NCBI RefSeq assembly: GCF_900130125.1
Contig: NZ_FQXY01000010.1
Coordinates: 1 to 64,000, forward strand
DNA from: Bacteroides congonensis
Lineage (GTDB): Bacteria; Bacteroidota; Bacteroidia; Bacteroidales; Bacteroidaceae
Length of the DNA: 64,000 bases
Direction: 5' to 3'
Below, piece by piece: positions 1 to 64,000 of the stretch. Made by a program: the position numbers and the translations under genes. The notes beneath the pieces are model-generated. The model was given only the letters and a program-made list of their open reading frames with translations. It ran no database searches and had not been told where the DNA came from. Within the stretch, counting starts at the first letter, position 1. Each line of letters starts with the position of its first letter.

Positions 1-959
1 GCATCGGTTTCTTCATGAGCCATCCGCTCCAGGTCATAATGATGTTTTTTAAGTAATTTCACCAGATAGGTAGGCGTGCCCGTTTCAAACCAATAACTGC
101 CGAACTCCTTGCGTTTGAAAGCATTAAGCAGGCTGAACGGATTGTACATACCTATAGAATTGTGTGTAAAATGGTAGCCGTCATAAGACTTTCTCAGTTC
201 CTCACAGAGTTCATCATACGTTATTCCTCGCGCTGCTGCAAATTCATGGAGTTCTGCTTCCAGATTTTCGTGGATTTCACGTTCACTGACACCACAAATT
301 TCGACATACTCATTCCACATTGAAATATCATCCAGATTGTTCAAGTCACTGAACACACTAATTTTGCCAAATTTTGTTACACCGGTAAGCAGGGCAAACT
401 TAATGCAACCGTCCTTCGTTTTGAGTGCTCCATAAAATGGCTTCAAGGTATTTCGGAATTGTTTTTGGAGCTCTTCATTACCAATGGCTTGCAGCATAGG
501 TTTGTCATACTCATCTACCAGAATAACTACACGTTGCCCCGTCTTTTCGCAAGCACGCTGAATGATACCGGCAAAGCGCAGAGAAAAGGATGTCTCGGAC
601 GGACGGGTACCATATTGGCTTTCCCAATATTCAAGGTTATCATTCAATATTTTATCCAGACTTTCCGGCGTATCATACTTCTCAATATTAAGATCCAGAT
701 GCAATATAGGATATTTTATCCAATCCTTTTCCAATTTCTCTACTGCCAGTCCTTCAAACAGTTCCTTTTTTCCTTGGAAGTAAGCCTCTAAGGTAGAGAT
801 GAGTAAACTCTTTCCGAAACGCCGCGGACGACTCAGGAAGTAATAGCTTCCGGTTTTTACCATTTGATACATCAATGCCGTTTTATCAATATAGAAATAA
901 CCGTCATTACGAATCTTTTCAAAATTCTGAATACCAATTGGATAAATTTTATTGCTCAT
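1..959 (-). CDS. AAA-ATPase-like / DUF1703 protein, 3' end outside window
   Basis: The start codon is at 957-959 and the reading frame stays open to base 1, so about 319 residues are visible and the C-terminus is missing. The N-terminus carries the 'YFYIDKT' and 'SRPRRFGKSLL' P-loop block (about residues 20-45) and a 'VVILVDEYDKP' Walker B-like block further on. These are the signatures of the AAA-ATPase_like family, which in Bacteroides usually ends in a DUF1703 PD-(D/E)XK nuclease-like domain; that domain would lie off the window. The family is present in many copies per genome and its cellular role is not settled. A -7 box (TATCTTTG) lies 36 nt upstream of the start. The large palindromic element at 1094-1785 sits immediately upstream and could influence its expression, but nothing here proves that. 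Confidence 0.85.
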   Translation of the reverse strand, partial: MSNKIYPIGIQNFEKIRNDGYFYIDKTALMYQMVKTGSYYFLSRPRRFGKSLLISTLEAYFQGKKELFEGLAVEKLEKDWIKYPILHLDLNIEKYDTPESLDKILNDNLEYWESQYGTRPSETSFSLRFAGIIQRACEKTGQRVVILVDEYDKPMLQAIGNEELQKQFRNTLKPFYGALKTKDGCIKFALLTGVTKFGKISVFSDLNNLDDISMWNEYVEICGVSEREIHENLEAELHEFAAARGITYDELCEELRKSYDGYHFTHNSIGMYNPFSLLNAFKRKEFGSYWFETGTPTYLVKLLKKHHYDLERMAHEETD

Positions 960-994
960 ATTCTATTCTTTTTATAACAAAGACACCTGTTATG

Positions 995-1002
995 CAAAGA
1001 TA
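995..1002 (-). promoter_or_regulatory. Bacteroides -7 box for the AAA-ATPase-like gene
   Basis: On the minus strand this reads TATCTTTG, a perfect TAnnTTTG box, 36 nt before the start codon at 959. No clear -33 TTTG is visible about 20 nt upstream. Confidence 0.55.
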
Positions 1003-1093
1003 GATATTTTTAAGAGAACTATTTCCCATAACAAGGTTAAAAGATTCTTTTCCGCAAAACGACACCAATTGCATGCCCACGCGTTTCTAGAAT

Positions 1094-1785
1094 AAAAAAA
1101 CAAAATCATTTCTCATATTCTCATAGGAAAGAATATTCATCTGATTACCAACCTCATATATTATGAGAATAAAATTATTTACATGTATTTCTCATGATTT
1201 TATCAAGAAAATACGCTTAAAATAATGCATTTCTCATCCTATTACCGGCATTTCTCATGCATCAAAAATAGTATTCTCATAGTCTGATCATCAAGGCTTA
1301 ATGAACTGTAGTAAAGCTACCGTTCATTTTCATTATAACTAGCTGACAGTCAAAGATTATGCTACTGTAATCAATAGATTTTCAATAAGACATCTCTATC
1401 GTTGTACTCTAGTAAACAGGCTCGTGCACTAGAGTGCACAGGTCTATCTACTCGAGTGCACCGGCCTGTTCACTGGAGTGGAATAATACGAATGAAGGCA
1501 GGAAAACACAATAATGTCTGTTATGAAAGACACGCCATCTGCCTACTCAACATACAAACTACGGCTATATTGACCCATACATATTAGTATCCTGAAACAA
1601 GGTCAAGCATAATATACAGCATGAGAAATGCGAAATAAAGTATGAGAAATACCTTCTTTGAAGGCACTTTACAGCTATAAACTATGAGAAATGCATGTAA
1701 ACATTTTAATTCTCATAGCCTATACATCTAATTATCAACCGAATACTATTCTCCATGAGAATATGAGAAATGATTTTGCTTTTTT
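1094..1785. repeat. Nested palindromic element: 165-nt inverted arms with TTTCTCAT motifs
   Basis: Arms 1094-1258 and 1621-1785 are inverted copies that align over 165 nt without a single gap. The outer 31 nt differ at one position only. The inner part is clearly diverged, yet the TTCTCAT/ATGAGAA heptamers stay at matching positions: the intervals between motifs are 37, 34 and 13 nt in both arms. About a dozen copies of the heptamer occur in the whole region. The axis of symmetry (1439.5) falls on the 22-bp-period array at 1406-1479, which is itself palindromic. No convincing gene is present in 960-2091. Function unknown; the pattern fits a protein-binding or structural site, or a decayed inverted duplication under motif-level selection. 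Confidence 0.75.
1406..1493. repeat. 22-bp tandem array of ACTNNAGT dyads (four units)
   Basis: The dyads ACTCTAGT, ACTAGAGT, ACTCGAGT and ACTGGAGT begin at 1406, 1428, 1450 and 1472, exactly 22 bp apart. The flanks of the middle copies extend the dyad (GTGC before, GCAC after the second). Linkers one and three are near inverse complements (11 of 14 positions), so the array as a whole is palindromic. A two-unit version with the same period is at 35161-35190. The period of about two helical turns would put the dyads on one face of DNA. Confidence 0.75.
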
Positions 1786-1885
1786 CGCATAGAGGGCGCG
1801 CGCTGAATTCGCTCAATAAATTCGATATCTTCTATATTTCTTATTTATAATTGCTAATATTCTTTCTTCTCTTTGTTTCTATTGC

Positions 1886-2023
1886 TATATTTGCTCCGTA
1901 TTATCTGACCACATTTTTAAAGCTCTAAAAAGAGCTTTCTTCTTGAGGAAGATTTCCCACATTTAATTAAGCATTCCCTACTAAGAGTACAGGATGGTTA
2001 AGATGATGAAACGAACATCCTGT
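1886..2023 (+). promoter_or_regulatory. Probable promoter and structured leader of the RluF-type gene
   Basis: TATATTTG at 1886-1893 matches the Bacteroides -7 box. Downstream, an 8-bp stem with a 4-nt loop (AAAGCTCT at 1919-1926, AGAGCTTT at 1931-1938) and a second 8-bp stem (ACAGGATG at 1989-1996, CATCCTGT at 2016-2023) lie in what would be a leader of nearly 200 nt before the ATG at 2092. The stems are seen directly; a regulatory role is inference. No known riboswitch class was recognised. Confidence 0.4.
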
Positions 2024-2091
2024 CGGCACATACACATAAGTGCAAATACAATGTTTGATGGACTATCGTAAATACATAAATAAAAATATAA

Positions 2092-3102
2092 ATGGAATAT
2101 AGACTGAACAGATACATCAGTGGATCAGGTTATTGCTCGCGAAGAGAGGCTGACCAGTTTATCAAAGACGGGCATGTAACCATCAATGGTAAACGTGCAA
2201 CTATCGGAATGCGCATATTGCCGGGTCAAAAAGTTGAAGTACGCGGAGAGCTTATAAAAAATGAGATTGAGCCCGTGTATATCGCATTTAACAAACCGGC
2301 AGGAGTCGTCAGCACAACAGATGTTTCTGACAGAAGCAATATTATCGAGTACATAAGTCACGAACAACGCATATTTCCTATCGGACGTCTGGATAAAGAC
2401 TCTCAGGGCTTAATCCTTCTTACGAACGATGGAGATATTGTCAACAAGATATTGCGCGTGGGCAACAATCATAAAAAGGAATATCTGGTAAGAGTAGACA
2501 GACCCATCACCAAAGAGTTTCTCACCAAGATGGCAGAGGGTGTTCCCATTCTGGACAGGGTAACCCGCCGTTGCGAAATCAAAGAAATCAATCCTTACAC
2601 CTTTCAGATTTCTTTGGTTCAAGGACTTAACCGTCAAATCCGCCGAATGTGCGAGTATTTTGACTATGAAGTGGTCAAGCTGGAACGCATCCAGATTATG
2701 AACATCAAATTAGGTAATCTGGGGCAAGGGAACTATAGGGATTTGGCTCCCGGAGAACTGGAAGAACTTTTTGACTTATTGAACAAGTCAAAAGATATAG
2801 TTCAAGCCAGGAAACCCGCCAATAGCAACAAGGCGATAAACAGAGCCTTGCAAGGGTATGACATAAAAACGAATTACCGCAAAGCCAATATTGTCTCCAA
2901 ACAAGCCCAAAAAGCAAAAGCTGACAAACCCTTGAGCACATCCACTGAGGGTATAGACAGAGAGCAAGTGAAGCTAGAGACGACGATAAAGAAGAAGAAA
3001 AAAGGAGGAAGCGGGCTTCGGGTTGGAAAGTCAAGAGTAGTAGAAAAGAAAACGCAGCCGCCCAAACAGAACTCACCGATCAGAAAAGGAAGAAAGGTTT
3101 GA
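2092..3102 (+). CDS. rluF: 23S rRNA pseudouridine synthase, RluF/RluB type
   Basis: Isomerises uridine to pseudouridine in 23S rRNA. An S4 RNA-binding domain occupies about residues 1-55 (pattern RLNRYIS..SRREAD..I..G.V.ING). The catalytic domain has the 'PIGRLDKDSQGL' motif with the nucleophilic aspartate at residue 101 and the 'GLNRQIRRMC' motif near 205. The hinge after the S4 domain and the short catalytic core resemble RluF of the RsuA family; RluB is the alternative. After about residue 235 a low-complexity Lys/Arg-rich tail of some 100 residues follows, common in Bacteroidales versions and probably disordered. The gene stands alone between a structured leader and a terminator hairpin. 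Confidence 0.88.
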   Translation: MEYRLNRYISGSGYCSRREADQFIKDGHVTINGKRATIGMRILPGQKVEVRGELIKNEIEPVYIAFNKPAGVVSTTDVSDRSNIIEYISHEQRIFPIGRLDKDSQGLILLTNDGDIVNKILRVGNNHKKEYLVRVDRPITKEFLTKMAEGVPILDRVTRRCEIKEINPYTFQISLVQGLNRQIRRMCEYFDYEVVKLERIQIMNIKLGNLGQGNYRDLAPGELEELFDLLNKSKDIVQARKPANSNKAINRALQGYDIKTNYRKANIVSKQAQKAKADKPLSTSTEGIDREQVKLETTIKKKKKGGSGLRVGKSRVVEKKTQPPKQNSPIRKGRKV

Positions 3103-3118
3103 TGCCGCATTGACATAC

Positions 3119-3168
3119 ATCCCCTCTTTGCCAGCACGGACGAATGGCAGATGAGGGGATTTTTTTTG
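3119..3168 (+). terminator. Rho-independent terminator after rluF
   Basis: An imperfect hairpin pairs 3119-3133 (ATCCCCTC...) with 3146-3160 (...GAGGGGAT) and is followed by eight T residues. Confidence 0.75.
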
Positions 3169-3252
3169 TTAAAACTATCGCAATCACGAAACAAAAGCAA
3201 CCGCAGTCTGTTACATAGGCAACTTAAACATAGTAACCTAAACATAAAAATT

Positions 3253-3765
3253 ATGGCTAGAGAAAGTGTAAAAATTCTACAAGGAAAACTAGATGTAGAA
3301 AGTTTGATCGCACAGTTGAACGCAGCATTAGCTGAAGAATGGTTGGCATACTATCAATATTGGGTAGGTGCATTAGTAGTGGAAGGTGCCATGCGTGCCG
3401 ATGTACAGGGTGAATTTGAGGAACATGCCGAAGAAGAGCGCAGACATGCGCAACTGCTCGCTGACCGTATCATCGAACTGGAAGGAGTTCCGGTGCTTGA
3501 CCCAAAACAATGGTTCGAGTTGGCAAGATGCAAATATGACGCTCCGCAAGGCTTCGATTCTGTCAGTTTGCTGAAAGATAACGTCGCTTCAGAACGCTGC
3601 GCAATCCTTCGTTATCAGGAAATTGCCGACTTTACCAACGGGAAAGATTTCACGACTTGTGACATCGCCAAACATATTCTTGCCGAAGAGGAAGAACATG
3701 AACAGGATTTACAAGATTACCTGACAGACATTGCCCGGATGAAGAAATCGTTCCTTGAAAAGTAA
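3253..3765 (+). CDS. Dps-like / bacterioferritin-related iron-binding protein
   Basis: A 170-residue four-helix ferritin-like protein, expected to oxidise and store iron and protect against oxidative stress. Candidate di-iron ligands are E28/E29, the EERRH block (E62, H65), E114 and the EEEEH block ending at H149. Cysteines at 93, 116 and 136 include one directly beside a ferroxidase ligand (SERC). Such cysteines are a hallmark of the DPS-like (DpsL) group known from Bacteroides fragilis and archaea. The ATG at 3253 is preferred over an in-frame start at 3151: it gives the family length, and the extra 34 residues overlap the upstream terminator and look non-homologous. Alternative call: bacterioferritin-like. 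Confidence 0.8.
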   Translation: MARESVKILQGKLDVESLIAQLNAALAEEWLAYYQYWVGALVVEGAMRADVQGEFEEHAEEERRHAQLLADRIIELEGVPVLDPKQWFELARCKYDAPQGFDSVSLLKDNVASERCAILRYQEIADFTNGKDFTTCDIAKHILAEEEEHEQDLQDYLTDIARMKKSFLEK

Positions 3766-3789
3766 ATTCTAATATAATAATGATTAGGT

Positions 3790-3828
3790 AAGAGAGGGTG
3801 TATCCTATAAGAGGATATTCCCTCTTTT
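3790..3828 (+). terminator. Terminator after the Dps-like gene
   Basis: Stem 3790-3806 pairs with 3812-3828 (AGAGGG... with ...CCCTCT, then TTTT), 25 nt past the stop codon. Confidence 0.7.
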
Positions 3829-3894
3829 ATCTATATAGTGCTATAAAAACAAAACTATTTTAGAGTAAATCAAGAAGAAATCTTTCTTTTTTCG

Positions 3895-3902
3895 TATTTT
3901 TG
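3895..3902 (+). promoter_or_regulatory. -7 box for metF-holB-ricT
   Basis: TATTTTTG matches TAnnTTTG and lies 52 nt before the metF start, right after a terminator. Confidence 0.6.
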
Positions 3903-3954
3903 TCCCAATATGCACGTTTAGTCCGACATAGATAACGAACATTAGCAAAAAAGA

Positions 3955-4908
3955 ATGAAAGTAATTGATTTAATACATAGCAACAAGAAAACTGCTTTTT
4001 CTTTCGAGATCCTTCCACCTCTGAAAGGAACGGGAATAGAAAAGTTATATCAGACAATTGATACGCTTCGGGAATTCGACCCGAAATATATCAATATCAC
4101 CACCCACCGCAGCGAATACGTTTATAAAGACCTCGGAGGCGGATTGTTTCAGAGAAACCGATTAAGAAGGCGTCCGGGAACGGTTGCCGTAGCCGCTGCC
4201 ATTCAGAATAAATACAATATCACGGTCGTTCCACATATTTTATGCAGCGGTTTCACACGCGAGGAAACGGAGTATGTGTTGCTCGACCTGCAATTTCTGA
4301 ATATCACGGAATTGCTGGTGTTGCGTGGCGACAAGGCGAAGCACGAATCAGTATTCACACCGGAAGGCGACGGATACCATCACGCTATCGAATTGCAGGA
4401 ACAAATCAATAATTTCAATAAAGGCATCTTTGTAGACGGTTCGGAAATGAAAGTCAGCAGTACTCCGTTCTCTTACGGGGTGGCCTGCTATCCGGAGAAG
4501 CACGAAGAAGCTCCGAATATCGAGACCGACCTTTACTGGTTGAAGAAAAAAGTGGAGAACGGGGCGGAATATGCCGTAACACAGTTGTTCTACGATAACA
4601 GGAAATATTTTGAATTTGTAGAGCAGGCGAAGGCGGCAGGTATCAATATACCGATCATTCCGGGAATCAAGCCGTTCAAAAAATTGTCCCAACTGAGCAT
4701 GATTCCAAAGACATTCAAGGTGGACTTGCCGGAAGACTTGGTGAAGGAAGCGTTGAAATGCAAGAACGACGCGGAAGCCGAGCAAGTAGGCATTGAATGG
4801 TGTGTAGCCCAGTGCAAGGAACTGATGGTTCACGGAGTGCCGAGTATTCATTTCTACTCTATCGGAGCAGTAGACAGTATCAAAGAAGTAGCCAAAATCA
4901 TTTATTGA
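3955..4908 (+). CDS. metF: 5,10-methylenetetrahydrofolate reductase
   Basis: A cytoplasmic flavoprotein that reduces 5,10-methylene-THF to 5-methyl-THF for methionine synthesis. At 317 residues it matches bacterial MetF. The N-terminal 'FSFEILPP' strand contains the catalytic Glu of the family, and the 'ITELLVLRGD' and 'QLFYDN' motifs (near residues 120 and 218) belong to the FAD/folate-binding TIM barrel. It has its own -7 box, and its stop codon is separated by a single base from holB, so the two are probably co-transcribed. Nothing about the gene is unusual. Confidence 0.95.
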   Translation: MKVIDLIHSNKKTAFSFEILPPLKGTGIEKLYQTIDTLREFDPKYINITTHRSEYVYKDLGGGLFQRNRLRRRPGTVAVAAAIQNKYNITVVPHILCSGFTREETEYVLLDLQFLNITELLVLRGDKAKHESVFTPEGDGYHHAIELQEQINNFNKGIFVDGSEMKVSSTPFSYGVACYPEKHEEAPNIETDLYWLKKKVENGAEYAVTQLFYDNRKYFEFVEQAKAAGINIPIIPGIKPFKKLSQLSMIPKTFKVDLPEDLVKEALKCKNDAEAEQVGIEWCVAQCKELMVHGVPSIHFYSIGAVDSIKEVAKIIY

Positions 4909-4909
4909 T

Positions 4910-6034
4910 ATGTTTTTCAGAGACGTAATCGGACAGGAAGAAATCAAGCAACGGCTTATTCAGGAAGTGAATGAGGGGCGTATTCCACATGCCCAGCTTA
5001 TCTGCGGCCCGGAAGGGGTCGGGAAAATGCCGCTGGCTATTGCTTATGCACGTTATATCAGTTGCACCAACCGGGGCGGGACTGATGCCTGCGGTGTGTG
5101 TCCGTCCTGCGTGAAATTCAATAAGCTGGTGCATCCGGACGTACATTTCGTATTCCCTATCGTGAAAAGCGCGAAGGGAAAGAAGGAAGTATGCGATGAT
5201 TATATTGCCGACTGGCGGCCGTTTGTCATCAATCATCCTTACTTTAACCTTAATCACTGGTTGGGTGAGATGGATGCCGAGAACTCACAGGCATTGATCT
5301 ATGCCAAGGAGAGTGATGAGATTCTGAAAAAACTGAGTCTGAAATCCAGTGAAGGGGGATTTAAGATTACGATTGTGTGGCTACCGGAAAAAATGCATCC
5401 GGTATGCGCCAATAAACTACTGAAATTGCTTGAAGAGCCACCGGAAAAGACGGTTTTCCTGTTGGTATCGGAAGCGCCGGATATGATTCTGCCTACTATC
5501 CTGAGCCGTACCCAACGCATGAATGTACGGAAAATCGACGAAACAAGCATCAACCGCGTATTGCAGACGAAATATAATATTTTGCCCGCCGACAGTGTTT
5601 CCATCGCCCACCTGGCAAACGGAAATTTCATCAAGGCGCTCGAGTCTATTCATCTGAATGAAGAGAACCAGTTGTTCTTTGAATTATTTGTCAGCCTGAT
5701 GCGGTTGTCTTATCAACGGAAGATCAGGGAGATGAAAATGTGGAGCGAACAAGTGGCGGGCATGGGGCGTGAACGCCAGAAGAATCTTCTGGAATATTGC
5801 CAGCGTATGATTCGGGAGAATTTCATCTTCAACCTGCATCAGCGCGACCTTACGTATATGACTATCAACGAACAGAATTTTGCAACCCGCTTTGCACCTT
5901 TTGTCAACGAACGGAATGTGATGGGCATCATGGACGAACTGAGCGAAGCGCAACTACATATAGAACAGAATGTAAATGCCAAAATGGTATTCTTCGACTT
6001 CTCGCTGAAGATGATTGTACTGTTGAAGCAATAA
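4910..6034 (+). CDS. holB: DNA polymerase III subunit delta prime
   Basis: Clamp-loader subunit of the replicative polymerase. It has an AAA+ N-terminal half with a P-loop-like segment (GPEGVGKM, residues 33-40) and a zinc-binding set of cysteines (C52, C61, C64, C67). The usual Ser/Thr after the P-loop Lys is Met here, which fits a delta prime that does not hydrolyse ATP. 'LSRTQRM' occupies the SRC position. Length 374. It lies between metF (1-bp gap) and ricT (14-bp gap), an arrangement in which holB and ricT (yaaT) are neighbours in many bacteria. Confidence 0.93.
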   Translation: MFFRDVIGQEEIKQRLIQEVNEGRIPHAQLICGPEGVGKMPLAIAYARYISCTNRGGTDACGVCPSCVKFNKLVHPDVHFVFPIVKSAKGKKEVCDDYIADWRPFVINHPYFNLNHWLGEMDAENSQALIYAKESDEILKKLSLKSSEGGFKITIVWLPEKMHPVCANKLLKLLEEPPEKTVFLLVSEAPDMILPTILSRTQRMNVRKIDETSINRVLQTKYNILPADSVSIAHLANGNFIKALESIHLNEENQLFFELFVSLMRLSYQRKIREMKMWSEQVAGMGRERQKNLLEYCQRMIRENFIFNLHQRDLTYMTINEQNFATRFAPFVNERNVMGIMDELSEAQLHIEQNVNAKMVFFDFSLKMIVLLKQ

Positions 6035-6048
6035 TAAATATATAAACT

Positions 6049-7557
6049 ATGGAATATAAACTTCATAATGGGAGCGGCGGCCTTTGCTGCAAAGGGTGCT
6101 CCCGACAAGATAAGAAACTGAACACCTACGATTGGCTGGCAGACATACCGGGCAACGCGGAAGAGAGTGACATGGTGGAGGTGCAGTTTAAGAATACCCG
6201 GAAGGGATATTACCGCAACAGCAATAAAATCAAACTGGAAAAGGGGGATATAGTTGCCGTTGAAGCTGCTCCGGGCCATGATATCGGTGTAGTAACGCTG
6301 ACAGGCAGACTGGTTCCGCTGCAAATGAAGAAAGCGAACTTCAAGGCGGATACGGAAGTCAAGCGTGTCTACCGGAAAGCCAAACCGGTGGATATGGAGA
6401 AATTCAACGAAGCCAAAGGTAAAGAACATGCTACGATGATTCGTGCGCGTCAGATTGCTTTGAATCTGAGCCTGAACATGAAAATCGGAGATGTGGAGTA
6501 TCAGGGAGACGGCAACAAGGCTATCTTCTATTATATCGCGGACGAACGTGTGGATTTCCGCCAACTGATTAAGGTATTGGCAGAGGCATTCCGTGTACGT
6601 ATCGAGATGAAGCAGATTGGCGCACGCCAGGAAGCGGGACGTATCGGCGGTATCGGCCCTTGCGGACGCGAGCTTTGCTGTGCCACATGGATGACGAGTT
6701 TCGTATCGGTATCTACCAGCGCAGCCCGTTATCAGGACATTTCACTGAATCCGCAGAAACTTGCCGGACAATGCGCGAAGCTGAAATGCTGCCTGAACTA
6801 TGAAGTGGACTGCTATGTGGAAGCTCAAAAACGCCTTCCTTCCAAGGAGATAGAATTGGAAACGAAGGATGGTACTTTCTATTTCTTCAAGGCGGATATT
6901 CTGAGCAATCAGATTTCTTATTCTACAGATAAGAGCTTCCCTGCTAATTTGGTTACGATTAGCGGTAAACGTGCTTTTGAGATTATCTCCATGAATAGAA
7001 AAGGGATGAAGCCGGACAGTCTGGTCGAAGAAGAGAAGAAGCCGGAACCGAAGAAGCCGGTAGACTTATTGGAACAGGAAAGCCTTACCCGCTTCGACCG
7101 CAACCGGAATAATAAGGATGGCGGAAACCGGAATAACAAGAAGAAGAAAAAAGGAAATAGCAACAATAACAACCGCCCGCAGCAACAGGCAGAGGGTGGA
7201 AACCGTCCGCAACAACCTCAACGGGAGAATGACAACCGTCCACAACCGTCAGAAAACGGAAACAGAGGGGAAAGGGAAAACCGACCGAGAAACAATAATA
7301 ATAACCGGAACAGGGGACAGAATCAAGGGCAGAACCAGGGACGGAATAACGACAACAGACGACCGGAACGCCCACAAGGACAAGAACGTCCGCAAAATCA
7401 GGAACGTCCGGAACGTCCGCAAGGTCAGGAGCGTCGTCCCAAACCGGAAAGACCGGAAAGATCCGAAAGACCGGAAAGAGAAAGACCTGAACGACCGGAA
7501 AGAAACCCAAATCAGGAGAAACCGCAGAATCATAATGAAAAGCCTTCTCAGGAATAG
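6049..7557 (+). CDS. ricT: PSP1-domain protein, RicT (YaaT) homologue
   Basis: About residues 1-300 form the PSP1/RicT domain, with the cysteine-rich blocks 'CCKGCSRQD' near the N-terminus, 'GPCGRELCC' near residue 205 and 'KLKCCLNYEVDC' near 245. In Bacillus, RicT with RicA and RicF carries Fe-S clusters and supports RNase Y and development; the Bacteroides role is not established. Residues from about 330 to 502 are a low-complexity, charged, Asn/Arg/Pro/Glu-rich tail with repeated RPERP and RPQGQE units, certainly disordered. The last 23 bases overlap gldH. Confidence 0.88.
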   Translation: MEYKLHNGSGGLCCKGCSRQDKKLNTYDWLADIPGNAEESDMVEVQFKNTRKGYYRNSNKIKLEKGDIVAVEAAPGHDIGVVTLTGRLVPLQMKKANFKADTEVKRVYRKAKPVDMEKFNEAKGKEHATMIRARQIALNLSLNMKIGDVEYQGDGNKAIFYYIADERVDFRQLIKVLAEAFRVRIEMKQIGARQEAGRIGGIGPCGRELCCATWMTSFVSVSTSAARYQDISLNPQKLAGQCAKLKCCLNYEVDCYVEAQKRLPSKEIELETKDGTFYFFKADILSNQISYSTDKSFPANLVTISGKRAFEIISMNRKGMKPDSLVEEEKKPEPKKPVDLLEQESLTRFDRNRNNKDGGNRNNKKKKKGNSNNNNRPQQQAEGGNRPQQPQRENDNRPQPSENGNRGERENRPRNNNNNRNRGQNQGQNQGRNNDNRRPERPQGQERPQNQERPERPQGQERRPKPERPERSERPERERPERPERNPNQEKPQNHNEKPSQE

Positions 7558-8023
7558 TTTATTTGGTCTGCTCACTGCCTGCATGGCAGTAGCCTGTAAC
7601 GACGAGAATACGATGTATCACTCTTACCAATCCCTTCCCGATGAAGGGTGGGGAAAGAGTGATACACTCTCTTTTCAGATTCCTGTCACGGATAGTATTC
7701 CCACGACTTTCCGGCTGTTTGCGGAAGTTCGCAACAGGACGGATTATCCGTATCATGACTTGCATTTATTTATCAGTCAGAATATGCCGGATTCTACAGT
7801 GTGGCATACGGATACTATCGCCATCACCCTGGCAGATTCTAGCGGCAGATGGACGGGAAAAGGATGGGGAAGCATTTATCAGTCGGAGACATTCGTTAAA
7901 TCCGTGCGAACTTTGCATCCGGGTAATTATACCATTAAGGTAATGCACGGGATGAAAGACAAGAGTCTGCAAGGAATGAATGACGTAGGAATACGGGTTG
8001 AAAAACAACACATAGATAATTAG
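7535..8023 (+). CDS. gldH: Gliding motility lipoprotein GldH
   Basis: A 162-residue lipoprotein: signal peptide and lipobox ending at the Cys of 'MAVACNDEN' (about residue 21), then the beta-rich GldH domain with 'LFAEVRNRTDYPYHDLHLFI' and 'WTGKGWGSIY'. GldH is needed for gliding in flavobacteria but is conserved in non-gliding Bacteroides, where it must do something else at the outer membrane. The ATG at 7535 lies inside the ricT tail and gives a proper signal peptide; a longer in-frame extension from 7118 is only the shifted reading of the ricT repeats. Its stop codon is nine bases from that of the convergent rodA. Confidence 0.88.
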   Translation: MKSLLRNSLFGLLTACMAVACNDENTMYHSYQSLPDEGWGKSDTLSFQIPVTDSIPTTFRLFAEVRNRTDYPYHDLHLFISQNMPDSTVWHTDTIAITLADSSGRWTGKGWGSIYQSETFVKSVRTLHPGNYTIKVMHGMKDKSLQGMNDVGIRVEKQHIDN

Positions 8024-8032
8024 AAGCTCTTT

Positions 8033-9490
8033 TTAAAGCCTTCTGCCCCGCCCTGCATCCAAACGCAGGAAAATAAACAGCAATATCGTAAAGCCCCACA
8101 AGGAAGACCCACCGTAACTGAAGAACGGCAATGGAATACCGATAACCGGTGTCAATCCCAACACCATACCGACATTAATAAACAGATGGAAGAGGAAAAT
8201 GCTGACGACAGAGTATCCATATACCCGCCCGAAAGTAGAGGGTTGTCGTTCGGACAAGAATATCAACCGTAAAATCAGAATCAGGAAGGCTATCAGGACA
8301 GCAGCCGAGCCGATAAATCCCTGCTCCTCTCCTACTGTACAGAAGATGAAGTCGGTATCTTGTTCGGGTACATACTTCAATTTGGTTTGCGTGCCGTTCA
8401 GGAAACCTTTTCCCGTCAGTCCGCCGGAACCAATGGCAATCTTGGACTGGTTCACGTTATATCCTGCTCCCGTCAAGTCTTCTTCCAAGCCCAGCACCAC
8501 CTTGATACGGATTTGCTGATGCGGTTCAAGTACATTATCAAAGACATAGTTACTGGAATAAAGGAATCCGATGGAGCCGATAGTGAACAAGGCGATTAAG
8601 AAGTAGGTGCGCTGACGCTCGCTCAATGCCAAATATATCAGATAGCCTACTACGACAGCACAAAGCCCCCATTGCACCCAAACCAGGCTGAAATGTACCC
8701 AGTATTCCGATACTAAGTAGGCGATTAATAATACACCCAGACTTCCGCCAATGATGTTGCGGGTAGGTACGGCTTTCTTACGATATACCCATACCATACC
8801 GCCGGCGAATAACAAAATCAAGAGTAATACGATAAATTCCCCCAATGGTGTGGGTGTGTCGGCAATGAACACTTCGTCGAAACGGATGCCGACTACGAAG
8901 TAGATTACCGCACAGACTCCGGCAAAAAGCACCACTCCCGGCATTCCTTCCCGGTAGAGAACCAAGAAAAAGGCGAGATATACCAAGGCAGAGCCTGTCT
9001 CCCGCTGACCGATAATCAATAACATCGGGAGAAGGATTATCACTCCCAAGACCAAGGCACACTTTTCCTTCTTGATGCTGAATGAGTAGGCGTTCATATA
9101 TTTGGCCAGCGCCAGGGCCGTGGCAAACTTGGCAAATTCGGCGGGTTGCAGGCTGACCGGGCCCATCACGAGCCAGGAACGGGAACCTTTCGTGTCCGGC
9201 GCAATAAAGATAGTGACGATAAGCAAGAGAATCATCCCTATATATATAATGTACGCGAACATATCATACATACGGTCTTCCAACATCAACAGCACAAATC
9301 CAAGTCCGAAGGAACAGATAATCCATACGAACTGTTTGCCGGCACGGGTAGAGAAATCGAGGAAGTCGCGTTCGCCATAATCATAGCTCGCCCCGCAGAC
9401 GCTAAACCATCCACCGACAATCAGGAGCAGGTAAATGCAAATCGTTACCCAGTCCAGTGTTTTCCACAAACTATCGTTCCTCGTTACCAT
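8033..9490 (-). CDS. rodA: Peptidoglycan glycosyltransferase RodA (SEDS family)
   Basis: Polytopic inner-membrane glycan polymerase of the rod complex. The 485-residue protein has about ten hydrophobic segments and SEDS signatures such as 'VGEEQGFIGS' and 'GLTPVIGIPLPFFSYGGSS' near the C-terminus; the family's catalytic Asp loop is in the large periplasmic region. It is somewhat longer than E. coli RodA because of an extra mid-protein membrane region. Its first 20 bases overlap the end of mrdA, implying coupled translation as the last gene of the purH-mre-mrd operon. Confidence 0.93.
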   Translation of the reverse strand: MVTRNDSLWKTLDWVTICIYLLLIVGGWFSVCGASYDYGERDFLDFSTRAGKQFVWIICSFGLGFVLLMLEDRMYDMFAYIIYIGMILLLIVTIFIAPDTKGSRSWLVMGPVSLQPAEFAKFATALALAKYMNAYSFSIKKEKCALVLGVIILLPMLLIIGQRETGSALVYLAFFLVLYREGMPGVVLFAGVCAVIYFVVGIRFDEVFIADTPTPLGEFIVLLLILLFAGGMVWVYRKKAVPTRNIIGGSLGVLLIAYLVSEYWVHFSLVWVQWGLCAVVVGYLIYLALSERQRTYFLIALFTIGSIGFLYSSNYVFDNVLEPHQQIRIKVVLGLEEDLTGAGYNVNQSKIAIGSGGLTGKGFLNGTQTKLKYVPEQDTDFIFCTVGEEQGFIGSAAVLIAFLILILRLIFLSERQPSTFGRVYGYSVVSIFLFHLFINVGMVLGLTPVIGIPLPFFSYGGSSLWGFTILLFIFLRLDAGRGRRL

Positions 9491-11333
9491 ACAATATCAC
9501 TCTGTTACTAAATTCTTCCGCTCTCAACTCGTTCTCCGGCGAGAGCTTGCCTTTCAAATACTGCTCCATCATCAGTGCCCCGAAAGGAACTCCGTATGTA
9601 GCACCCCATCCACCGTTCTCCACATAGACGGCGATAGCTATTTTCGGTTTGTTCATCGGCGCGAAGCCCATAAATACCGAGTGGTCGTGACCGCGATTCT
9701 GTGCCGTACCCGTTTTTCCACAGGCTTCCAAATCCGGAACCATCATGGAAAGCATTCGGCAAGTACCACCCGTAGCGGCGGCACGCATACCTTCCACCAC
9801 CGACTCGTAATGTCTTTTTTCGATAGTGGTATAGCGGGGAGTACGGTAGAGACTGTCTATCTGATTGTCCTGGATTTCCTTCACGATATGCGGTGTGACG
9901 AAATATCCCCTATTGGCTATCGTTGCTCCCAGGTTTGCTATCTGAAGCGGGGTGGACAGGATTTCTCCCTGACCGATGGAGATACTGATTACGGTCAGTC
10001 CGTTCCAGTGCCCGCGATAGGCTTTGTCATAGAATTGCGCGTTCGGGATTAACCCGCGTTTCTCACCCGGCAAATCGACTCCCAGTTTGTAGCCGAATCC
10101 TTGCGAAACCATATGGTCTTTCCAAACGGTGATGGCATTCTGCGGCGAACCGTACTTGCGGTCACCGAACATACGGAACAGCCCCCAACAGAAGTAGGAG
10201 TTGCACGATGTAGCGATGGCAGGTATCAACGGAATCGGTGCTCCGTGAGCATGGCAACCTACCGTCAGTCTGCCGTAATGAAAACCACGTGAACAAGGGA
10301 ATGTAGGGCTTTGCTCGGTGATGATTCCTTCCTGCAGGAAAGTCAAGCCTTGCGCTGTCTTGAAGGTAGAACCCGGCGGATAGACACCCATCAAAGCACG
10401 GTTCAGCAAGGGTTTCATCTTGTCGCGTTGCAACATCAGGTGGTTCTTACCCCGTTGACGGCCGATCATCAAATGCGGGTCATAGTTCGGCGAGGATACC
10501 AGGCAGAGGATTTCTCCGGTTTCGGGTTCGATGGCTACGATACTTCCGATTTTATTCTTCAGCAAACGTTCACCCAACATCTGCAAATCAATGTCCAGGC
10601 TTAGTGTCAGGTTCTTGCCGGGGACGGATGGACGGTCGTATTCACCATCCATATAATGCCCCTGAATACGGCCATGCGCATCACGGAGCAGGATTTCAAT
10701 TCCTTTCTCTCCGCGCAGGTACTTTTCATATGATTTCTCCACACCCAACTTTCCGACATAGTCACCACGGATATAGTATCCTTCTTCATCCGCTTCCATT
10801 TCTTTGGCGGAAACTTCTCCGATGTCACCCAAAGCATGTGCGGCGGCATTGTAAGAATATTGGCGGATGGTACGCCGCTGAATATAGAAGCCACGGAACT
10901 TGAACAGTTTTTCCTGAAAGACGCCACATTCTTCTGCCGAAAGCTGCGACATAAACAGTTGGTTGGTATAACGGGAATATCCCGGATTGCGGCGACGGTC
11001 TTTCATGTCGCTCATTATCTTCAGGAATTGGGCACGGGTGATGTTCAATGACTGGCACAGGTCGAGCGTGTCCAGATTCTCCACTTCTTTCGGAACAATC
11101 GAAATGTCATAGGCAGGCTGATTGAATACCAGCAGTTTGCCTGTACGGTCGTAGATAGCTCCGCGCGAGGGATATTGAATCTTATTCAGGAAAGCGTTGC
11201 TGTCGGCATTCTTTTTATAGTCGTCCGTCGTTATCTGCAACACGAAAAGCCGTATCAGATAAATGAGAACAATGGACAGGGCAATGCCGCCGATAACAAA
11301 TTTGCGCTTCTCTAATCTATAATCTTTTGCCAT
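9471..11333 (-). CDS. mrdA: Penicillin-binding protein 2 (transpeptidase)
   Basis: Class B PBP that cross-links peptidoglycan during elongation with RodA. One N-terminal membrane anchor (about residues 12-33) is followed by the dimerisation domain and a transpeptidase domain with all three motifs: SxxK at S322-K325 (PPGSTFK), SxN at S376-N378 (TSCNS) and KTG (ACGKTGTAQN). 620 residues. Two bases separate it from mreD and it overlaps rodA by 20 bases. Confidence 0.94.
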   Translation of the reverse strand: MAKDYRLEKRKFVIGGIALSIVLIYLIRLFVLQITTDDYKKNADSNAFLNKIQYPSRGAIYDRTGKLLVFNQPAYDISIVPKEVENLDTLDLCQSLNITRAQFLKIMSDMKDRRRNPGYSRYTNQLFMSQLSAEECGVFQEKLFKFRGFYIQRRTIRQYSYNAAAHALGDIGEVSAKEMEADEEGYYIRGDYVGKLGVEKSYEKYLRGEKGIEILLRDAHGRIQGHYMDGEYDRPSVPGKNLTLSLDIDLQMLGERLLKNKIGSIVAIEPETGEILCLVSSPNYDPHLMIGRQRGKNHLMLQRDKMKPLLNRALMGVYPPGSTFKTAQGLTFLQEGIITEQSPTFPCSRGFHYGRLTVGCHAHGAPIPLIPAIATSCNSYFCWGLFRMFGDRKYGSPQNAITVWKDHMVSQGFGYKLGVDLPGEKRGLIPNAQFYDKAYRGHWNGLTVISISIGQGEILSTPLQIANLGATIANRGYFVTPHIVKEIQDNQIDSLYRTPRYTTIEKRHYESVVEGMRAAATGGTCRMLSMMVPDLEACGKTGTAQNRGHDHSVFMGFAPMNKPKIAIAVYVENGGWGATYGVPFGALMMEQYLKGKLSPENELRAEEFSNRVILYGNEER

Positions 11334-11335
11334 CT

Positions 11336-11833
11336 TTACTTCCTTATACCTTCAACAGCCACAATACAAGTTACAGTCAGAATGGTGCAAAGTAACACCC
11401 GCAGCAGCAACAGCCAAATGCCGGAAAACGAGAAGAACTCAATGGAGAGTAATGCCAAACTATGCACAAAAACACTTGCAGTAGTATATTTAAGGAAAGG
11501 AGTGATTCCCATCGTCTTGAAAGAAGGAATGAAACTATCCAGGTTGTCACGGGGAGTAAACAGACGCAGCAGGGAAGGACGAAGGAAAGCGAGGAGCACG
11601 GTAGCAGCCGCATTCATCCCCGGAGTATCGGCAAACACGTCGATGGTGAGTCCGAAAAAGAAGGCCCACAGCATCAGTTCATTCCGCGAAGTGCCGGAGT
11701 TGAACTTCAGTATAAAGTAAATATAGAGAAAGGGAGTAGCGTATCCCGCTATATGTACGTTATTCAGGATAAGCACCTGAAGAAGTACCAGTCCGATAAA
11801 CCATCCGATTCTATGTATATAGGTGATAATCAT
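11336..11833 (-). CDS. mreD: Rod shape-determining protein MreD
   Basis: A 165-residue inner-membrane protein with about five hydrophobic segments, placed exactly where MreD is expected between mreC and mrdA. Sequence conservation of MreD is low, so position carries much of the call. The start overlaps the mreC stop by four bases (ATGA). Confidence 0.88.
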   Translation of the reverse strand: MIITYIHRIGWFIGLVLLQVLILNNVHIAGYATPFLYIYFILKFNSGTSRNELMLWAFFFGLTIDVFADTPGMNAAATVLLAFLRPSLLRLFTPRDNLDSFIPSFKTMGITPFLKYTTASVFVHSLALLSIEFFSFSGIWLLLLRVLLCTILTVTCIVAVEGIRK

Positions 11834-12675
11834 TCTTTTGTCGCCTTGTTTTCAAGTTTCTTCTGTTCCTCCTGACCGTTGCGCGCTACTACACGGACAT
11901 CACCGAGCTTGCCGAAATCGGTAGCCAGTTTTATCTTCAACAGGTAAGACAGCCCGTCGTTGGAGTCGGACATATCATCTACCGTACCCACCATAATACC
12001 TTCCGGGAATACGGTTGAGAAGCCACTGGTCACTACGGTATCTCCCAAATTAAATTCCGCGTGACGGGGCAGGTCTTTCAGATAGGCATAGCGCGAATCT
12101 CCATGCTCCCACTTCAGATAACCGAAGTAATCACTGCCTATAATCTTACAACTTATATTGGACTTGCTGTTCAATACGGAAATCACGACCGAATAAGAAG
12201 GAGACGTCTCGTACACAATACCTACAATTCCGTTGCCGTCTACCACTCCCATCTCGGGGCGGATGCCGGAAGAAGAACCTTTGTCAAGGGTTATGTAGTT
12301 ATCAGGCAGTGTCAAGCTGTTCTTTATCACATGCGCCTTGAACAGTTGATAATCATTCTGCGGCATCTGACGGATACTGTTGACAGTCACCGAATCGACC
12401 TGACGCTCTTTCAAGGCTTTCTCCAGATTCGTGATTTGCTGCTCAAGCAACATATTACGATCCAACAAGTCTTCATTGACCGATTTCAGATGAAAATAAG
12501 AGGTAATTCCTCCCGAAACTTCATAAACCGCCCCCACAACCGTATTGGCAGAAGTAAAATAAGTACTCTGCTGATAGCGGTTGAACCGAAATAACAAAAC
12601 AAAACTGGCTACCTCTAATATGATAAAGAGGAACCAGTAATTGTATTTCAGAAGGAAGTTTATTAAATTCCTCAT
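11830..12675 (-). CDS. mreC: Rod shape-determining protein MreC
   Basis: Bitopic membrane protein of the elongasome: membrane anchor (about residues 11-30), a coiled coil near residues 65-95, then the two beta domains with 'DKGSSSGIRPEMGVVDGNGIVG' and 'VVTSGFSTVFPEGIMVG'. 281 residues, the normal length. The polar C-terminus (EEQKKLENKATKE) is unremarkable. It is followed by mreD with a four-base overlap and preceded by mreB with a seven-base gap. Confidence 0.95.
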   Translation of the reverse strand: MRNLINFLLKYNYWFLFIILEVASFVLLFRFNRYQQSTYFTSANTVVGAVYEVSGGITSYFHLKSVNEDLLDRNMLLEQQITNLEKALKERQVDSVTVNSIRQMPQNDYQLFKAHVIKNSLTLPDNYITLDKGSSSGIRPEMGVVDGNGIVGIVYETSPSYSVVISVLNSKSNISCKIIGSDYFGYLKWEHGDSRYAYLKDLPRHAEFNLGDTVVTSGFSTVFPEGIMVGTVDDMSDSNDGLSYLLKIKLATDFGKLGDVRVVARNGQEEQKKLENKATKE

Positions 12676-12682
12676 CCCTGAT

Positions 12683-13705
12683 TTATCTCATTAAGAAGGA
12701 GAAACGGTCTACATTCTTTAACGCAACTCCTGTACCTTTGGCAACAGCGTGCAAAGGATCTTCCGCAATGTGGAAAGGAATATTAATCTTGTCAGTCAGT
12801 CTCTTGTCCAGTCCACGGAGCAGTGCGCCACCACCGGAAAGGTAGATACCATTGTGCACGATGTCAGCGTAAAGTTCGGGCGGAGTACATTCCAACGCGC
12901 TCAAGATAGCCGTTTCAATCTTCGAGATTGATTTCTCCAGACAGTGGGCTACTTCCTGATAGCATACGGGTACTTCCATCGGAAGGGCTGTGATACGGTT
13001 CGGGCCGTGAACAATATAATCTTCGGGAGCACCTTCGCCCAGTTCGGTCAAGGCAGCGCCTACGTTTATCTTGATACGTTCCGCCATACGCTCGCTGACT
13101 TTCACATTATGCTGACGGCTCATGTATTCGCGGATATCTTCAGTCAGGTCGTCACCGGCAACACGGATAGAGTTGTTGGAAACGATACCTCCGAGGGAGA
13201 TAACGGCAATTTCCGTAGACCCGCCACCTATATCGACGATCATGTTTCCTTCCGGTGCTTCTACGTCGATACCGATACCGATTGCCGCAGCCATCGGTTC
13301 GAAAATCAAGTAGACGTCACGTCCGCCGGCATGCTCGGCCGAGTCACGAACGGCACGGAGTTCGACTTCCGTACTTCCCGAAGGAACGCCGATCACCATG
13401 CGAAGAGAAGGTGAAAATAAGTGGTTACGGGTATTTACCCGTTTAATCAATCCGCGCATCATCTGCTCGCAAGCATAGAAGTCGGCAATCACACCGTCTC
13501 TCAACGGACGGATAGTGCGTATGTTTTCGTGGGTCTTTTCATGCATCAACTTCGCCTTTTCCCCAACGGCAATCATCTTATCCGTACGACGATCCAAGGC
13601 TACAACCGAAGGCTCATCCACCACGATTTTTCCGTTCGTGATGATGATGGTATTGGCTGTGCCCAAGTCCATCGCAATTTCTTGTGTAAAAGAAAACAAT
13701 CCCAT
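12683..13705 (-). CDS. mreB: Rod shape-determining actin homologue MreB
   Basis: Actin-like ATPase that forms membrane-associated filaments and directs cell-wall synthesis. The 340-residue protein shows the phosphate-1 motif 'AMDLGTANT', phosphate-2 'MIVDIGGGSTEIAV' and the adenosine motif 'IYLSGGGALLRG'. Only 15 bases separate it from purH upstream, and no -7 box is visible in between, so the mre genes are probably read from the purH promoter. Confidence 0.96.
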   Translation of the reverse strand: MGLFSFTQEIAMDLGTANTIIITNGKIVVDEPSVVALDRRTDKMIAVGEKAKLMHEKTHENIRTIRPLRDGVIADFYACEQMMRGLIKRVNTRNHLFSPSLRMVIGVPSGSTEVELRAVRDSAEHAGGRDVYLIFEPMAAAIGIGIDVEAPEGNMIVDIGGGSTEIAVISLGGIVSNNSIRVAGDDLTEDIREYMSRQHNVKVSERMAERIKINVGAALTELGEGAPEDYIVHGPNRITALPMEVPVCYQEVAHCLEKSISKIETAILSALECTPPELYADIVHNGIYLSGGGALLRGLDKRLTDKINIPFHIAEDPLHAVAKGTGVALKNVDRFSFLMR

Positions 13706-13720
13706 TCTTTATTCTTATTA

Positions 13721-15244
13721 TTAGTGTTTAAAATGACGGATACCGGTAGTAACCATCGCCATACCGTGCTCATTGCAATAAGCGAATGACAGGTCGTCTT
13801 TTACCGAACCTCCCGGTTGGATAACAGCCGTAACACCTTCCTTATCCGCAATTTCCACACAGTCGGGGAACGGGAAGAAGGCATCCGAAGCCATCACTGC
13901 ACCATTCAGGTCGAAACCGAATGATTTAGCTTTTTCAATTGCTTGTTTCAATGCGTCTACACGTGAAGTCTGTCCTACACCGCTTGCGAGAAGTTGCTTG
14001 CCTTTCGCCAACACGATGGCATTGGACTTGCTGTTCTTCACGATTTTGTTGGCAAACAACATATCTTCTACTTCTTCCGGAGTAGGAGCTTTGTCTGTCA
14101 CGGTTTTCAGGTCGGCTACCGTTTCAATATTAGTATCTTTATCCTGCACCAATACGCCGTTCAGCAAGGCGCGGAATTGCTTCTTCGGCAATTTGGCTTC
14201 CTTACGGACGAGGATGATGCGGTTCTTTTTCTGCCCCAGGATTTCGAGTGCATCCACGTCATAATCCGGTGCGATAATCACTTCGAAGAAAATCTTGTTG
14301 ATTTCTTCGGCTGCTTCCTTGTCGATAACACCGTTGGTAATCAGCACGCCGCCGAAAGCAGAAACAGGGTCACCTGCCAATGCGTCTTTCCATGCATCCA
14401 ATACGGTAGGGCGTGAAGCCAGACCGCAAGCATTGTTGTGCTTCAGGATAGCGAAAGTGAGGTCGTCGAATTCGTCGATCAGATCAACGGCCGCGTTGAT
14501 GTCGAGAAGGTTGTTGTAAGAGATTTCCTTTCCGTGAATCTGGTCGAACATAGCTTCCAGATTTCCATAGAAATACCCCTTCTGATGCGGGTTTTCACCG
14601 TAGCGGAGTTGCTTTTGGTTGTTCACCGAGCAACGGAAGGCAGAGCCTTCGCCTGCATCGAAATAGTTGAAGATAGCTGAATCATAGTGGGAAGAAACGG
14701 CAAACGCTTCTTTTGCCATCCAACGGCGTTCTTCAAGTGAAGAAGTGGCGCCATGTTCCATCAACATATCCAGCAATGGTTTGTATTGAGCCTGTGAAGC
14801 TACGATGATAACATCATTATAGTTCTTGGCTGCGGCACGAATCAATGAGATTCCGCCTATATCTATTTTTTCAATAATGTCTGCTTCGGATGCGCCGGAA
14901 GCTACGGTAGCTTCAAACGGATACAAGTCTACAATTACCAAATCTATTTCAGGGATTTCATACTTCTCAATCTGTTGCATATCCTGCTCCAGTCCACGGC
15001 GACAAAGGATACCTCCGAAGATTTTCGGATGTAATGTCTTTACCCGACCACCGAGGATAGAAGGATAAGTGGTCAAATCTTCCACCGCCTTACAAGGATA
15101 TCCCAATGATTCAATAAACTGACGAGTTCCGCCTGTTGACAGAAACTCTACTCCTTCTTCATGAAGTTTGGTAATAATTTCTTCCAAACCTTCTTTGTGG
15201 TATACAGATACCAGTGCAGTTTTTATTCTTTTAGATTCTGACAT
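13721..15244 (-). CDS. purH: Bifunctional AICAR transformylase / IMP cyclohydrolase
   Basis: Last two steps of purine synthesis to IMP. The N-terminal MGS-like cyclohydrolase domain (residues 1-140, with 'STGGTRQFIESLG' and 'LGGRVKTLHPKIFGG') is followed by the AICARFT domain ('LRYGENPHQKG', 'KHNNACG'). With the ATG at 15244 it has 507 residues. An in-frame start at 15274 is rejected because the -7 box TAACTTTG at 15272-15279 puts transcription start downstream of it. purH heads the mreBCD-mrdA-rodA run. Confidence 0.95.
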   Translation of the reverse strand: MSESKRIKTALVSVYHKEGLEEIITKLHEEGVEFLSTGGTRQFIESLGYPCKAVEDLTTYPSILGGRVKTLHPKIFGGILCRRGLEQDMQQIEKYEIPEIDLVIVDLYPFEATVASGASEADIIEKIDIGGISLIRAAAKNYNDVIIVASQAQYKPLLDMLMEHGATSSLEERRWMAKEAFAVSSHYDSAIFNYFDAGEGSAFRCSVNNQKQLRYGENPHQKGYFYGNLEAMFDQIHGKEISYNNLLDINAAVDLIDEFDDLTFAILKHNNACGLASRPTVLDAWKDALAGDPVSAFGGVLITNGVIDKEAAEEINKIFFEVIIAPDYDVDALEILGQKKNRIILVRKEAKLPKKQFRALLNGVLVQDKDTNIETVADLKTVTDKAPTPEEVEDMLFANKIVKNSKSNAIVLAKGKQLLASGVGQTSRVDALKQAIEKAKSFGFDLNGAVMASDAFFPFPDCVEIADKEGVTAVIQPGGSVKDDLSFAYCNEHGMAMVTTGIRHFKH

Positions 15245-15271
15245 TGAATTGCCTATTAAGTATTTGATGCG

Positions 15272-15279
15272 CAAAGTTA
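15272..15279 (-). promoter_or_regulatory. -7 box for purH-mreBCD-mrdA-rodA
   Basis: Minus-strand TAACTTTG (TAnnTTTG). It decides the purH start: initiation of RNA about six bases downstream leaves only the ATG at 15244 usable. Confidence 0.6.
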
Positions 15280-15322
15280 CGAAATATTGTTCATCGTACG
15301 TAATAAATAAGGTGTGAATTAA

Positions 15323-15364
15323 TAAAAAAAAGCGTTGACTCTTCTATATGAAAAATCAACGCTT
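15323..15364 (-). terminator. Terminator after the M13 peptidase gene
   Basis: Nine-base perfect stem (AAGCGTTGA 15330-15338 with TCAACGCTT 15356-15364). The minus strand continues into a run of T after the stem. Confidence 0.75.
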
Positions 15365-15395
15365 CTTCGCAAAGCTGGTTTCTATTCAAAAACTA

Positions 15396-17432
15396 TTACC
15401 AAATAGACACTCGTTTGTCTTTAGGAACGAACATCGGGTCTTGCTCGGTAATGTTGAATGCTTCGTACCATGTTCCGATTTGAGGAAGCGCGCCGTCTAC
15501 ACGCCATTTGCCCAATGAGTGGGGGTCGAGTTTGGTCAATCGGAGAATTTCTTCCGGACGGATATTTCCCGCCCATACATTAGCGTAAGCAAGGAAGAAA
15601 CGTTGTTCGGGGGTAAATCCGTCAACAGTTTCGAGCGGTGCGTTCGCTGTTGCGTTCTTGAAAGCCTGGTAGGAAACTTGCAGACCGCCATGGTCGGCTA
15701 TGTTCTCACCGAGAGTCAGTTCACCGTTGGCATGTACGCCCGGAGCAACTTCAATACTGTCAAAGAAGTTCACCATCACTTGGGCACGTTCTTCGAACTT
15801 CTTGGCATCTTCTTCCGTCCACCAGTCTTTCAGGTTTCCGTCTTTGTCATATTGACGTCCCTGGTCGTCGAATCCGTGGGTCATTTCATGTCCGATAACG
15901 ACTCCGATAGCACCGTAGTTCATGGCGTCGTCGGCATTCATATCAAAGAATGGCGGTTGCAGGATGGCTGCGGGGAAGCAGATTTCGTTCGTAGTCGGGT
16001 TATAGTATGCGTTGACAGTCTGCGGTGTCATCAGCCATTCGTCCTTGTCGACGGGCTTACCGGCTTTGGCAATCATTTCATTGTAATCCCATTGGTTGGC
16101 ACGTTCAATGTTTGCCCAGTAAGAATCGTTTTTAATCTCCAGTGCGGAATAATCTTTCCATTTGTCCGGATAACCGATTTTTACATGGAAGGTAGCCAGT
16201 TTTTCCAAAGCTTTCTCTTTGGTCGGTTCGCTCATCCATTCCAGTCCTTTGATGCGTTCGCCCAAAGAAGTTTGCAGGTTCTTCACCAGTGTGACCATAC
16301 GTTCTTTGGCAGCAGCGGGGAAGTATTTTTCTACGTACATCTGTCCTACTACTTCGCCGAGCACACCGTCTACCGTGCTTACAGAACGTTTCCAACGAGG
16401 TTGCATTTCTTTTTTGCCGGACATGGTACGGCTGTAGAAGTCGAAGTTCTGAGCTTCGAAGTCATCGCTCAGATAAGAAGCGGCGGCATCTATCAATCCC
16501 CATTGCAGATATAGTTTCTGTTCTTCCAATGGTACGGTATTGATAACATCGGCAACTTCTTTCATGGCAGCAGGCTGACCAATGTTCACTTCTTTGAGGT
16601 CTTTCAAACCGGAGATAGTGAAATATGTATCCCAATCGAAAGTCGGGAAGTTCTTTTTCAGCGTTTCCATGTCCATCTTGTTGTAGTTGGCATGAGGGTC
16701 ACGCAGTTCTACCTGTGAACGGGCTGCTTTGGCAAGGCGGGTTTCGATGTTCATCACGGCTTTTACCGCTTTTTGTGCGGTAGCTTCATCATAGCCTGCC
16801 AACTGGAACATCTTGGCGATGTGTTCCTGATATTTGTTGCGGATATTTTTAGTCTGTTCGTCATCTTCAAGGTAATAGTCGCGTTGTCCCATTCCGATAC
16901 CGCCCTGGTAGGTCTGCACCATATTCATGGAGCTGTTCATATCATCGGCGCTTACGAACATGGTGAAGTAAGGGCGGATGCCTTTCTTCTGGCTTTCGGC
17001 GATGTATGCGTAGATATCTTTCTTATCTTTGAGCGCGTCGATAGCTTCCAGTTCGACTTTAATCGGAGCTACACCTTCCTGGTTCAGTTTCACGCTGTCC
17101 ATTGCGATGTTGTAAAGGTCACCCACTTTTTGAGCGGCGCTGCCCGGAGCGTTGTCTGTCTTTGAAGCCAGTTCGGCAATCAAGGCTTTCAGTTGTTCAC
17201 GGCTGTTTTCACGCAACATGTCGAATGTTCCGAAACGGGAGTACTCGTCCGTCAACGGATGGTCTTTCACCCAACCGCCACAAGCGTATTGATAAAAACT
17301 TGTACCCGGCATAGCCGTGGTATCCAGATTAGCAAGGTCGATACCGGACGTCAGCACGGCCTCTTTCTTACTGTTACATCCTGTTGTCATAAGGCATACG
17401 GCAAGAATTGGTAAATACTTGGTTACTTTCAT
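15396..17432 (-). CDS. pepO: M13 family (neprilysin/PepO) zinc metallopeptidase, lipoprotein
   Basis: A 678-residue secreted endopeptidase. The N-terminal signal ends in a lipobox (CLMTTGC), so it is lipid-anchored, probably to the outer membrane or periplasmic face. The zinc site is 'VIGHEMTHGFDD' (HExxH, near residue 514), followed by 'GENIADHGG' which supplies the third ligand, and the C-terminal 'FVPKDKRVSIW' is the usual M13 ending. 'NAYYNP' is the substrate-binding N-A-Y/F motif. ATG at 17432 is used; the codon two positions upstream is TTG. Single-gene unit with its own -7 box and terminator. Confidence 0.93.
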   Translation of the reverse strand: MKVTKYLPILAVCLMTTGCNSKKEAVLTSGIDLANLDTTAMPGTSFYQYACGGWVKDHPLTDEYSRFGTFDMLRENSREQLKALIAELASKTDNAPGSAAQKVGDLYNIAMDSVKLNQEGVAPIKVELEAIDALKDKKDIYAYIAESQKKGIRPYFTMFVSADDMNSSMNMVQTYQGGIGMGQRDYYLEDDEQTKNIRNKYQEHIAKMFQLAGYDEATAQKAVKAVMNIETRLAKAARSQVELRDPHANYNKMDMETLKKNFPTFDWDTYFTISGLKDLKEVNIGQPAAMKEVADVINTVPLEEQKLYLQWGLIDAAASYLSDDFEAQNFDFYSRTMSGKKEMQPRWKRSVSTVDGVLGEVVGQMYVEKYFPAAAKERMVTLVKNLQTSLGERIKGLEWMSEPTKEKALEKLATFHVKIGYPDKWKDYSALEIKNDSYWANIERANQWDYNEMIAKAGKPVDKDEWLMTPQTVNAYYNPTTNEICFPAAILQPPFFDMNADDAMNYGAIGVVIGHEMTHGFDDQGRQYDKDGNLKDWWTEEDAKKFEERAQVMVNFFDSIEVAPGVHANGELTLGENIADHGGLQVSYQAFKNATANAPLETVDGFTPEQRFFLAYANVWAGNIRPEEILRLTKLDPHSLGKWRVDGALPQIGTWYEAFNITEQDPMFVPKDKRVSIW

Positions 17433-17473
17433 ATTCAATATAATAATTATAGAATTATCATGCTATTTGGTGT

Positions 17474-17481
17474 CAAAGTTA
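17474..17481 (-). promoter_or_regulatory. -7 box for the M13 peptidase gene
   Basis: Minus-strand TAACTTTG, 42 nt before the ATG at 17432. Confidence 0.6.
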
Positions 17482-17522
17482 CAGGTTCATTATATATAAC
17501 GTTTAACACCCGTTGTTTTGTT

Positions 17523-19478
17523 CTAGCCTTTCACCTCTTCCAGCTCCATCGAAACACGCTCCCACTCTTCGACGATGGTATCTAACTGCTGTTTCAGTTG
17601 CTGATGCTGTTCATACAGTTTCATGTCTGAAGCTCCTTCAGGAGTTGCCATTTTCTCTTCAACTATGGCAATCGCTGACTCGGTTTCTTCTATCGAGGTT
17701 TCACAATCCGCTACCTGCCGTTCGAGTTTCTTCACTTTCTTATTCAGTTCCTTCTGCGCTTCATAAGAGAGTTTGTTCTCTGAAGGCTGCGCCGAATCCT
17801 GTTCAGCCCCTTTGGCAGAAGCCGTAGGAGAAGACGATAATGACGCTCCTTTCTGAAGTTCGTTCAGGCTGTCTATCTTTTTCTTTTGCAAGAATTCATA
17901 GATGCCACTAAGGTGTTCTTTCACTACTCCACCACCGAACTCATATACTTTAGTCGCAAGCCCGTCCAAAAAATCACGGTCGTGGCTGACAAGAATGACT
18001 GTTCCGTCAAATTCGCGGATGGCTTCCTTCAATACATCTTTTGAACGCATATCCAAATGGTTGGTCGGTTCGTCGAGAATCAGGAAGTTGACAGGTTCGA
18101 GAAGCAGCTTAATCATTGCCAGTCGGGTACGTTCACCGCCGGAGAGGACTTTCACCTTTTTGTCCGAGGCTTCGCCGCCGAACATGAAAGCGCCCAGTAT
18201 ATCCCGTATCTTCAGACGGATATCTCCTGTAGCTACACGGTCGATGGTATCGAATACCGTCAGGTTTTCGTCCAACATCTGGGCTTGGTTCTGCGCGAAA
18301 TAGCCGATTTGGACATTGTGACCGATGGTGAGCTTACCGTCAAAATCAATCTCTCCCATGATGCATTTTACCAAAGTAGACTTACCTTCACCATTCTTAC
18401 CGACAAATGCGACTTTTTCGCCCCGGTTGATGGTGAGGTTCACGTCATGGAAAACGACGTGGTCACCATAGGCTTTGCGCACGTCTTCACAGATAACGGG
18501 ATAGTTTCCGCTACGACTGGCAGGCGGGAATTTCAAACGCAATGCGGAGTTGTCTTCTTCGTCCACTTCGATGCGGTCTATCTTTTCCAGTTGCTTGATA
18601 CGGCTTTGCACTTGCACGGCTTTGGTAGCCTTATAGCGGAAGCGTTCGATAAAATCTTCCGTGTCCTGTATCTGTTTCTGTTGGTTTTCGTAGGCACGAA
18701 GTTGCTGTTCGCGACGTTCCTTGCGCAAAACGACAAACTCGTCATATTTCACCTTATAGTCATAAATCTGCCCACAAGTAATCTCAATCGTACGGGTAGT
18801 CACATTATTAAGGAAAGCACGGTCATGGCTGACTAACACAACTGCATTGGCACGGGTTGCCAGGAAATTCTCCAACCATTGGATACTTTCAATATCAAGG
18901 TGGTTGGTCGGCTCGTCGAGCAGGAGTACATCCGGACGACGAAGCAGCAGTTTTGCCAATTCGATACGCATACGCCATCCACCGGAGAATTCCGAAGTGG
19001 GGCGTTCTAAATCTTCCCTGCTGAAGCCGAGTCCGAGAAGTGTCCGTTCAATTTCCGCCTGATAGTTTGTGCCGCCCATCATTAGGTAACGGTCGTTCTC
19101 GTGGGTGAAACGGTCTATCAACTGGTGATATTCTTCCGAATCATAGTCTGTCCGCTCGGCAAGTTCCTGATTCATCCGTTCCAGCTTCGCCTGAAGTTCA
19201 AATATATGTTCGAATGCCAGTTCCGCCTCTCCCATCACCGTCCGGTTGTCGGAGAGAATCATGACCTGTGGCAAATATCCGATGGTAACATCTTTCGGAG
19301 TAGCTACGACTCCATGTGTCGGCGACTGTAAGCCCGCCAATATCTTGAGCATGGTGGATTTACCCGCACCATTCTTGCCGACCAGCGCAATACGGTCTTT
19401 CTTATTAATGACATAACTGACATCCGAAAAAAGCGGCGTCGCATTAAATTCTACTGATAATCCTTCTACTGAAATCAC
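17523..19478 (-). CDS. ABC-F family ATPase (ribosome-associated type)
   Basis: Two ABC ATPase domains without membrane segments: Walker A 'GKNGAGKST' and 'GKNGEGKST', signatures 'SGGWRMR' and 'SGGERTR', and two 'LDEPTNHLD' Walker B blocks, then a C-terminal coiled coil rich in E/K/Q. ABC-F proteins of this build act on ribosomes (translation factors or antibiotic protection) rather than in transport; which role applies here cannot be told. The GTG at 19478 is chosen because the only good -7 box (19510-19517) lies upstream of it but downstream of the ATGs at 19523 and 19595. Confidence 0.88.
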   Translation of the reverse strand: MISVEGLSVEFNATPLFSDVSYVINKKDRIALVGKNGAGKSTMLKILAGLQSPTHGVVATPKDVTIGYLPQVMILSDNRTVMGEAELAFEHIFELQAKLERMNQELAERTDYDSEEYHQLIDRFTHENDRYLMMGGTNYQAEIERTLLGLGFSREDLERPTSEFSGGWRMRIELAKLLLRRPDVLLLDEPTNHLDIESIQWLENFLATRANAVVLVSHDRAFLNNVTTRTIEITCGQIYDYKVKYDEFVVLRKERREQQLRAYENQQKQIQDTEDFIERFRYKATKAVQVQSRIKQLEKIDRIEVDEEDNSALRLKFPPASRSGNYPVICEDVRKAYGDHVVFHDVNLTINRGEKVAFVGKNGEGKSTLVKCIMGEIDFDGKLTIGHNVQIGYFAQNQAQMLDENLTVFDTIDRVATGDIRLKIRDILGAFMFGGEASDKKVKVLSGGERTRLAMIKLLLEPVNFLILDEPTNHLDMRSKDVLKEAIREFDGTVILVSHDRDFLDGLATKVYEFGGGVVKEHLSGIYEFLQKKKIDSLNELQKGASLSSSPTASAKGAEQDSAQPSENKLSYEAQKELNKKVKKLERQVADCETSIEETESAIAIVEEKMATPEGASDMKLYEQHQQLKQQLDTIVEEWERVSMELEEVKG

Positions 19479-19509
19479 TTCTGTCTCTGATTTATAAGAT
19501 TTTGGACTG

Positions 19510-19517
19510 CAAAGATA
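19510..19517 (-). promoter_or_regulatory. -7 box for the ABC-F gene
   Basis: Minus-strand TATCTTTG, 31 nt before the GTG at 19478. It rules out the longer reading frame as the main product. Confidence 0.5.
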
Positions 19518-19574
19518 ACGCATCCAAACGGAATTAGCTGCTTCCGAGACGATGGAATTTAATAGTAAGGACAC

Positions 19575-19617
19575 AAAAAAGGCGTAGATATGCATTAAAC
19601 TGCATAGCCTACGCCTT
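19575..19617 (-). terminator. Terminator after the nucleotidyltransferase gene
   Basis: Stem 19579-19594 with 19601-19617 (AAGGCGTAG... with ...CTACGCCTT), six-base loop, followed on the minus strand by a T run. Confidence 0.8.
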
Positions 19618-19635
19618 ATTTCAATATTTTCTTAA

Positions 19636-20547
19636 TCAGAACAACTTGGCAGGATATTCACCGGCATCTACCAATGCCTGAATCTTGTCTACTACGCTCT
19701 GACGGTCTTCCGGATAAGTAACACCGAACCATTTGCTGGTAGTATCAAGAACTTCTACTGTCGCAGTTCCGTCATTAATCAATTTATCCACCATCAACGG
19801 GATGAAGAATTCGCTCTTCAGGTTTTCCATGTTCTTCGGGTCACTCAGGAAAGTTTTGAAAAACTCTTCGCTGTATGCAAAGTAATCAGGAGTGAAGCCC
19901 CAGAAGTTCATACTTACCGGAGTAGTGTCGGGAGTAGCAGTCCATTCACCGTTGTCGTCAATGTATTTCACTTCGCCGTCAAGACGTTGAATTTTTGTAC
20001 GTTCTACGACAGAAGTCAACAGACCTTTAGCATCTGTACTACAAATACCACGGGATACTGTACCGCTCTCACTTAATGTATTTCCTACACGGAAACCTAC
20101 CATTGAGTAAACGTTCTTTGAATTTTCAGGAAGAGCGGAAAGGAATTTACCCATTACCTGGAAAGAGTCACGACCGTAGAAGTCATCGCAGTTGATTACC
20201 GCAAACGGTTCTTTAATCACATCGGCACCCATCATCACCGCATGGTTAGTACCCCAAGGTTTGGTGCGGTCTGCCGGGCAAGTGAAGCCTTCGGGAAGAT
20301 CGTCGATAGACTGGAATACCAGTTCGCAAGGAATGTGGCCTTCGTATTTGGAAATAATTTTATCACGGAAATCTTGTTCAAAATCTTTGCGGATTACAAA
20401 TACAAGCTTGCCAAATCCGGCATTGATAGCATCATAGATAGAGTAATCCATAATAGTTTCGCCATTAGGGCCCAGACCATCCAATTGTTTCAAGCCTCCA
20501 TAACGGCTGCCCATACCGGCTGCCAATAAGAATAAAGTTGGTTTCAT
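19636..20547 (-). CDS. Sugar-phosphate nucleotidyltransferase
   Basis: A 303-residue GT-A-fold nucleotidyltransferase that should join a sugar phosphate and an NTP into an NDP-sugar. The N-terminal 'LLAAGMGSRYGGLKQL' is the signature nucleotide loop, and 'AVINCDDFYGRDSF' holds the metal-binding Asp. Substrate not determinable from sequence. It is a single transcription unit with promoter and terminator. Alternatives are uridylyl- or guanylyltransferases acting on glucose-1-P or a similar substrate. Confidence 0.85.
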   Translation of the reverse strand: MKPTLFLLAAGMGSRYGGLKQLDGLGPNGETIMDYSIYDAINAGFGKLVFVIRKDFEQDFRDKIISKYEGHIPCELVFQSIDDLPEGFTCPADRTKPWGTNHAVMMGADVIKEPFAVINCDDFYGRDSFQVMGKFLSALPENSKNVYSMVGFRVGNTLSESGTVSRGICSTDAKGLLTSVVERTKIQRLDGEVKYIDDNGEWTATPDTTPVSMNFWGFTPDYFAYSEEFFKTFLSDPKNMENLKSEFFIPLMVDKLINDGTATVEVLDTTSKWFGVTYPEDRQSVVDKIQALVDAGEYPAKLF

Positions 20548-20599
20548 AAATTGTGTAATATTAAAAGGTTAGTGATGTCAACGGCATCAGATTTCGGTG

Positions 20600-20607
20600 C
20601 AAATTTA
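20600..20607 (-). promoter_or_regulatory. -7 box for the nucleotidyltransferase gene
   Basis: Minus-strand TAAATTTG, 53 nt before the start. A TTTG lies 24 nt further upstream (20632-20635), slightly more than usual spacing. Confidence 0.5.
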
Positions 20608-20675
20608 CAAAAATAGTTGATACCGACAGGACAAATATCAATCATTATTCACTAAAAGCGTACAAAAATCATTCA

Positions 20676-23018
20676 CTAGAAGGGGTAACCGATAGCAAAA
20701 TGTATTCCCAGATTCTTGAAGAAAGCTCCGGTGACATTGTAATAACCGCTCCGTTCCGTGTCATACGGCAGATGTAAAGGAATACCGAAGTCGAGACGGA
20801 AGACGAGGATATCCATGTCGTAGCGGACACCGAGCCCCGTGCCCAAAGCGATCTGTTTCGGGAAAGTTTTCAGGCGGAGCTGCGAATTGGGGCGAGCCTC
20901 ATCCTTACGCATCAGCCAGACGTTTCCTGCATCAAGGAAGGTGGCTCCCCAGATGCTCTTGAAGATGCGGAAACGATATTCCACATTCGCTTCGAAGCGG
21001 AAAGTTCCTGTCTGGTCAAGATAGGAATACCGGCTTTCTTCAGGATGGTATCCACCCGGTCCGATGCTACGTACCGTGAAGGCACGGATACTGTTGGCAC
21101 CACCTACGTAGAATTGTTCGCTATATGGGGCTATGGTGGAATTACCATAAGAGAAGAGAGCACCCAGTGCTACGCGGGAAGCAATCTTATTATTCTTATC
21201 CATATTCCATAAATGGCGGAATTCGGTGTTGAATTTCATAAATTGGGAGAACGGCGCACCCAGGAGCTTTTTCCCTTCTTCATCGTACGGACGGCCAAAA
21301 GCACGGTAGATGGTAGATGTCAAGTTTCCGGCAGAAGTAACAGTGGATTGCCACCAAATAGGATTCTTTACCCGGCGTGCCGAAGCGTTGTCATAGGTGT
21401 ATGTGTATTCCATGGCCGGGATAAATTGGTTGTCCAAGCTGATATATAGCGCAGGATTGGCAGCGGCTATTTCCTGGAATTCTTTCGTACGATGCTGTAA
21501 GACATTAAACGTCAGTTTGAAAGGCGTAATGCTATGACGGCTTGTGCGGGTCGGTTGGAAATCATAGGTTGCGTTTCCACCGAATGACAATAGTTTGTAA
21601 TACTTGGCACGGTTCAACTGATCGACGTATAGGCGGAATGTAGTGGTAGCCGGGAAGTCAAATTCCATTTTACCCAGGCGGGGGAATACGACTCTCGGGA
21701 AGGTGAGAGATGTGGAAAGCCCCATTTCCCAACTGTTCATTAACGAACTTTTGTTTCCGCCACCGGTTTGCCATTCATAAGAACCTTTCAGTTTTACGTT
21801 CCAGCTTTCTCCACCACCGAATACGTTGTTACGGGTGACTCCGAATGAAGCACCGGGACCGGTCTGGTCGTTACTTTTGGTTACTACATTAAGTTCCAGT
21901 TCGGCATCCAGCGGTTTGGCGAAAGTGGCCTGCATCGTAATATCCAATGTATCGCAGAGGGCTGTCGTATCTTTGGGAGCGTATTGTATGTCCATATAGC
22001 TGAATATTCCCAGTTGGCTAAGTTTCTCCTGTACCTGCTCCTGACGATACTGGCTGTAAAGGCGGGTGCGGTTGGAAGCGCGCATCTGGGCATTACGCAC
22101 AAATTGCTGATAATTCAGCCAACGGTAGAGCATATTGGGACGAACCTGTAATTTATTGTAATAGTGGATACTAAGGTTCTTGTATAGCATACTGTCGTTC
22201 GGAGCTTCGCCGTTCTTTCCAAACAGATAGACAGACGCATCGCCTACATAATAGGGACGTTGTGCAGCAGCGGGTAATCCCGGAACGGGAATCAAGCGCA
22301 GGCTGATATGTCCGCCGGGAATCAAGGTTGTATCTGCCTGGTATGTCATATAGTCGGGACGGAAATAAAAATATCCGCGGTTACGCAGCAGCGTGCTGAT
22401 GCGGGTACGTTCTTCGTCCAAGTCTACCACGCTGAACTGTTCGCCGGGACTTATATAGGACATCCGGCGTCCGCGCTCCATAATCCGTAGGGTTTGAGGG
22501 GTGAAACGCTGATAATAAACCGTATCAATGAAGTAGGGATTCTTCATATCTACCGTATAGACGATACTTGCTTTCAGACTGTCTTTCTTGTCGACCAGTG
22601 TTTGGTAAGTCACTTTTCCGTTGAAATAGCCATAATCACGCAACAGGTTGGTTGTTACTTTGATTCGGACATCCGGATTGACGGTAGAGATAAAGACAGG
22701 CGGGTTGGCGGCAAAGCGGTTGAACATCCACTTGCCGAAGCCTTTTTTGTATTTCACGAAATCGTTGTACATCCACATTTTGAAAGGGATGGGCAGAAAT
22801 CCGCCGAACATTTTCGTACTGGGAGTTTTGTCGAGAGCGGCATTAATTTCAGTCAGAGCTGTCACACCTACCGGTGTAGTCGATTTATTCTCTACAACAG
22901 TTTTACTACCGGTATAAAGCACTTCCCCTTCGGGCAGATGCTTTGTCACTGAACAGCCGGAAAACAGGATGATACCAATCAGACTTATTACTACTATGTT
23001 ACTATATATACTTTTCAT
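20676..23018 (-). CDS. tamL: TamL: BamA/TamA-superfamily outer membrane lipoprotein
   Basis: A 780-residue outer membrane beta-barrel protein with a lipobox (LFSGC) directly after the signal peptide. The periplasmic part carries POTRA-like repeats and the C-terminal half is a 16-strand-type barrel ending in an aromatic residue (AIGYPF). The lipid anchor separates TamL from BamA and TamA. With TamB it forms a translocation/assembly module moving or folding outer membrane components. It starts two bases after tamB ends, so the pair is translated together. Confidence 0.88.
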   Translation of the reverse strand: MKSIYSNIVVISLIGIILFSGCSVTKHLPEGEVLYTGSKTVVENKSTTPVGVTALTEINAALDKTPSTKMFGGFLPIPFKMWMYNDFVKYKKGFGKWMFNRFAANPPVFISTVNPDVRIKVTTNLLRDYGYFNGKVTYQTLVDKKDSLKASIVYTVDMKNPYFIDTVYYQRFTPQTLRIMERGRRMSYISPGEQFSVVDLDEERTRISTLLRNRGYFYFRPDYMTYQADTTLIPGGHISLRLIPVPGLPAAAQRPYYVGDASVYLFGKNGEAPNDSMLYKNLSIHYYNKLQVRPNMLYRWLNYQQFVRNAQMRASNRTRLYSQYRQEQVQEKLSQLGIFSYMDIQYAPKDTTALCDTLDITMQATFAKPLDAELELNVVTKSNDQTGPGASFGVTRNNVFGGGESWNVKLKGSYEWQTGGGNKSSLMNSWEMGLSTSLTFPRVVFPRLGKMEFDFPATTTFRLYVDQLNRAKYYKLLSFGGNATYDFQPTRTSRHSITPFKLTFNVLQHRTKEFQEIAAANPALYISLDNQFIPAMEYTYTYDNASARRVKNPIWWQSTVTSAGNLTSTIYRAFGRPYDEEGKKLLGAPFSQFMKFNTEFRHLWNMDKNNKIASRVALGALFSYGNSTIAPYSEQFYVGGANSIRAFTVRSIGPGGYHPEESRYSYLDQTGTFRFEANVEYRFRIFKSIWGATFLDAGNVWLMRKDEARPNSQLRLKTFPKQIALGTGLGVRYDMDILVFRLDFGIPLHLPYDTERSGYYNVTGAFFKNLGIHFAIGYPF

Positions 23019-23020
23019 GC

Positions 23021-26000
23021 TTACTTCTTTTTCTTAAAGATGAACAGTTCACTGAGCTTATCCAGTTTCTTGCGAAGTACCAGACCGACTCCGGTTTCCG
23101 TAATCTCGCCTTCGAGCACACTCTCGTAGTTCTTGTCATAGAACAGACGGACGTAGCGTGTCCCTGTCCTATCCAAACGGTATTCCAGAGAGATATTATC
23201 GATAAAGGATTCGGCATCGTTCGCCGCATTCTCGCCTGTTGATACCTTCCCGCCAATCACAATCTGGAAACGGTTGTTGAAGAGACGTTGCGAATAACGG
23301 AAACTATAATCCGTGCGCTTGCCACCCGTATCCGAGTTATCATGGTCTTCGACACCGACAGAGAGACTTGCATTCTTCAGGTTACCCATCAATGAGTTAA
23401 TCTGGCTGCTCAATACGGAAGTCAGGGCGGAACCCATGTTCAGTTTACCGAGTCCACCGCCGCCACCGCCAATCGGCCCGGTGCCGAGGTAAGTTTTCAT
23501 TACCATGATATATAGTGCTTGTTTACCGCGTTCTTCGGCACCCATAGCAGTCAGTTCATTTTGTACGGTCGCATCTTCGGGAGCTGACACATCGAATGCA
23601 AACGAAAGATTATCCAAACGGTTCTTGACTACGACGGAGACGTCGAAGTTGACCATGCGGCTTCCGCCGTTCTCCCCTTCGGATACGGACGCACGGATGC
23701 GGTCGGTCGCCTTGAAGTTCAACATCGGATCCATCGGATTTCCCGTCCATTCCACATAGCTGCCGTTGTCAATGGCAAATTCTTTCGCGGCAATCACCGG
23801 TAAGGCGTATTTCATCAAGCCGCCACTCAAGGTGTAACGTCCGGTCAGGGTCAGGTCGCCTTGCGGAGTGTATTTCATGGAGAGGTCACCGCCGCCTTCC
23901 AATTCGATGCGGTTGTCATTGCTTGCGTCCAAATCGACTTTTACCCGGACGGACGGGTCGATATGCACCATCATCGCCATATCCAGTCCGCCTAACGAGA
24001 CGGTCGGCACTTCCTGGCGGACAACGGTCGTGGTGTCACTGAATGAGGTGAAGGTCACAAGGCTTCCCAAGCGGTCTTGTACGGTTAATGGTGAGTCGGT
24101 CAAGACATACGAGACGTCGGTATTGCCCAACAGGCTTACGTTTCCACGCATATTAAGCCCCTCCAAAGGCCCTTTCACCGTTGCACGGAAATCGGCGAAT
24201 ACTTTACCGTAAACCAGGCTTTCACGGGTGCGTTTGGCATCCAGCAACGTATAGTTCTGTGCCAGCATATTCAGGTTTGCCATCGGACGGCTCATATCAC
24301 GGAAGTCTACATAGCCGTCAATGGTAAACGGATTCTTCGATGTAGTGTAGATAGCGAATTTATCAAATAACAGCCGGTTATTTTTTATCTGCACAGGACG
24401 ATTGTCAAACATGAAACGGGCACCATACTGGCGGGAAAGGACGGCAACGCTATCCAGTATCAGTTCGCCGTTTATCAAAGGCTGCTCCGTGCTGCCCGTG
24501 ATGTTCAGATTACCATCCATATCACCGGACAAGGTGACCATCTGGTCGGGAATAAATACATTGGCTACCCGGAGCGGGAAATGTTCCAGTGTCGTATTCA
24601 CTTCCAGGCTGTCTTTACCCGTCCGGGTGGGAAGTAGTTTTCCATCCGCTACCAGTACTTCCACCTGGTCATGATTCAGGTAAGCATTCAGATATTGTTT
24701 TCCCTGTTCGCCGGGCAACCAGGTAGCGCCCAATGCAACGTCACCGATACGTTGGCGTTCATAGGTCAATTCATTAATAGACGCCTCAGCTGAGAGTTGC
24801 AAATCCTTTTCTGTCTGTATATAATGAGCTTCCAATGAGAACAATCCGGTTATTTCGGGAAAATAAGGCAATACGCTCGTAATCTCTTGCAGGCGGATTC
24901 TGCGTATTTCGACGTCTATATTCTGCAAAGATACCGTATCTCCTTGCACAGAGTGGACTCGAAATCCCATTCCTTCCTCATCCCACATATCCACGTTGGC
25001 ATATACACGCATATTCTTATGCAGGTATATCCAGTTGTGATTCTCGTTGAAATGGAACTTTTGGAAGGCGACAATCGGATTTTCCGGAATCAGCGTAAAA
25101 GCTATTCCATTCCCCCTGCCCTGTCCTTCGAAAAGAGGACGGGCGTTGACACCCAATAATACGCCTGTTTCTCCTTTGCCGTTTTTGTAATCTACCAGTA
25201 ATTCTGCGTCACGGTCACGGATTTCTCCTGTCAGAGTGGTGGAGAAAGAGAATTGCGGGTTCTTCGGCCCGTTTATCACTCCGGCACGCAGCTTCATAAG
25301 CGTGGTATCTTGTTTGACGGTGAAGAAGATGGTATCCAGTTGTAACGTGTCCATTTTCAATGCATGAATGGCAGCCTTACCGTTGATTCCCCAATCGGGG
25401 GCTGTGCCGAATTTCATGGAAGCATCATGATAAGATATGTTCCTGGTAGCCAGGAAATAGGCCAGCGGATTCTCTTTTCCTGCGGAGAAAGAGAGAATGG
25501 CTGTCGGCAATGCCTCGCGCAGTTCGGCATGGTTCAAGGCCTTTTCTTCTATCTGCTTCATCAATACATCTACGAAATGGGTAGACTGACGAATCAAAGG
25601 ATTAACACCGGAACGGGCACTCAGGTTGAGTTTCATATCGCCTGATATCAGGTGCGCAAAGACACGGTTCTGACGGGCTTCGGCAGAAAGATTGAAAGCG
25701 AGCGGACGCTTCATCGGTTCGGGCATCAGTCCCAGTTCGTGTAAATCGAGTTGGGTAACATCAACCGTTACTTTTCCGTCGGGATAGCTGTGTGCCAGGT
25801 TGTATTCGGCATCTGTCGTCATTTTCAACAGAGCATTATCACTTGTCAGATTAGCTGTCACTAATGCACCTTTCAAAGCTCCCGTCAGATTAACATTGGA
25901 GAGATGGTATTGGGCATAGTGAAGCTGGTCTAACGTCAAATCCAGTTTGGCGTAAGAGTGATAAGACATAATATCCAAGCCGCGTCCATCGGCAGTTGCC

Positions 26001-27532
26001 GAGAGAGAGAGTTCGTAAATAGAGTCTTTCGGCAGGAAGTTATGGAGTTGAAGGTTGTCAATTTTCAGGTCGGCTTTGTAGACTTCGGTAGCTGTGTTTA
26101 GCGCAGCGTTCACATCCATTGCTCCTTGTCCTTCTTTCAGGTGCAGTTTTGCTTTGTATTCAGGGCCTTTGATGTCAACCTGGGCAACCATGTTCATGCT
26201 GTCGGGGATGACAATCGTTCCATTAGGAGCTTCACCGGACAAAGCAGTCAGGAAGTTCAGGTTTTGAGTAATCATCTTCAGCCCGATGGTTCCCGAACGG
26301 GTGATGCTGTCAGCCAGGTTTTCGAGGATACCGCCGCCTTCTAAAGAGAATGCGCCCGGAAGGTCAACCGTAAAACGGGAAATCTGCATTTCTTTCAGGT
26401 TGCCGTCCGTACCGGCGCGGATAACAAGGGGACGGAAAGGATAGGCTTCTTTGAAGCTATCCGGCAGTTCTCCGGTGAATAGCATAACATCTTCTTTGCC
26501 AATATAGGCATTGAGATTGGCAGAAAGGCGTCCTGTAGTCGGGATATTGACAAGTTCCCAATAAGTATTAGCGGATAAATCTATTTCGGAATGAGGAGTT
26601 TGCAGTTTCAAGCCGGGAATGCTAATGATTGAATCGTTGGAGTATGCCCTGCCTGTCAGTGAGGTGATGCTTAGTCCGGAACGTTCGTTCATGGTAAATT
26701 CACGAATGATGGCGTTCATATCCCTACCCTTATATAATAAGGAGTCAAGACCGATGCGGACATCACGAACGGCAATATGGGAAGCGTCGAAACCATCGAC
26801 GGGCTTGGCGGCTCCGGTGTCGTAGCTGGCGGAAGTGCCCGATAGCAGGAACTTCTTCAAACCATAGAACTGATTTTTCAAGTCGGCCCGGGCATCGTCA
26901 ATAGCTGCTTCGCCGATATGTGCCGCCATCCGCATGGAGTCAGCAGGAAGTTGCATACTGAACGATACGTTTTTCAGTTTCAGTTGATGAAGGTCTACTT
27001 TCCAGTTTATGGGGGCGGAAGCTGTAGTATCTTTCGGAGTAGTCATGGTGTCGTTCATCAGCAGTTGCACGTGGGTGTCGGAGAGTTCCGCCTGGTTGAT
27101 GACTGCTATTTCATTGGATAGGTCAACGCCGTGACTTTGCAAGAAAAAGTGTCCTAAAACTCCTTGTATCTGCATTCCTTCTATCATACTGGCAGAATTG
27201 ACGGCAACCCGGTTCAAGGTCACTTCGTCTACTTCGACTTTTCCTTTGATGAGCGGCCATGCCTGCACGCGTACATTCAGACTTTCCAAAGACAAGAGTG
27301 TGTCCGGCTGCTGAATGACTTCCACGCCACGTACCAACAGATTGAGCGGAAAACGAAGGTCAATCCGTTCCACCTGAATCTGCATTCCGGTTACTTTTGA
27401 TGCATAAGCAGTTACCTCCCGACGCAAAAGATTCTGTACGGGCGGAATGTAAAGCAATACCATTAGTATTACAAAGAGTATTATAGGAGTAAGCAGTATC
27501 CAGCTTACCCATCGTATCCATTTTCGTTTCAT
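23021..27532 (-). CDS. tamB: TamB: translocation and assembly module inner membrane protein
   Basis: A very long (1503 residues) AsmA/TamB-type bridge protein. An N-terminal membrane anchor (about residues 5-32) is followed by roughly 1000 residues of beta-helical periplasmic groove, and the C-terminal DUF490/TamB domain (about 1150-1450) includes 'GDLTLTGRYTLSGG' and 'GGGGGGLGKLN'. TamB spans the periplasm to TamL and is thought to conduct lipids or proteins to the outer membrane. The ATG at 27532 (MKRKWIRW) starts directly at the membrane anchor; a start at 27607 would add 25 residues in front of it. Confidence 0.9.
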   Translation of the reverse strand: MKRKWIRWVSWILLTPIILFVILMVLLYIPPVQNLLRREVTAYASKVTGMQIQVERIDLRFPLNLLVRGVEVIQQPDTLLSLESLNVRVQAWPLIKGKVEVDEVTLNRVAVNSASMIEGMQIQGVLGHFFLQSHGVDLSNEIAVINQAELSDTHVQLLMNDTMTTPKDTTASAPINWKVDLHQLKLKNVSFSMQLPADSMRMAAHIGEAAIDDARADLKNQFYGLKKFLLSGTSASYDTGAAKPVDGFDASHIAVRDVRIGLDSLLYKGRDMNAIIREFTMNERSGLSITSLTGRAYSNDSIISIPGLKLQTPHSEIDLSANTYWELVNIPTTGRLSANLNAYIGKEDVMLFTGELPDSFKEAYPFRPLVIRAGTDGNLKEMQISRFTVDLPGAFSLEGGGILENLADSITRSGTIGLKMITQNLNFLTALSGEAPNGTIVIPDSMNMVAQVDIKGPEYKAKLHLKEGQGAMDVNAALNTATEVYKADLKIDNLQLHNFLPKDSIYELSLSATADGRGLDIMSYHSYAKLDLTLDQLHYAQYHLSNVNLTGALKGALVTANLTSDNALLKMTTDAEYNLAHSYPDGKVTVDVTQLDLHELGLMPEPMKRPLAFNLSAEARQNRVFAHLISGDMKLNLSARSGVNPLIRQSTHFVDVLMKQIEEKALNHAELREALPTAILSFSAGKENPLAYFLATRNISYHDASMKFGTAPDWGINGKAAIHALKMDTLQLDTIFFTVKQDTTLMKLRAGVINGPKNPQFSFSTTLTGEIRDRDAELLVDYKNGKGETGVLLGVNARPLFEGQGRGNGIAFTLIPENPIVAFQKFHFNENHNWIYLHKNMRVYANVDMWDEEGMGFRVHSVQGDTVSLQNIDVEIRRIRLQEITSVLPYFPEITGLFSLEAHYIQTEKDLQLSAEASINELTYERQRIGDVALGATWLPGEQGKQYLNAYLNHDQVEVLVADGKLLPTRTGKDSLEVNTTLEHFPLRVANVFIPDQMVTLSGDMDGNLNITGSTEQPLINGELILDSVAVLSRQYGARFMFDNRPVQIKNNRLLFDKFAIYTTSKNPFTIDGYVDFRDMSRPMANLNMLAQNYTLLDAKRTRESLVYGKVFADFRATVKGPLEGLNMRGNVSLLGNTDVSYVLTDSPLTVQDRLGSLVTFTSFSDTTTVVRQEVPTVSLGGLDMAMMVHIDPSVRVKVDLDASNDNRIELEGGGDLSMKYTPQGDLTLTGRYTLSGGLMKYALPVIAAKEFAIDNGSYVEWTGNPMDPMLNFKATDRIRASVSEGENGGSRMVNFDVSVVVKNRLDNLSFAFDVSAPEDATVQNELTAMGAEERGKQALYIMVMKTYLGTGPIGGGGGGLGKLNMGSALTSVLSSQINSLMGNLKNASLSVGVEDHDNSDTGGKRTDYSFRYSQRLFNNRFQIVIGGKVSTGENAANDAESFIDNISLEYRLDRTGTRYVRLFYDKNYESVLEGEITETGVGLVLRKKLDKLSELFIFKKKK

Positions 27533-27647
27533 GTAAAAATGTGCCAGTGTAAATAAGGTGACACAAAGTAAACAATTTATTTTGAGAAAAGGTTTGGATA
27601 ACGGCAAGAAAGATATAATGACTGGCTAAGGAGTAGAATATTTCTGC

Positions 27648-29969
27648 CTAATCGTCGTTTTTCATCGACATCAAATAGCTTTCCGCCTCGCTGATTATCA
27701 TACAAACTGTTGACAATGTAGTCGACGTTGCATCGCCTATCTCACTCGTGAAAGATTCTCCACGACAGGATTCCAGGTATTTCAAAGGGGTTATGGCTTC
27801 GGATGCACCTATCAGTGTGAGAAGGGGGAGCAGCTTATGCGCCATGGCGGCTATTCCGTCCGTTTCTTTATCGGCCAGGGCTTGCTGCATCCGTTCAATA
27901 TTCTTTTTGGTTTCTTCTATGAAGGTCTGAATGATAGAGTAGGCCGCTTCGGAATCATCTTCGGAATAGACGGTAAGTGCGGAGAAGTTTATTCCGGTGT
28001 TTCCCATGTCTTCTGTGATATGGGCTTCGTCGGCCGAAAGCTGTCCTTCGTTGACGGTCAGCAGTAGTTCTTTCACGGTAAATGGTTTATGCAGGCATCC
28101 GGCAAAGCCATGTTCGTGCAGGACAGCTTTATCCATTTCGCTACGGGCGGTCACGGCAATCACAGGAATGGTCTTTGCTTGCGGTATGTTAGACGCACGC
28201 AGCAGTTTCACTAAATCGAAGCCGTTAATGGCCGGCATTTGTATGTCTGTCAGTAGTACGTCGAACACTGAGGTTCGGAGTTGTTCTATCAGCTCTTCGA
28301 GTTGCTCGCAGCATACCGCATCAATGCCGTGTTGTTTCAACATGGCGGCTGTCAGACTAAGCTGGATTTTATCATCGTCAATCAAGAGGACTCGGATTAC
28401 TTTCATCGAGGGAACGACAGTCGCCCCTTCGTCCATATCCATAGCTTCGCTTTCGGATGATGGTTTACTTTCCATGATGGATTCTCCAATCGGATAAAGC
28501 GGCAAAACGACGGTGAAACAACTCCCCTCACCCAGTGTGCTTTCTACGCTGATTTTTCCTTCGAGCAAAGTAACCAGTTTTTTCACGATGGACAAGCCGA
28601 GCCCGAAACCTTCTTCTCCTTGCGCACCGGAAAGACGTGTAAATTCCTGGAAGATGCGTTCACGGTCTTCTGTTGCCATCCCTTTTCCGGTGTCTGCAAT
28701 GGCTATTGTCAATTTAGAGGAGTCATAAGTGGCCGTGAGGGTGATTTCGCCTTTCTGTGTGAATTTTACGGCGTTGGATACAAGGTTATTCACGATTTGC
28801 CGGAGTCGCAGAGGGTCGCTGATATATTTTCCGTTTAATTCCGAAGCTACGTGACATTGCAAAGTCAGTCCTTTGGCAGCGGTCAATGGTTCGAAACTGA
28901 CATAGATTTCATCAAAGAGTTGGGAAGGGTTAAAAGTGACACGGTTCACTTCCGCTTTATTGAGGTCGAGCCGATGGAAGTCGAGCAAGTCACTTACCAG
29001 TTTCAACAAATGTTCCGAAGAACTTTTCATATTGTCGAGATAGAAACGCTGGCGTTCGTCTTCAGTCAGTCGGGACAGAAGTTCGGTATATCCCATGATA
29101 GAGCCCAGCGGCGCTTTAAAGTCATGAGTGATGGCAAGCATCAGTTTCTCACGGGCGACGAGCAGGTCTTCCGCCCGCCTGTTGGCTATTTCAAGTTCAC
29201 GGCGATAGCGGTTGCTACGGGAGATATCCCGCATAATCAATATCAGGAAAAAGGCGGACAGCAATACGGCACCAATGGCAATGCCGGCAATGATACGCGC
29301 CGAACGCATTCGCACTTCCTGTTGGAGTTCGGCATCCTGACGGGCACGTAAGGTCATCTCTTCCTCGTATTGTTTTATCAGGGTATCCATCCGGGCTGTC
29401 AACTGAGTATTCATCCGCTGGTACTTCGTACTGGTGCGGCGGATTGTTTTTCTGCGTTGCAGCCGTTTCTCTTCCGTAGCCATGCGGATTTTCTGTTGCA
29501 GGGAGTCTTTTGAAGAAGTCGGTTCGAGAATGGTATCTGTGGCTATTTCCAGTGATGTGTTGACTAATACGGCACTGTCCTGTTTGGAAGGGACAAATAC
29601 TTCCGACAGCCGCTTGAAAAAACCTTTCTTTTTAGGGGTGGTTATCAAAGAATCACGTTTGGTTATGACGCGATGTTGCACCCGTTGCTGAACAATGATA
29701 GAGTCTTGTTCGGATATGATTTCTTCGATTTCCGAAGCGGAAAGAAGGCTGTCGTTTGCTTCGCTCAACACCCGTAACATCTGAATTGTATTCTGATCCT
29801 TCTCATGGAGAAGAGCCAGAAGGCTGTCCGTCCGCAGGTTCTGCTGGTCATCCGCAGCCGACAAGGTTTCCATCTCCCGATGTACAAACACCAAAGAAAA
29901 AAGAAGTATTGCCAGTAACAACGTGTAACCGGCGGTGATTTTTAACTTTGTGAAACGGAAGGAAGCCAT
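27648..29969 (-). CDS. Hybrid sensor histidine kinase with receiver and HPt domains
   Basis: 773 residues. TM1 about 11-30, periplasmic coiled-coil region 31-223, TM2 about 225-246. HisKA has the phospho-acceptor H282 (ITHDFKAPLG). HATPase_c has the N box near N399, 'ADTGKG' and 'GFGLGLS'. A receiver domain follows (acidic DDD 531-533, phospho-acceptor D575) and then a C-terminal HPt with H711 (AMAHKLL). Such a kinase sends phosphate H-D-H to a separate response regulator. No DNA-binding domain is present, so it is not a Bacteroides HTCS. The best local partner is the sigma-54 regulator at 33637, three genes away on the other strand. Confidence 0.92.
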   Translation of the reverse strand: MASFRFTKLKITAGYTLLLAILLFSLVFVHREMETLSAADDQQNLRTDSLLALLHEKDQNTIQMLRVLSEANDSLLSASEIEEIISEQDSIIVQQRVQHRVITKRDSLITTPKKKGFFKRLSEVFVPSKQDSAVLVNTSLEIATDTILEPTSSKDSLQQKIRMATEEKRLQRRKTIRRTSTKYQRMNTQLTARMDTLIKQYEEEMTLRARQDAELQQEVRMRSARIIAGIAIGAVLLSAFFLILIMRDISRSNRYRRELEIANRRAEDLLVAREKLMLAITHDFKAPLGSIMGYTELLSRLTEDERQRFYLDNMKSSSEHLLKLVSDLLDFHRLDLNKAEVNRVTFNPSQLFDEIYVSFEPLTAAKGLTLQCHVASELNGKYISDPLRLRQIVNNLVSNAVKFTQKGEITLTATYDSSKLTIAIADTGKGMATEDRERIFQEFTRLSGAQGEEGFGLGLSIVKKLVTLLEGKISVESTLGEGSCFTVVLPLYPIGESIMESKPSSESEAMDMDEGATVVPSMKVIRVLLIDDDKIQLSLTAAMLKQHGIDAVCCEQLEELIEQLRTSVFDVLLTDIQMPAINGFDLVKLLRASNIPQAKTIPVIAVTARSEMDKAVLHEHGFAGCLHKPFTVKELLLTVNEGQLSADEAHITEDMGNTGINFSALTVYSEDDSEAAYSIIQTFIEETKKNIERMQQALADKETDGIAAMAHKLLPLLTLIGASEAITPLKYLESCRGESFTSEIGDATSTTLSTVCMIISEAESYLMSMKNDD

Positions 29970-29997
29970 CGGGTATTAAATATTAAGTTTTTAAGTA

Positions 29998-31356
29998 TTA
30001 GGTTCGGAGCTTGGAGTCGGGAAGTTTCGTCATATGGTGAAACCGCCACCAAAGCATTAATCCTGCACTTGTCAGTCCGAAAGGGAACGCCATCCAAACA
30101 CCTACCACGCCCCATTCCATTATAAAGCCGCAGAAGTAACCTACGGGAAGGGAGATGATAAAATAGGCGATAAAGGCGATGACCATCATCAGCTTTACAT
30201 CCGAGATTCCACGCAAAGCGTTGGCAAAAGTAATCTGCAATCCGTCACCAAACTGATAGACGAGGAAGGGAAATATAAGGGAAGTAACCATAGCGGCTAC
30301 TTCCGGACTGTCGGTAAACCAACTTCCCAAGTGATTCCTGCAAAGAAAGACGATGAAAGAAAGTACGACACCCAATGTCATCATCAGGTGAAAACCGGCA
30401 TAGGCGGAACGGCGTACATTGATTATATCATTCTGACCTTTGAAGTTACTGACACGAACGGCTACGGCAGCACCCATCCCGTAATACATCATAAAGGTGA
30501 ATTGGGAAATTGCCAGCATAACTTGATGGGAAGCCAGAGCAATCGTCCCCAGCCAGCCGATCATTATGGCGCTCAGGCTGAAAGAGGCTGTCTCCATTCC
30601 CATCTGGAAAGCAACCGGCCATCCGAGTCCGTTCAATCGCCCGAAGATGGCACGTGACCATCCCAAGCGGAGAAAACCTATCTTATAGCGAACGAAACGA
30701 GAGCTGCGTACAAAGATGATGATAAACACGATGACCATCACGATACGTGAAAACAGGGTGCTGATACCCGCTCCCAACAAGCCCATTTCGGGAAATCCGA
30801 GCTTCCCATAAATCAGGATATAGTTGCCGATGATGTTCAGGACGTTTCCGCCCAGCAGTATCCACATAGCGGTTTTGGTATCTGTGATTCCGTCCGTAAA
30901 TTGTTTGAACCCGTTAAAAAGCATGACAAACACCAGAGAAGTAAGCAGAACCAGATAATAAGGTTTAATCAGAGGAATCAACTCGTCCGGTTGTCCGAGA
31001 CGTTCTATGTTCAGGAAAAGGACAGTCATGCAGACAGTCAGCAGAAGTGCGACCATCAGATTTGCCAGCAGACTGTTGCGTAAGGCTTGTCCGGCAGGGG
31101 CGTATTGGCGGGTACCGTACAGACCGCCCACAATGGGCGTCAGTCCGTACGAAAATCCGGTGCTGAAAATGATAGCCAGATTGAACACATTATTCACGAA
31201 AGATGCCGCACCCAGTTCTATTGTGCTATGATGCCCAATCATCAGTGTATCGGCAAATCCGAGTATAATAACGCCTATCTGTCCGATGACAATAGGTAAT
31301 CCGAGATAAATCAGTGCTTTGTAATGGTCTCTGTATATATCAAATAGTCTCTTCAT
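29998..31356 (-). CDS. MATE family efflux transporter
   Basis: A 452-residue inner-membrane protein with about twelve hydrophobic segments and MATE features such as 'YLGLPIVIGQIGVIILGFADTLMIG' at the start and 'GMGAAVAVRVSNFKGQ' in the second half. The family exports cationic drugs or metabolites using Na+ or H+ gradients; the substrate here is unknown. It lies 28 bases before the hybrid kinase and after an inverted repeat that separates it from the M16 gene. Confidence 0.92.
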   Translation of the reverse strand: MKRLFDIYRDHYKALIYLGLPIVIGQIGVIILGFADTLMIGHHSTIELGAASFVNNVFNLAIIFSTGFSYGLTPIVGGLYGTRQYAPAGQALRNSLLANLMVALLLTVCMTVLFLNIERLGQPDELIPLIKPYYLVLLTSLVFVMLFNGFKQFTDGITDTKTAMWILLGGNVLNIIGNYILIYGKLGFPEMGLLGAGISTLFSRIVMVIVFIIIFVRSSRFVRYKIGFLRLGWSRAIFGRLNGLGWPVAFQMGMETASFSLSAIMIGWLGTIALASHQVMLAISQFTFMMYYGMGAAVAVRVSNFKGQNDIINVRRSAYAGFHLMMTLGVVLSFIVFLCRNHLGSWFTDSPEVAAMVTSLIFPFLVYQFGDGLQITFANALRGISDVKLMMVIAFIAYFIISLPVGYFCGFIMEWGVVGVWMAFPFGLTSAGLMLWWRFHHMTKLPDSKLRT

Positions 31357-31375
31357 TATTTTTGTTTTATAAATT

Positions 31376-31469
31376 AGGATTTATCAGGCACGGATTACGT
31401 TGTTGTCTTATGCAACCATATTTCTAAGAACCGTGAAATCCGCGTAATCCGTGCCTGATAAAAAATCCT
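31376..31469. repeat. Inverted repeat containing 'CACGGATTACG' element
   Basis: Left arm 31376-31399 and right arm 31443-31469 are inverse copies over about 24 bases (TTATCAGGCACGGATTACG and its complement; the right arm has a few extra A residues). The loop holds a second related word (CCGTGAAATCCGCG). The right arm overlaps the M16 stop codon. It may act as the transcription end of cyclophilin-M16 and looks like a dispersed Bacteroides intergenic repeat of the 'cacggattacgcggatt' kind. Confidence 0.7.
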
Positions 31470-32701
31470 CATTTACTTTTATAATAGAGTACAACCCCGT
31501 TCTCTTTCCGGAAAGCCGATTGAGCTACAGTCTGCAACTGCGCAGCAGTGACGGAGCGATAACGGTCTACTTCTTTTTCCATGTCTTCGGCCTGTCCCAA
31601 TAACTCGAACCAAGCAAGGTTGGTAGCTACATTCAGATAATTGATGTTACCGAATATTTGGGTAGACTCAAATTTATTTTTTACTTTTTCCAGTTCCTGT
31701 TCGCTGACAAGTTCCTGTTGCAGGCAATCCAATTCTTCACGGACAGCGGCTTCGGCCTGTTCCAGAGTCACGCCTGCAGATGGTTTTCCGGCAATATGAA
31801 ACAATCCCGCGTCTACGCTGCCTGAGATATAAGCGTCGATACTCGAAAATAGTTGTTTCTCTTGGATGAGACGCTGGTTCAGACGGCTGGAACGTCCGTT
31901 GCTCAATATATCCGACAGTATATCAAAAGCATAATAATCCGGATGGCGATGGTCGCACATATGGTAACTCATGAATAAGGCGTCGAGGGGAACATTCCGT
32001 TCTACCGTCAACCGGCGTTCTTCTGTCTGTTCCGCTTCCTGCGGAAGATTCCGTCGGGGAACTTCCCGACGGGGAATAGGGCCGAACCATTTTTCTGTCA
32101 GCGCTACCGCTTCTTCGAAAGTGATATTACCTGTCACGGACAGAATCGCATTGTTCGGGGCATAAAAGCGGAAGAAGAATGCTTTTACCTCTTCCAGTGT
32201 CGCGTTGGCAATGTGCGACAGGTCTTTGCCGATGGTAGGCCATTGATAGGGATGCGCCTGATAAGCCAGAGGACGGAGAAGATGTCCCACGTCTCCATAA
32301 GGCTGATTCAGACAGCGCTGCTTGAATTCTTCCATGACTACACCTCGCTGCACTTCCAGACTCCGTTCGCTGAAATCAAGGCTCAACATACGGTCGGATT
32401 CCAGCCAAAAGCCGGTTTCCACGTTCTGACGAGGTACAGTGAGGTAGTAATTGGTGATATCATTGTTCGTCCAGGCATTATTCTCGCCACTCGCCAGTTG
32501 AAGCGGCATATCATAATCGGGAATATTCACCGAGCCGCCGAACATCAGATGTTCGAACAGATGGGCAAAGCCGGTATGTTCGGGGTGTTCGTCACGAGCT
32601 CCCACATTATATAATATATTAAGGGCCACCATCTGCGTACTTTCGTCCTGCGAATGTACCAGACGCAACCCATTGTCAAGAATGTGCCTGTTGATTTTCA
32701 T
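31469..32701 (-). CDS. M16 family zinc peptidase (processing-peptidase type)
   Basis: A 410-residue single-module M16 protein with the inverted zinc motif HLFEH (H47, E50, H51) in the N-terminal domain and a second M16_C domain after about residue 165. Pairs of M16 proteins often work together; only one is present here, and it keeps the active site. No signal peptide is visible, so it is probably cytoplasmic. Five bases separate it from the upstream cyclophilin gene. Confidence 0.92.
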   Translation of the reverse strand: MKINRHILDNGLRLVHSQDESTQMVALNILYNVGARDEHPEHTGFAHLFEHLMFGGSVNIPDYDMPLQLASGENNAWTNNDITNYYLTVPRQNVETGFWLESDRMLSLDFSERSLEVQRGVVMEEFKQRCLNQPYGDVGHLLRPLAYQAHPYQWPTIGKDLSHIANATLEEVKAFFFRFYAPNNAILSVTGNITFEEAVALTEKWFGPIPRREVPRRNLPQEAEQTEERRLTVERNVPLDALFMSYHMCDHRHPDYYAFDILSDILSNGRSSRLNQRLIQEKQLFSSIDAYISGSVDAGLFHIAGKPSAGVTLEQAEAAVREELDCLQQELVSEQELEKVKNKFESTQIFGNINYLNVATNLAWFELLGQAEDMEKEVDRYRSVTAAQLQTVAQSAFRKENGVVLYYKSK

Positions 32702-32706
32702 ATCAT

Positions 32707-33546
32707 TTAGTCAAGTATTGTCGCTTTTATTATCTTCACATCTTCTTCGGGACGGTCGCTACGGTCTGTCTTGACCTTCTGGATTTTATCCACGATGTCC
32801 ATACCTTCCACCACTTCGCCGAATACAGTATATTCGTCGTCCAGATGCGGAGTACCGCCTACGGTAGTATATGCTTCAATCTGTTCGGGAGTGAAGTGGA
32901 ATTCCGGTTCTTTAGCAGCCATTTCCTGAGCTTCGGCAAACAGTTTTTCCTGTAAGTCATAAAGTCCGTTTTCATCGTTCTCCTTACGCATCTTATAGAT
33001 TTCTTTCATATGCTTCTGTGCCAATGAGTTGAAAATAACGTTGATTTTATTTTCATTCATCTGGCTTTCCATACCGAGCAATGTAGAATCATTGTAGACC
33101 TTACCTGTCACGATATAGAACTGACAACCGGAAGATTCTTTTTTTGGGTTTACATTGTCTCCCTGACGGGCTGCCGACAAAGCGCCTTTCTTATGGAAAT
33201 ATTTCGGATATACGAATTCTGCCGGAATGGTATAACCCACATCTCCTGAACCCAGCATTTTTCCTTTCGGCGCATTCTTTGAATCCGGGTCGCCTGCCTG
33301 AATCATAAAATCCTTGATGACACGATGGAACAATGTCCCTTCATATACTCCGTCCTTCACCAGTTTGATAAAATTATCACGATGCTTTGGTGTCTCATTG
33401 TACAACTTCACTTTGATGTCTCCGGCAGTTGTTTCAATCTTTACCAATGTCTCTTTATCCATGTCTCCTCCTTTTTTTGTTCCGGTTTTGCAGGAAGTTA
33501 ACCCGCAAAACGATATGGTTAATAATATCAATACAATCTTTTTCAT
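32707..33546 (-). CDS. Cyclophilin-type peptidyl-prolyl isomerase, lipoprotein
   Basis: 279 residues with a signal peptide and lipobox (GLTSC, Cys about 19). The cyclophilin core shows 'GTLFHRVIKDFMIQAGDP' and 'GALSAARQGDNVNPKKESSGCQFYI'. An insertion of about 60 residues (rich in E, K, N) splits the fold before the closing 'FGEVVEGMDIVDKI', as seen in other Bacteroidales cyclophilins. Expected role: protein folding in the periplasm or at a membrane face. First gene of a possible run with the M16 peptidase. Confidence 0.92.
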   Translation of the reverse strand: MKKIVLILLTISFCGLTSCKTGTKKGGDMDKETLVKIETTAGDIKVKLYNETPKHRDNFIKLVKDGVYEGTLFHRVIKDFMIQAGDPDSKNAPKGKMLGSGDVGYTIPAEFVYPKYFHKKGALSAARQGDNVNPKKESSGCQFYIVTGKVYNDSTLLGMESQMNENKINVIFNSLAQKHMKEIYKMRKENDENGLYDLQEKLFAEAQEMAAKEPEFHFTPEQIEAYTTVGGTPHLDDEYTVFGEVVEGMDIVDKIQKVKTDRSDRPEEDVKIIKATILD

Positions 33547-33571
33547 AACGCTTTTATTTAATTTAAGTTTG

Positions 33572-33579
33572 CAAATATA
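33572..33579 (-). promoter_or_regulatory. -7 box for the cyclophilin gene
   Basis: Minus-strand TATATTTG, 26 nt before the start. It lies back to back with the plus-strand box at 33601-33608. Confidence 0.6.
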
Positions 33580-33600
33580 CCACTTTCGCCTAAATCATCT

Positions 33601-33608
33601 TACCTTTG
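33601..33608 (+). promoter_or_regulatory. -7 box for the response regulator gene
   Basis: TACCTTTG (TAnnTTTG), 29 nt before the ATG at 33637. Confidence 0.55.
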
Positions 33609-33636
33609 TGACTTAAAAGAATCAAAACCTGACATC

Positions 33637-35019
33637 ATGAAAGCCATATTAATAGTTGAAGATGATATAACTTTTGGGATGATGCTCAAAACCTGGTTAG
33701 GCAAAAAAGGGTTTGAGGTGTCGTCAGTGAGTAATATTGCGCGTGCCCGGAAGCATATCGAAAGTCAGACTGTTGACCTGGTATTATCAGATTTACGGCT
33801 ACCCGATTACGAGGGTATCGATTTGTTGAAATGGATGAATGAACGGGGAATGGATATTCCTCTGATTATCATGACAGGGTATGCGGATATTCAGTCTGCC
33901 GTACTGGCGATGAAGCTCGGAGCACGGGATTATATTGCCAAGCCTGTGAATCCTGAAGAGTTACTGAAGAAAATATCCGAGGCTTTGCAGGCGGAAAGTA
34001 GTCCGGCGGCAACTCATTCTACAGTCCGGAGCTCTTCCAACCCTAAAAAAGGCACTTCCCATTCATCACAAGGTACTTCCGAAACTCTCCACTCTTATCT
34101 GGAAGGAGAAAGTGATGCCGCCAAGCAACTATACAATTATGTAGGATTGGTGGCCCCGACCAATATGTCCGTACTAATAAACGGTTCCAGCGGAACGGGA
34201 AAAGAATATGTGGCGCATCGTATCCATCAGCTCAGCAAACGAAGTGACAAGCCGTTTATTGCCGTAGATTGCGGCTCTATCCCCAAGGAACTGGCAGCTT
34301 CCGAGTTTTTCGGTCATGTGAAAGGCTCTTTCACGGGTGCACTGACGGACAAAACCGGAGCTTTCGTCGCAGCCAACGGCGGCACTATCTTTTTGGATGA
34401 AATCGGGAATCTTAGTTATGAGGTGCAGATTCAATTACTTCGTGCCCTGCAAGAAAGGAAGATACGTCCGGTCGGTTCTACACAGGAAATATCCGTAGAT
34501 ATCCGACTGGTATCCGCTACCAACGAGAATCTGGAACAAGCTATCGAAAAGGGAACGTTCCGCGAGGATCTTTACCACCGTATTAATGAATTCACTTTGC
34601 GGATGCCTGACTTGAAAGAACGGAAAGAGGACATTCTGCTCTTCGCTAATTTCTTCCTCGACCAGGCCAACAAGGAACTGGACAAGCATCTGATCGGCTT
34701 TGACACAAAAGCGTCACAGGCTTTGCTGAGTTATCACTGGCCGGGAAATATACGGCAGATGAAGAACATCGTCAAAAGAGCGACTTTATTGGCACAAGGA
34801 AGTTTTATTACTTTATTGGAACTGGGAACTGAATTGCTGGAAGTTCCAGTACCCACCAGTAGTAGTAGTATGGCACTCCGCAATGAAGAGACTGAAAAAG
34901 AACATATTCTGGAAGCATTGCGCCAAACCGGAAACAACAAGAGCAAAGCTGCGCAATTATTGGATATTGACCGGAAAACTTTATATAATAAGTTGAAGTT
35001 ATATAATATTGATTTGTAG
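33637..35019 (+). CDS. Sigma-54-dependent response regulator (NtrC family)
   Basis: 460 residues: receiver domain 1-118 with phospho-acceptor D52, a Ser/Thr-rich linker, a central AAA+ domain from about 155 (Walker A 183-190 GSSGTGKE; GSFTGA loop 230-235 that contacts sigma-54; Walker B 'IFLDEIG'), and a C-terminal Fis-type helix-turn-helix ('NNKSKAAQLLDIDRKTLYNKL'). It activates RpoN promoters when phosphorylated. The GAFTGA loop has Ser at the second position, a tolerated variant. Probable partner: the hybrid kinase at 27648-29969, which lacks its own output domain. Targets were not identified in the window. Confidence 0.93.
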   Translation: MKAILIVEDDITFGMMLKTWLGKKGFEVSSVSNIARARKHIESQTVDLVLSDLRLPDYEGIDLLKWMNERGMDIPLIIMTGYADIQSAVLAMKLGARDYIAKPVNPEELLKKISEALQAESSPAATHSTVRSSSNPKKGTSHSSQGTSETLHSYLEGESDAAKQLYNYVGLVAPTNMSVLINGSSGTGKEYVAHRIHQLSKRSDKPFIAVDCGSIPKELAASEFFGHVKGSFTGALTDKTGAFVAANGGTIFLDEIGNLSYEVQIQLLRALQERKIRPVGSTQEISVDIRLVSATNENLEQAIEKGTFREDLYHRINEFTLRMPDLKERKEDILLFANFFLDQANKELDKHLIGFDTKASQALLSYHWPGNIRQMKNIVKRATLLAQGSFITLLELGTELLEVPVPTSSSSMALRNEETEKEHILEALRQTGNNKSKAAQLLDIDRKTLYNKLKLYNIDL

Positions 35020-35160
35020 GTGACAGTTCAAAGATACTGGCCTTATAATAAGGTAGACTAAGCATCTAATAGCCCTTTATTCTTATTGATTTCTATAGGC
35101 ATTCTTTTATAACTGATTCACTATTCAGACTTATTTCATTCGTTACTTTTATTTCGTTCC

Positions 35161-35190
35161 ACTATAGTGTACTTTGCGTTCCACTATAGT
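35161..35190. repeat. Two ACTATAGT dyads with 22-bp period
   Basis: ACTATAGT at 35161-35168 and again at 35183-35190, both preceded by CGTTCC, exactly 22 bp apart, the same period and core as the array at 1406-1493. It lies in the 235-bp gap between the convergent sigma-54 regulator and Sel1-repeat genes. AT-rich flanks show only a weak inverted relation. Confidence 0.7.
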
Positions 35191-35254
35191 GCTCCGCAAA
35201 AAGAATAAGTAATGAAGCTAATCCAATTAGGCAAAATAAGAAATAAAAATACCG

Positions 35255-36523
35255 CTATCTCATCTTCCAACCACCAAAAAGTGTTTTCTTAAAGCAAGCC
35301 TTGTTCTGTTTCGCCTCGTCCGAATCATATTCTATAGCACGATCGAAATACTCTATCGCTTGCGGTATATCCTGCTCTGTCCCTCGTCCGAATCCATAAG
35401 CAACACCGAGAGCGTTCAGCACCATGGCATCAAGAGGCTCCCACACCTCACCAAGCATATCATTCTCTTCTATCTCGGAAAGGAATTCGAATGCGGCATC
35501 ATCATCTTGAAAAGTACCAAGACCATTTTGATAACAGATGGCAAGCTCGGCTGCCGGTTGCCAAGAGTCCTCATCATCCATATTTTGATACGCTTTATTC
35601 AACCATACAACTGCCTTGGCATAATCCTGTGCAATATTGCCACGCCCTTCAAAATAAAAGTTTCCTATCTGGAACTGTGCTTTTGCGTTGCCTGCTTCCG
35701 CTGCTATCATATAATTCTCAAAGGCCTTATCCAAATCTTCATCAACCCCATAACCGGTTCCGTAACACACAGCCACATTATAGGCGGACTGGACATCTCC
35801 GCGCTCCACTGCCATCGAATAATAATGGAAGGCTCCTTCCGCATCATCATACTCATCTTCCAGCAACTTGCCATAGTCATTGCAAGTAAGCGGATCACCT
35901 GTATCAGCAAGCTGTTTCAGATAGTTTTCGTATACCTCTTCATCAATATCCGCCAGTCCGGACTCATAAATCGTACGATAATTGCCGAATGCAGCAGGCA
36001 GACCATTATCGAACGAGTTTTCATAGTATTGTGCCGCTATGGGATAAGCAAAAGCATAATATTCATCTCCAGAATTGTACTTGCGGCTTTCTTCGTCGCC
36101 ACGAATAACGAGATAATCGCCATAGAACAGGACGTTTCCCACCATATACTGACTAAAGGCATCTCCCTCCTGCGCCTGCTGCTGCACCGCCGTAAAAGCT
36201 TCCTCAAGCGAAGCGAAAGGCATCGTTTTCCGAACTGCGGGAGACAAGTTGCCGGTACGCAAGGCACACAATACCCCATCGGCACTACCCAGACGCACAC
36301 TCTCCTTTATCAACCGGGACGCCAGTTCCTCATCTACGGGAAATTCCGCCCCGCACCAGACAAATTCCTCCCCCAAATGGCACCGTCCAAGATAGCAGCA
36401 AGCATCTGCATCTCCCTTTTCCGCTGCCTGACGCAGAAGTTCATACCCTTCCCACATTTGTTCTTTGTCGTAGCTTTTCCATATTTTGTCAATGGCAACA
36501 GCTACCGTTTCACTGTGTTTCAT
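35255..36523 (-). CDS. Sel1-like (TPR) repeat protein
   Basis: A 422-residue protein built of helical Sel1/TPR repeats, e.g. 'AAEKGDADACCYLGRCHLGE', 'AVERGDVQSAYNVAVCYGTGYG' and 'AAEAGNAKAQFQIGNFYFEGRG'. No signal peptide or membrane segment, so probably a cytoplasmic protein-interaction scaffold. The acidic composition is notable. The 49-bp gap to the upstream unknown gene suggests co-transcription. Such pairs occur among immunity or stress proteins, but no function can be assigned. Confidence 0.85.
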   Translation of the reverse strand: MKHSETVAVAIDKIWKSYDKEQMWEGYELLRQAAEKGDADACCYLGRCHLGEEFVWCGAEFPVDEELASRLIKESVRLGSADGVLCALRTGNLSPAVRKTMPFASLEEAFTAVQQQAQEGDAFSQYMVGNVLFYGDYLVIRGDEESRKYNSGDEYYAFAYPIAAQYYENSFDNGLPAAFGNYRTIYESGLADIDEEVYENYLKQLADTGDPLTCNDYGKLLEDEYDDAEGAFHYYSMAVERGDVQSAYNVAVCYGTGYGVDEDLDKAFENYMIAAEAGNAKAQFQIGNFYFEGRGNIAQDYAKAVVWLNKAYQNMDDEDSWQPAAELAICYQNGLGTFQDDDAAFEFLSEIEENDMLGEVWEPLDAMVLNALGVAYGFGRGTEQDIPQAIEYFDRAIEYDSDEAKQNKACFKKTLFGGWKMR

Positions 36524-36572
36524 TGTTACAAATTATTGTATATCCGTTTTCTTTCGATAAGTCATTTATCCT

Positions 36573-37349
36573 TTATTCATCGTTGGCGACTTCCTCCGTT
36601 ATGTCCACCCATTCATCCGTCATCCGAGGAAATTCACGTTTATGGTAATAATTGTAAAGCCAGTATCTGACACGCCCGATATAAGGGGCATGAGTCATGA
36701 ACACCACCCAATCCCCTTCTTCATTATTCCCTCCTGTCTCAACGATATAATCGTCTTTCGTCCCTCTCACTTCCAGATAACCGTTCTGGCAACCGGGAGT
36801 CCTCAACAACAGCGAAGCACATTTACCGGCTTCGAGATTCTCGAGAGCTGCTAAAACATCTTCATAAGTGATATATTTGTATTCTTCGTTGTCCACATAC
36901 AGATAATACGGCTCATCGTCAGGAGGCACCGGAGTGTAATGCCCTTTCTCCCAATCACTGATTTCCGGAATTTCAAGCCGTTCGAAGTAGTTATAGAACA
37001 TCCGGACAATATCATCCGATCTATATCCACCACAGACATACCTCATCAACCCGTCAGTCATGGCAAAATATACGGCAACCTGCGGATTGCCATCCGGCAC
37101 AGCCATACACGATATCCCCGAACAGTTGCCGTAAGGAGTGATTACAGTACGACAGTTACTAAGCCATACGTCCCCGTATTTATCCAGATTCTCGATCGCC
37201 CGCCGAATTTCTTCTTTGGAGACTCGTGACGTCTGTTCACGACCTTCCGAATAGTTCAATACAAATTGCATGGATGGTCCCGACGGTTCAATCTTTTCTG
37301 TCTTTTGCTTTCTCCCCGAAAAAATTTGTTTAAAGAATGAAAAGCCCAT
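36573..37349 (-). CDS. Hypothetical protein with two similar halves
   Basis: 258 residues from the ATG at 37349 (an upstream GTG at 37358 is also in frame). I do not recognise the family. The two halves resemble each other: 'SKEEIRRAIENL...' (about 40-135) and 'TYEDVLAALENL...' (about 160-250), each ending in a Tyr-rich 'MFYNYFERLEIPEISDW' / 'YWLYNYYHKREFPRMTDEW' segment. This points to an internal duplication of a 90-residue domain. No signal peptide; soluble and acidic. It precedes the Sel1-repeat gene in the same direction. Confidence 0.7.
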   Translation of the reverse strand: MGFSFFKQIFSGRKQKTEKIEPSGPSMQFVLNYSEGREQTSRVSKEEIRRAIENLDKYGDVWLSNCRTVITPYGNCSGISCMAVPDGNPQVAVYFAMTDGLMRYVCGGYRSDDIVRMFYNYFERLEIPEISDWEKGHYTPVPPDDEPYYLYVDNEEYKYITYEDVLAALENLEAGKCASLLLRTPGCQNGYLEVRGTKDDYIVETGGNNEEGDWVVFMTHAPYIGRVRYWLYNYYHKREFPRMTDEWVDITEEVANDE

Positions 37350-37378
37350 TTTATGCACTCTTAATAGTTTTGCTAATG

Positions 37379-37386
37379 CAAAAATA
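37379..37386 (-). promoter_or_regulatory. -7 box for the hypothetical/Sel1 pair
   Basis: Minus-strand TATTTTTG, 29 nt before the ATG at 37349. Confidence 0.5.
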
Positions 37387-37438
37387 AAGAGATATTTTCA
37401 AAATAAGAGCAATTCTTTTCCACAAACCGTTCTTTTAT

Positions 37439-38662
37439 TCACCAATATTTTTCAATCCTTTCATAGCCGAAGATTTTGCTGCGCTCATCCTCCATGCCCT
37501 GTATTTGCCTACATATAATCTGTGCACCAATCATACTGAAAGTTATGCCGTTTCCGCCATACCCCAAATCAAAGAACATCCGCTCCTTGCCCGGCCACGT
37601 ACCGATAAAAGGTAAACCATCTTTTGTGGTACTGAACGTGCCGCACCATGCCATCTCAGTTTTGAAAGGAATATCCGGAAACAATTTCTTGAATTTCTTT
37701 TCCAATATGCGGGTTTTCTTTCTAAGCAAGGCATCACGGCGTTCCGGATCGCAGAACTTCTCATCTTCACCGCCAATGATGATACGATTGCCACCGGTAG
37801 TCCGGATATATAAATACGGATCGGCAGTTTCCCAAATCAGACAGTGCTCAGGCCAAAGCTCAGCGGGATTCACCGGATGTGACACCAATGCATAAGTTGA
37901 CGTCAAATCCATAATCTCTTGCGGCAGGAACTTTCCAGCTTCAAATCCGGCTGCCACAATCACATATTTACAATTAATCTTATGTCCTCCGTCTGTTTCT
38001 ATGACATATCCCCCCTGCTTCTCAACACATTCCTTTACACCCGTATGCGTAAAAACTTTTAGCCCGTCTTCCTTCATATGGTAAAGCAACAGACCGGTAG
38101 CTGCTCTATAAGCGTCAATTTGTGCCGACACCTCGTTCAACAATCCACAGCCCGGTGCCTCCAACTTATAACGTTTCTTTATCTCTTCCTTCCCGAGCAG
38201 ATGGACAGGCAGATTATGTTTTTTCCTCATCTCATATTCTTCCTTCACAAGTTGCTCATCTTTCGAAGTGCTGGCATAGAACAGACTTGGTACCCTCTCA
38301 AAACAGCCATCCACCCCCGTCGATTCCAACACCTTTTCAATGTCGGAAATAGACTGTAGACACGCACGGTATGCGGATACAGCATTATCCTCCCCAATCA
38401 TTTCCGACATACAGCAAAGAGGAACATCTATTTCATATTGTAATAAAGCAGTACTCGCCGCAGAGCTTCCTGTCGCAATGCTACGCTTGTCAACGACACA
38501 ACATTTCAAACCGGCACTACACAATTCGTGCACCATCAAAGCACCGGTTATCCCGGAGCCAACCACTACGATATCCGTAGAGTAATCATCTTTCAATGGA
38601 TGAAAATAATCCAATAACGAGTTTTTAATGACCCAATAGGGCAATCCTGAATGTAAGTCCAT
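37439..38662 (-). CDS. FAD-dependent oxidoreductase (DAO family)
   Basis: A 407-residue D-amino-acid-oxidase-type flavoprotein. The N-terminal Rossmann loop 'DIVVVGSGITGALMVHELC' (from about residue 31) binds FAD, and 'GLPFIGTWPGKERMFFDLGYGGNGITFS' near the C-terminus is the second FAD contact. Substrate is likely an amine or amino acid, but no Rieske domain or other clue is present. The gene stands alone, convergent with nothing and divergent from the membrane protein at 38864. Confidence 0.88.
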   Translation of the reverse strand: MDLHSGLPYWVIKNSLLDYFHPLKDDYSTDIVVVGSGITGALMVHELCSAGLKCCVVDKRSIATGSSAASTALLQYEIDVPLCCMSEMIGEDNAVSAYRACLQSISDIEKVLESTGVDGCFERVPSLFYASTSKDEQLVKEEYEMRKKHNLPVHLLGKEEIKKRYKLEAPGCGLLNEVSAQIDAYRAATGLLLYHMKEDGLKVFTHTGVKECVEKQGGYVIETDGGHKINCKYVIVAAGFEAGKFLPQEIMDLTSTYALVSHPVNPAELWPEHCLIWETADPYLYIRTTGGNRIIIGGEDEKFCDPERRDALLRKKTRILEKKFKKLFPDIPFKTEMAWCGTFSTTKDGLPFIGTWPGKERMFFDLGYGGNGITFSMIGAQIICRQIQGMEDERSKIFGYERIEKYW

Positions 38663-38863
38663 AATACAACTGAATATACTGGTTCAACACTAGTTACGTT
38701 CTCATTTGAAACAACAGTACATGAAAAAATATGGTTCGAAGGATATTTATTTTTTTTAACACAACACATAAATGTCATCACAAAAATTACCAAACAAAAA
38801 ATCTTTCCGGGCTGTTTTCTTTCTGAAGTATGAATACAATATTAACTCAAAAACCTTACGATT

Positions 38864-39898
38864 ATGAGAAAATTAAGTTTGGCTGACCTTAAGGACAGGA
38901 TATCCTGGGGCAGCGTTTTCGGTGGTGTAATGACCGTACTGGCAATATCCGTATTGCTATCTATTCTAAATTCAAGTATCGGACTATTCATGCTCGATCC
39001 TCTGTCCGAACATCCGGCTTCAGGCATCGGCACTGCTGTCGGCATCGGTTCTGCCGTCATACTGATTGTCAGTATGGCAGCAGGCGGATTTGTTGCAGGA
39101 AAACTAGCGGGCATGGATGGAATGATACATGGTTTTCTTGTTTGGGCAACAACCCTTATTGTTGCTGCCATATTGGGAATCTTCCTGGCTGTCGGAGCCG
39201 CAAAAATGACCGCCAATGCTTTGGGAGCCGTCTCATCTGTTACCGGTAACGTCTTATCCGGAGCAGGAAGCATTGTCGGAAACGGTGTTTCCGCATTATC
39301 TGAGAAAGCAGAAGATTTGTTCGGGAAGATTGATTTCAACGGTACTTTAAAAGAAGAAAACATTCCACAAAACATTCGTACCGCACTAATCAAAAGCAAC
39401 GTGAAGGAATTGCAGCCGGACTATTTGAACAAACAACTGGAAGAGGTAAAAGATGACTTAAGTAAATCCGTCAAGGAAATCGTCGCCTCTCCTCAGGAAG
39501 CGGATGAAGCCATCAACAGTTTTCTGGATCGCTTGAAACAGCGTGCGGAGAATCTAAGTCAAAAGATTGACCGGAACGATTTGTCCAAAGCGATAGCCAA
39601 CAACACCAATATGTCCAAAGTAGAAGCGGACAAGACAGTGAATCAGTATATGAATCTGATAGATAACGCACGTGCAGAAGCCGGAGAACAGATAGACAAG
39701 CTGGAAGCCAATCTGCAAAAGGCGGCACAAGAATGGAAAGAGATCAAACATAAGGCACTTGTGGCTGCCGACAAGGCAACAGATGCTGCTGCACGGTCTG
39801 CTTTGGTTTCATTCTTTGCTCTTTTGATCGGAGCCGCATTATGTTGTGCTGCCGGTGCATATGGTGGCAGGAAAACACAGGAAAGGGTGGATATCTGA
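38864..39898 (+). CDS. Hypothetical membrane protein with long helical domain
   Basis: 344 residues, family not recognised. Three N-terminal membrane segments (about 17-38, 53-76 and 84-110) rich in Gly/Ala, then an amphipathic, coiled-coil-like region of about 200 residues (150-310) with many Lys/Glu/Gln, then a C-terminal Gly/Ala membrane segment (about 315-338) with a short tail. The first part resembles small stress-related membrane modules (YrzE-like). The helical middle looks like apolipoprotein/LEA-type repeats, suggesting membrane or envelope stress, but this is inference. Confidence 0.75.
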   Translation: MRKLSLADLKDRISWGSVFGGVMTVLAISVLLSILNSSIGLFMLDPLSEHPASGIGTAVGIGSAVILIVSMAAGGFVAGKLAGMDGMIHGFLVWATTLIVAAILGIFLAVGAAKMTANALGAVSSVTGNVLSGAGSIVGNGVSALSEKAEDLFGKIDFNGTLKEENIPQNIRTALIKSNVKELQPDYLNKQLEEVKDDLSKSVKEIVASPQEADEAINSFLDRLKQRAENLSQKIDRNDLSKAIANNTNMSKVEADKTVNQYMNLIDNARAEAGEQIDKLEANLQKAAQEWKEIKHKALVAADKATDAAARSALVSFFALLIGAALCCAAGAYGGRKTQERVDI

Positions 39899-39959
39899 TA
39901 TTCATTAAACTGAAATAAAGAGGCTTGTCGTCAACTACAAACTCCCCCTTGGTAAACGA

Positions 39960-40008
39960 AAAATCCCCGTCAGACAATAGATACTCACTGTTGCCTGGCG
40001 AGGATTTC
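39960..40008 (-). terminator. Hairpin downstream of the GH3 remnant
   Basis: AAATCCCCGTCAGACAA pairs with the complement in TTGCCTGGCGAGGATTT (a few mismatches). The minus strand then reads TTTTTCGTTT. It probably served as the terminator of the lost GH3 gene. Confidence 0.55.
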
Positions 40009-40036
40009 AACGTCTTTTCTATCGAATACCGATATC

Positions 40037-40588
40037 TTATCTTACCACCACTTTTGCCTGCAATCTAATATCATTCGAAGCCGTCCCGACTATTATCTGA
40101 AAAGTCCCCGGTTCCACTACCGTTTTCAAATTCCGGTCTATTATCGTAAAATCACTTTCAGACAAAACGAACTTCACTTCCTTAACCTCTCCACACTTTA
40201 AATAAAAGCGTTCGAAGTATTTCAACTGTTTCAGCGGCTGCACTACCGAAGCGTATTCATCTCTCAAATAAAGTTGGGAGACTTCTTCGCCATCATATTT
40301 CCCTGTATTCCTGACCTTGAATGAAACTTCAAAAGAATGAGGGGATATGGATGATACACGTAAGAAGCTGTTTTGATTTACTTCATGTACTTTAATGCCC
40401 ATGGGAAGTCCTAAGGTATCCACCACAATATGCTCTTTCCGTCCTTTGATTTTCTTATTGCCGTCCATTCCCCTGTCTGTATCAACATGGTGAGAGGTTT
40501 TTAAACTTCTGGAATCGATTATGCCCATACTGGGGCTTTCCTGTTTACCGATTGATTTCCTGACCAGTTCATGAAGAACGACTAACAA
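40037..40588 (-). pseudogene. Chimeric relic: IS5-type transposase fragment joined in frame to GH3 beta-glucosidase C-terminus
   Basis: An open frame of 183 codons begins at a TTG directly after a stop codon, with no sensible start. Residues 1-71 match the middle of an IS5-family DDE transposase ('MGIIDSRSLKTSHHVDTDRG', 'KKIKGRKEHIVVDTLGLPMG'). Residues from about 75-183 are the fibronectin-III-like C-terminal domain of GH3 beta-glucosidases ('VRNTGKYDGEEVSQLYLRD', 'LKYFERFYLKCGEVKEVKF', 'VVEPGTFQIIVG'). The rest of a roughly 750-residue GH3 enzyme and of the transposase are missing. The join is near 40355-40378. Probably non-functional. Confidence 0.85.
40376..40588 (-). mobile_element. IS5-family transposase remnant
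   Basis: About 71 codons around the first catalytic Asp region ('GIIDSRS') and the 'GRKEHIVVDTLG' block of IS5-group transposases. No terminal inverted repeats, target duplication or second half of the gene were seen, so this is a fragment. Confidence 0.75.
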
Positions 40589-40693
40589 TTACGCACGAAT
40601 AACTCTTCTCTATTTCTTTTTATCTAAAAGAAATAAGTATTCGCCCCCCAATTACACCACACAGAAAACGGCATTGGAATAAGAGGGAAAGAG

Positions 40694-40734
40694 AACCCCT
40701 GCGAACATGCCTCTCAGCGCACTTCGCAGGGTTT
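40694..40734 (-). terminator. Hairpin closing the SusC/D operon
   Basis: AACCCCTGCGAA (40694-40705) pairs with TTCGCAGGGTTT (40723-40734), 31 bases past the stop of the LamG lipoprotein gene. The minus strand continues with a pyrimidine-rich stretch rather than a clean T run. Confidence 0.55.
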
Positions 40735-40764
40735 CCAGAAAAAATGTAGTTTTACTCCTTTCTA

Positions 40765-41898
40765 TTATTCAACAACTACCGGAGTAGCCAATGTATGGAT
40801 ACGGATTCCGTTGGTCGTACCATTGATGCGCCCCGTAGCATCCATAATAGTTCCACCCTGCTGAACGTCCGTACCGTTAAACTTGTAGTACAACGCCAAA
40901 CCTTCCGAATTGGGGTCTACACCTAACATATTCTGCTTTAATTGGTTTTCCGTACGGGCCACACTCCAGACACGAGTCTCACTCAAGTAACCACGCAACG
41001 GACGTGTTCCCCACTGGAAGCCCGGAAGCATACCAATATTGAAACCTACATCAGAGTTGGGGTCGAAACCGGGAATAGCCCAAGCGGATTCTGCCCACTT
41101 GGCACCGTTGACATACAAACCGGTTTTTCCCGAAGGCTGGTCGTAGGTCAACGCAACGTGATACCAACGTCCCGTTTTCAGACCTTCCGAAACATTGTAG
41201 TGCTGTCTTCCTGCAACCTCCAGATAATCCTTCGGGGTTCCCGGAGCATCACCAATGCGGAGAATCATGACACCTTCTGTTCCCATCACCGTATTGTTAT
41301 TGGAGATTGAATTGAGATATATCAGCGTCTCATACGTGAACGACGTGAAATAAGTGCCTGCCGGGAATCTTACTGACACATAATTGCCGTTGAATGTACC
41401 GACATTCAGAATTTTTATCGGCTTGGAAAGAATGAAGAATGCAATACTCGTGTCGGGAAGCGCCGATACGGAAGTAGAGCGAACCCGCACCGGAAGGATG
41501 AACGACTTTCCTTCTTCTACCGCATCCAACCCCGTGAGTTCCATCGTTACTTTATCTGCATACAACTTTCCGCCGGGAATGACCGAAGTTGCACTGCTCA
41601 GTTTCACTTGAGATGGGTCGAACATTTCGTAAGACGTCCCGTTCTTCGTATTATACTCGTCCACCACACTCGGCTCGGCTATGGAATATGACACATCAAC
41701 CTGCGAAGCGGTCATCGCAGAAAGCCTTGAAGCCAAATCGAAAGTCATTGTCTCGTGATCATCTTCTATAGCAAACGTATTTTCTTTGTTTTCAAAATAT
41801 ACCTTAGGTTCCAACAAGTCATTTTCACTGTCGTTGCAAGCAACCGGCAGCAATGCAGTGATGCCTATTACACAAAATTTGAATATATGTCTGTTCAT
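40765..41898 (-). CDS. DUF1735 and LamG-like domain surface lipoprotein
   Basis: 377 residues with a lipobox (LPVAC, Cys about 21). DUF1735 (the BT_3987-type N-terminal beta domain) covers about 25-150 and a LamG/concanavalin-like jelly roll about 165-365 ('LKTGRWYHVALTYDQPSGKTGLYVNG', 'GYLSETRVWSVART'). This architecture occurs in glycan-binding proteins and in front of GH18 endoglycosidases in Bacteroides glycoprotein-glycan loci. No catalytic domain, so it is best read as a surface glycan-binding protein. It is the last gene of the operon, 32 bases after the GH18 gene. Confidence 0.85.
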   Translation of the reverse strand: MNRHIFKFCVIGITALLPVACNDSENDLLEPKVYFENKENTFAIEDDHETMTFDLASRLSAMTASQVDVSYSIAEPSVVDEYNTKNGTSYEMFDPSQVKLSSATSVIPGGKLYADKVTMELTGLDAVEEGKSFILPVRVRSTSVSALPDTSIAFFILSKPIKILNVGTFNGNYVSVRFPAGTYFTSFTYETLIYLNSISNNNTVMGTEGVMILRIGDAPGTPKDYLEVAGRQHYNVSEGLKTGRWYHVALTYDQPSGKTGLYVNGAKWAESAWAIPGFDPNSDVGFNIGMLPGFQWGTRPLRGYLSETRVWSVARTENQLKQNMLGVDPNSEGLALYYKFNGTDVQQGGTIMDATGRINGTTNGIRIHTLATPVVVE

Positions 41899-41930
41899 AA
41901 TTCTTTGCTTTTACTGATTTACAAATGTGA

Positions 41931-43064
41931 CTATTCTTGCGGTTCTTCTTCTTTCTTATTCTGAGCTTCTTTCCACTCATTGAAGACACGCTGGTTTATC
42001 TGAATGGCCTGACGCATCCATTTATAGTCGGGCGTATTATCATAGTCGTTATCGAAACGATAAGCGCCAACTCCGCCTTTGTAACTTTGTGACGGCATAT
42101 GAGCAGCCTGCTGCAACAATTGCCCGCCGCTGGCAGCATACGATTCAAAGTTCTCTGTGGTAATGATTGTCTTGGGGTCGACACCGTAACCTTCAATATT
42201 GGGTCTGGCACTTCCATAGCTCTGCGTAATCCAATAATCCACGTATCCGTCCAATTCTCTAGTTAAACTATAAATGCCACCATCTATACAAATCAATTTG
42301 TGTCCTTTACCTTCCGGATCGCTCTTCGGTCCAATGTATTTATTCATCTCCTTAACCAAATAAATCAGATGTTTGTTTGAACTCAACGTTCCATCCATAT
42401 CGAACACACCACTTCCAATTTCCCAATCGACATCATAGCCGTCCCATCCGCCTGTCTCCAGCGAATCGCAAAGAGCCTTGGCAAAACGCGCAAGACATTC
42501 GTAATGGTTTTCACTTTCAAACTCTCCTTCAAATCCCCAAAACTTCCAGCGGGCTTCCTTCTTGGCTGCATTCAACTGCGTCTCGGTCCAACCCTCTTCA
42601 TCTGCCTTTTTCTCGGCTTCGGCATATACCCAAGCAGGCGTTTTTCCTTTACCTATATAAGATAGCAGACTTACTTCAAGCAACTTTGTACCTTTCACTT
42701 TCTGTACGAACTCCTTGTCGGCTTTCTGCTCGGGAGTAATCTCATTGGGTCCGGGAGCACCGCTCCACATAGACACAATATCCATACTGTCGGGCATGGA
42801 ACTCAAATAACCTCTTCGGTAGGTACCAGCAGGAGACCAATTGGAGAACCATCCGAAAGCTACAGGGCGACCATAGTTCCAAGCAGTTGCCTTATAAGCA
42901 CGAAGATTGGCATAATATTCTTCACTTTCCGCATTGTTCATAGTGGCGTAACCACCGATATGCTCAATTTCTATATTTTCCACATCCGTGCAAGAGAAGG
43001 TGGCAACCATGCACGACATCGGAACGATATATAATAATTTTCTTAATGATTTCATGTGTTTCAT
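41931..43064 (-). CDS. GH18 family lipoprotein, probable endo-beta-N-acetylglucosaminidase
   Basis: 377 residues, lipobox ending at C25, then a GH18 TIM barrel. The catalytic motif is complete: D208-G-Y-D211-V-D213-W-E215, with E215 as the expected acid. Family members cut chitin or release N-glycans from glycoproteins; a small single-domain version in a SusC/D operon with a DUF1735/LamG neighbour points to host glycoprotein glycans. Some GH18-like proteins in such loci are binding proteins lacking the acid; here it is present. Start choice: an ATG three codons later (43055) is equally possible. It sits 29 bases after susD. Confidence 0.87.
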   Translation of the reverse strand: MKHMKSLRKLLYIVPMSCMVATFSCTDVENIEIEHIGGYATMNNAESEEYYANLRAYKATAWNYGRPVAFGWFSNWSPAGTYRRGYLSSMPDSMDIVSMWSGAPGPNEITPEQKADKEFVQKVKGTKLLEVSLLSYIGKGKTPAWVYAEAEKKADEEGWTETQLNAAKKEARWKFWGFEGEFESENHYECLARFAKALCDSLETGGWDGYDVDWEIGSGVFDMDGTLSSNKHLIYLVKEMNKYIGPKSDPEGKGHKLICIDGGIYSLTRELDGYVDYWITQSYGSARPNIEGYGVDPKTIITTENFESYAASGGQLLQQAAHMPSQSYKGGVGAYRFDNDYDNTPDYKWMRQAIQINQRVFNEWKEAQNKKEEEPQE

Positions 43065-43093
43065 CTATATAAAAAATAACAATTCATAGTTTA

Positions 43094-44743
43094 TCACTTG
43101 CAATCCCACCACAAACGGGTAGAAGACATATCTATATTCTCAGGATTGCCAGCGCGATCTTTTAACAATTCCAAAGCTGCTCTATAGATATCCTCTCCTT
43201 CTTTCGTTTGATAAAAGCTTGTAGGATATATCATACGACGGACACCTCCTTCAATAGTTGCACCTTGCGACTGCCCGCGCAACGTCTTGATAGGATTCAA
43301 CTTCGGATAGCCGGTTCTCCTCCACTCCGTCCAAGCTTCCTGCCCATTTGGAAATAGAGCAATCCATTTCTGAATCATGATTTTTTCCAACTTTTCTTCA
43401 TTGGAACCTTCGAATTTGACGGTCGTATTGCACGGCGCTGCAGCTGAATAATTGTAATTCCATCCACCGACCTGATGGGCAGTCGGAATCAAACCTGTAT
43501 TCATATAATCATCTGCTGAAGCAGAGACGCCATTCTCCTGGAACGACATTTCTATCCCCTGCTTATACAGTGCATCGGCAGTGCCAAATTCGCCACCCCA
43601 TACCAAAGCTGCTTCAGAACGTAGAAAGTATACTTCCGATGCACGCAACCAATAAGTAGGAGTACCACTCTGAATGTTCGGTTTGGAGAACGATTCGTAA
43701 TCCGAGTTCTGTCCATGCGTATGTCCGGGAGGAACGGCTTGGTATTTGTTTCCATCGTAAGCTTCCACTCCATAATTACACTTGTCGCTCACCGGCAAGA
43801 AATAGGCGCTCAGACGAGGATCCTTATATCCCATAAGATAAGAGAACATGGACGAACCCATGCGAGCTTCGTTATAATTTCCGGCAAGCCACTCAATATT
43901 ATTGCGGAAGGTCATACCTGCTCCCTGGCTCATCTGAGCCGCATCATCTTTAGCAGTCATCACACCGACAGAGTGTTTCACTGCCTGCACAGCGTACTTC
44001 TTAGCCAATTGCTCATCGGCAAAACGGACACGCATAGCCAAACGAAGCATCAGAGAATTGGCATATTTCACCCACTTGGTAGCGTTACCTGCATACACTG
44101 CATCGTAAGTTCCCATCACATTTACACCATTCTCCGACTTTTCGGTCATAATGGCAATTGCTTCGGTCAAATCATTGAACATGGCTTCATATATATCCTT
44201 CTCCGCATCAAACGGTATATTCATGCTGGCATCCGCAGCATGAGAATAAGGCATCGGTCCGAAACTTTCAAGTGTTTTGTGCCAAGCGGATATTTTCAGA
44301 ATTTGAGCCAATGCGAAAACTTCGGGCGTATTGTTCTTCTCTGCCGCCATCTTCAGTTTCTTCCACGGGTCGAGTACGTTGGTATACGATTGCGTATAGG
44401 TCTCTTTCACCCAATTGTCTATTAGGAAATAGGTGGTATTGTTGTTGCCCGAATTCCATCCGCTACTATTGTTTTCGCCAAAAAAGCCGCTCCAGCAGTC
44501 ACCAGACAGATGATAAGCAATCTGATAGGCATTAATCACGTCAGTATCGTCCGCTTGCGTACCGACAGGAATCACCGTTCGCTGCATGGCTGTCACCAAA
44601 CCACCTACTTCAAAACCGTCCATCGCGCCCTCTCCTTCGGACATCTCGAAGGGATTGGTATTGATTTCTTCAAAATTGCATGAGGCGAACAGCGACATGA
44701 CGCATATTCCTGCCAAAAGTTTATATTGATGTATCTTTTTCAT
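43094..44743 (-). CDS. SusD/RagB-type nutrient-binding outer membrane lipoprotein
   Basis: About 549 residues. Signal peptide and lipobox (LFASC), then an alpha-helical SusD fold of the SusD-like_2 kind ('GSSMFSYLMGYKDPRLSAYFLPVSD', 'TPTYLWLRASEVYFLRSEAAL' region). It caps the SusC transporter and captures the glycan. Start at 44743 puts the signal peptide first; an ATG at 44758 that overlaps the susC stop codon by one base would add five residues and is also plausible, hinting at coupled translation. Confidence 0.93.
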   Translation of the reverse strand: MKKIHQYKLLAGICVMSLFASCNFEEINTNPFEMSEGEGAMDGFEVGGLVTAMQRTVIPVGTQADDTDVINAYQIAYHLSGDCWSGFFGENNSSGWNSGNNNTTYFLIDNWVKETYTQSYTNVLDPWKKLKMAAEKNNTPEVFALAQILKISAWHKTLESFGPMPYSHAADASMNIPFDAEKDIYEAMFNDLTEAIAIMTEKSENGVNVMGTYDAVYAGNATKWVKYANSLMLRLAMRVRFADEQLAKKYAVQAVKHSVGVMTAKDDAAQMSQGAGMTFRNNIEWLAGNYNEARMGSSMFSYLMGYKDPRLSAYFLPVSDKCNYGVEAYDGNKYQAVPPGHTHGQNSDYESFSKPNIQSGTPTYWLRASEVYFLRSEAALVWGGEFGTADALYKQGIEMSFQENGVSASADDYMNTGLIPTAHQVGGWNYNYSAAAPCNTTVKFEGSNEEKLEKIMIQKWIALFPNGQEAWTEWRRTGYPKLNPIKTLRGQSQGATIEGGVRRMIYPTSFYQTKEGEDIYRAALELLKDRAGNPENIDMSSTRLWWDCK

Positions 44744-44757
44744 GATAAAGGAGGTCA

Positions 44758-47700
44758 TTATAATTTAAATTTAATACCAAAACCGAAGCTACGAACACTC
44801 GGTTGCATAAAGTAGTCATTTCCTTGACCGTAGGTGCTGGTGGACGGCGTCAGTTCGGGGTCAAACGGCGCTTTGCAGTAGAGCATCCAAGGGTTGTTGG
44901 CGATAAACGACATGGTGACATCCCGCAAAACATTACCAAACCATTTATTGGGCATCGTGTAGCTCAAGGTCAGTTCTTGCAAACGGATGTTGGTAGCACT
45001 GTAAACATAGTAACCAGAAGTTTCATAACCGCCAGTACCAATCATCTGATAATAAGCCTTGGCATCCACCAAGCCTTGTCCTTTCAACAAAGCGCCACCA
45101 GCTTCGCGGGCTTCCGCCGAGCGCTTAGACACCCCGAAACGGTCGAGCAATGCTTCCGTAGAAGAAGTCACCACGCCGCCGAAGCGTCCGTTTATCTGGA
45201 AACCGAGTCCGAAACCTTTGTAGGTCAACAGATTGCTCCATCCCATATTGAAATCAGGAGAAGTCCTGCCCAAGTAGACTGGTTCGCCTCTTTCCATACC
45301 GAACGTTCCGTCACTCTTCACTTCGACGTAGCCAAGGTGGTCTTTCTTGAAGAAGGTATTGGCATAGATGTCGTGAATGCTTCCGCCTTCTTTCAAGATG
45401 ACGCGACCGTTATCTTTCAACACTTCGGGAATATTAATCGGTGCTTCCATTAAATTGGTATGGTAGTTTTCCACCATCTCTTTGATTTCGTTGATGTTGC
45501 GCGAGAAAGTCAGCGTAGAAGATATGCCCAATCCGCATTTGAACTGGTCGGAATAACCCAGCGATGCTTCCCATCCACGGTTTTCAACATCGCCTGCCTG
45601 CAAGTAGATTTTCTTGTATCCGGTATATCCGGGCAAATTTCCCAAGAACGTTTGGTTGTATGTATTTGAGTGATAATAGGTCACTTCGGCACTCAGTTTG
45701 TTCCAAAGTTTCAAGCTTAATCCAAATTCGTATGACTTCGTACGTTCGGCTTTGAAATCAGTGAACGGATAGATACCAGTAGGATTCAATGCACCACCGA
45801 CAATAGGAGTAGTCACCGTTCCCGGAGTCAATCCCGAACGGGAAACAGGAGCGCCGACTTCTGTATATGAACCACGAACTTTCAGATAAGAAATAAACTC
45901 AGGAAGTTTCGCCATCTCGGAAATAATACCCGACAGACCGATAGAAGGATAGAAGAACGATTCTTCATCGGTATTTACCAAACGGGAGTTCCAGTCGTTG
46001 CGCCCAGTCAATGTCAAGTAAAGCATGCTTCGCCAACCCAATTCAATATTAGCAAAAATAGCATGGTTGCGCACACGGCTATCACCACCGTCTTCCGAGA
46101 TACGCCCGTTAACGGGGTCGATATTAGACGCCGCAAATTTGTTGGGCACACCAAGAAGGGTTCCTTTATAGCCTCTTTCAAGCGCCCAATAGTTGGAATA
46201 GTTCCAACCTGCATTGGCAGCGATGCTGAAATCATTAATATGCTTGTTGAAATTCAACATGAAATCAGCATATTCTTGGCGGTCTTCATAGTTGCTGTAT
46301 CCGTAGTGCCCTTTCGTTCCTTCTGCAAACTTTTGGTCGGAAGATGCATAAATCTTGCGTTCGAAACGCACGTGTGTGTCGTCCATTCTGAAACGTGCCG
46401 CTGCATTCAGCCAGTCGGTAATCTTATAAGTCAACCCTACGTTGAACATATAACGACTTTTCTCGTTAGTAGCCACATTACGGTAAGCAGTCCAATATGG
46501 ATTCTGTGAAGCATATACCGGATCTGCCACAGGCCAGTATTGTACCGGAAGTTTACGGCTTTCGTCCATACGTTCGAAGGTTTTGATTTCTTCAAAATTT
46601 TCTCCTCGAGGGAACAAGTAAGCAGCCATCACAGGATTCCAATATTGTCCTTGCGACACCATGTTCTTATCTTTTTGCTTCACATACGATGCTCCCAAGT
46701 CGAGTTGCAATTTGTCGTTAAAAAAAGTCGCCGTATTGCGGAAAGTTAAGTTCAGACGTTCATATTTATTGTTCGGCACGATACCCTTCGAATTGGTTGA
46801 AGAGATGGAAGCAAAAGTCTGATTCGCTTTCGTACCAGTGGTCAATGTGACCGAGTTGATAAAATTGGTTCCGGTGTTAAAGAAATCCTTCTTGGGGTCG
46901 TAACTTGTGGGAATAAGCAACTTTTCACCCCAACTTTCGTACATTTCCTTCTTGTTACCATACGTATTCTGAAATTCCGGCGTCATGTATGCTTTGCTAA
47001 ATTCGGATGAAGAGGAGAACGAGAGTTGCATTTTCCCTTCTTTGCCTTTCTTGGTAGTAATCAGAATCACACCATTGGCAGCATTACTACCGTACAAAGC
47101 AGCCGCAGACGGTCCGCTCAATACGGAAAGACTTTCGATATCTTCGGGGTTGAAATCGGCAATACCTTCCGTTCCGGCCTTCCCTTCACCCATTATTCCG
47201 CTGTCCGTGTTTCCCATATTTGTATTAAACAAAGGAATACCATCTACTACATATAAGGCATTATTGTTACCTTCAATGGATTTAGCACCACGCATTACCA
47301 CGCGCGCAGCCCCACCCACACCAGTAGAACTCTTGTTGATAGTCACACCGGCAATCTTACCATTCAGCGAATTAACAAAGTTGGCATCTTTCACCGTAGT
47401 AAGGGCATCTCCTTTCACTTGTTGCACATTATAGGACAAAGCTTTTTCTGCACGTTTGATACCCAATGCAGTAACAACCACCTCATCTAGCACCTCCGTA
47501 TCCTGCTTCATGGTAATCGGATAAAAATCTTTTTTGGAAACAGTTACCATTTGAGTAGCATATCCTATATAAGATACTTTCAAAGTAGAGTTGTCTGAAG
47601 CTTTTATTGCAAAGTTTCCATCAAAATCGGTGATTGTACCGGTCGAATTGCCATCCACTGAGATATTAACTCCAATCAGTGGTTCACCGCTCTCATCAAC

Positions 47701-48087
47701 AACTTTTCCTTTGATATCCTTCATAGTTTGTGTTGCAACTGCAGGTTTCTTTTCAGTGATTATAATATAATTACCTTGAATTTGATAGGCGAAACCAGTT
47801 CCTTTCAAGATTATATCAAGTGCCGCCGGCACAGCAACATTTTGCAAATTAAGATTTGCTATTTCTTTTCCTTTCAATTCGGAGTCACTGTAGTTAATAG
47901 ACATTTTCGACTGTTTTTCCACAGTTTTCAAAGCATCAATCACAGTGATGTTCTTCTGCTGAATAGTAATTTTATTACCACTTTGAGCAAAAGCAAGGGT
48001 AGATGTTAGTAACAAAAGACTTAAAAAAGTGAGAAAGCCTCGCTTTTGAGCTATTTGTTCTGCTATTTTTTCGTAAATTTGTAGCAT
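44758..48087 (-). CDS. SusC/RagA TonB-dependent transporter with STN signalling domain
   Basis: 1109 residues. Signal peptide 1-34, STN (secretin/TonB N-terminal) domain about 45-112, carboxypeptidase-regulatory-like domain 125-197, TonB-box region 'DEVVVTALG' (201-209), plug about 215-330 and a 22-strand barrel ending in aromatic-hydrophobic 'FGFGIKFKL'. The STN domain is the part that talks to the FecR anti-sigma factor encoded just upstream, so the transporter probably both imports the glycan and signals its presence. The first gene of the transport group; a strong hairpin precedes it. Confidence 0.95.
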   Translation of the reverse strand: MLQIYEKIAEQIAQKRGFLTFLSLLLLTSTLAFAQSGNKITIQQKNITVIDALKTVEKQSKMSINYSDSELKGKEIANLNLQNVAVPAALDIILKGTGFAYQIQGNYIIITEKKPAVATQTMKDIKGKVVDESGEPLIGVNISVDGNSTGTITDFDGNFAIKASDNSTLKVSYIGYATQMVTVSKKDFYPITMKQDTEVLDEVVVTALGIKRAEKALSYNVQQVKGDALTTVKDANFVNSLNGKIAGVTINKSSTGVGGAARVVMRGAKSIEGNNNALYVVDGIPLFNTNMGNTDSGIMGEGKAGTEGIADFNPEDIESLSVLSGPSAAALYGSNAANGVILITTKKGKEGKMQLSFSSSSEFSKAYMTPEFQNTYGNKKEMYESWGEKLLIPTSYDPKKDFFNTGTNFINSVTLTTGTKANQTFASISSTNSKGIVPNNKYERLNLTFRNTATFFNDKLQLDLGASYVKQKDKNMVSQGQYWNPVMAAYLFPRGENFEEIKTFERMDESRKLPVQYWPVADPVYASQNPYWTAYRNVATNEKSRYMFNVGLTYKITDWLNAAARFRMDDTHVRFERKIYASSDQKFAEGTKGHYGYSNYEDRQEYADFMLNFNKHINDFSIAANAGWNYSNYWALERGYKGTLLGVPNKFAASNIDPVNGRISEDGGDSRVRNHAIFANIELGWRSMLYLTLTGRNDWNSRLVNTDEESFFYPSIGLSGIISEMAKLPEFISYLKVRGSYTEVGAPVSRSGLTPGTVTTPIVGGALNPTGIYPFTDFKAERTKSYEFGLSLKLWNKLSAEVTYYHSNTYNQTFLGNLPGYTGYKKIYLQAGDVENRGWEASLGYSDQFKCGLGISSTLTFSRNINEIKEMVENYHTNLMEAPINIPEVLKDNGRVILKEGGSIHDIYANTFFKKDHLGYVEVKSDGTFGMERGEPVYLGRTSPDFNMGWSNLLTYKGFGLGFQINGRFGGVVTSSTEALLDRFGVSKRSAEAREAGGALLKGQGLVDAKAYYQMIGTGGYETSGYYVYSATNIRLQELTLSYTMPNKWFGNVLRDVTMSFIANNPWMLYCKAPFDPELTPSTSTYGQGNDYFMQPSVRSFGFGIKFKL

Positions 48088-48173
48088 CTTTAGTATTAGT
48101 TAATTGGTTATTATTCTAGGATCATTCAGAATAGCGTCAATACACGCTAATATTAAGGAGAACTTGATTTCAC

Positions 48174-48203
48174 ATCCGGAAGGAACGGGCATTCCTTCCG
48201 GAT
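48174..48203. repeat. Perfect 12-bp hairpin between anti-sigma and susC
   Basis: ATCCGGAAGGAA (48174-48185) and TTCCTTCCGGAT (48192-48203) pair perfectly around a six-base loop. A T run follows on the plus strand only; on the minus strand, the operon direction, no T run follows. It could limit read-through from fecR or stabilise the susC message, or block antisense transcription. Confidence 0.7.
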
Positions 48204-48249
48204 ACTTTTTTACATAGTATTTCTAATTTAAATAGGTTTTACAACAGGT

Positions 48250-49233
48250 TTATTTTTTATTGGTTACATAGCATTTATTTCCTTTGATAACATAGTTTAC
48301 ATCCCCTACCACCTGTGATATAATCCCCATAATTTCTCCCAGACTTGCTTGATTCTGGAAACGGAAACTATAGGTATTCTTCTTCATACTATGAAGACTA
48401 TAAACAAAGGCGTAAGGGAATTTACGCTCCAAACTTGTGAAAATATCTTCCAGATGCATATTGCTAAAGACCAATTCTCCACGTTGCCATGCTGTCACAT
48501 CATCTATTTCCGGCAATCGCAGGTTATGTTCTTTTGTATGCTTGTTATATATCAATTGTTCATTAGGCTTTAGAATAACATTAGATATCAGGTTGTTGAA
48601 TTCTACTTTCACACTACCTTCCAGCAAAGTGGCGACCAATTCATTACTTTCCGGATAAGCATTTACATTAAATTCTGTCCCTAAGGCTGTGACTTGATAA
48701 TCGTTCGCTTTTACAATAAAAGGATGTTTCTTATCCGGTTTCACTTTAAAATTAGCTTCACCTATCAAATATACACTCCTCGTCTTTCCGCTGAACTGTT
48801 CCGGATATAATAAGGTACTTTTTGAATTCAGCATGACATGCGTGCCGTCAGGCAAGGTAAGTTCATGAATCTCTGCCGTTGGAATATAACACTCCACCAA
48901 ATCTTTTACAGGTCGTTCTTTTTCCAACATCAGATAAACAGAAACAGATGATACAGCCAGTAAAAGAATAGCCGCCGCTCTCCATACAAATAGCTGATAA
49001 TTCTTATGAGAAACAGGCTTTACTCCTATATTCTGTTGCATTTGGCGTATTGATTGTTGCATTCCATTGGGAACTCCCCGTTCCCCTGCCTGTTTCCAAA
49101 GCATACGGAGTGCTCCATTTTTTTCGTCAACATGCTCTTCGTCAGCCAGCCATCGTTGAACTTTCGTTCGCGTACCGGCCGAATAATCATTGTTTCCGAA
49201 TAATTCTACGAGTTGTTGAATATAGTTTTTCAT
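48250..49233 (-). CDS. FecR-type anti-sigma factor
   Basis: 327 residues: cytoplasmic N-terminus (1-80) that would bind the ECF sigma factor, one membrane segment (about 84-103), and a periplasmic FecR domain (about 125-215, 'LPDGTHVMLNSKSTLLYP', 'VTALGTEFNVNAY') followed by the DUF4974 domain ('NMHLEDIFTSLERKF'). It relays the state of the SusC STN domain to the sigma factor. Placed between sigma gene (57-base gap) and susC. Confidence 0.94.
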   Translation of the reverse strand: MKNYIQQLVELFGNNDYSAGTRTKVQRWLADEEHVDEKNGALRMLWKQAGERGVPNGMQQSIRQMQQNIGVKPVSHKNYQLFVWRAAAILLLAVSSVSVYLMLEKERPVKDLVECYIPTAEIHELTLPDGTHVMLNSKSTLLYPEQFSGKTRSVYLIGEANFKVKPDKKHPFIVKANDYQVTALGTEFNVNAYPESNELVATLLEGSVKVEFNNLISNVILKPNEQLIYNKHTKEHNLRLPEIDDVTAWQRGELVFSNMHLEDIFTSLERKFPYAFVYSLHSMKKNTYSFRFQNQASLGEIMGIISQVVGDVNYVIKGNKCYVTNKK

Positions 49234-49290
49234 AAACCTTTTTCTTTCTTTTTTGGGCTTTATATACTAAATACAACTACTCCGCACAGA

Positions 49291-49845
49291 CTACTTAAAA
49301 ATATTTGAGAAAAAAATAAATAAGACAAGTATCTTCTTTAATTCTATTAATGCCAGATAAACCTGATGCTCTATTGTACGGATCGAGACATCGAGTTTAT
49401 CAGCAATTTCCTTATGGCTTAGCCCCTTGAAACGGCTAAGTTTAAATATCAACCTTCGTCGCTTCGGCATTTTCTCCAGAGTTAGCTGAACAATCATCAG
49501 CATTTCCTTATAATATACGTTATTCAAAATCTCCTCTTTCTCAGTCAACTCATAAAGAAAAGTCCTTTCGACAACTTCATCCTGATATTCCTGCTCTATT
49601 TGTTGATGTTTGAAGATATTCAAAACAATATTCCTGGTCAGTATAAAAAGATAGTTATCCAAGTCCTTGTCAGTATCCAACCATATTTCAGGCTGCAACC
49701 AAAGTTTACAGAAAACATCTTGAGCCACATCTTCCGCCTCTGCTTCTGATTTAAGAAGCATCTGAGCAAAGTTTTTCACTTTAGGAAAGTTAGCTGTAAA
49801 AAACTTCTGAAATTTTAATTCGATCTGCCTATCGTCATTTTCCAT
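49291..49845 (-). CDS. ECF sigma factor (Bacteroidetes sigma-70 family)
   Basis: 184 residues with region 2 ('EAEAEDVAQDVFCKLWLQ', 'LDNYLFILTRNIVLNIFK') and region 4 ('MPKRRRLIFKLSRFKGLSHKEIADKLDVSIRTIEHQVYLAL'). It should direct transcription of the downstream susC operon on release by the FecR protein. The ATG at 49845 (MENDDRQ) is preferred; the frame could be extended to 49902, but the extra residues do not resemble the family. The hydrophobic Phe-rich C-terminus (VLFIFFSNIFK) is unusual. Confidence 0.92.
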   Translation of the reverse strand: MENDDRQIELKFQKFFTANFPKVKNFAQMLLKSEAEAEDVAQDVFCKLWLQPEIWLDTDKDLDNYLFILTRNIVLNIFKHQQIEQEYQDEVVERTFLYELTEKEEILNNVYYKEMLMIVQLTLEKMPKRRRLIFKLSRFKGLSHKEIADKLDVSIRTIEHQVYLALIELKKILVLFIFFSNIFK

Positions 49846-50061
49846 CTCTCTAGTATTTCCAGTGTTAACAATAAAATCAATTATCCCAATATAAAGGGGC
49901 AAAGAGTATTAGTATAATATCAGGTCATAATCTAAAAGCAAAATAAAAGATTAATAACACAATAAAAAAATAATAGAACTTTATTTTGATATGTTTTCCC
50001 AAGCACACCTAATATTGCACCTTATTATGAAAACAAATCAAACGTACATAGTACACCCATT

Positions 50062-50101
50062 AAAAAAAAAAGGCTCTATGAATCAATGATTCATAAAGCC
50101 T
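50062..50101 (-). terminator. Terminator of the tRNA operon
   Basis: Stem 50071-50085 with 50086-50101 (AGGCT...AGCCT) and a nine-base T run on the minus strand, 15 bases past the tRNA-Leu 3' end. Confidence 0.85.
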
Positions 50102-50115
50102 CTAAAGAATACTCG

Positions 50116-50199
50116 TACTCGAAGCGGGACTTGAACCCGCACAGCCGCAATGGCCAAAGGATTTTAAGTCCTTCGTGTCTACCATTCCACCATTCGAGC
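50116..50199 (-). tRNA. tRNA-Leu (anticodon TAA)
   Basis: 84 nt with a leucine-type long variable arm. Acceptor GCTCGAA pairs with TTCGAGT (one G-T pair), T-arm GCGGG-TTCAAGT-CCCGC, anticodon loop CTTAAAA giving TAA. CCA is not encoded. Confidence 0.95.
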
Positions 50200-50215
50200 A
50201 TCCTTTCAAAGAAAG

Positions 50216-50288
50216 AGCGGAAAACGAGACTCGAACTCGCGACCCTAACCTTGGCAAGGTTATGCTCTACCAACTGAGCTATTTCCGC
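50216..50288 (-). tRNA. tRNA-Gly (anticodon GCC)
   Basis: 73 nt. Acceptor GCGGAAA pairs with TTTCCGC, D-arm AGCTCAGTTGGTAGAGC, anticodon loop TTGCCAA giving GCC, T-arm GCGAG-TTCGAGT-CTCGT (one G-T closure). First gene of a two-tRNA unit, 16 bases before tRNA-Leu. Confidence 0.95.
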
Positions 50289-50304
50289 ATTTTTTCAACG
50301 GGTG

Positions 50305-50336
50305 CAAAGATAAGTAGTTTACTTGTTTCTGCCAAA
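50305..50336 (-). promoter_or_regulatory. Promoter of the tRNA-Gly/tRNA-Leu operon
   Basis: Minus strand: TTTG (50333-50336), 20-base spacer, TATCTTTG (50305-50312). This is the best -33/-7 pair in the window, 17 bases before tRNA-Gly. Confidence 0.8.
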
Positions 50337-50340
50337 TCTT

Positions 50341-50373
50341 TTCGAAGGAAAGTTTTAAAAACTATCCTTCGAA
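50341..50373 (-). terminator. Hairpin after argH
   Basis: TTCGAAGGAAAGTTTT pairs with AAAACTATCCTTCGAA with one mismatch and a single-base loop, 8 bases past the argH stop. It has no strong T run; it also overlaps the region upstream of the tRNA promoter. Confidence 0.5.
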
Positions 50374-50381
50374 AGTTTATT

Positions 50382-51722
50382 TTATCTTCCAAGCAACGTT
50401 TTTTCCGCCTTCTCCATTCCACAGAAGTTAAATCCATCAACGACTTGTTGCATCAGAGCGGAAATCTCCGCATTGCAAAGGTTGCCGATGCTTCCTTCAT
50501 GGGTGTGATGAACTTCTTTATCATGCGAGAACTTACCTGCTTCAATATCCAGACCTACCTTTTTATATGCATCACGGAAAGGCATGCCTTCACGCGCCAG
50601 ACGATTCACCTCTTCCACACTAAAAATAAGCAGATATTTATCATCATCGAGAATATGCTCATTTACTTTGATCTCATTCATGATGTAGGTTGTCATCTGC
50701 AAGCAGTCTTTCAGTTCTTGAAAAGCCGGCAGGAAAACTTCTTTGATAATCTGCAAATCACGGAAATAACCGGAAGGCAGATTATTGGCAATCATCATAA
50801 TTTGTTGAGGAAGTGATTGCAGTTTGTTGCACTTGGCACGTGTGAGTTCAAATACATCCGGATTCTTCTTATGAGGCATAATACTGGATCCCGTAGTACA
50901 ATCGTCCGGTAACTTCACAAAACCAAAGTTCTGACTATTGAACATACAGGCATCGAAAGCAAGTTTGGAAATTGTGCCGGCAATCGTAGCCAATGCAAAG
51001 GCAACATTGCGTTCCAGTTTTCCGCGTCCCATTTGCGCATACACTACATTGTAGTTCATAGAATCGAAGCCGAGTAACTCTGTCGTCATCGTACGGTTCA
51101 ACGGGAATGATGAACCATAGCCGGCAGCAGATCCCAACGGGTTGCGGTTGCACATTTTGAATGCAGCCTGCAAAAACAGCATATCATCTACCAAACTTTC
51201 GGCGTAGGCACCAAACCATAATCCGAAAGAAGAGGGCATGGCAATCTGCAAATGGGTATACCCCGGCATCAATACATTTTTATATCGCTCACTCTGACGA
51301 GCCAACACATGGAAGAGCTGTTCAACTGCTTCGGCTATTTCTTTAATTTGTGTACGAGTAAAAAGTTTCAAGTCCAGTAACACCTGATCATTCCGCGAAC
51401 GGCCGCTATGTATTTTCTTTCCTATATCTCCCAAACGACGGGTTAACATCAATTCCACTTGAGAATGTACATCTTCCACTCCGTCTTCTATCACAAATTC
51501 ACCCTTTTCAGCCGAAGCATAAATATTCTTCAATTCAGCCAGCAACTGTTCCAGTTCTTCCTTTGTCAACAAGCCAATGCTTTCGAGCATCGTAATGTGA
51601 GCCATAGAACCAAGCACATCGTGCTTAGCCAGATAAAGATCCATCTCGCGGTCACGACCAACCGTGAAACGTTCGATATCTTTATTCACCTGTACGGATT
51701 TCTCCCAAAGTTTCTGTGCCAT
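50382..51722 (-). CDS. argH: Argininosuccinate lyase
   Basis: Splits argininosuccinate into arginine and fumarate, the last step of arginine synthesis. 446 residues with the fumarase/aspartase-superfamily signature 'GSSIMPHKKNPD' (near residue 280; the Ser is catalytic) and 'HSGRSRNDQV' near 112, 'GYTHLQ' near 158. Cytoplasmic. Starts 23 bases after the SRPBCC gene, so the two may share a transcript with it although their functions differ. Confidence 0.96.
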   Translation of the reverse strand: MAQKLWEKSVQVNKDIERFTVGRDREMDLYLAKHDVLGSMAHITMLESIGLLTKEELEQLLAELKNIYASAEKGEFVIEDGVEDVHSQVELMLTRRLGDIGKKIHSGRSRNDQVLLDLKLFTRTQIKEIAEAVEQLFHVLARQSERYKNVLMPGYTHLQIAMPSSFGLWFGAYAESLVDDMLFLQAAFKMCNRNPLGSAAGYGSSFPLNRTMTTELLGFDSMNYNVVYAQMGRGKLERNVAFALATIAGTISKLAFDACMFNSQNFGFVKLPDDCTTGSSIMPHKKNPDVFELTRAKCNKLQSLPQQIMMIANNLPSGYFRDLQIIKEVFLPAFQELKDCLQMTTYIMNEIKVNEHILDDDKYLLIFSVEEVNRLAREGMPFRDAYKKVGLDIEAGKFSHDKEVHHTHEGSIGNLCNAEISALMQQVVDGFNFCGMEKAEKTLLGR

Positions 51723-51745
51723 AAGCTTCCTTAATAATGCAAGGT

Positions 51746-52156
51746 TTAATAATTAATAACCGCCAACATTTCAACCATCTTTTCCAGACCTTCCTGAAGC
51801 GGCTTCTGCACCATCGCTTTCATGAACGGATTAATATCCATTCCAATAGTTACCTTCACTTTACATTCTTCTTCTCCCGTTGCGACCAACTGAATCCACA
51901 TATTAAAAGGAATCGGAGAGTTAGTTGTTGCCAACTTTATACATTTAGATGGTTCACGTTCAACAATTTGCAGTGTCAGTTGCCCAATAGGTGAAACACT
52001 AAAGCTCAATGTATCCGAATCAAAACTCAAATCCTGCACCTTATCCTGCGGCAGACGATCTTTGATTGCTTCCAGATTACTCAAATCTGAAAGTTTACTA
52101 TATACGCGTTCCTGGCTATAAGGTATTACCTTAACACTGCTTTCAAAATTACTCAT
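51746..52156 (-). CDS. SRPBCC (START-like) family protein
   Basis: 136 residues, predicted single-domain helix-grip fold with a hydrophobic ligand cavity: N-terminal beta strand 'FESSVKVIPYSQERVYSKLSD', central beta sheet, and a long C-terminal helix ('MKAMVQKPLQEGLEKMVEML'). Members bind lipids or other hydrophobic ligands or act as unspecified chaperone-like proteins. No further functional clue; commonly found upstream of argH in Bacteroides as far as the arrangement suggests. Confidence 0.8.
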   Translation of the reverse strand: MSNFESSVKVIPYSQERVYSKLSDLSNLEAIKDRLPQDKVQDLSFDSDTLSFSVSPIGQLTLQIVEREPSKCIKLATTNSPIPFNMWIQLVATGEEECKVKVTIGMDINPFMKAMVQKPLQEGLEKMVEMLAVINY

Positions 52157-52177
52157 AATTTTCTTTTAGTATAAAAC

Positions 52178-52222
52178 AAAAAAAGAACAACCCGGCCAAT
52201 TCATGTCCGAATAGTTCTTTTT
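52178..52222 (-). terminator. Terminator after pyrE
   Basis: AAAAAGAAC (52180-52188) pairs with GTTCTTTTT (52214-52222), with an inner CCGG/CCGA pairing. The minus strand ends in a T run. Confidence 0.65.
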
Positions 52223-52250
52223 ACAAATATGTCTGATTAAAACAAAGTCC

Positions 52251-52889
52251 TTATTTTCCAGCATCCCAATGAGCGGGGTCTTTACGCCATTCGTTCAATG
52301 TCTGTATGTCTTCTTCTTCGATATAACCAGTGCGAAGAGCCACGTCAAGCACAGCTTCATAATTAGTCAATGTCACCAAAGTTACTTTGGCACTCTTGAA
52401 TGCCTCTTCAGCAACCGGGAATCCGTAAGTATAAGCCGCAACCATACCAATCACTTCGCAACCATCACGACGAATTGCCTCCACAGCCTTCAAACTACTA
52501 CCACCGGTAGAAATCAAATCTTCTACAACAACAACTTTCATACCCGGACGAAGCTCACCTTCAATCAGGTTTTCCAATCCATGGTCTTTCGGGGTAGAAC
52601 GAACATACACGAACGGTAAATTCAATGCATCAGCTACCAAAGCTCCCTGCGGGATAGCACCAGTCGCCACACCTGCAATCGCATCCACCTGTCCGAATCG
52701 TTCCAATATCAGACGTGTAATTTCAATCTTCACAAAATTACGAAGAGAAGGATAGGACAGAGTTTTACGGTTATCACAGTAAAAGGGGGATTTCCATCCA
52801 GAAGCCCATGTGAAAGGGTTAGCGGGTTGAAGCTTAATAGCCTTAATCTTCAACAGTTTCTCCGCAAATAGTCTCTCTAAGTTTTTCAT
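52251..52889 (-). CDS. pyrE: Orotate phosphoribosyltransferase
   Basis: Joins orotate and PRPP into OMP in pyrimidine synthesis. 212 residues with the PRPP-binding motif 'VVVVEDLISTGG' (119-130) and the flexible loop Lys region 'RSTPKDHG' (98-104). A -7 box lies 29 bases upstream and a terminator follows, then the SRPBCC gene. Confidence 0.95.
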   Translation of the reverse strand: MKNLERLFAEKLLKIKAIKLQPANPFTWASGWKSPFYCDNRKTLSYPSLRNFVKIEITRLILERFGQVDAIAGVATGAIPQGALVADALNLPFVYVRSTPKDHGLENLIEGELRPGMKVVVVEDLISTGGSSLKAVEAIRRDGCEVIGMVAAYTYGFPVAEEAFKSAKVTLVTLTNYEAVLDVALRTGYIEEEDIQTLNEWRKDPAHWDAGK

Positions 52890-52917
52890 AACTAAACTAA
52901 CTATTAATTATTTGCCG

Positions 52918-52925
52918 CAAAAGTA
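52918..52925 (-). promoter_or_regulatory. -7 box for pyrE
   Basis: Minus-strand TACTTTTG (TAnnTTTG), 29 bases before the ATG. Confidence 0.55.
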
Positions 52926-52967
52926 CAGAATTTGAACGAGAATAAAAAGAAGAATCCGTTTATTTTT

Positions 52968-53450
52968 TCAGTCAATCTGTTCCTCTTCATCGGGAATGTC
53001 AATACAACGCTTGATATCTTTCAGTTCAAATCCACGGCTCATGGCAAACCGCATCAGTTTTCCGTTCAATTCATACTCATCCTGTGCATGAATACTTTTC
53101 CGCTTGGAAGCCAGGAGATCACGCAGAATGGAAAGATATTCGTCATCATCAATCTCATTCAGATAACGCCATGCTATATCAGAAGGAATCCGCTTCATAT
53201 AAAGTCCCTGGGCTATTTTCATCTTCCCCCACTTGGAAAAACGGAACTTATCTTTCACGAAAGCCCTGCAGAAACGTTCATCATCAATAAACTTCTCCGC
53301 TTCCAGTCGGTCAAGAATACGCGCAATGGTATCATAGGCAATTCCCCAACGTTGTAACTTCTCATTTATTTCTGCCCGGCAATGCTCGGCAGTGGAGCAA
53401 TAAGAGGCTACTCGATTCAAAGCCTCTTCATCTGTTAATTGTGCACTCAT
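52968..53450 (-). CDS. recX: Regulatory protein RecX
   Basis: 160 residues of the RecX helical-repeat family, which inhibits RecA filaments. Characteristic three-helix repeats, e.g. 'ALNRVASYCSTAEHCRAEINEKLQRWG' and 'FCRAFVKDKFRFSKWGKMKIAQGLYMKRI'. Starts four bases before the end of prmC (ATGA), so translation is coupled to it. Not next to recA, as is usual in Bacteroides. Confidence 0.88.
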   Translation of the reverse strand: MSAQLTDEEALNRVASYCSTAEHCRAEINEKLQRWGIAYDTIARILDRLEAEKFIDDERFCRAFVKDKFRFSKWGKMKIAQGLYMKRIPSDIAWRYLNEIDDDEYLSILRDLLASKRKSIHAQDEYELNGKLMRFAMSRGFELKDIKRCIDIPDEEEQID

Positions 53451-54283
53451 CGGTTAGCTGTAACTATTCTTTCTTTTCCAAATATGTCTCTTATAACACG
53501 AACATCATGATATTGGTTCATTTCAAGTATGTGTGCTGTTTCCCGGCCATAAGCCTGGTTTATTTCAAAATAAAGTTTGCCATCCGGCAAAAGTAATTCA
53601 CGTCCTAAATCAGCGATTCTGCGATAAAACCGCAACGGGTCATCATCAGGAACAAACAAAGCGAGCTCCGGTTCCCAATCAAGCACGTTGGCATCCATAT
53701 CCTTCTTTTCCGCTTCGGTCACATAAGGCGGGTTACTGACTATTACATCAAAAGAAGGCGCTTTCTTCCAATCATCTGATAAAACATCTCTTTGCAGAAA
53801 CGTGACATCTGCCGCTAATTCCTTATTATTCTCACGGGCAATTGCCAACGCATCTTCCGAAATGTCCCAAGCTTCCACTTCCGCTTCCGGCAGTTTCTTA
53901 TCCAAAGAAATTGCAATGCATCCGCTTCCCGTACCTATATCTAATAAACGGCGGGCACTCGCATTCTCCCGAGCCACTAGTTCTACCAGTTCCACCGTCT
54001 CGGGACGTGGAATCAACACACCGGGAGCCACTTTGAATCTTCTTCCATCAAACTCCGCAAAGCCACGAATGTACTGTATCGGCTCATTTTTCTGTAAACG
54101 GAATATAATGTTTTCTAATTCACGCTCTTTGCATTCGGATAAAATCATATCTTTGCCGAGGTAAATATCAAGCGCATCCAAACATAACATGTCGCAACAG
54201 ATCAACATTGTAAGAGCTTTGACCTCTTCCGGCGGATAAATATCCTGCAAGGACTGGCGGATGTAATTAGTGATACGATTCAT
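53447..54283 (-). CDS. prmC: Peptide chain release factor N5-glutamine methyltransferase
   Basis: Methylates the GGQ glutamine of RF1/RF2. 278 residues: N-terminal helical domain (1-80), then a class I SAM methyltransferase with motif I 'LLDIGTGSGCIAISL' (113-127) and the 'NPPY' catalytic motif at N184-Y187. Divergent from ribD with 54 bases between. The 4-base overlap with recX marks an operon. Confidence 0.95.
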   Translation of the reverse strand: MNRITNYIRQSLQDIYPPEEVKALTMLICCDMLCLDALDIYLGKDMILSECKERELENIIFRLQKNEPIQYIRGFAEFDGRRFKVAPGVLIPRPETVELVELVARENASARRLLDIGTGSGCIAISLDKKLPEAEVEAWDISEDALAIARENNKELAADVTFLQRDVLSDDWKKAPSFDVIVSNPPYVTEAEKKDMDANVLDWEPELALFVPDDDPLRFYRRIADLGRELLLPDGKLYFEINQAYGRETAHILEMNQYHDVRVIRDIFGKERIVTANR

Positions 54284-54303
54284 ATATTTACAATTTCGGA
54301 GTG

Positions 54304-54311
54304 CAAAAGTA
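54304..54311 (-). promoter_or_regulatory. -7 box for prmC-recX
   Basis: Minus-strand TACTTTTG, 21 bases before the prmC ATG, in the divergent prmC-ribD gap. Confidence 0.5.
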
Positions 54312-54337
54312 AGAATAATATAGCGAAGAGCACCAAA

Positions 54338-55375
54338 ATGGAAGAAGAAAAATACATGAGACGCTGCATTGAGCTCGCCGCGAACGGGTTATGCAATGTT
54401 GCTCCCAATCCGATGGTAGGGGCTGTTATCGTATGCGACGGGCGTATTATCGGCGAAGGCTACCACATTCGTTGCGGAGAGGCACATGCCGAAGTCAATG
54501 CCATCCGTTCCGTCAAAGATGAATCTTTATTGCAACGCTCCACGATCTATGTAAGTCTGGAGCCTTGCTCACATTATGGAAAAACTCCACCTTGCGCCGA
54601 TTTGATTATTGAGAAACAGATTCCGCGGATTGTCATTGGCTGCCAAGACCCTTTTTCAAAGGTAGCCGGACGAGGTATCCAGAAGCTACGGGATGCCGGA
54701 CGAGAAGTGATAGTTGGCGTATTGGAAAAAGAATGCCGGCATTTGATTCGTCGCTTTATTACTTTCAACACACTTCATCGTCCTTTCATTACATTGAAAT
54801 GGGCAGAATCGGCTGACCACTTCATTGATATAGAACGTACTAACGGAAAGCCGATGATACTTTCCTCTCCTCTCTCGTCTATGTTAGTACATAAGAAAAG
54901 GGCAGAAGCCGATGCCATCATGGTAGGCCGACGGACAGCCTTACTGGATAACCCGTCGCTAACAGTACGCAATTGGTATGGACATAATCCGATACGTATC
55001 GTTTTAGACCGTAGCTTATCCCTTCCAAACGATTTACAAATATTCGACGGAGATATTCCGACATTAATCTTTACAGAGAAGGAACGTTCTGAAGAAAGAA
55101 ACATCACCTACATCACGATTGATTTCAGCCATAACCCACTGATACAGATTATGGAAGAGCTATATCAGCGTAAGATACAATCATTGTTGGTCGAAGGCGG
55201 AAGTCAGTTGCTGCAATCTTTCATTGATAACGGCTTATGGGATGAAGCATTTATCGAGAAGTGCCCCTGCAGGCTATATTCCGGTGTTAAAGCACCTGAA
55301 ATAAGCGATAAATTTAGTTACTCGACAGAAGAACACTTCGAAAGACAGATTTGGCATTACATTCATCAAACGTAG
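54338..55375 (+). CDS. ribD: Bifunctional riboflavin deaminase/reductase
   Basis: Second and third steps of riboflavin synthesis. 345 residues: deaminase domain with zinc ligands in 'HAEVNAI' (H50, catalytic E52) and 'EPCSHYGKTPPC' (C77, C86); C-terminal reductase domain with 'TLKWAESADH' and 'LLVEGGSQLLQSF'. The upstream gap of 54 bases is too short for an FMN riboswitch and none is visible. No other rib genes are near. Confidence 0.95.
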   Translation: MEEEKYMRRCIELAANGLCNVAPNPMVGAVIVCDGRIIGEGYHIRCGEAHAEVNAIRSVKDESLLQRSTIYVSLEPCSHYGKTPPCADLIIEKQIPRIVIGCQDPFSKVAGRGIQKLRDAGREVIVGVLEKECRHLIRRFITFNTLHRPFITLKWAESADHFIDIERTNGKPMILSSPLSSMLVHKKRAEADAIMVGRRTALLDNPSLTVRNWYGHNPIRIVLDRSLSLPNDLQIFDGDIPTLIFTEKERSEERNITYITIDFSHNPLIQIMEELYQRKIQSLLVEGGSQLLQSFIDNGLWDEAFIEKCPCRLYSGVKAPEISDKFSYSTEEHFERQIWHYIHQT

Positions 55376-55491
55376 CTAAAATAGTCCTGCTCAGGGAGTT
55401 TTACGTCGATAAAATCAGTATTATTATCTATAATTTTATATAAAACTTGCCGGTATTGTTCTTTATCGGAAAAAATGTTTCTATTTTTGCA

Positions 55492-55499
55492 ACTTGTAA
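55492..55499 (+). promoter_or_regulatory. -7 box for the DUF6242-uppS-bamA-ompH group
   Basis: TATTTTTG, 18 bases before the ATG at 55518; -33 element weak. Confidence 0.5.
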
Positions 55500-55517
55500 A
55501 TAAACACAATCTTTCAA

Positions 55518-57005
55518 ATGAGAATAAAGTTTTTATCATTCATTGCGAGTTTTTTCATGGTGTCATTTGTTATAACGTCATGTCTTGATGACGATAATAA
55601 CATCGAATATAGCCCGGATGCGACTATACATGCATTTGCACTTGACACAATTGGATATGGAATAACTTATAAATTCACTATTGACCAACAAAAAGGTGAA
55701 ATCTATAACGAGGATTCTCTTCCCGTTCATGCTGATACTATTATTGATAAGATTCTAATCAAGACATTGACTACAGCTTCCGGAGTCATCACAATGAAGA
55801 ATAAAGCCAATGAAGATTCAATTATCAACATTAGCGACTCCATAGACCTTAGGAATCCGATTAAAATTAAAGTATGGTCTACAGAAGGTCTTGCTGAAAT
55901 GAACGATAGCAAAACCAAAGAATACACTATTACTGTACGAGTACATAAACATGATCCGGACTCGTTGAGATGGAAATATTGGGGAAACATTAATGATGCA
56001 GAACTTGATAATCAAGTAAAAGAACTGAAATCTGTTATTTTAGCTGATGAAATCCTGACTTATTCTATTGTGGGTGGTAAACTTAAGGTATATCGTGCAC
56101 AAAAAGACAATCCTAAATCTTGGTCTTCAAGTGAAGTGGACGGTGATGTATTTAATAATACGCTTCCAACTTCAATATTATCATATGATAAAAAGCTATA
56201 CGCAACATCAACGATAGAGAATGGAAAAGTTTATGAGTCTACTGATGGAACAACATGGACAGAATCTAATTTATTCAATAATGAATACGTAAATCTGCTA
56301 CTTGCTCCCTTAAGTCATAAAATAACATATATCAAGACTGTTGATAGCAAAAAAGTCTTTGATTCAACAGAAAAGATCGAGTCACGGGCAGAAAAAGAAC
56401 TTCAAGCAGTACCCGACGATTTTCCGATTGGCAATATTTCTTATACGACTTATGCAACATCGACCAAAGTTGATGCAATAATGCTTATTGGCGAATACAA
56501 AGAACAACCGACTGTTGGAGAGACTAAAACTATTGTTCCTTGGGGTTATATGGGAGATATATGGACTCCCCTGCCACCAAACAATGTAGACACAAGTTGT
56601 CCTGCATTGACAAGTCCCTCTATCATGTATTATAATGACCAATTCTATATCTTCGGAGAAGACTTCGAATCATTTTATGTTTCCAAGGCAGGTATCGCAT
56701 GGAAAAAAGCAAATAAGAAATTCGATTTCCCCTATCAGGATTGGAGTGAATCCGATTTTAAGCCAAGTACCGAAAAGCCTGAATTTAGAGGAAGAAAAAC
56801 TTATTCCTCTGTAATTGATACTGAAAATAATAATATCTTTATCCTTTTCAGTAAGGGCGAGGCTAGCTTTGAAGAAGAAGTTGAAGACGAAGAAGACACT
56901 ACGAGAGCTACCAAGACACACAGTTACCCTTATGGCTCTGAAGTGTGGAGTGGTCGTCTGAATCAGCTATGGTTTGACTTGGATCCAGAACATGCCGGTC
57001 AATAA
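55518..57005 (+). CDS. DUF6242-type lipoprotein
   Basis: 495 residues, lipobox ending at C22 (VITSC), aspartate-rich after the Cys (DDDNN), which matches a surface-export-like signal in Bacteroidetes. The N-terminal third is beta-rich with 'AFALDTIGYGITYKFTIDQ' and the rest looks like kelch/beta-propeller repeats ('KLKVYRAQKDNPKSW', 'KVYESTDGTTW', 'FYVSKAGIAWKKAN'). Function unknown. A Glu/Asp-rich insert (FEEEVEDEEDTT) sits near residue 455. It ends 27 bases before uppS, at the head of the bamA group, so a role in envelope assembly is possible but unproven. Confidence 0.8.
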   Translation: MRIKFLSFIASFFMVSFVITSCLDDDNNIEYSPDATIHAFALDTIGYGITYKFTIDQQKGEIYNEDSLPVHADTIIDKILIKTLTTASGVITMKNKANEDSIINISDSIDLRNPIKIKVWSTEGLAEMNDSKTKEYTITVRVHKHDPDSLRWKYWGNINDAELDNQVKELKSVILADEILTYSIVGGKLKVYRAQKDNPKSWSSSEVDGDVFNNTLPTSILSYDKKLYATSTIENGKVYESTDGTTWTESNLFNNEYVNLLLAPLSHKITYIKTVDSKKVFDSTEKIESRAEKELQAVPDDFPIGNISYTTYATSTKVDAIMLIGEYKEQPTVGETKTIVPWGYMGDIWTPLPPNNVDTSCPALTSPSIMYYNDQFYIFGEDFESFYVSKAGIAWKKANKKFDFPYQDWSESDFKPSTEKPEFRGRKTYSSVIDTENNNIFILFSKGEASFEEEVEDEEDTTRATKTHSYPYGSEVWSGRLNQLWFDLDPEHAGQ

Positions 57006-57032
57006 TAAAACGTATACGTTTAAAATAAGAAG

Positions 57033-57767
57033 ATGTCCTATATAGAACAAATAGACAAAACTCGGATACCCCAACACGTAGCCATCATCATGGACGGCAA
57101 CGGACGATGGGCAAAGCAACGAGGGGAAGAACGTACTTACGGTCACCGTGCAGGCGCAGAAACGGTACAGAAAATTATCGAAGACGCAGCCCGCTTGGGA
57201 GTGAAGTATCTGACTTTATACACCTTCTCTACCGAGAACTGGAATCGACCGCAAGAAGAAGTAGCGGCTCTGATGAATCTATTGCTAGATTCTATTGAAG
57301 AAGAGACACTGATGAAAAACGATATTCGCTTCAAGATTATTGGTGATTTCAAGAAATTACCGGATGAAGTTCAGAAAAGTTTGGCATCATGCATAGAACA
57401 TACGGCAGGGAATACAGGTATGTGCCTGGTATTGGCTCTTAGTTACTCTTCCCGTTGGGAAATAACTGAAGCAGTCCGCCAAATAGCGACACAGGTTAAA
57501 AAGGGAGAACTATCTCCCGAACAAATAACAGATGAATGCATCGCATCTCATCTGGAAACAAAATTTATGCCCGACCCTGATTTATTAATCCGTACGGGAG
57601 GAGAAATCCGACTAAGCAACTACCTGCTATGGCAATGTGCTTATTCGGAGCTCTATTTTTGTGATACCTTTTGGCCGGACTTCGACAAAGAAGAATTCTA
57701 CAAAGCCATTTACGAATATCAGCAACGGGAGCGCCGCTTCGGCAAAACCAGTGAACAAATCAGCTAA
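57033..57767 (+). CDS. uppS: Isoprenyl transferase (undecaprenyl diphosphate synthase)
   Basis: Makes the C55 carrier lipid for peptidoglycan and O-antigen. 244 residues, with '[14 protein letters not shown]' (catalytic D21), '[10 protein letters not shown]' and '[19 protein letters not shown]' near the end. Thirty bases separate it from bamA. The uppS-bamA-ompH order is typical of Bacteroidetes. Confidence 0.96.
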
Positions 57768-57797
57768 CATAACTCGAAACATCAAATTATAACATAA

Positions 57798-60446
57798 ATG
57801 CATTATCGTATTTCCTATCTATTCATAACGTTTATCTGCCTGTGTTGCTTTGCGACAACAGGTATTGCGCAAAATGCCAATACTGATGAAGACTCGAAAC
57901 CTGTCATCTTATACTCCGGAACACCCAAAAAGTATGAGATAGCGGACATAAAGGTCGAAGGCGTGAAGAATTACGAAGACTATGTATTGATTGGACTATC
58001 AGGACTATCGGTAGGACAAACAATCACTGTGCCGGGTGACGAAATCACCGGAGCAATCAAACGTTATTGGCGTCATGGCTTGTTCTCAAACGTACAAATC
58101 ACAGCCGAGAAAGTGGAAGGCAACAAAATCTGGTTAAAGATCAGTCTGACACAGCGTCCACGTATCTCTGACGTACGTTATCATGGTGTCAAGAAGTCCG
58201 AACGTACTGATTTGGAAGGCAAATTAGGTATGGTAAAAGGTATGCAGATTACCCCGAATACCGTAGACCGCGCCAAGACATTGATCAAACGTTACTTCGA
58301 CGATAAAGGATTTAAGAATGCAGAAGTCATCATTTCACAGAAAGACGATCCTTCCAGTGAGAATCAGGTCATTGTCGACATCGACATTGATAAAAAGGAA
58401 AAAATCAAAGTTCACGCTATCGAAATCGTTGGTAACTCCGCCATCAAAGCTTCCAAGCTGAAACGGGTAATGAAGAAAACCAATGAGAAAGGCAAACTTC
58501 GCAACTTGTTCCGCACAAAGAAATTCGTGCCTGAGAACTACGAAGCAGACAAGCAACTTATCATCGACAAGTATAATGAGTTGGGATACCGTGATGCCAT
58601 GATCGCAAAAGACAGCATCGCACAATACGATGAAAAGACAGTTAATGTATATCTGAACATAGACGAAGGACAGAAATATTATCTCCGCAATGTAACCTGG
58701 GTAGGTAACACCCTTTACCCTTCCGAACAGTTGAACTATTTACTTCGCATGAAGAAGGGAGATGTATATAACCAAAAGTTACTAGGTGAACGTACTTCAA
58801 CGGATGATGATGCTATCGGTAACTTATATTATAACAACGGTTACCTGTTCTACAACCTCGACCCTGTGGAAGTTAATATTGTCGGTGACTCTATCGACCT
58901 CGAAATGAGAATCTATGAAGGTCGTCAGGCTACTATCAACAAGATCAACATCAGCGGTAACGACCGTTTGTATGAGAACGTTGTTCGTCGTGAGCTTCGT
59001 ATTCGTCCGGGACAACTGTTCAGCAAGGAAGACCTGATGCGTTCTTTACGTGAAATCCAGCAGATGGGACACTTTGACCCTGAAAAACTGCAACCGGACA
59101 TTCAACCGGATCCAATGAACGGAACTGTTGACATAGGCTTGCCGTTGACATCCAAAGCAAACGACCAGGTGGAATTCTCTGCCGGTTGGGGGCAAACCGG
59201 TATTATCGGTAAATTGAGTCTGAAGTTCACCAACTTCTCTGTTGCCAACTTGCTGCATCCGGGTGAAAACTATCGTGGTATCCTGCCGCAAGGTGACGGA
59301 CAAACATTGACCATCAGCGGACAGACGAATGCCAAATACTACCAATCATATAGTATTTCATTCTTCGACCCCTGGTTTGGAGGAAAACGCCCGAATTCAT
59401 TCTCTTTATCGGCATTCTTCTCTGTACAGACTGATATTAGCAGCCGTTACTATAACTCCAGTTACTTCAACAACTATTACAATAGTATGTATAGCGGTTA
59501 CGGTGGCTATGGTATGTATAACTATGGCAACTACAACAACTACGAAAACTATTATGACCCTGACAAATCAATCAAGATGTGGGGACTTTCAGCAGGTTGG
59601 GGTAAACGTCTGAAATGGCCGGATGACTATTTCACACTCTCTGCAGAGTTGGCTTATCAACGCTATAACTTGAGCGACTGGCAATATTTCCCGGTAACCA
59701 ACGGTAAATGTAATGACCTCAGTATCTCATTGACTTTGGCACGTAACTCTATTGACAATCCGATCTTCCCGCGTACGGGTTCCGATTTCTCATTGTCAGT
59801 TCAGTTCACTCCACCGTATTCGTTGATGGATGGCAAGGACTATAAAGGATATTACAGATCAGACGGTAGCATTACCCAGGACAACATGAATAAACTTCAC
59901 AGATGGGTAGAGTACCACAAATGGAAATTCAAAGGAAAAACATATACTCCGTTGATGGATCCGGTTGCTCATCCCAAGTGTCTTGTATTGATGACACGCA
60001 CAGAGTTCGGTTTGCTGGGCCACTATAACGAATACAAGAAATCACCGTTCGGTACATTCGATGTAGGTGGCGACGGTATGACCGGTTATTCAACCTATGC
60101 TACAGAAAGTATTGCTCTGCGTGGTTACGAAAACAGCTCATTGACCCCATACGGTTCCGAAGGTTATGCTTATGCACGTCTCGGTATCGAATTAAGATAT
60201 CCGTTGATGCTGGAAACAAGTACTAACATTTATGTGTTAGGTTTCCTAGAAGCAGGTAACGCATGGCATGATATCAAGAAATTCAATCCGTTCGAGTTGA
60301 AACGTTCTGCCGGTGTCGGTGTTCGTATCTTCTTGCCGATGATTGGTATGATGGGTATCGACTGGGGTTACGGTTTCGATAAAGTATTTGGTTCTAAACA
60401 ATATGGCGGAAGTCAATTCCACTTTATCTTAGGACAAGAATTCTAA
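57798..60446 (+). CDS. bamA: Outer membrane protein assembly factor BamA
   Basis: 882 residues. Signal peptide cleaved near 'GIA-QN', about five POTRA domains (45-440; e.g. 'NVQITAEKVEGNKIWLKISL'), then a 16-strand barrel with the C-terminal aromatic 'FHFILGQEF'. It inserts beta-barrels into the outer membrane. An extracellular-loop-like insert at about residues 548-592 is nearly all Tyr, Asn, Gly and Ser. Its stop codon overlaps the next possible ATG by one base. Confidence 0.95.
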   Translation: MHYRISYLFITFICLCCFATTGIAQNANTDEDSKPVILYSGTPKKYEIADIKVEGVKNYEDYVLIGLSGLSVGQTITVPGDEITGAIKRYWRHGLFSNVQITAEKVEGNKIWLKISLTQRPRISDVRYHGVKKSERTDLEGKLGMVKGMQITPNTVDRAKTLIKRYFDDKGFKNAEVIISQKDDPSSENQVIVDIDIDKKEKIKVHAIEIVGNSAIKASKLKRVMKKTNEKGKLRNLFRTKKFVPENYEADKQLIIDKYNELGYRDAMIAKDSIAQYDEKTVNVYLNIDEGQKYYLRNVTWVGNTLYPSEQLNYLLRMKKGDVYNQKLLGERTSTDDDAIGNLYYNNGYLFYNLDPVEVNIVGDSIDLEMRIYEGRQATINKINISGNDRLYENVVRRELRIRPGQLFSKEDLMRSLREIQQMGHFDPEKLQPDIQPDPMNGTVDIGLPLTSKANDQVEFSAGWGQTGIIGKLSLKFTNFSVANLLHPGENYRGILPQGDGQTLTISGQTNAKYYQSYSISFFDPWFGGKRPNSFSLSAFFSVQTDISSRYYNSSYFNNYYNSMYSGYGGYGMYNYGNYNNYENYYDPDKSIKMWGLSAGWGKRLKWPDDYFTLSAELAYQRYNLSDWQYFPVTNGKCNDLSISLTLARNSIDNPIFPRTGSDFSLSVQFTPPYSLMDGKDYKGYYRSDGSITQDNMNKLHRWVEYHKWKFKGKTYTPLMDPVAHPKCLVLMTRTEFGLLGHYNEYKKSPFGTFDVGGDGMTGYSTYATESIALRGYENSSLTPYGSEGYAYARLGIELRYPLMLETSTNIYVLGFLEAGNAWHDIKKFNPFELKRSAGVGVRIFLPMIGMMGIDWGYGFDKVFGSKQYGGSQFHFILGQEF

Positions 60447-60469
60447 TGTATCACAAAAAACTAAACGTC

Positions 60470-60985
60470 ATGAGAAAGTCTGTTCTATTAATCATGTTGT
60501 TGTTTGCCGTCGGAATGGCAGCAAACGCACAAAAATTTGCACTGATCGATACGGAATATATTATGAAGAATATTCCGGCTGCTCAAAGCGCCAATGAGCA
60601 AATGCAAGAAGCTACGAAGAAATATCAGGGTGAAGTAGAAACTCTGGCAAAGGAAGCACAAAAGATGTTCCAGGATTACCAGACAAAATTATCCACTCTA
60701 TCTGCTGCCCAAAAGACAAAGAAAGAGGATGAAATCGTAGCCAAAGAAAAAGAAGCGGCCGAACTGAAACGCAAATATTTCGGCCCTGAAGGCGAATTAG
60801 CCAAGATGAGAGAGAAGCTGATTTCGCCGATTCAGGATGACATCTATGAAGCAGTGAAAGCTGTATCGCAACAGCATGGATATGACATGGTAGTCGACAG
60901 AGCCTCTGCTGCAGGTATAATTTTTGCAAATCCACGTATAGATATTAGTGATGAAATCCTAAGAAGATTAGGATATTCAAATTAA
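60470..60985 (+). CDS. ompH: OmpH/Skp family periplasmic chaperone (first copy)
   Basis: 171 residues: signal peptide (MRKSVLLIMLLFAVGMAANA), then an alpha-helical, Lys/Glu/Gln-rich Skp-like coiled coil (about 45-120) and a closing beta part. Holds unfolded outer membrane proteins for BamA. The ATG at 60470 starts the signal peptide; an ATG at 60446 that overlaps the bamA stop codon would add eight residues and hints at coupling. Confidence 0.9.
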   Translation: MRKSVLLIMLLFAVGMAANAQKFALIDTEYIMKNIPAAQSANEQMQEATKKYQGEVETLAKEAQKMFQDYQTKLSTLSAAQKTKKEDEIVAKEKEAAELKRKYFGPEGELAKMREKLISPIQDDIYEAVKAVSQQHGYDMVVDRASAAGIIFANPRIDISDEILRRLGYSN

Positions 60986-60990
60986 TTTCA

Positions 60991-60998
60991 TACATTTG
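60991..60998 (+). promoter_or_regulatory. -7 box for the second ompH
   Basis: TACATTTG, six bases after the first ompH stop and 45 bases before the next ATG, so the second chaperone can be made independently. Confidence 0.6.
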
Positions 60999-61042
60999 CA
61001 ACTGGAAATAACTAAAAAAACATTCAAATAAATTATAGAACT

Positions 61043-61558
61043 ATGCTAAAAAAAATCGCACTTGTAATGTTGCTTGCACTCCCAATGGGTGTATTTGCAC
61101 AGAACCTGAAATTCGGTCATATTAATGCACAGGAGATTATCACTGTGATGCCTGAATTTACTAAGGCACAAAACGACATCCAAACATTGGAAAAACAACT
61201 CACTGCCGAACTTCAAAGAACTCAGGAAGAATTCAATAAGAAATATCAGGAATTCCAGCAAGCTATCGCTAAGGATTCTCTTCCGGCCAATATCGCGGAA
61301 AGAAGACAGAAAGAGTTGCAGGATATGATGCAGAGACAAGAACAATTCCAACAGGATGCACAGCAGCAAATGGCGAAAGCCCAGAATGACGCAATGGCTC
61401 CTATCTATCAGAAGTTGGACAATGCTATCAAAGCTGTAGGTGCCGCTGAAGGTGTAGTTTACATCTTCGACCTTGCAAGAACTCCGATTCCTTACGTTAA
61501 CGAGTCACTAAGCATTAACTTGACCAATAAGGTTAAAGCAAATCTGGGTATCAAATAA
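61043..61558 (+). CDS. OmpH/Skp family periplasmic chaperone (second copy)
   Basis: 171 residues with signal peptide (MLKKIALVMLLALPMGVFA-QN) and a long Gln/Lys-rich helical pair (about 40-120). It has diverged from the first copy but keeps its length and layout. Followed by a very strong terminator, so it ends the bamA transcription unit. Confidence 0.9.
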   Translation: MLKKIALVMLLALPMGVFAQNLKFGHINAQEIITVMPEFTKAQNDIQTLEKQLTAELQRTQEEFNKKYQEFQQAIAKDSLPANIAERRQKELQDMMQRQEQFQQDAQQQMAKAQNDAMAPIYQKLDNAIKAVGAAEGVVYIFDLARTPIPYVNESLSINLTNKVKANLGIK

Positions 61559-61585
61559 GATTTCTCGCCAAGAGAAAGAAATACT

Positions 61586-61631
61586 AAAAGCGAAAGCGAA
61601 AGAAGTTTAAACTTCTTTCGCTTTCGCTTTT
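61586..61631 (+). terminator. Perfect 23-bp hairpin terminator after ompH
   Basis: 46-nt perfect palindrome centred between 61608 and 61609, built of AAGCGAAAGCGAAAG and its complement, then TTTT. The strongest terminator in the window. Its symmetry suggests it works in both directions. Confidence 0.9.
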
Positions 61632-61638
61632 TTTGGTG

Positions 61639-61646
61639 TACATTTG
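61639..61646 (+). promoter_or_regulatory. -7 box for murI
   Basis: TACATTTG, 22 bases before the ATG, directly after the ompH terminator. Confidence 0.55.
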
Positions 61647-61667
61647 CGTATATAAATCCTGTTTGTC

Positions 61668-62510
61668 ATGAATCAACATCTATCGCATATACCTGGCCCT
61701 ATCGGAGTGTTCGACTCCGGCTACGGTGGCCTGACTATCCTGGACAAGATAAGAGAAGCATTGCCTGAATATGACTATATCTACTTGGGCGACAATGCAC
61801 GTGCTCCTTACGGGACACGCTCTTTTGAAGTCGTGTACGAGTTCACCCGGCAAGCTGTCAACAAACTATTCGACATGGGCTGTCATTTGGTCATATTGGC
61901 CTGCAACACAGCTTCCGCCAAGGCACTACGCAGCATTCAGATGAATGATTTACCCAAAATTGACCCGGCACGCCGTGTGCTCGGCGTGATTCGTCCCACC
62001 GTAGAATGTATCGGAGATATTAGTAAGAACCGGCATATCGGTGTACTGGCAACAGCAGGTACCATCAAATCCGAATCTTACCCTTTGGAAATACATAAGC
62101 TGTTCCCGGATATTCAGGTAAGCGGAGTGGCATGCCCGATGTGGGTGTCATTAGTTGAAAACAATGAATCACAAAACGATGGAGCCGATTACTTCATCCG
62201 CAAATATATAGACCAGCTACTCTCAAAAGATCCACAAATAGACACCGTCATTCTCGGATGCACCCACTTCCCTCTCCTTCTTCCTAAAATCCGACAATAC
62301 ATTGCCAATGACATCAGCGTAATCTCACAAGGAGAATATGTAGCGGAAAGCCTGAAGGATTATTTGAGAAGACATCCGGAAATGGACGCAAAGTGCACAA
62401 AGAACGGAAATTGCCAGTTTTACACCACAGAGGCGGAAGAGAAATTCTCCGAATCAGCGTCTACATTCCTAAACCGACAAATTAGTGTGAAACACATCAC
62501 ACTTGAATAA
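61668..62510 (+). CDS. murI: Glutamate racemase
   Basis: Makes D-glutamate for peptidoglycan. 280 residues with 'VFDSGYGGLT' (D15/S16 region), the two catalytic cysteines C79 ('LACNTASAK') and C198 ('LGCTHFPLL'). Single gene with its own -7 box. Confidence 0.96.
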   Translation: MNQHLSHIPGPIGVFDSGYGGLTILDKIREALPEYDYIYLGDNARAPYGTRSFEVVYEFTRQAVNKLFDMGCHLVILACNTASAKALRSIQMNDLPKIDPARRVLGVIRPTVECIGDISKNRHIGVLATAGTIKSESYPLEIHKLFPDIQVSGVACPMWVSLVENNESQNDGADYFIRKYIDQLLSKDPQIDTVILGCTHFPLLLPKIRQYIANDISVISQGEYVAESLKDYLRRHPEMDAKCTKNGNCQFYTTEAEEKFSESASTFLNRQISVKHITLE

Positions 62511-62551
62511 ATTTTAAGAGAAGAATAACCTTTTGTCTTTCTTTTTTGTTA

Positions 62552-62559
62552 TATTTGTA
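62552..62559 (+). promoter_or_regulatory. -7 box for the DUF2007 gene
   Basis: TATATTTG, 26 bases before the ATG. Confidence 0.55.
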
Positions 62560-62585
62560 GAAAACAACCCTAATACCATACAATC

Positions 62586-62819
62586 ATGAAAGAAGAAGAT
62601 TATAGCAAGTCAATAGAAGTATTCTCCGGTTCTCCATGGGAAGCCGAAATCATCAAAGGGTTATTAGAGAGTAATAATATCCGTTGCGTCATCAAAGACG
62701 GAATTATGGGAACACTAGCTCCCTACATCGCTCCTGCCGTTTCTATCCTTGTCACCGAAGAAGAATACGAGGCAGCCACCGAACTTATCAGAAGCCGGGA
62801 CGAGAAAGATAGCGACTAA
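62586..62819 (+). CDS. DUF2007 domain protein (putative signal-transducing protein)
   Basis: 77 residues with the DUF2007 fold: 'VFSGSPWEAEIIKGLLESNNIRCVIKDG' and 'ISILVTEEEYEAATELI'. The domain resembles the regulatory PII-like/ACT-like small modules and often occurs alone. Cytoplasmic; function unknown. The next gene has its own promoter, so it is a single unit. Confidence 0.85.
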   Translation: MKEEDYSKSIEVFSGSPWEAEIIKGLLESNNIRCVIKDGIMGTLAPYIAPAVSILVTEEEYEAATELIRSRDEKDSD

Positions 62820-62857
62820 TTCGTTCCAGGCCTTCTTTGATATTCTTTTCAGCCTGT

Positions 62858-62891
62858 TTTGGTTACATATCGACAAAAAGTCCTATATTTG
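62858..62891 (+). promoter_or_regulatory. Promoter of proB
   Basis: TTTG at 62858-62861, 22-base spacer, TATATTTG at 62884-62891, 22 bases before the ATG at 62914. Confidence 0.65.
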
Positions 62892-62913
62892 TGCTTTCAA
62901 ATCGTTAGCAAAG

Positions 62914-63996
62914 ATGAAACAGGAATTTACACGAATCGCAGTAAAAGTAGGAAGCAATGTATTGGCACGCCGCGATGGAACGCTGGATGTAACCCGCATG
63001 TCGGCACTTGTTGACCAAATAGCGGAATTACATAAATCCGGTGTGGAAATTATTATGGTTTCTTCGGGAGCCGTCGCTTCCGGACGCAGCGAAATACACC
63101 CGCAAAAGAAACTTGACAGTGTAGACCAGCGTCAGCTATTTTCTGCCGTCGGACAGGCAAAACTAATCAATCGCTACTACGAACTATTTCGTGAACACGG
63201 CATCGCTGTCGGTCAGGTGCTGACAACGAAAGAGAATTTCGGCACCCGCCGCCATTATCTGAATCAAAAGAACTGCATGACGGTGATGCTCGAAAATAAC
63301 GTCATTCCTATTGTCAATGAAAACGATACCATTTCTGTCAGTGAGCTGATGTTCACGGACAATGACGAGCTGTCCGGACTCATCGCTTCCATGATGGATG
63401 CGCAAGCACTTATCATTTTAAGCAATATCGACGGCATTTATAATGGTTCTCCTGCCGATCCCAATTCTTCCGTCATTCAGGAAATCGGTCATGGCAAAGA
63501 TTTATCCAACTATATCCAGGCATCCAAGTCCAGTTTCGGTCGGGGTGGCATGTTGACAAAAACAAATATCGCCCGTAAAGTAGCCGATGAAGGAATTACA
63601 GTCATCATCGCCAACGGGAAACGTGACAATATTCTGGTAGACTTGCTGCAACGTCCCCAAAATACACTTTGTACACGTTTCATCCCTTCTAAAGAACCGG
63701 TATCCAGTGTCAAAAAATGGATTGCACATAGTGAGGGATTTGCAAAAGGAGAAATTCATATCAATGAATGCGCCACGGAAGTACTAAACTCAGAGAAAGC
63801 TGTCAGCATACTTCCGATTGGAATCACCCATATCGAAGGAGAATTTGAAAAAGACGATATCGTACGCATCATGGACTTTCAGGGAAACCAGATAGGCGTA
63901 GGAAAAGTAAACTGTGATTCAAAGCAGGCACAAGAGGCCATTGGCAAACACGGAAAGAAGCCGGTGGTGCACTATGATTATTTGTATATCGAATAA
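62914..63996 (+). CDS. proB: Glutamate 5-kinase
   Basis: First step of proline synthesis. 360 residues: amino-acid kinase domain ('IAVKVGSNVLARRDG', 'NDTISVSELMFTDNDELSG', 'GRGGMLTKTNIARK') and a C-terminal PUA domain (about 275-360). ATG at 62914 follows the promoter; the frame upstream to 62749 is not coding. Ends four bases before the window edge; proA probably follows outside. Confidence 0.95.
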   Translation: MKQEFTRIAVKVGSNVLARRDGTLDVTRMSALVDQIAELHKSGVEIIMVSSGAVASGRSEIHPQKKLDSVDQRQLFSAVGQAKLINRYYELFREHGIAVGQVLTTKENFGTRRHYLNQKNCMTVMLENNVIPIVNENDTISVSELMFTDNDELSGLIASMMDAQALIILSNIDGIYNGSPADPNSSVIQEIGHGKDLSNYIQASKSSFGRGGMLTKTNIARKVADEGITVIIANGKRDNILVDLLQRPQNTLCTRFIPSKEPVSSVKKWIAHSEGFAKGEIHINECATEVLNSEKAVSILPIGITHIEGEFEKDDIVRIMDFQGNQIGVGKVNCDSKQAQEAIGKHGKKPVVHYDYLYIE

Positions 63997-64000
63997 AAAG

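What the first reader, a model, noticed from the sequence alone, without database searches (positions are those of the whole stretch)
1094..1785. Gap-free 165-nt inverted arms that keep TTTCTCAT motifs while the rest diverges
Arms 1094-1258 and 1621-1785 match as inverted copies with no indel. The outer 31 nt differ at one position, the interior is strongly diverged, yet the TTCTCAT-type motifs are kept in both arms with identical intervals (37, 34, 13 nt). Neutral decay of an inverted duplication would be expected to erode motifs and add indels; this pattern argues for selection on motif spacing. It is not a gene, terminator or known riboswitch as far as I can see. It could be a multi-site operator, a site for a nucleoid or partition protein, or a template for a large RNA hairpin.
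Basis: partly seen in the sequence, partly recalled or inferred. Interest (0 to 1): 0.75.

Follow-up and report, generated by a model that had tools for sequence, protein, structure and literature searches.

The report
Gene-free copies of a DNA-binder locus
The stretch is one of several scattered copies, without the gene, of a Bacteroides locus that elsewhere encodes a histone-like DNA-binding protein of unknown role; its short repeated motifs are kept nearly unchanged and differ in step with that protein, which points to a protein-and-DNA-site system that I have not seen described.

Summary
Arms 1094-1258 and 1621-1785 align without gaps (117 of 165 identical); all six motif sites sit at identical offsets (42 of 42 motif positions identical, 75 of 123 elsewhere). 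They are the ends of a 706-bp element (about 1087-1792) with four CACTNNAGTG-type palindromes at 22-bp pitch in the middle. It is multi-copy. In a sister copy the interior holds a gene for a HU-HIG protein (PF18291).

That protein is the likely binder. Of 158 genomes, 14 have an exact outer signature and 13 of these hold the protein at 84% identity or more. Around its gene the motif is TTTCTCAT in 11 of 17 loci and TCTCTCAT in 6 of 17, never both. At five shared positions inner sites changed 1/287 against 146/2802 elsewhere, so sites are maintained in place.

HU-HIG genes in general carry their own four-palindrome array (22 of 26 long ones; 13 of 675 control ORFs, two of them HU-HIG), and arrays without such a gene are scattered in the genome. 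I read the element as a dispersed, gene-free binding cassette of a HU-HIG protein. Binding and function are inferred. A MITE moved by an unknown transposase is the main rival.

The parts
1087..1792 (.). whole gene-free element, from CTAG to the inverted CTA(TG) end
   Evidence: alignment with two 89-90% copies in the same genome; information content over aligned ends falls off outside this point
1094..1258 (+). left arm
1621..1785 (-). right arm, inverted
1110..1124 (+). left arm sites 1 and 2 (TTCTCAT A TTCTCAT), outer signature
1163..1169 (-). left arm site 3, inverted
1189..1195 (+). left arm site 4
1231..1237 (+). left arm site 5
1252..1258 (+). left arm site 6
1274..1280 (+). extra TTCTCAT outside the mirrored set
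1405..1414 (.). palindrome 1 TACTCTAGTA
1427..1436 (.). palindrome 2 CACTAGAGTG
1449..1458 (.). palindrome 3 TACTCGAGTG
1471..1480 (.). palindrome 4 CACTGGAGTG
   Evidence: array score 101 against a maximum of 75 in one shuffled window
1621..1627 (-). right arm site 6
1642..1648 (-). right arm site 5
1684..1690 (-). right arm site 4
1710..1716 (+). right arm site 3, inverted
1755..1769 (-). right arm sites 2 and 1
3..959 (-). neighbour gene, AAA-ATPase_like (PF09820), cut by the contig start
2092..3102 (+). neighbour gene, pseudouridine synthase (S4 + PseudoU_synth_2)

Best explanation
The element is a dispersed, gene-free copy of a HU-HIG locus: two inverted arms with six TTTCTCAT-type sites each, flanking four palindromes at 22-bp pitch. 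SHOWN: the same arms and array enclose a HU-HIG gene elsewhere in the genome; the arm motif differs in step with that protein across species; the sites are kept in place between species; many other HU-HIG genes carry their own arrays, and arrays without a HU-HIG gene exist. INFERRED: the HU-HIG protein binds both kinds of site (winged-helix-like C-terminus to TTTCTCAT, HU dimers to the palindromes) on one face of the DNA, draws the two arms together into a compact folded complex, and so represses its own gene at the HU-HIG locus and silences, insulates or anchors the chromosome at the gene-free copies. How copies spread is not known.
For: Two copies at 89-90% identity plus diverged ones in the genome; HU-HIG gene inside the arms of L011 and of 7 of 31 two-ended copies read. 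13 of 14 genomes with a 0-mismatch outer signature have the protein at >=84% identity, and 13 of 13 genomes with that protein have the signature, of 158 searched. TTTCTCAT at 11 loci, TCTCTCAT at 6, never both in the gene's own flanks (17 of 18 loci, one without a found start). In-place constraint 1/287 against 146/2802, p = 1.4e-5; 0.7% against 16.7% across nine copies. Generality: 11 of 14 long HU-HIG genes here and 11 of 12 elsewhere have an upstream array scoring >=80, against 13 of 675 ORFs, two of which are HU-HIG genes. Of 12 arrays away from a HU-HIG start, 6 match one HU-HIG array at 65-73% (next best at most 57%), the other six none above 50%.
Against: No binding data. The motif switch may be a single event on the tree. 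Gene-free copies do not always follow the resident protein: G059 (TTTCTCAT at its gene) holds elements with mostly or partly TCTCTCAT, G014 (TCTCTCAT) a mixed one and G156 (TCTCTCAT) one with TTTCTCAT only. The TCTCTCAT-type outer signature is found often in G046 (29 hits) but not at all in G014, G156 and G134, which have TCTCTCAT at the gene. Palindromes across nine copies are only somewhat better kept than the rest (10.8% against 15.1%). G065 has the signature once without the protein. 6 of 12 stray arrays match no HU-HIG array, and 14 of 28 HU-HIG genes of all lengths score below 80. In four of the five pairs only one flank is conserved. The structure model is poor (mean pLDDT 53). No gene set shared by the copies was found.
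Confidence: 0.6

Rival explanations
1. A MITE: a non-autonomous transposon whose arms are multi-site transposase-binding ends (as in Tn7- or Mu-like elements), moved by a transposase now absent or unrecognised; the HU-HIG gene is a passenger or accessory factor.
For: Dispersed copies with inverted ends and a boundary at CTA(G), mostly unrelated flanks; patchy species distribution; other IS genes lie inside some copies.
Against: Among 31 two-ended copies read, 7 hold the HU-HIG gene, 3 an IS transposase of three different families (ISAs1, IS1182, IS5-like) and 21 no ORF of 80 aa or more. The ISAs1 copy in L013 has its own short inverted ends and a 10-bp duplication; I did not look for own ends of the other two. 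No target-site duplication seen at the copies inspected by eye. Sites stay constrained after insertion, which a dead MITE would not show.
Confidence: 0.25
2. A transcribed large RNA hairpin or structured RNA: the arms are kept because they pair.
For: Folded as RNA the element is far more stable than 20 shuffles (z = -21). 13 of 106 non-site arm pairs show a double change that keeps pairing.
Against: 59 of 106 such pairs show a one-sided change and only 569 of 954 cells pair; five of the six sites inside one arm are direct repeats; any inverted layout of protein sites folds well; no Rfam match at gathering threshold in window 1-12000; the 22-bp pitch fits DNA helix phasing.
Confidence: 0.08
3. 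A MITE of the ISAs1 family, because one copy (L013) carries an ISAs1 transposase between its arms.
For: ISAs1 transposase at E = 1.3e-98 inside L013.
Against: Read by eye: the IS has its own ends CAGGGCAGACGCATTA and a CTCGAATGGA duplication that overlaps palindrome 4. The second ISAs1 gene of the genome, beside L011, also lies between ends of its own (by eye).
Confidence: 0.01

Closest known systems
HU-HIG family (Pfam PF18291; TIGR01201 HU_rel)
   Same: The gene inside sister copies matches PF18291 far over its cut-off; its TIGR01201 score is below that model's cut-off.
   Different: The family names returned by the scans say nothing of arrays or gene-free copies. A 2017 paper by Burroughs and colleagues on this superfamily is recalled only and was not held.
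Miniature inverted-repeat transposable elements (MITEs)
   Same: Short, gene-free, multi-copy, inverted ends.
   Different: No partner transposase found, no target duplication seen, motif differs in step with a DNA-binding protein, sites constrained after insertion.
Multi-site transposon ends (Tn7, Mu; recalled)
   Same: Several protein sites per end in mirrored order.
   Different: No such transposase gene seen in the copies read; ends do not begin TGT; central palindrome array.
Dispersed operators or parS-like sites of a DNA-binding protein (recalled)
   Same: Repeated specific sites scattered in the chromosome, with an array upstream of the gene itself.
   Different: Many HU-HIG paralogues each have an array sequence of their own; here sites come as a cassette of about 700 bp with arms.

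Membership tests
MITE | short, gene-free, multi-copy, inverted terminal repeats | tested here: met
MITE | target-site duplication | tested here: inconclusive
   none seen by eye in the copies inspected; copies are diverged and no clean empty site was found
MITE | autonomous partner sharing the ends | tested here: not met
   not seen among 31 two-ended copies; three hold IS genes of three different families, one of them shown nested; genomes were not searched exhaustively
ISAs1-derived MITE | shares the IS ends | tested here: not met
   by eye
HU-HIG locus (gene-bearing form) | arms and 4 x 22-bp palindromes around a HU-HIG gene | tested here: inconclusive
   met for L011 and its close relatives; the window copy has arms and array but lacks the gene
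HU-HIG binding site | binding by the protein | not testable with these tools
   only covariation and constraint
Rfam RNA families | match at gathering threshold | tested here: not met
   window 1-12000
ParB/parS partition site | known parS sequence and ParAB genes | not tested
   not examined

The most novel reading that the evidence does not exclude
Bacteroides chromosomes may carry a set of parallel, mutually distinct protein-DNA address systems: each of many HU-HIG paralogues has its own 22-bp-pitch palindrome array and, in some classes, its own arm motif, and gene-free cassettes of each class are placed around the chromosome and can replace each other at one position. They would act as specific folding, silencing or insulation stations.
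Probability: 0.3. Interest if true: 0.9.

Novelty: new variant of a known kind. Interest (0 to 1): 0.72.

Why it matters
HU-HIG proteins are numerous in Bacteroides (30 hits over the PF18291 cut-off in this genome, a few of which may be ordinary HU proteins, since the model also rings in E. coli and others), and I know of no tested function. Candidate binding sites for 14 of the 28 genes scanned here, with a natural specificity switch (TTTCTCAT / TCTCTCAT), make their role directly testable by gel shift and ChIP. If cassettes organise or silence chromosome regions, this would be a new layer of gene control in a dominant gut genus.

Tried and rejected
ISAs1 MITE: rejected after finding the IS in L013 nested, with its own ends and a 10-bp duplication (ends read by eye).

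Empty-site search for target duplications: no clean empty site. Instead, at three positions (those of the window, L108 and L110 elements) 4 of the 6 relatives' loci that I examined held another array scoring >=84 (L270 103, L292 85, L131 88, L268 118; L273 67 and L274 75 did not), against 15 of 246 background chunks of 3.5 kb (first seen by eye). For L131 the top-scoring array is a TATATTATATGTC-type repeat, not the GGGCTCAC-type palindromes that I saw by eye. Other flank matches were not examined.

Structure prediction from three close sequences gave mean pLDDT 53; I drew nothing from it and ran no fold search. C-terminal winged helix: HTH_24 E = 0.0066 for paralogue L042, DIP2311-like_C E = 1.4e-8 for L036, nothing significant for the L011 protein itself; PADLOC SoFic hit in the C-terminal part, E = 8e-4.

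First motif counts mishandled minus-strand loci and were redone. The array detector's threshold of 80 was set after a first run with 57 control ORFs.

Mobile records: no DNA match in phage records; one match of 15% coverage in a plasmid record of Bacteroides finegoldii whose neighbouring genes look chromosomal; the HU-HIG protein has relatives in 9 plasmid records (28-85% identity) and 4 phage records (27-44%), not followed up. 15 viral-contig stretches with one exact signature each were not examined.

Literature: ten searches, seen as listings only; no paper naming TIGR01201 or PF18291 is held; no paper was read.

Full report
What is there. Arms 1094-1258 and 1621-1785 are real, gap-free inverted copies (117 of 165 identical), with six TTCTCAT-type sites at the same offsets in both. 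They are the ends of a 706-bp element, about 1087-1792, between an AAA-ATPase_like gene (minus strand, cut by the contig start) and a pseudouridine synthase gene (plus strand). The middle holds four CACTNNAGTG-type palindromes at 22-bp pitch, array score 101 against a maximum of 75 in one shuffle of the window. No ORF above 61 aa lies inside, and Rfam gives nothing at gathering threshold.

It is multi-copy. The own genome (G000, unnamed) has two more full copies at 89-90% and several diverged or partial ones. The outer signature YATTTCTCATRTTCTCAT occurs there 12 times exactly and 4 more times with 1-2 mismatches, against 0 for the reversed control pattern. Over 78 dissimilar ends, about a dozen of which are single one-mismatch hits that are probably chance, the information content falls off outside CTA(G), 21 nt outside the signature. 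In 158 genomes of the genus 24 have a hit with up to one mismatch and 14 an exact one. A scan of named genomes gave 88 stretches, with B. acidifaciens, B. xylanisolvens, Bacteroides sp. GM023, B. finegoldii and an uncultured Bacteroides among them; its hits outside Bacteroides were not examined.

The gene inside. Copy L011 holds a 203-aa HU-HIG gene between the arms (PF18291, E = 2.8e-35), with the palindromes upstream of its start. Of 31 two-ended copies read, 7 hold this gene, 3 an IS transposase and 21 no ORF of 80 aa or more. The ISAs1 transposase in L013 belongs to an IS with its own short ends and a 10-bp duplication that overlaps the fourth palindrome: it is nested. L094 and L095 hold an IS1182 transposase and an IS5-like one, the latter below its cut-off; their own ends were not looked for. 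Copy L014 has a HU-HIG gene of another paralogue beside one such arm.

Motif and protein go together. The protein at 84% identity or more occurs in 13 genomes; these are 13 of the 14 genomes with an exact signature. The 14th, G065, has a single hit and no listed relative of the protein. Around the gene, 11 of 17 loci have TTTCTCAT and no TCTCTCAT, and 6 of 17 have TCTCTCAT and no TTTCTCAT. An 18th, G010, was dropped because no start was found; a second copy in G083 and a 64% relative in G155 were not looked at. In G046 the palindromes also change, to a CACCNNGGTG-like form, and G046 holds 29 hits of the TCTCTCAT-type outer signature. Other TCTCTCAT-type genomes have few or none (G010 4, G012 1, G083 1; G014, G156, G134 0). 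The two protein groups differ at a residue just before the presumed recognition helix (C or S against E, Q, G or H; alignment); that link is only a suggestion. Against a strict pairing: gene-free elements in G059, G014 and G156 are mixed or of the other type.

Constraint. In nine 708-nt copies arm sites differ in 22 of 3276 comparisons (0.7%), the rest of the arms in 1770 of 10568 (16.7%), palindromes in 156 of 1440 (10.8%), all other positions in 3132 of 20720 (15.1%). The copies include some at shared positions, and the outer two sites were used to find them, so the fairer test is on inner sites at five shared positions (L009/L117, L010/L118, L104/L114, L106/L115, L105/L116): 1 of 287 against 146 of 2802 elsewhere (p = 1.4e-5). 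Pairs were picked by a shared flank; in four of the five only one flank is conserved, so a later exchange of the element cannot be ruled out there. With that reserve, the sites are kept where they lie.

Generality. A detector for four similar, palindromic 14-nt units at 20-27 bp pitch finds arrays scoring at least 80 in the 350 bp upstream of 11 of 14 HU-HIG genes of 190 aa or more in G000 (14 of 28 of all lengths; two loci of the 30 over cut-off were not scanned) and of 11 of 12 in other genomes (some of these 12 are near-identical pairs). Pitch is exactly 22/22/22 in 10 of those 14 and 9 of those 11. Control ORFs give 13 of 675, two of which are HU-HIG genes themselves. In 864 kb of G000 (about 14% of the genome) 15 arrays with pitch 22/22/22 score at least 80 and 12 at least 86; maxima in one shuffle of each block are 75-83. 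Of 12 arrays away from a HU-HIG start, the window's included, 6 match one HU-HIG array at 65-73% and the other six none above 50%. Some have arms with a motif of their own: TGACAGCA, GTGCAAGATA, ATCTATCA; the last is also found at the matching HU-HIG gene L037.

Same place, different element. Upstream of the orthologous pseudouridine synthase gene, found in 2 of 12 relatives, G013 and G059 carry other elements of this kind. Over three positions 4 of 6 relatives' loci examined hold an array scoring at least 84, against 15 of 246 background chunks.

How it likely works. Shown: architecture, multi-copy nature, covariation, in-place constraint with the reserve above, arrays at many HU-HIG genes. 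Inferred: HU-HIG dimers bind the array on one DNA face and the winged-helix-like C-terminus binds the arm sites, folding the 700 bp into a closed complex; at the gene this would be autorepression, at gene-free copies silencing, insulation or anchoring. How copies spread is open.

Limits. No transcript or binding data. The structure model was too poor to use. The paper that I recall on HU-HIG proteins was not held, and the ten literature searches were read as listings only.

Noticed in passing
window 3-959; L013 351-941; G000 C10:123887-127078: AAA-ATPase_like (PF09820) genes lie near HU-HIG genes and elements more often than expected: within 3 kb for 5 of 30 HU-HIG genes (p = 0.0013) and 3 of 9 elements (p = 0.0016); one array lies between two such genes. 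A gene alike by eye lies beside the HU-HIG element of B. xylanisolvens (L206).
   Followed up: partly
flanks of element ends: ATTCAGC pointing at the element lies 9 to 28 nt outside 10 of 90 dissimilar ends. Unexplained.
   Followed up: partly
L009/L117, L010/L118, L104/L114, L105/L116: At these shared positions one flank of the element is conserved and the other is not, as if copies sit at rearrangement junctions.
   Followed up: no
G000 contigs C9 start, C11 start and C11 end: Contig ends lie at or near copies of this element or the neighbouring repeated AAA gene; the window start is such an end.
   Followed up: no
L016 3766-4200 and L014 2984-4010: A further class: one TTTCTCAT arm plus an array around ATGCAAGCTT at about 21-bp pitch; L014 has a HU-HIG gene, L016 does not. 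L016's position after an AMP-ligase-like gene (name recalled) appears shared with B. xylanisolvens (L141).
   Followed up: partly
L011 665-2170: Neighbour of the HU-HIG element is a BT4734-like/VapE-like protein with a PrimPol match.
   Followed up: no
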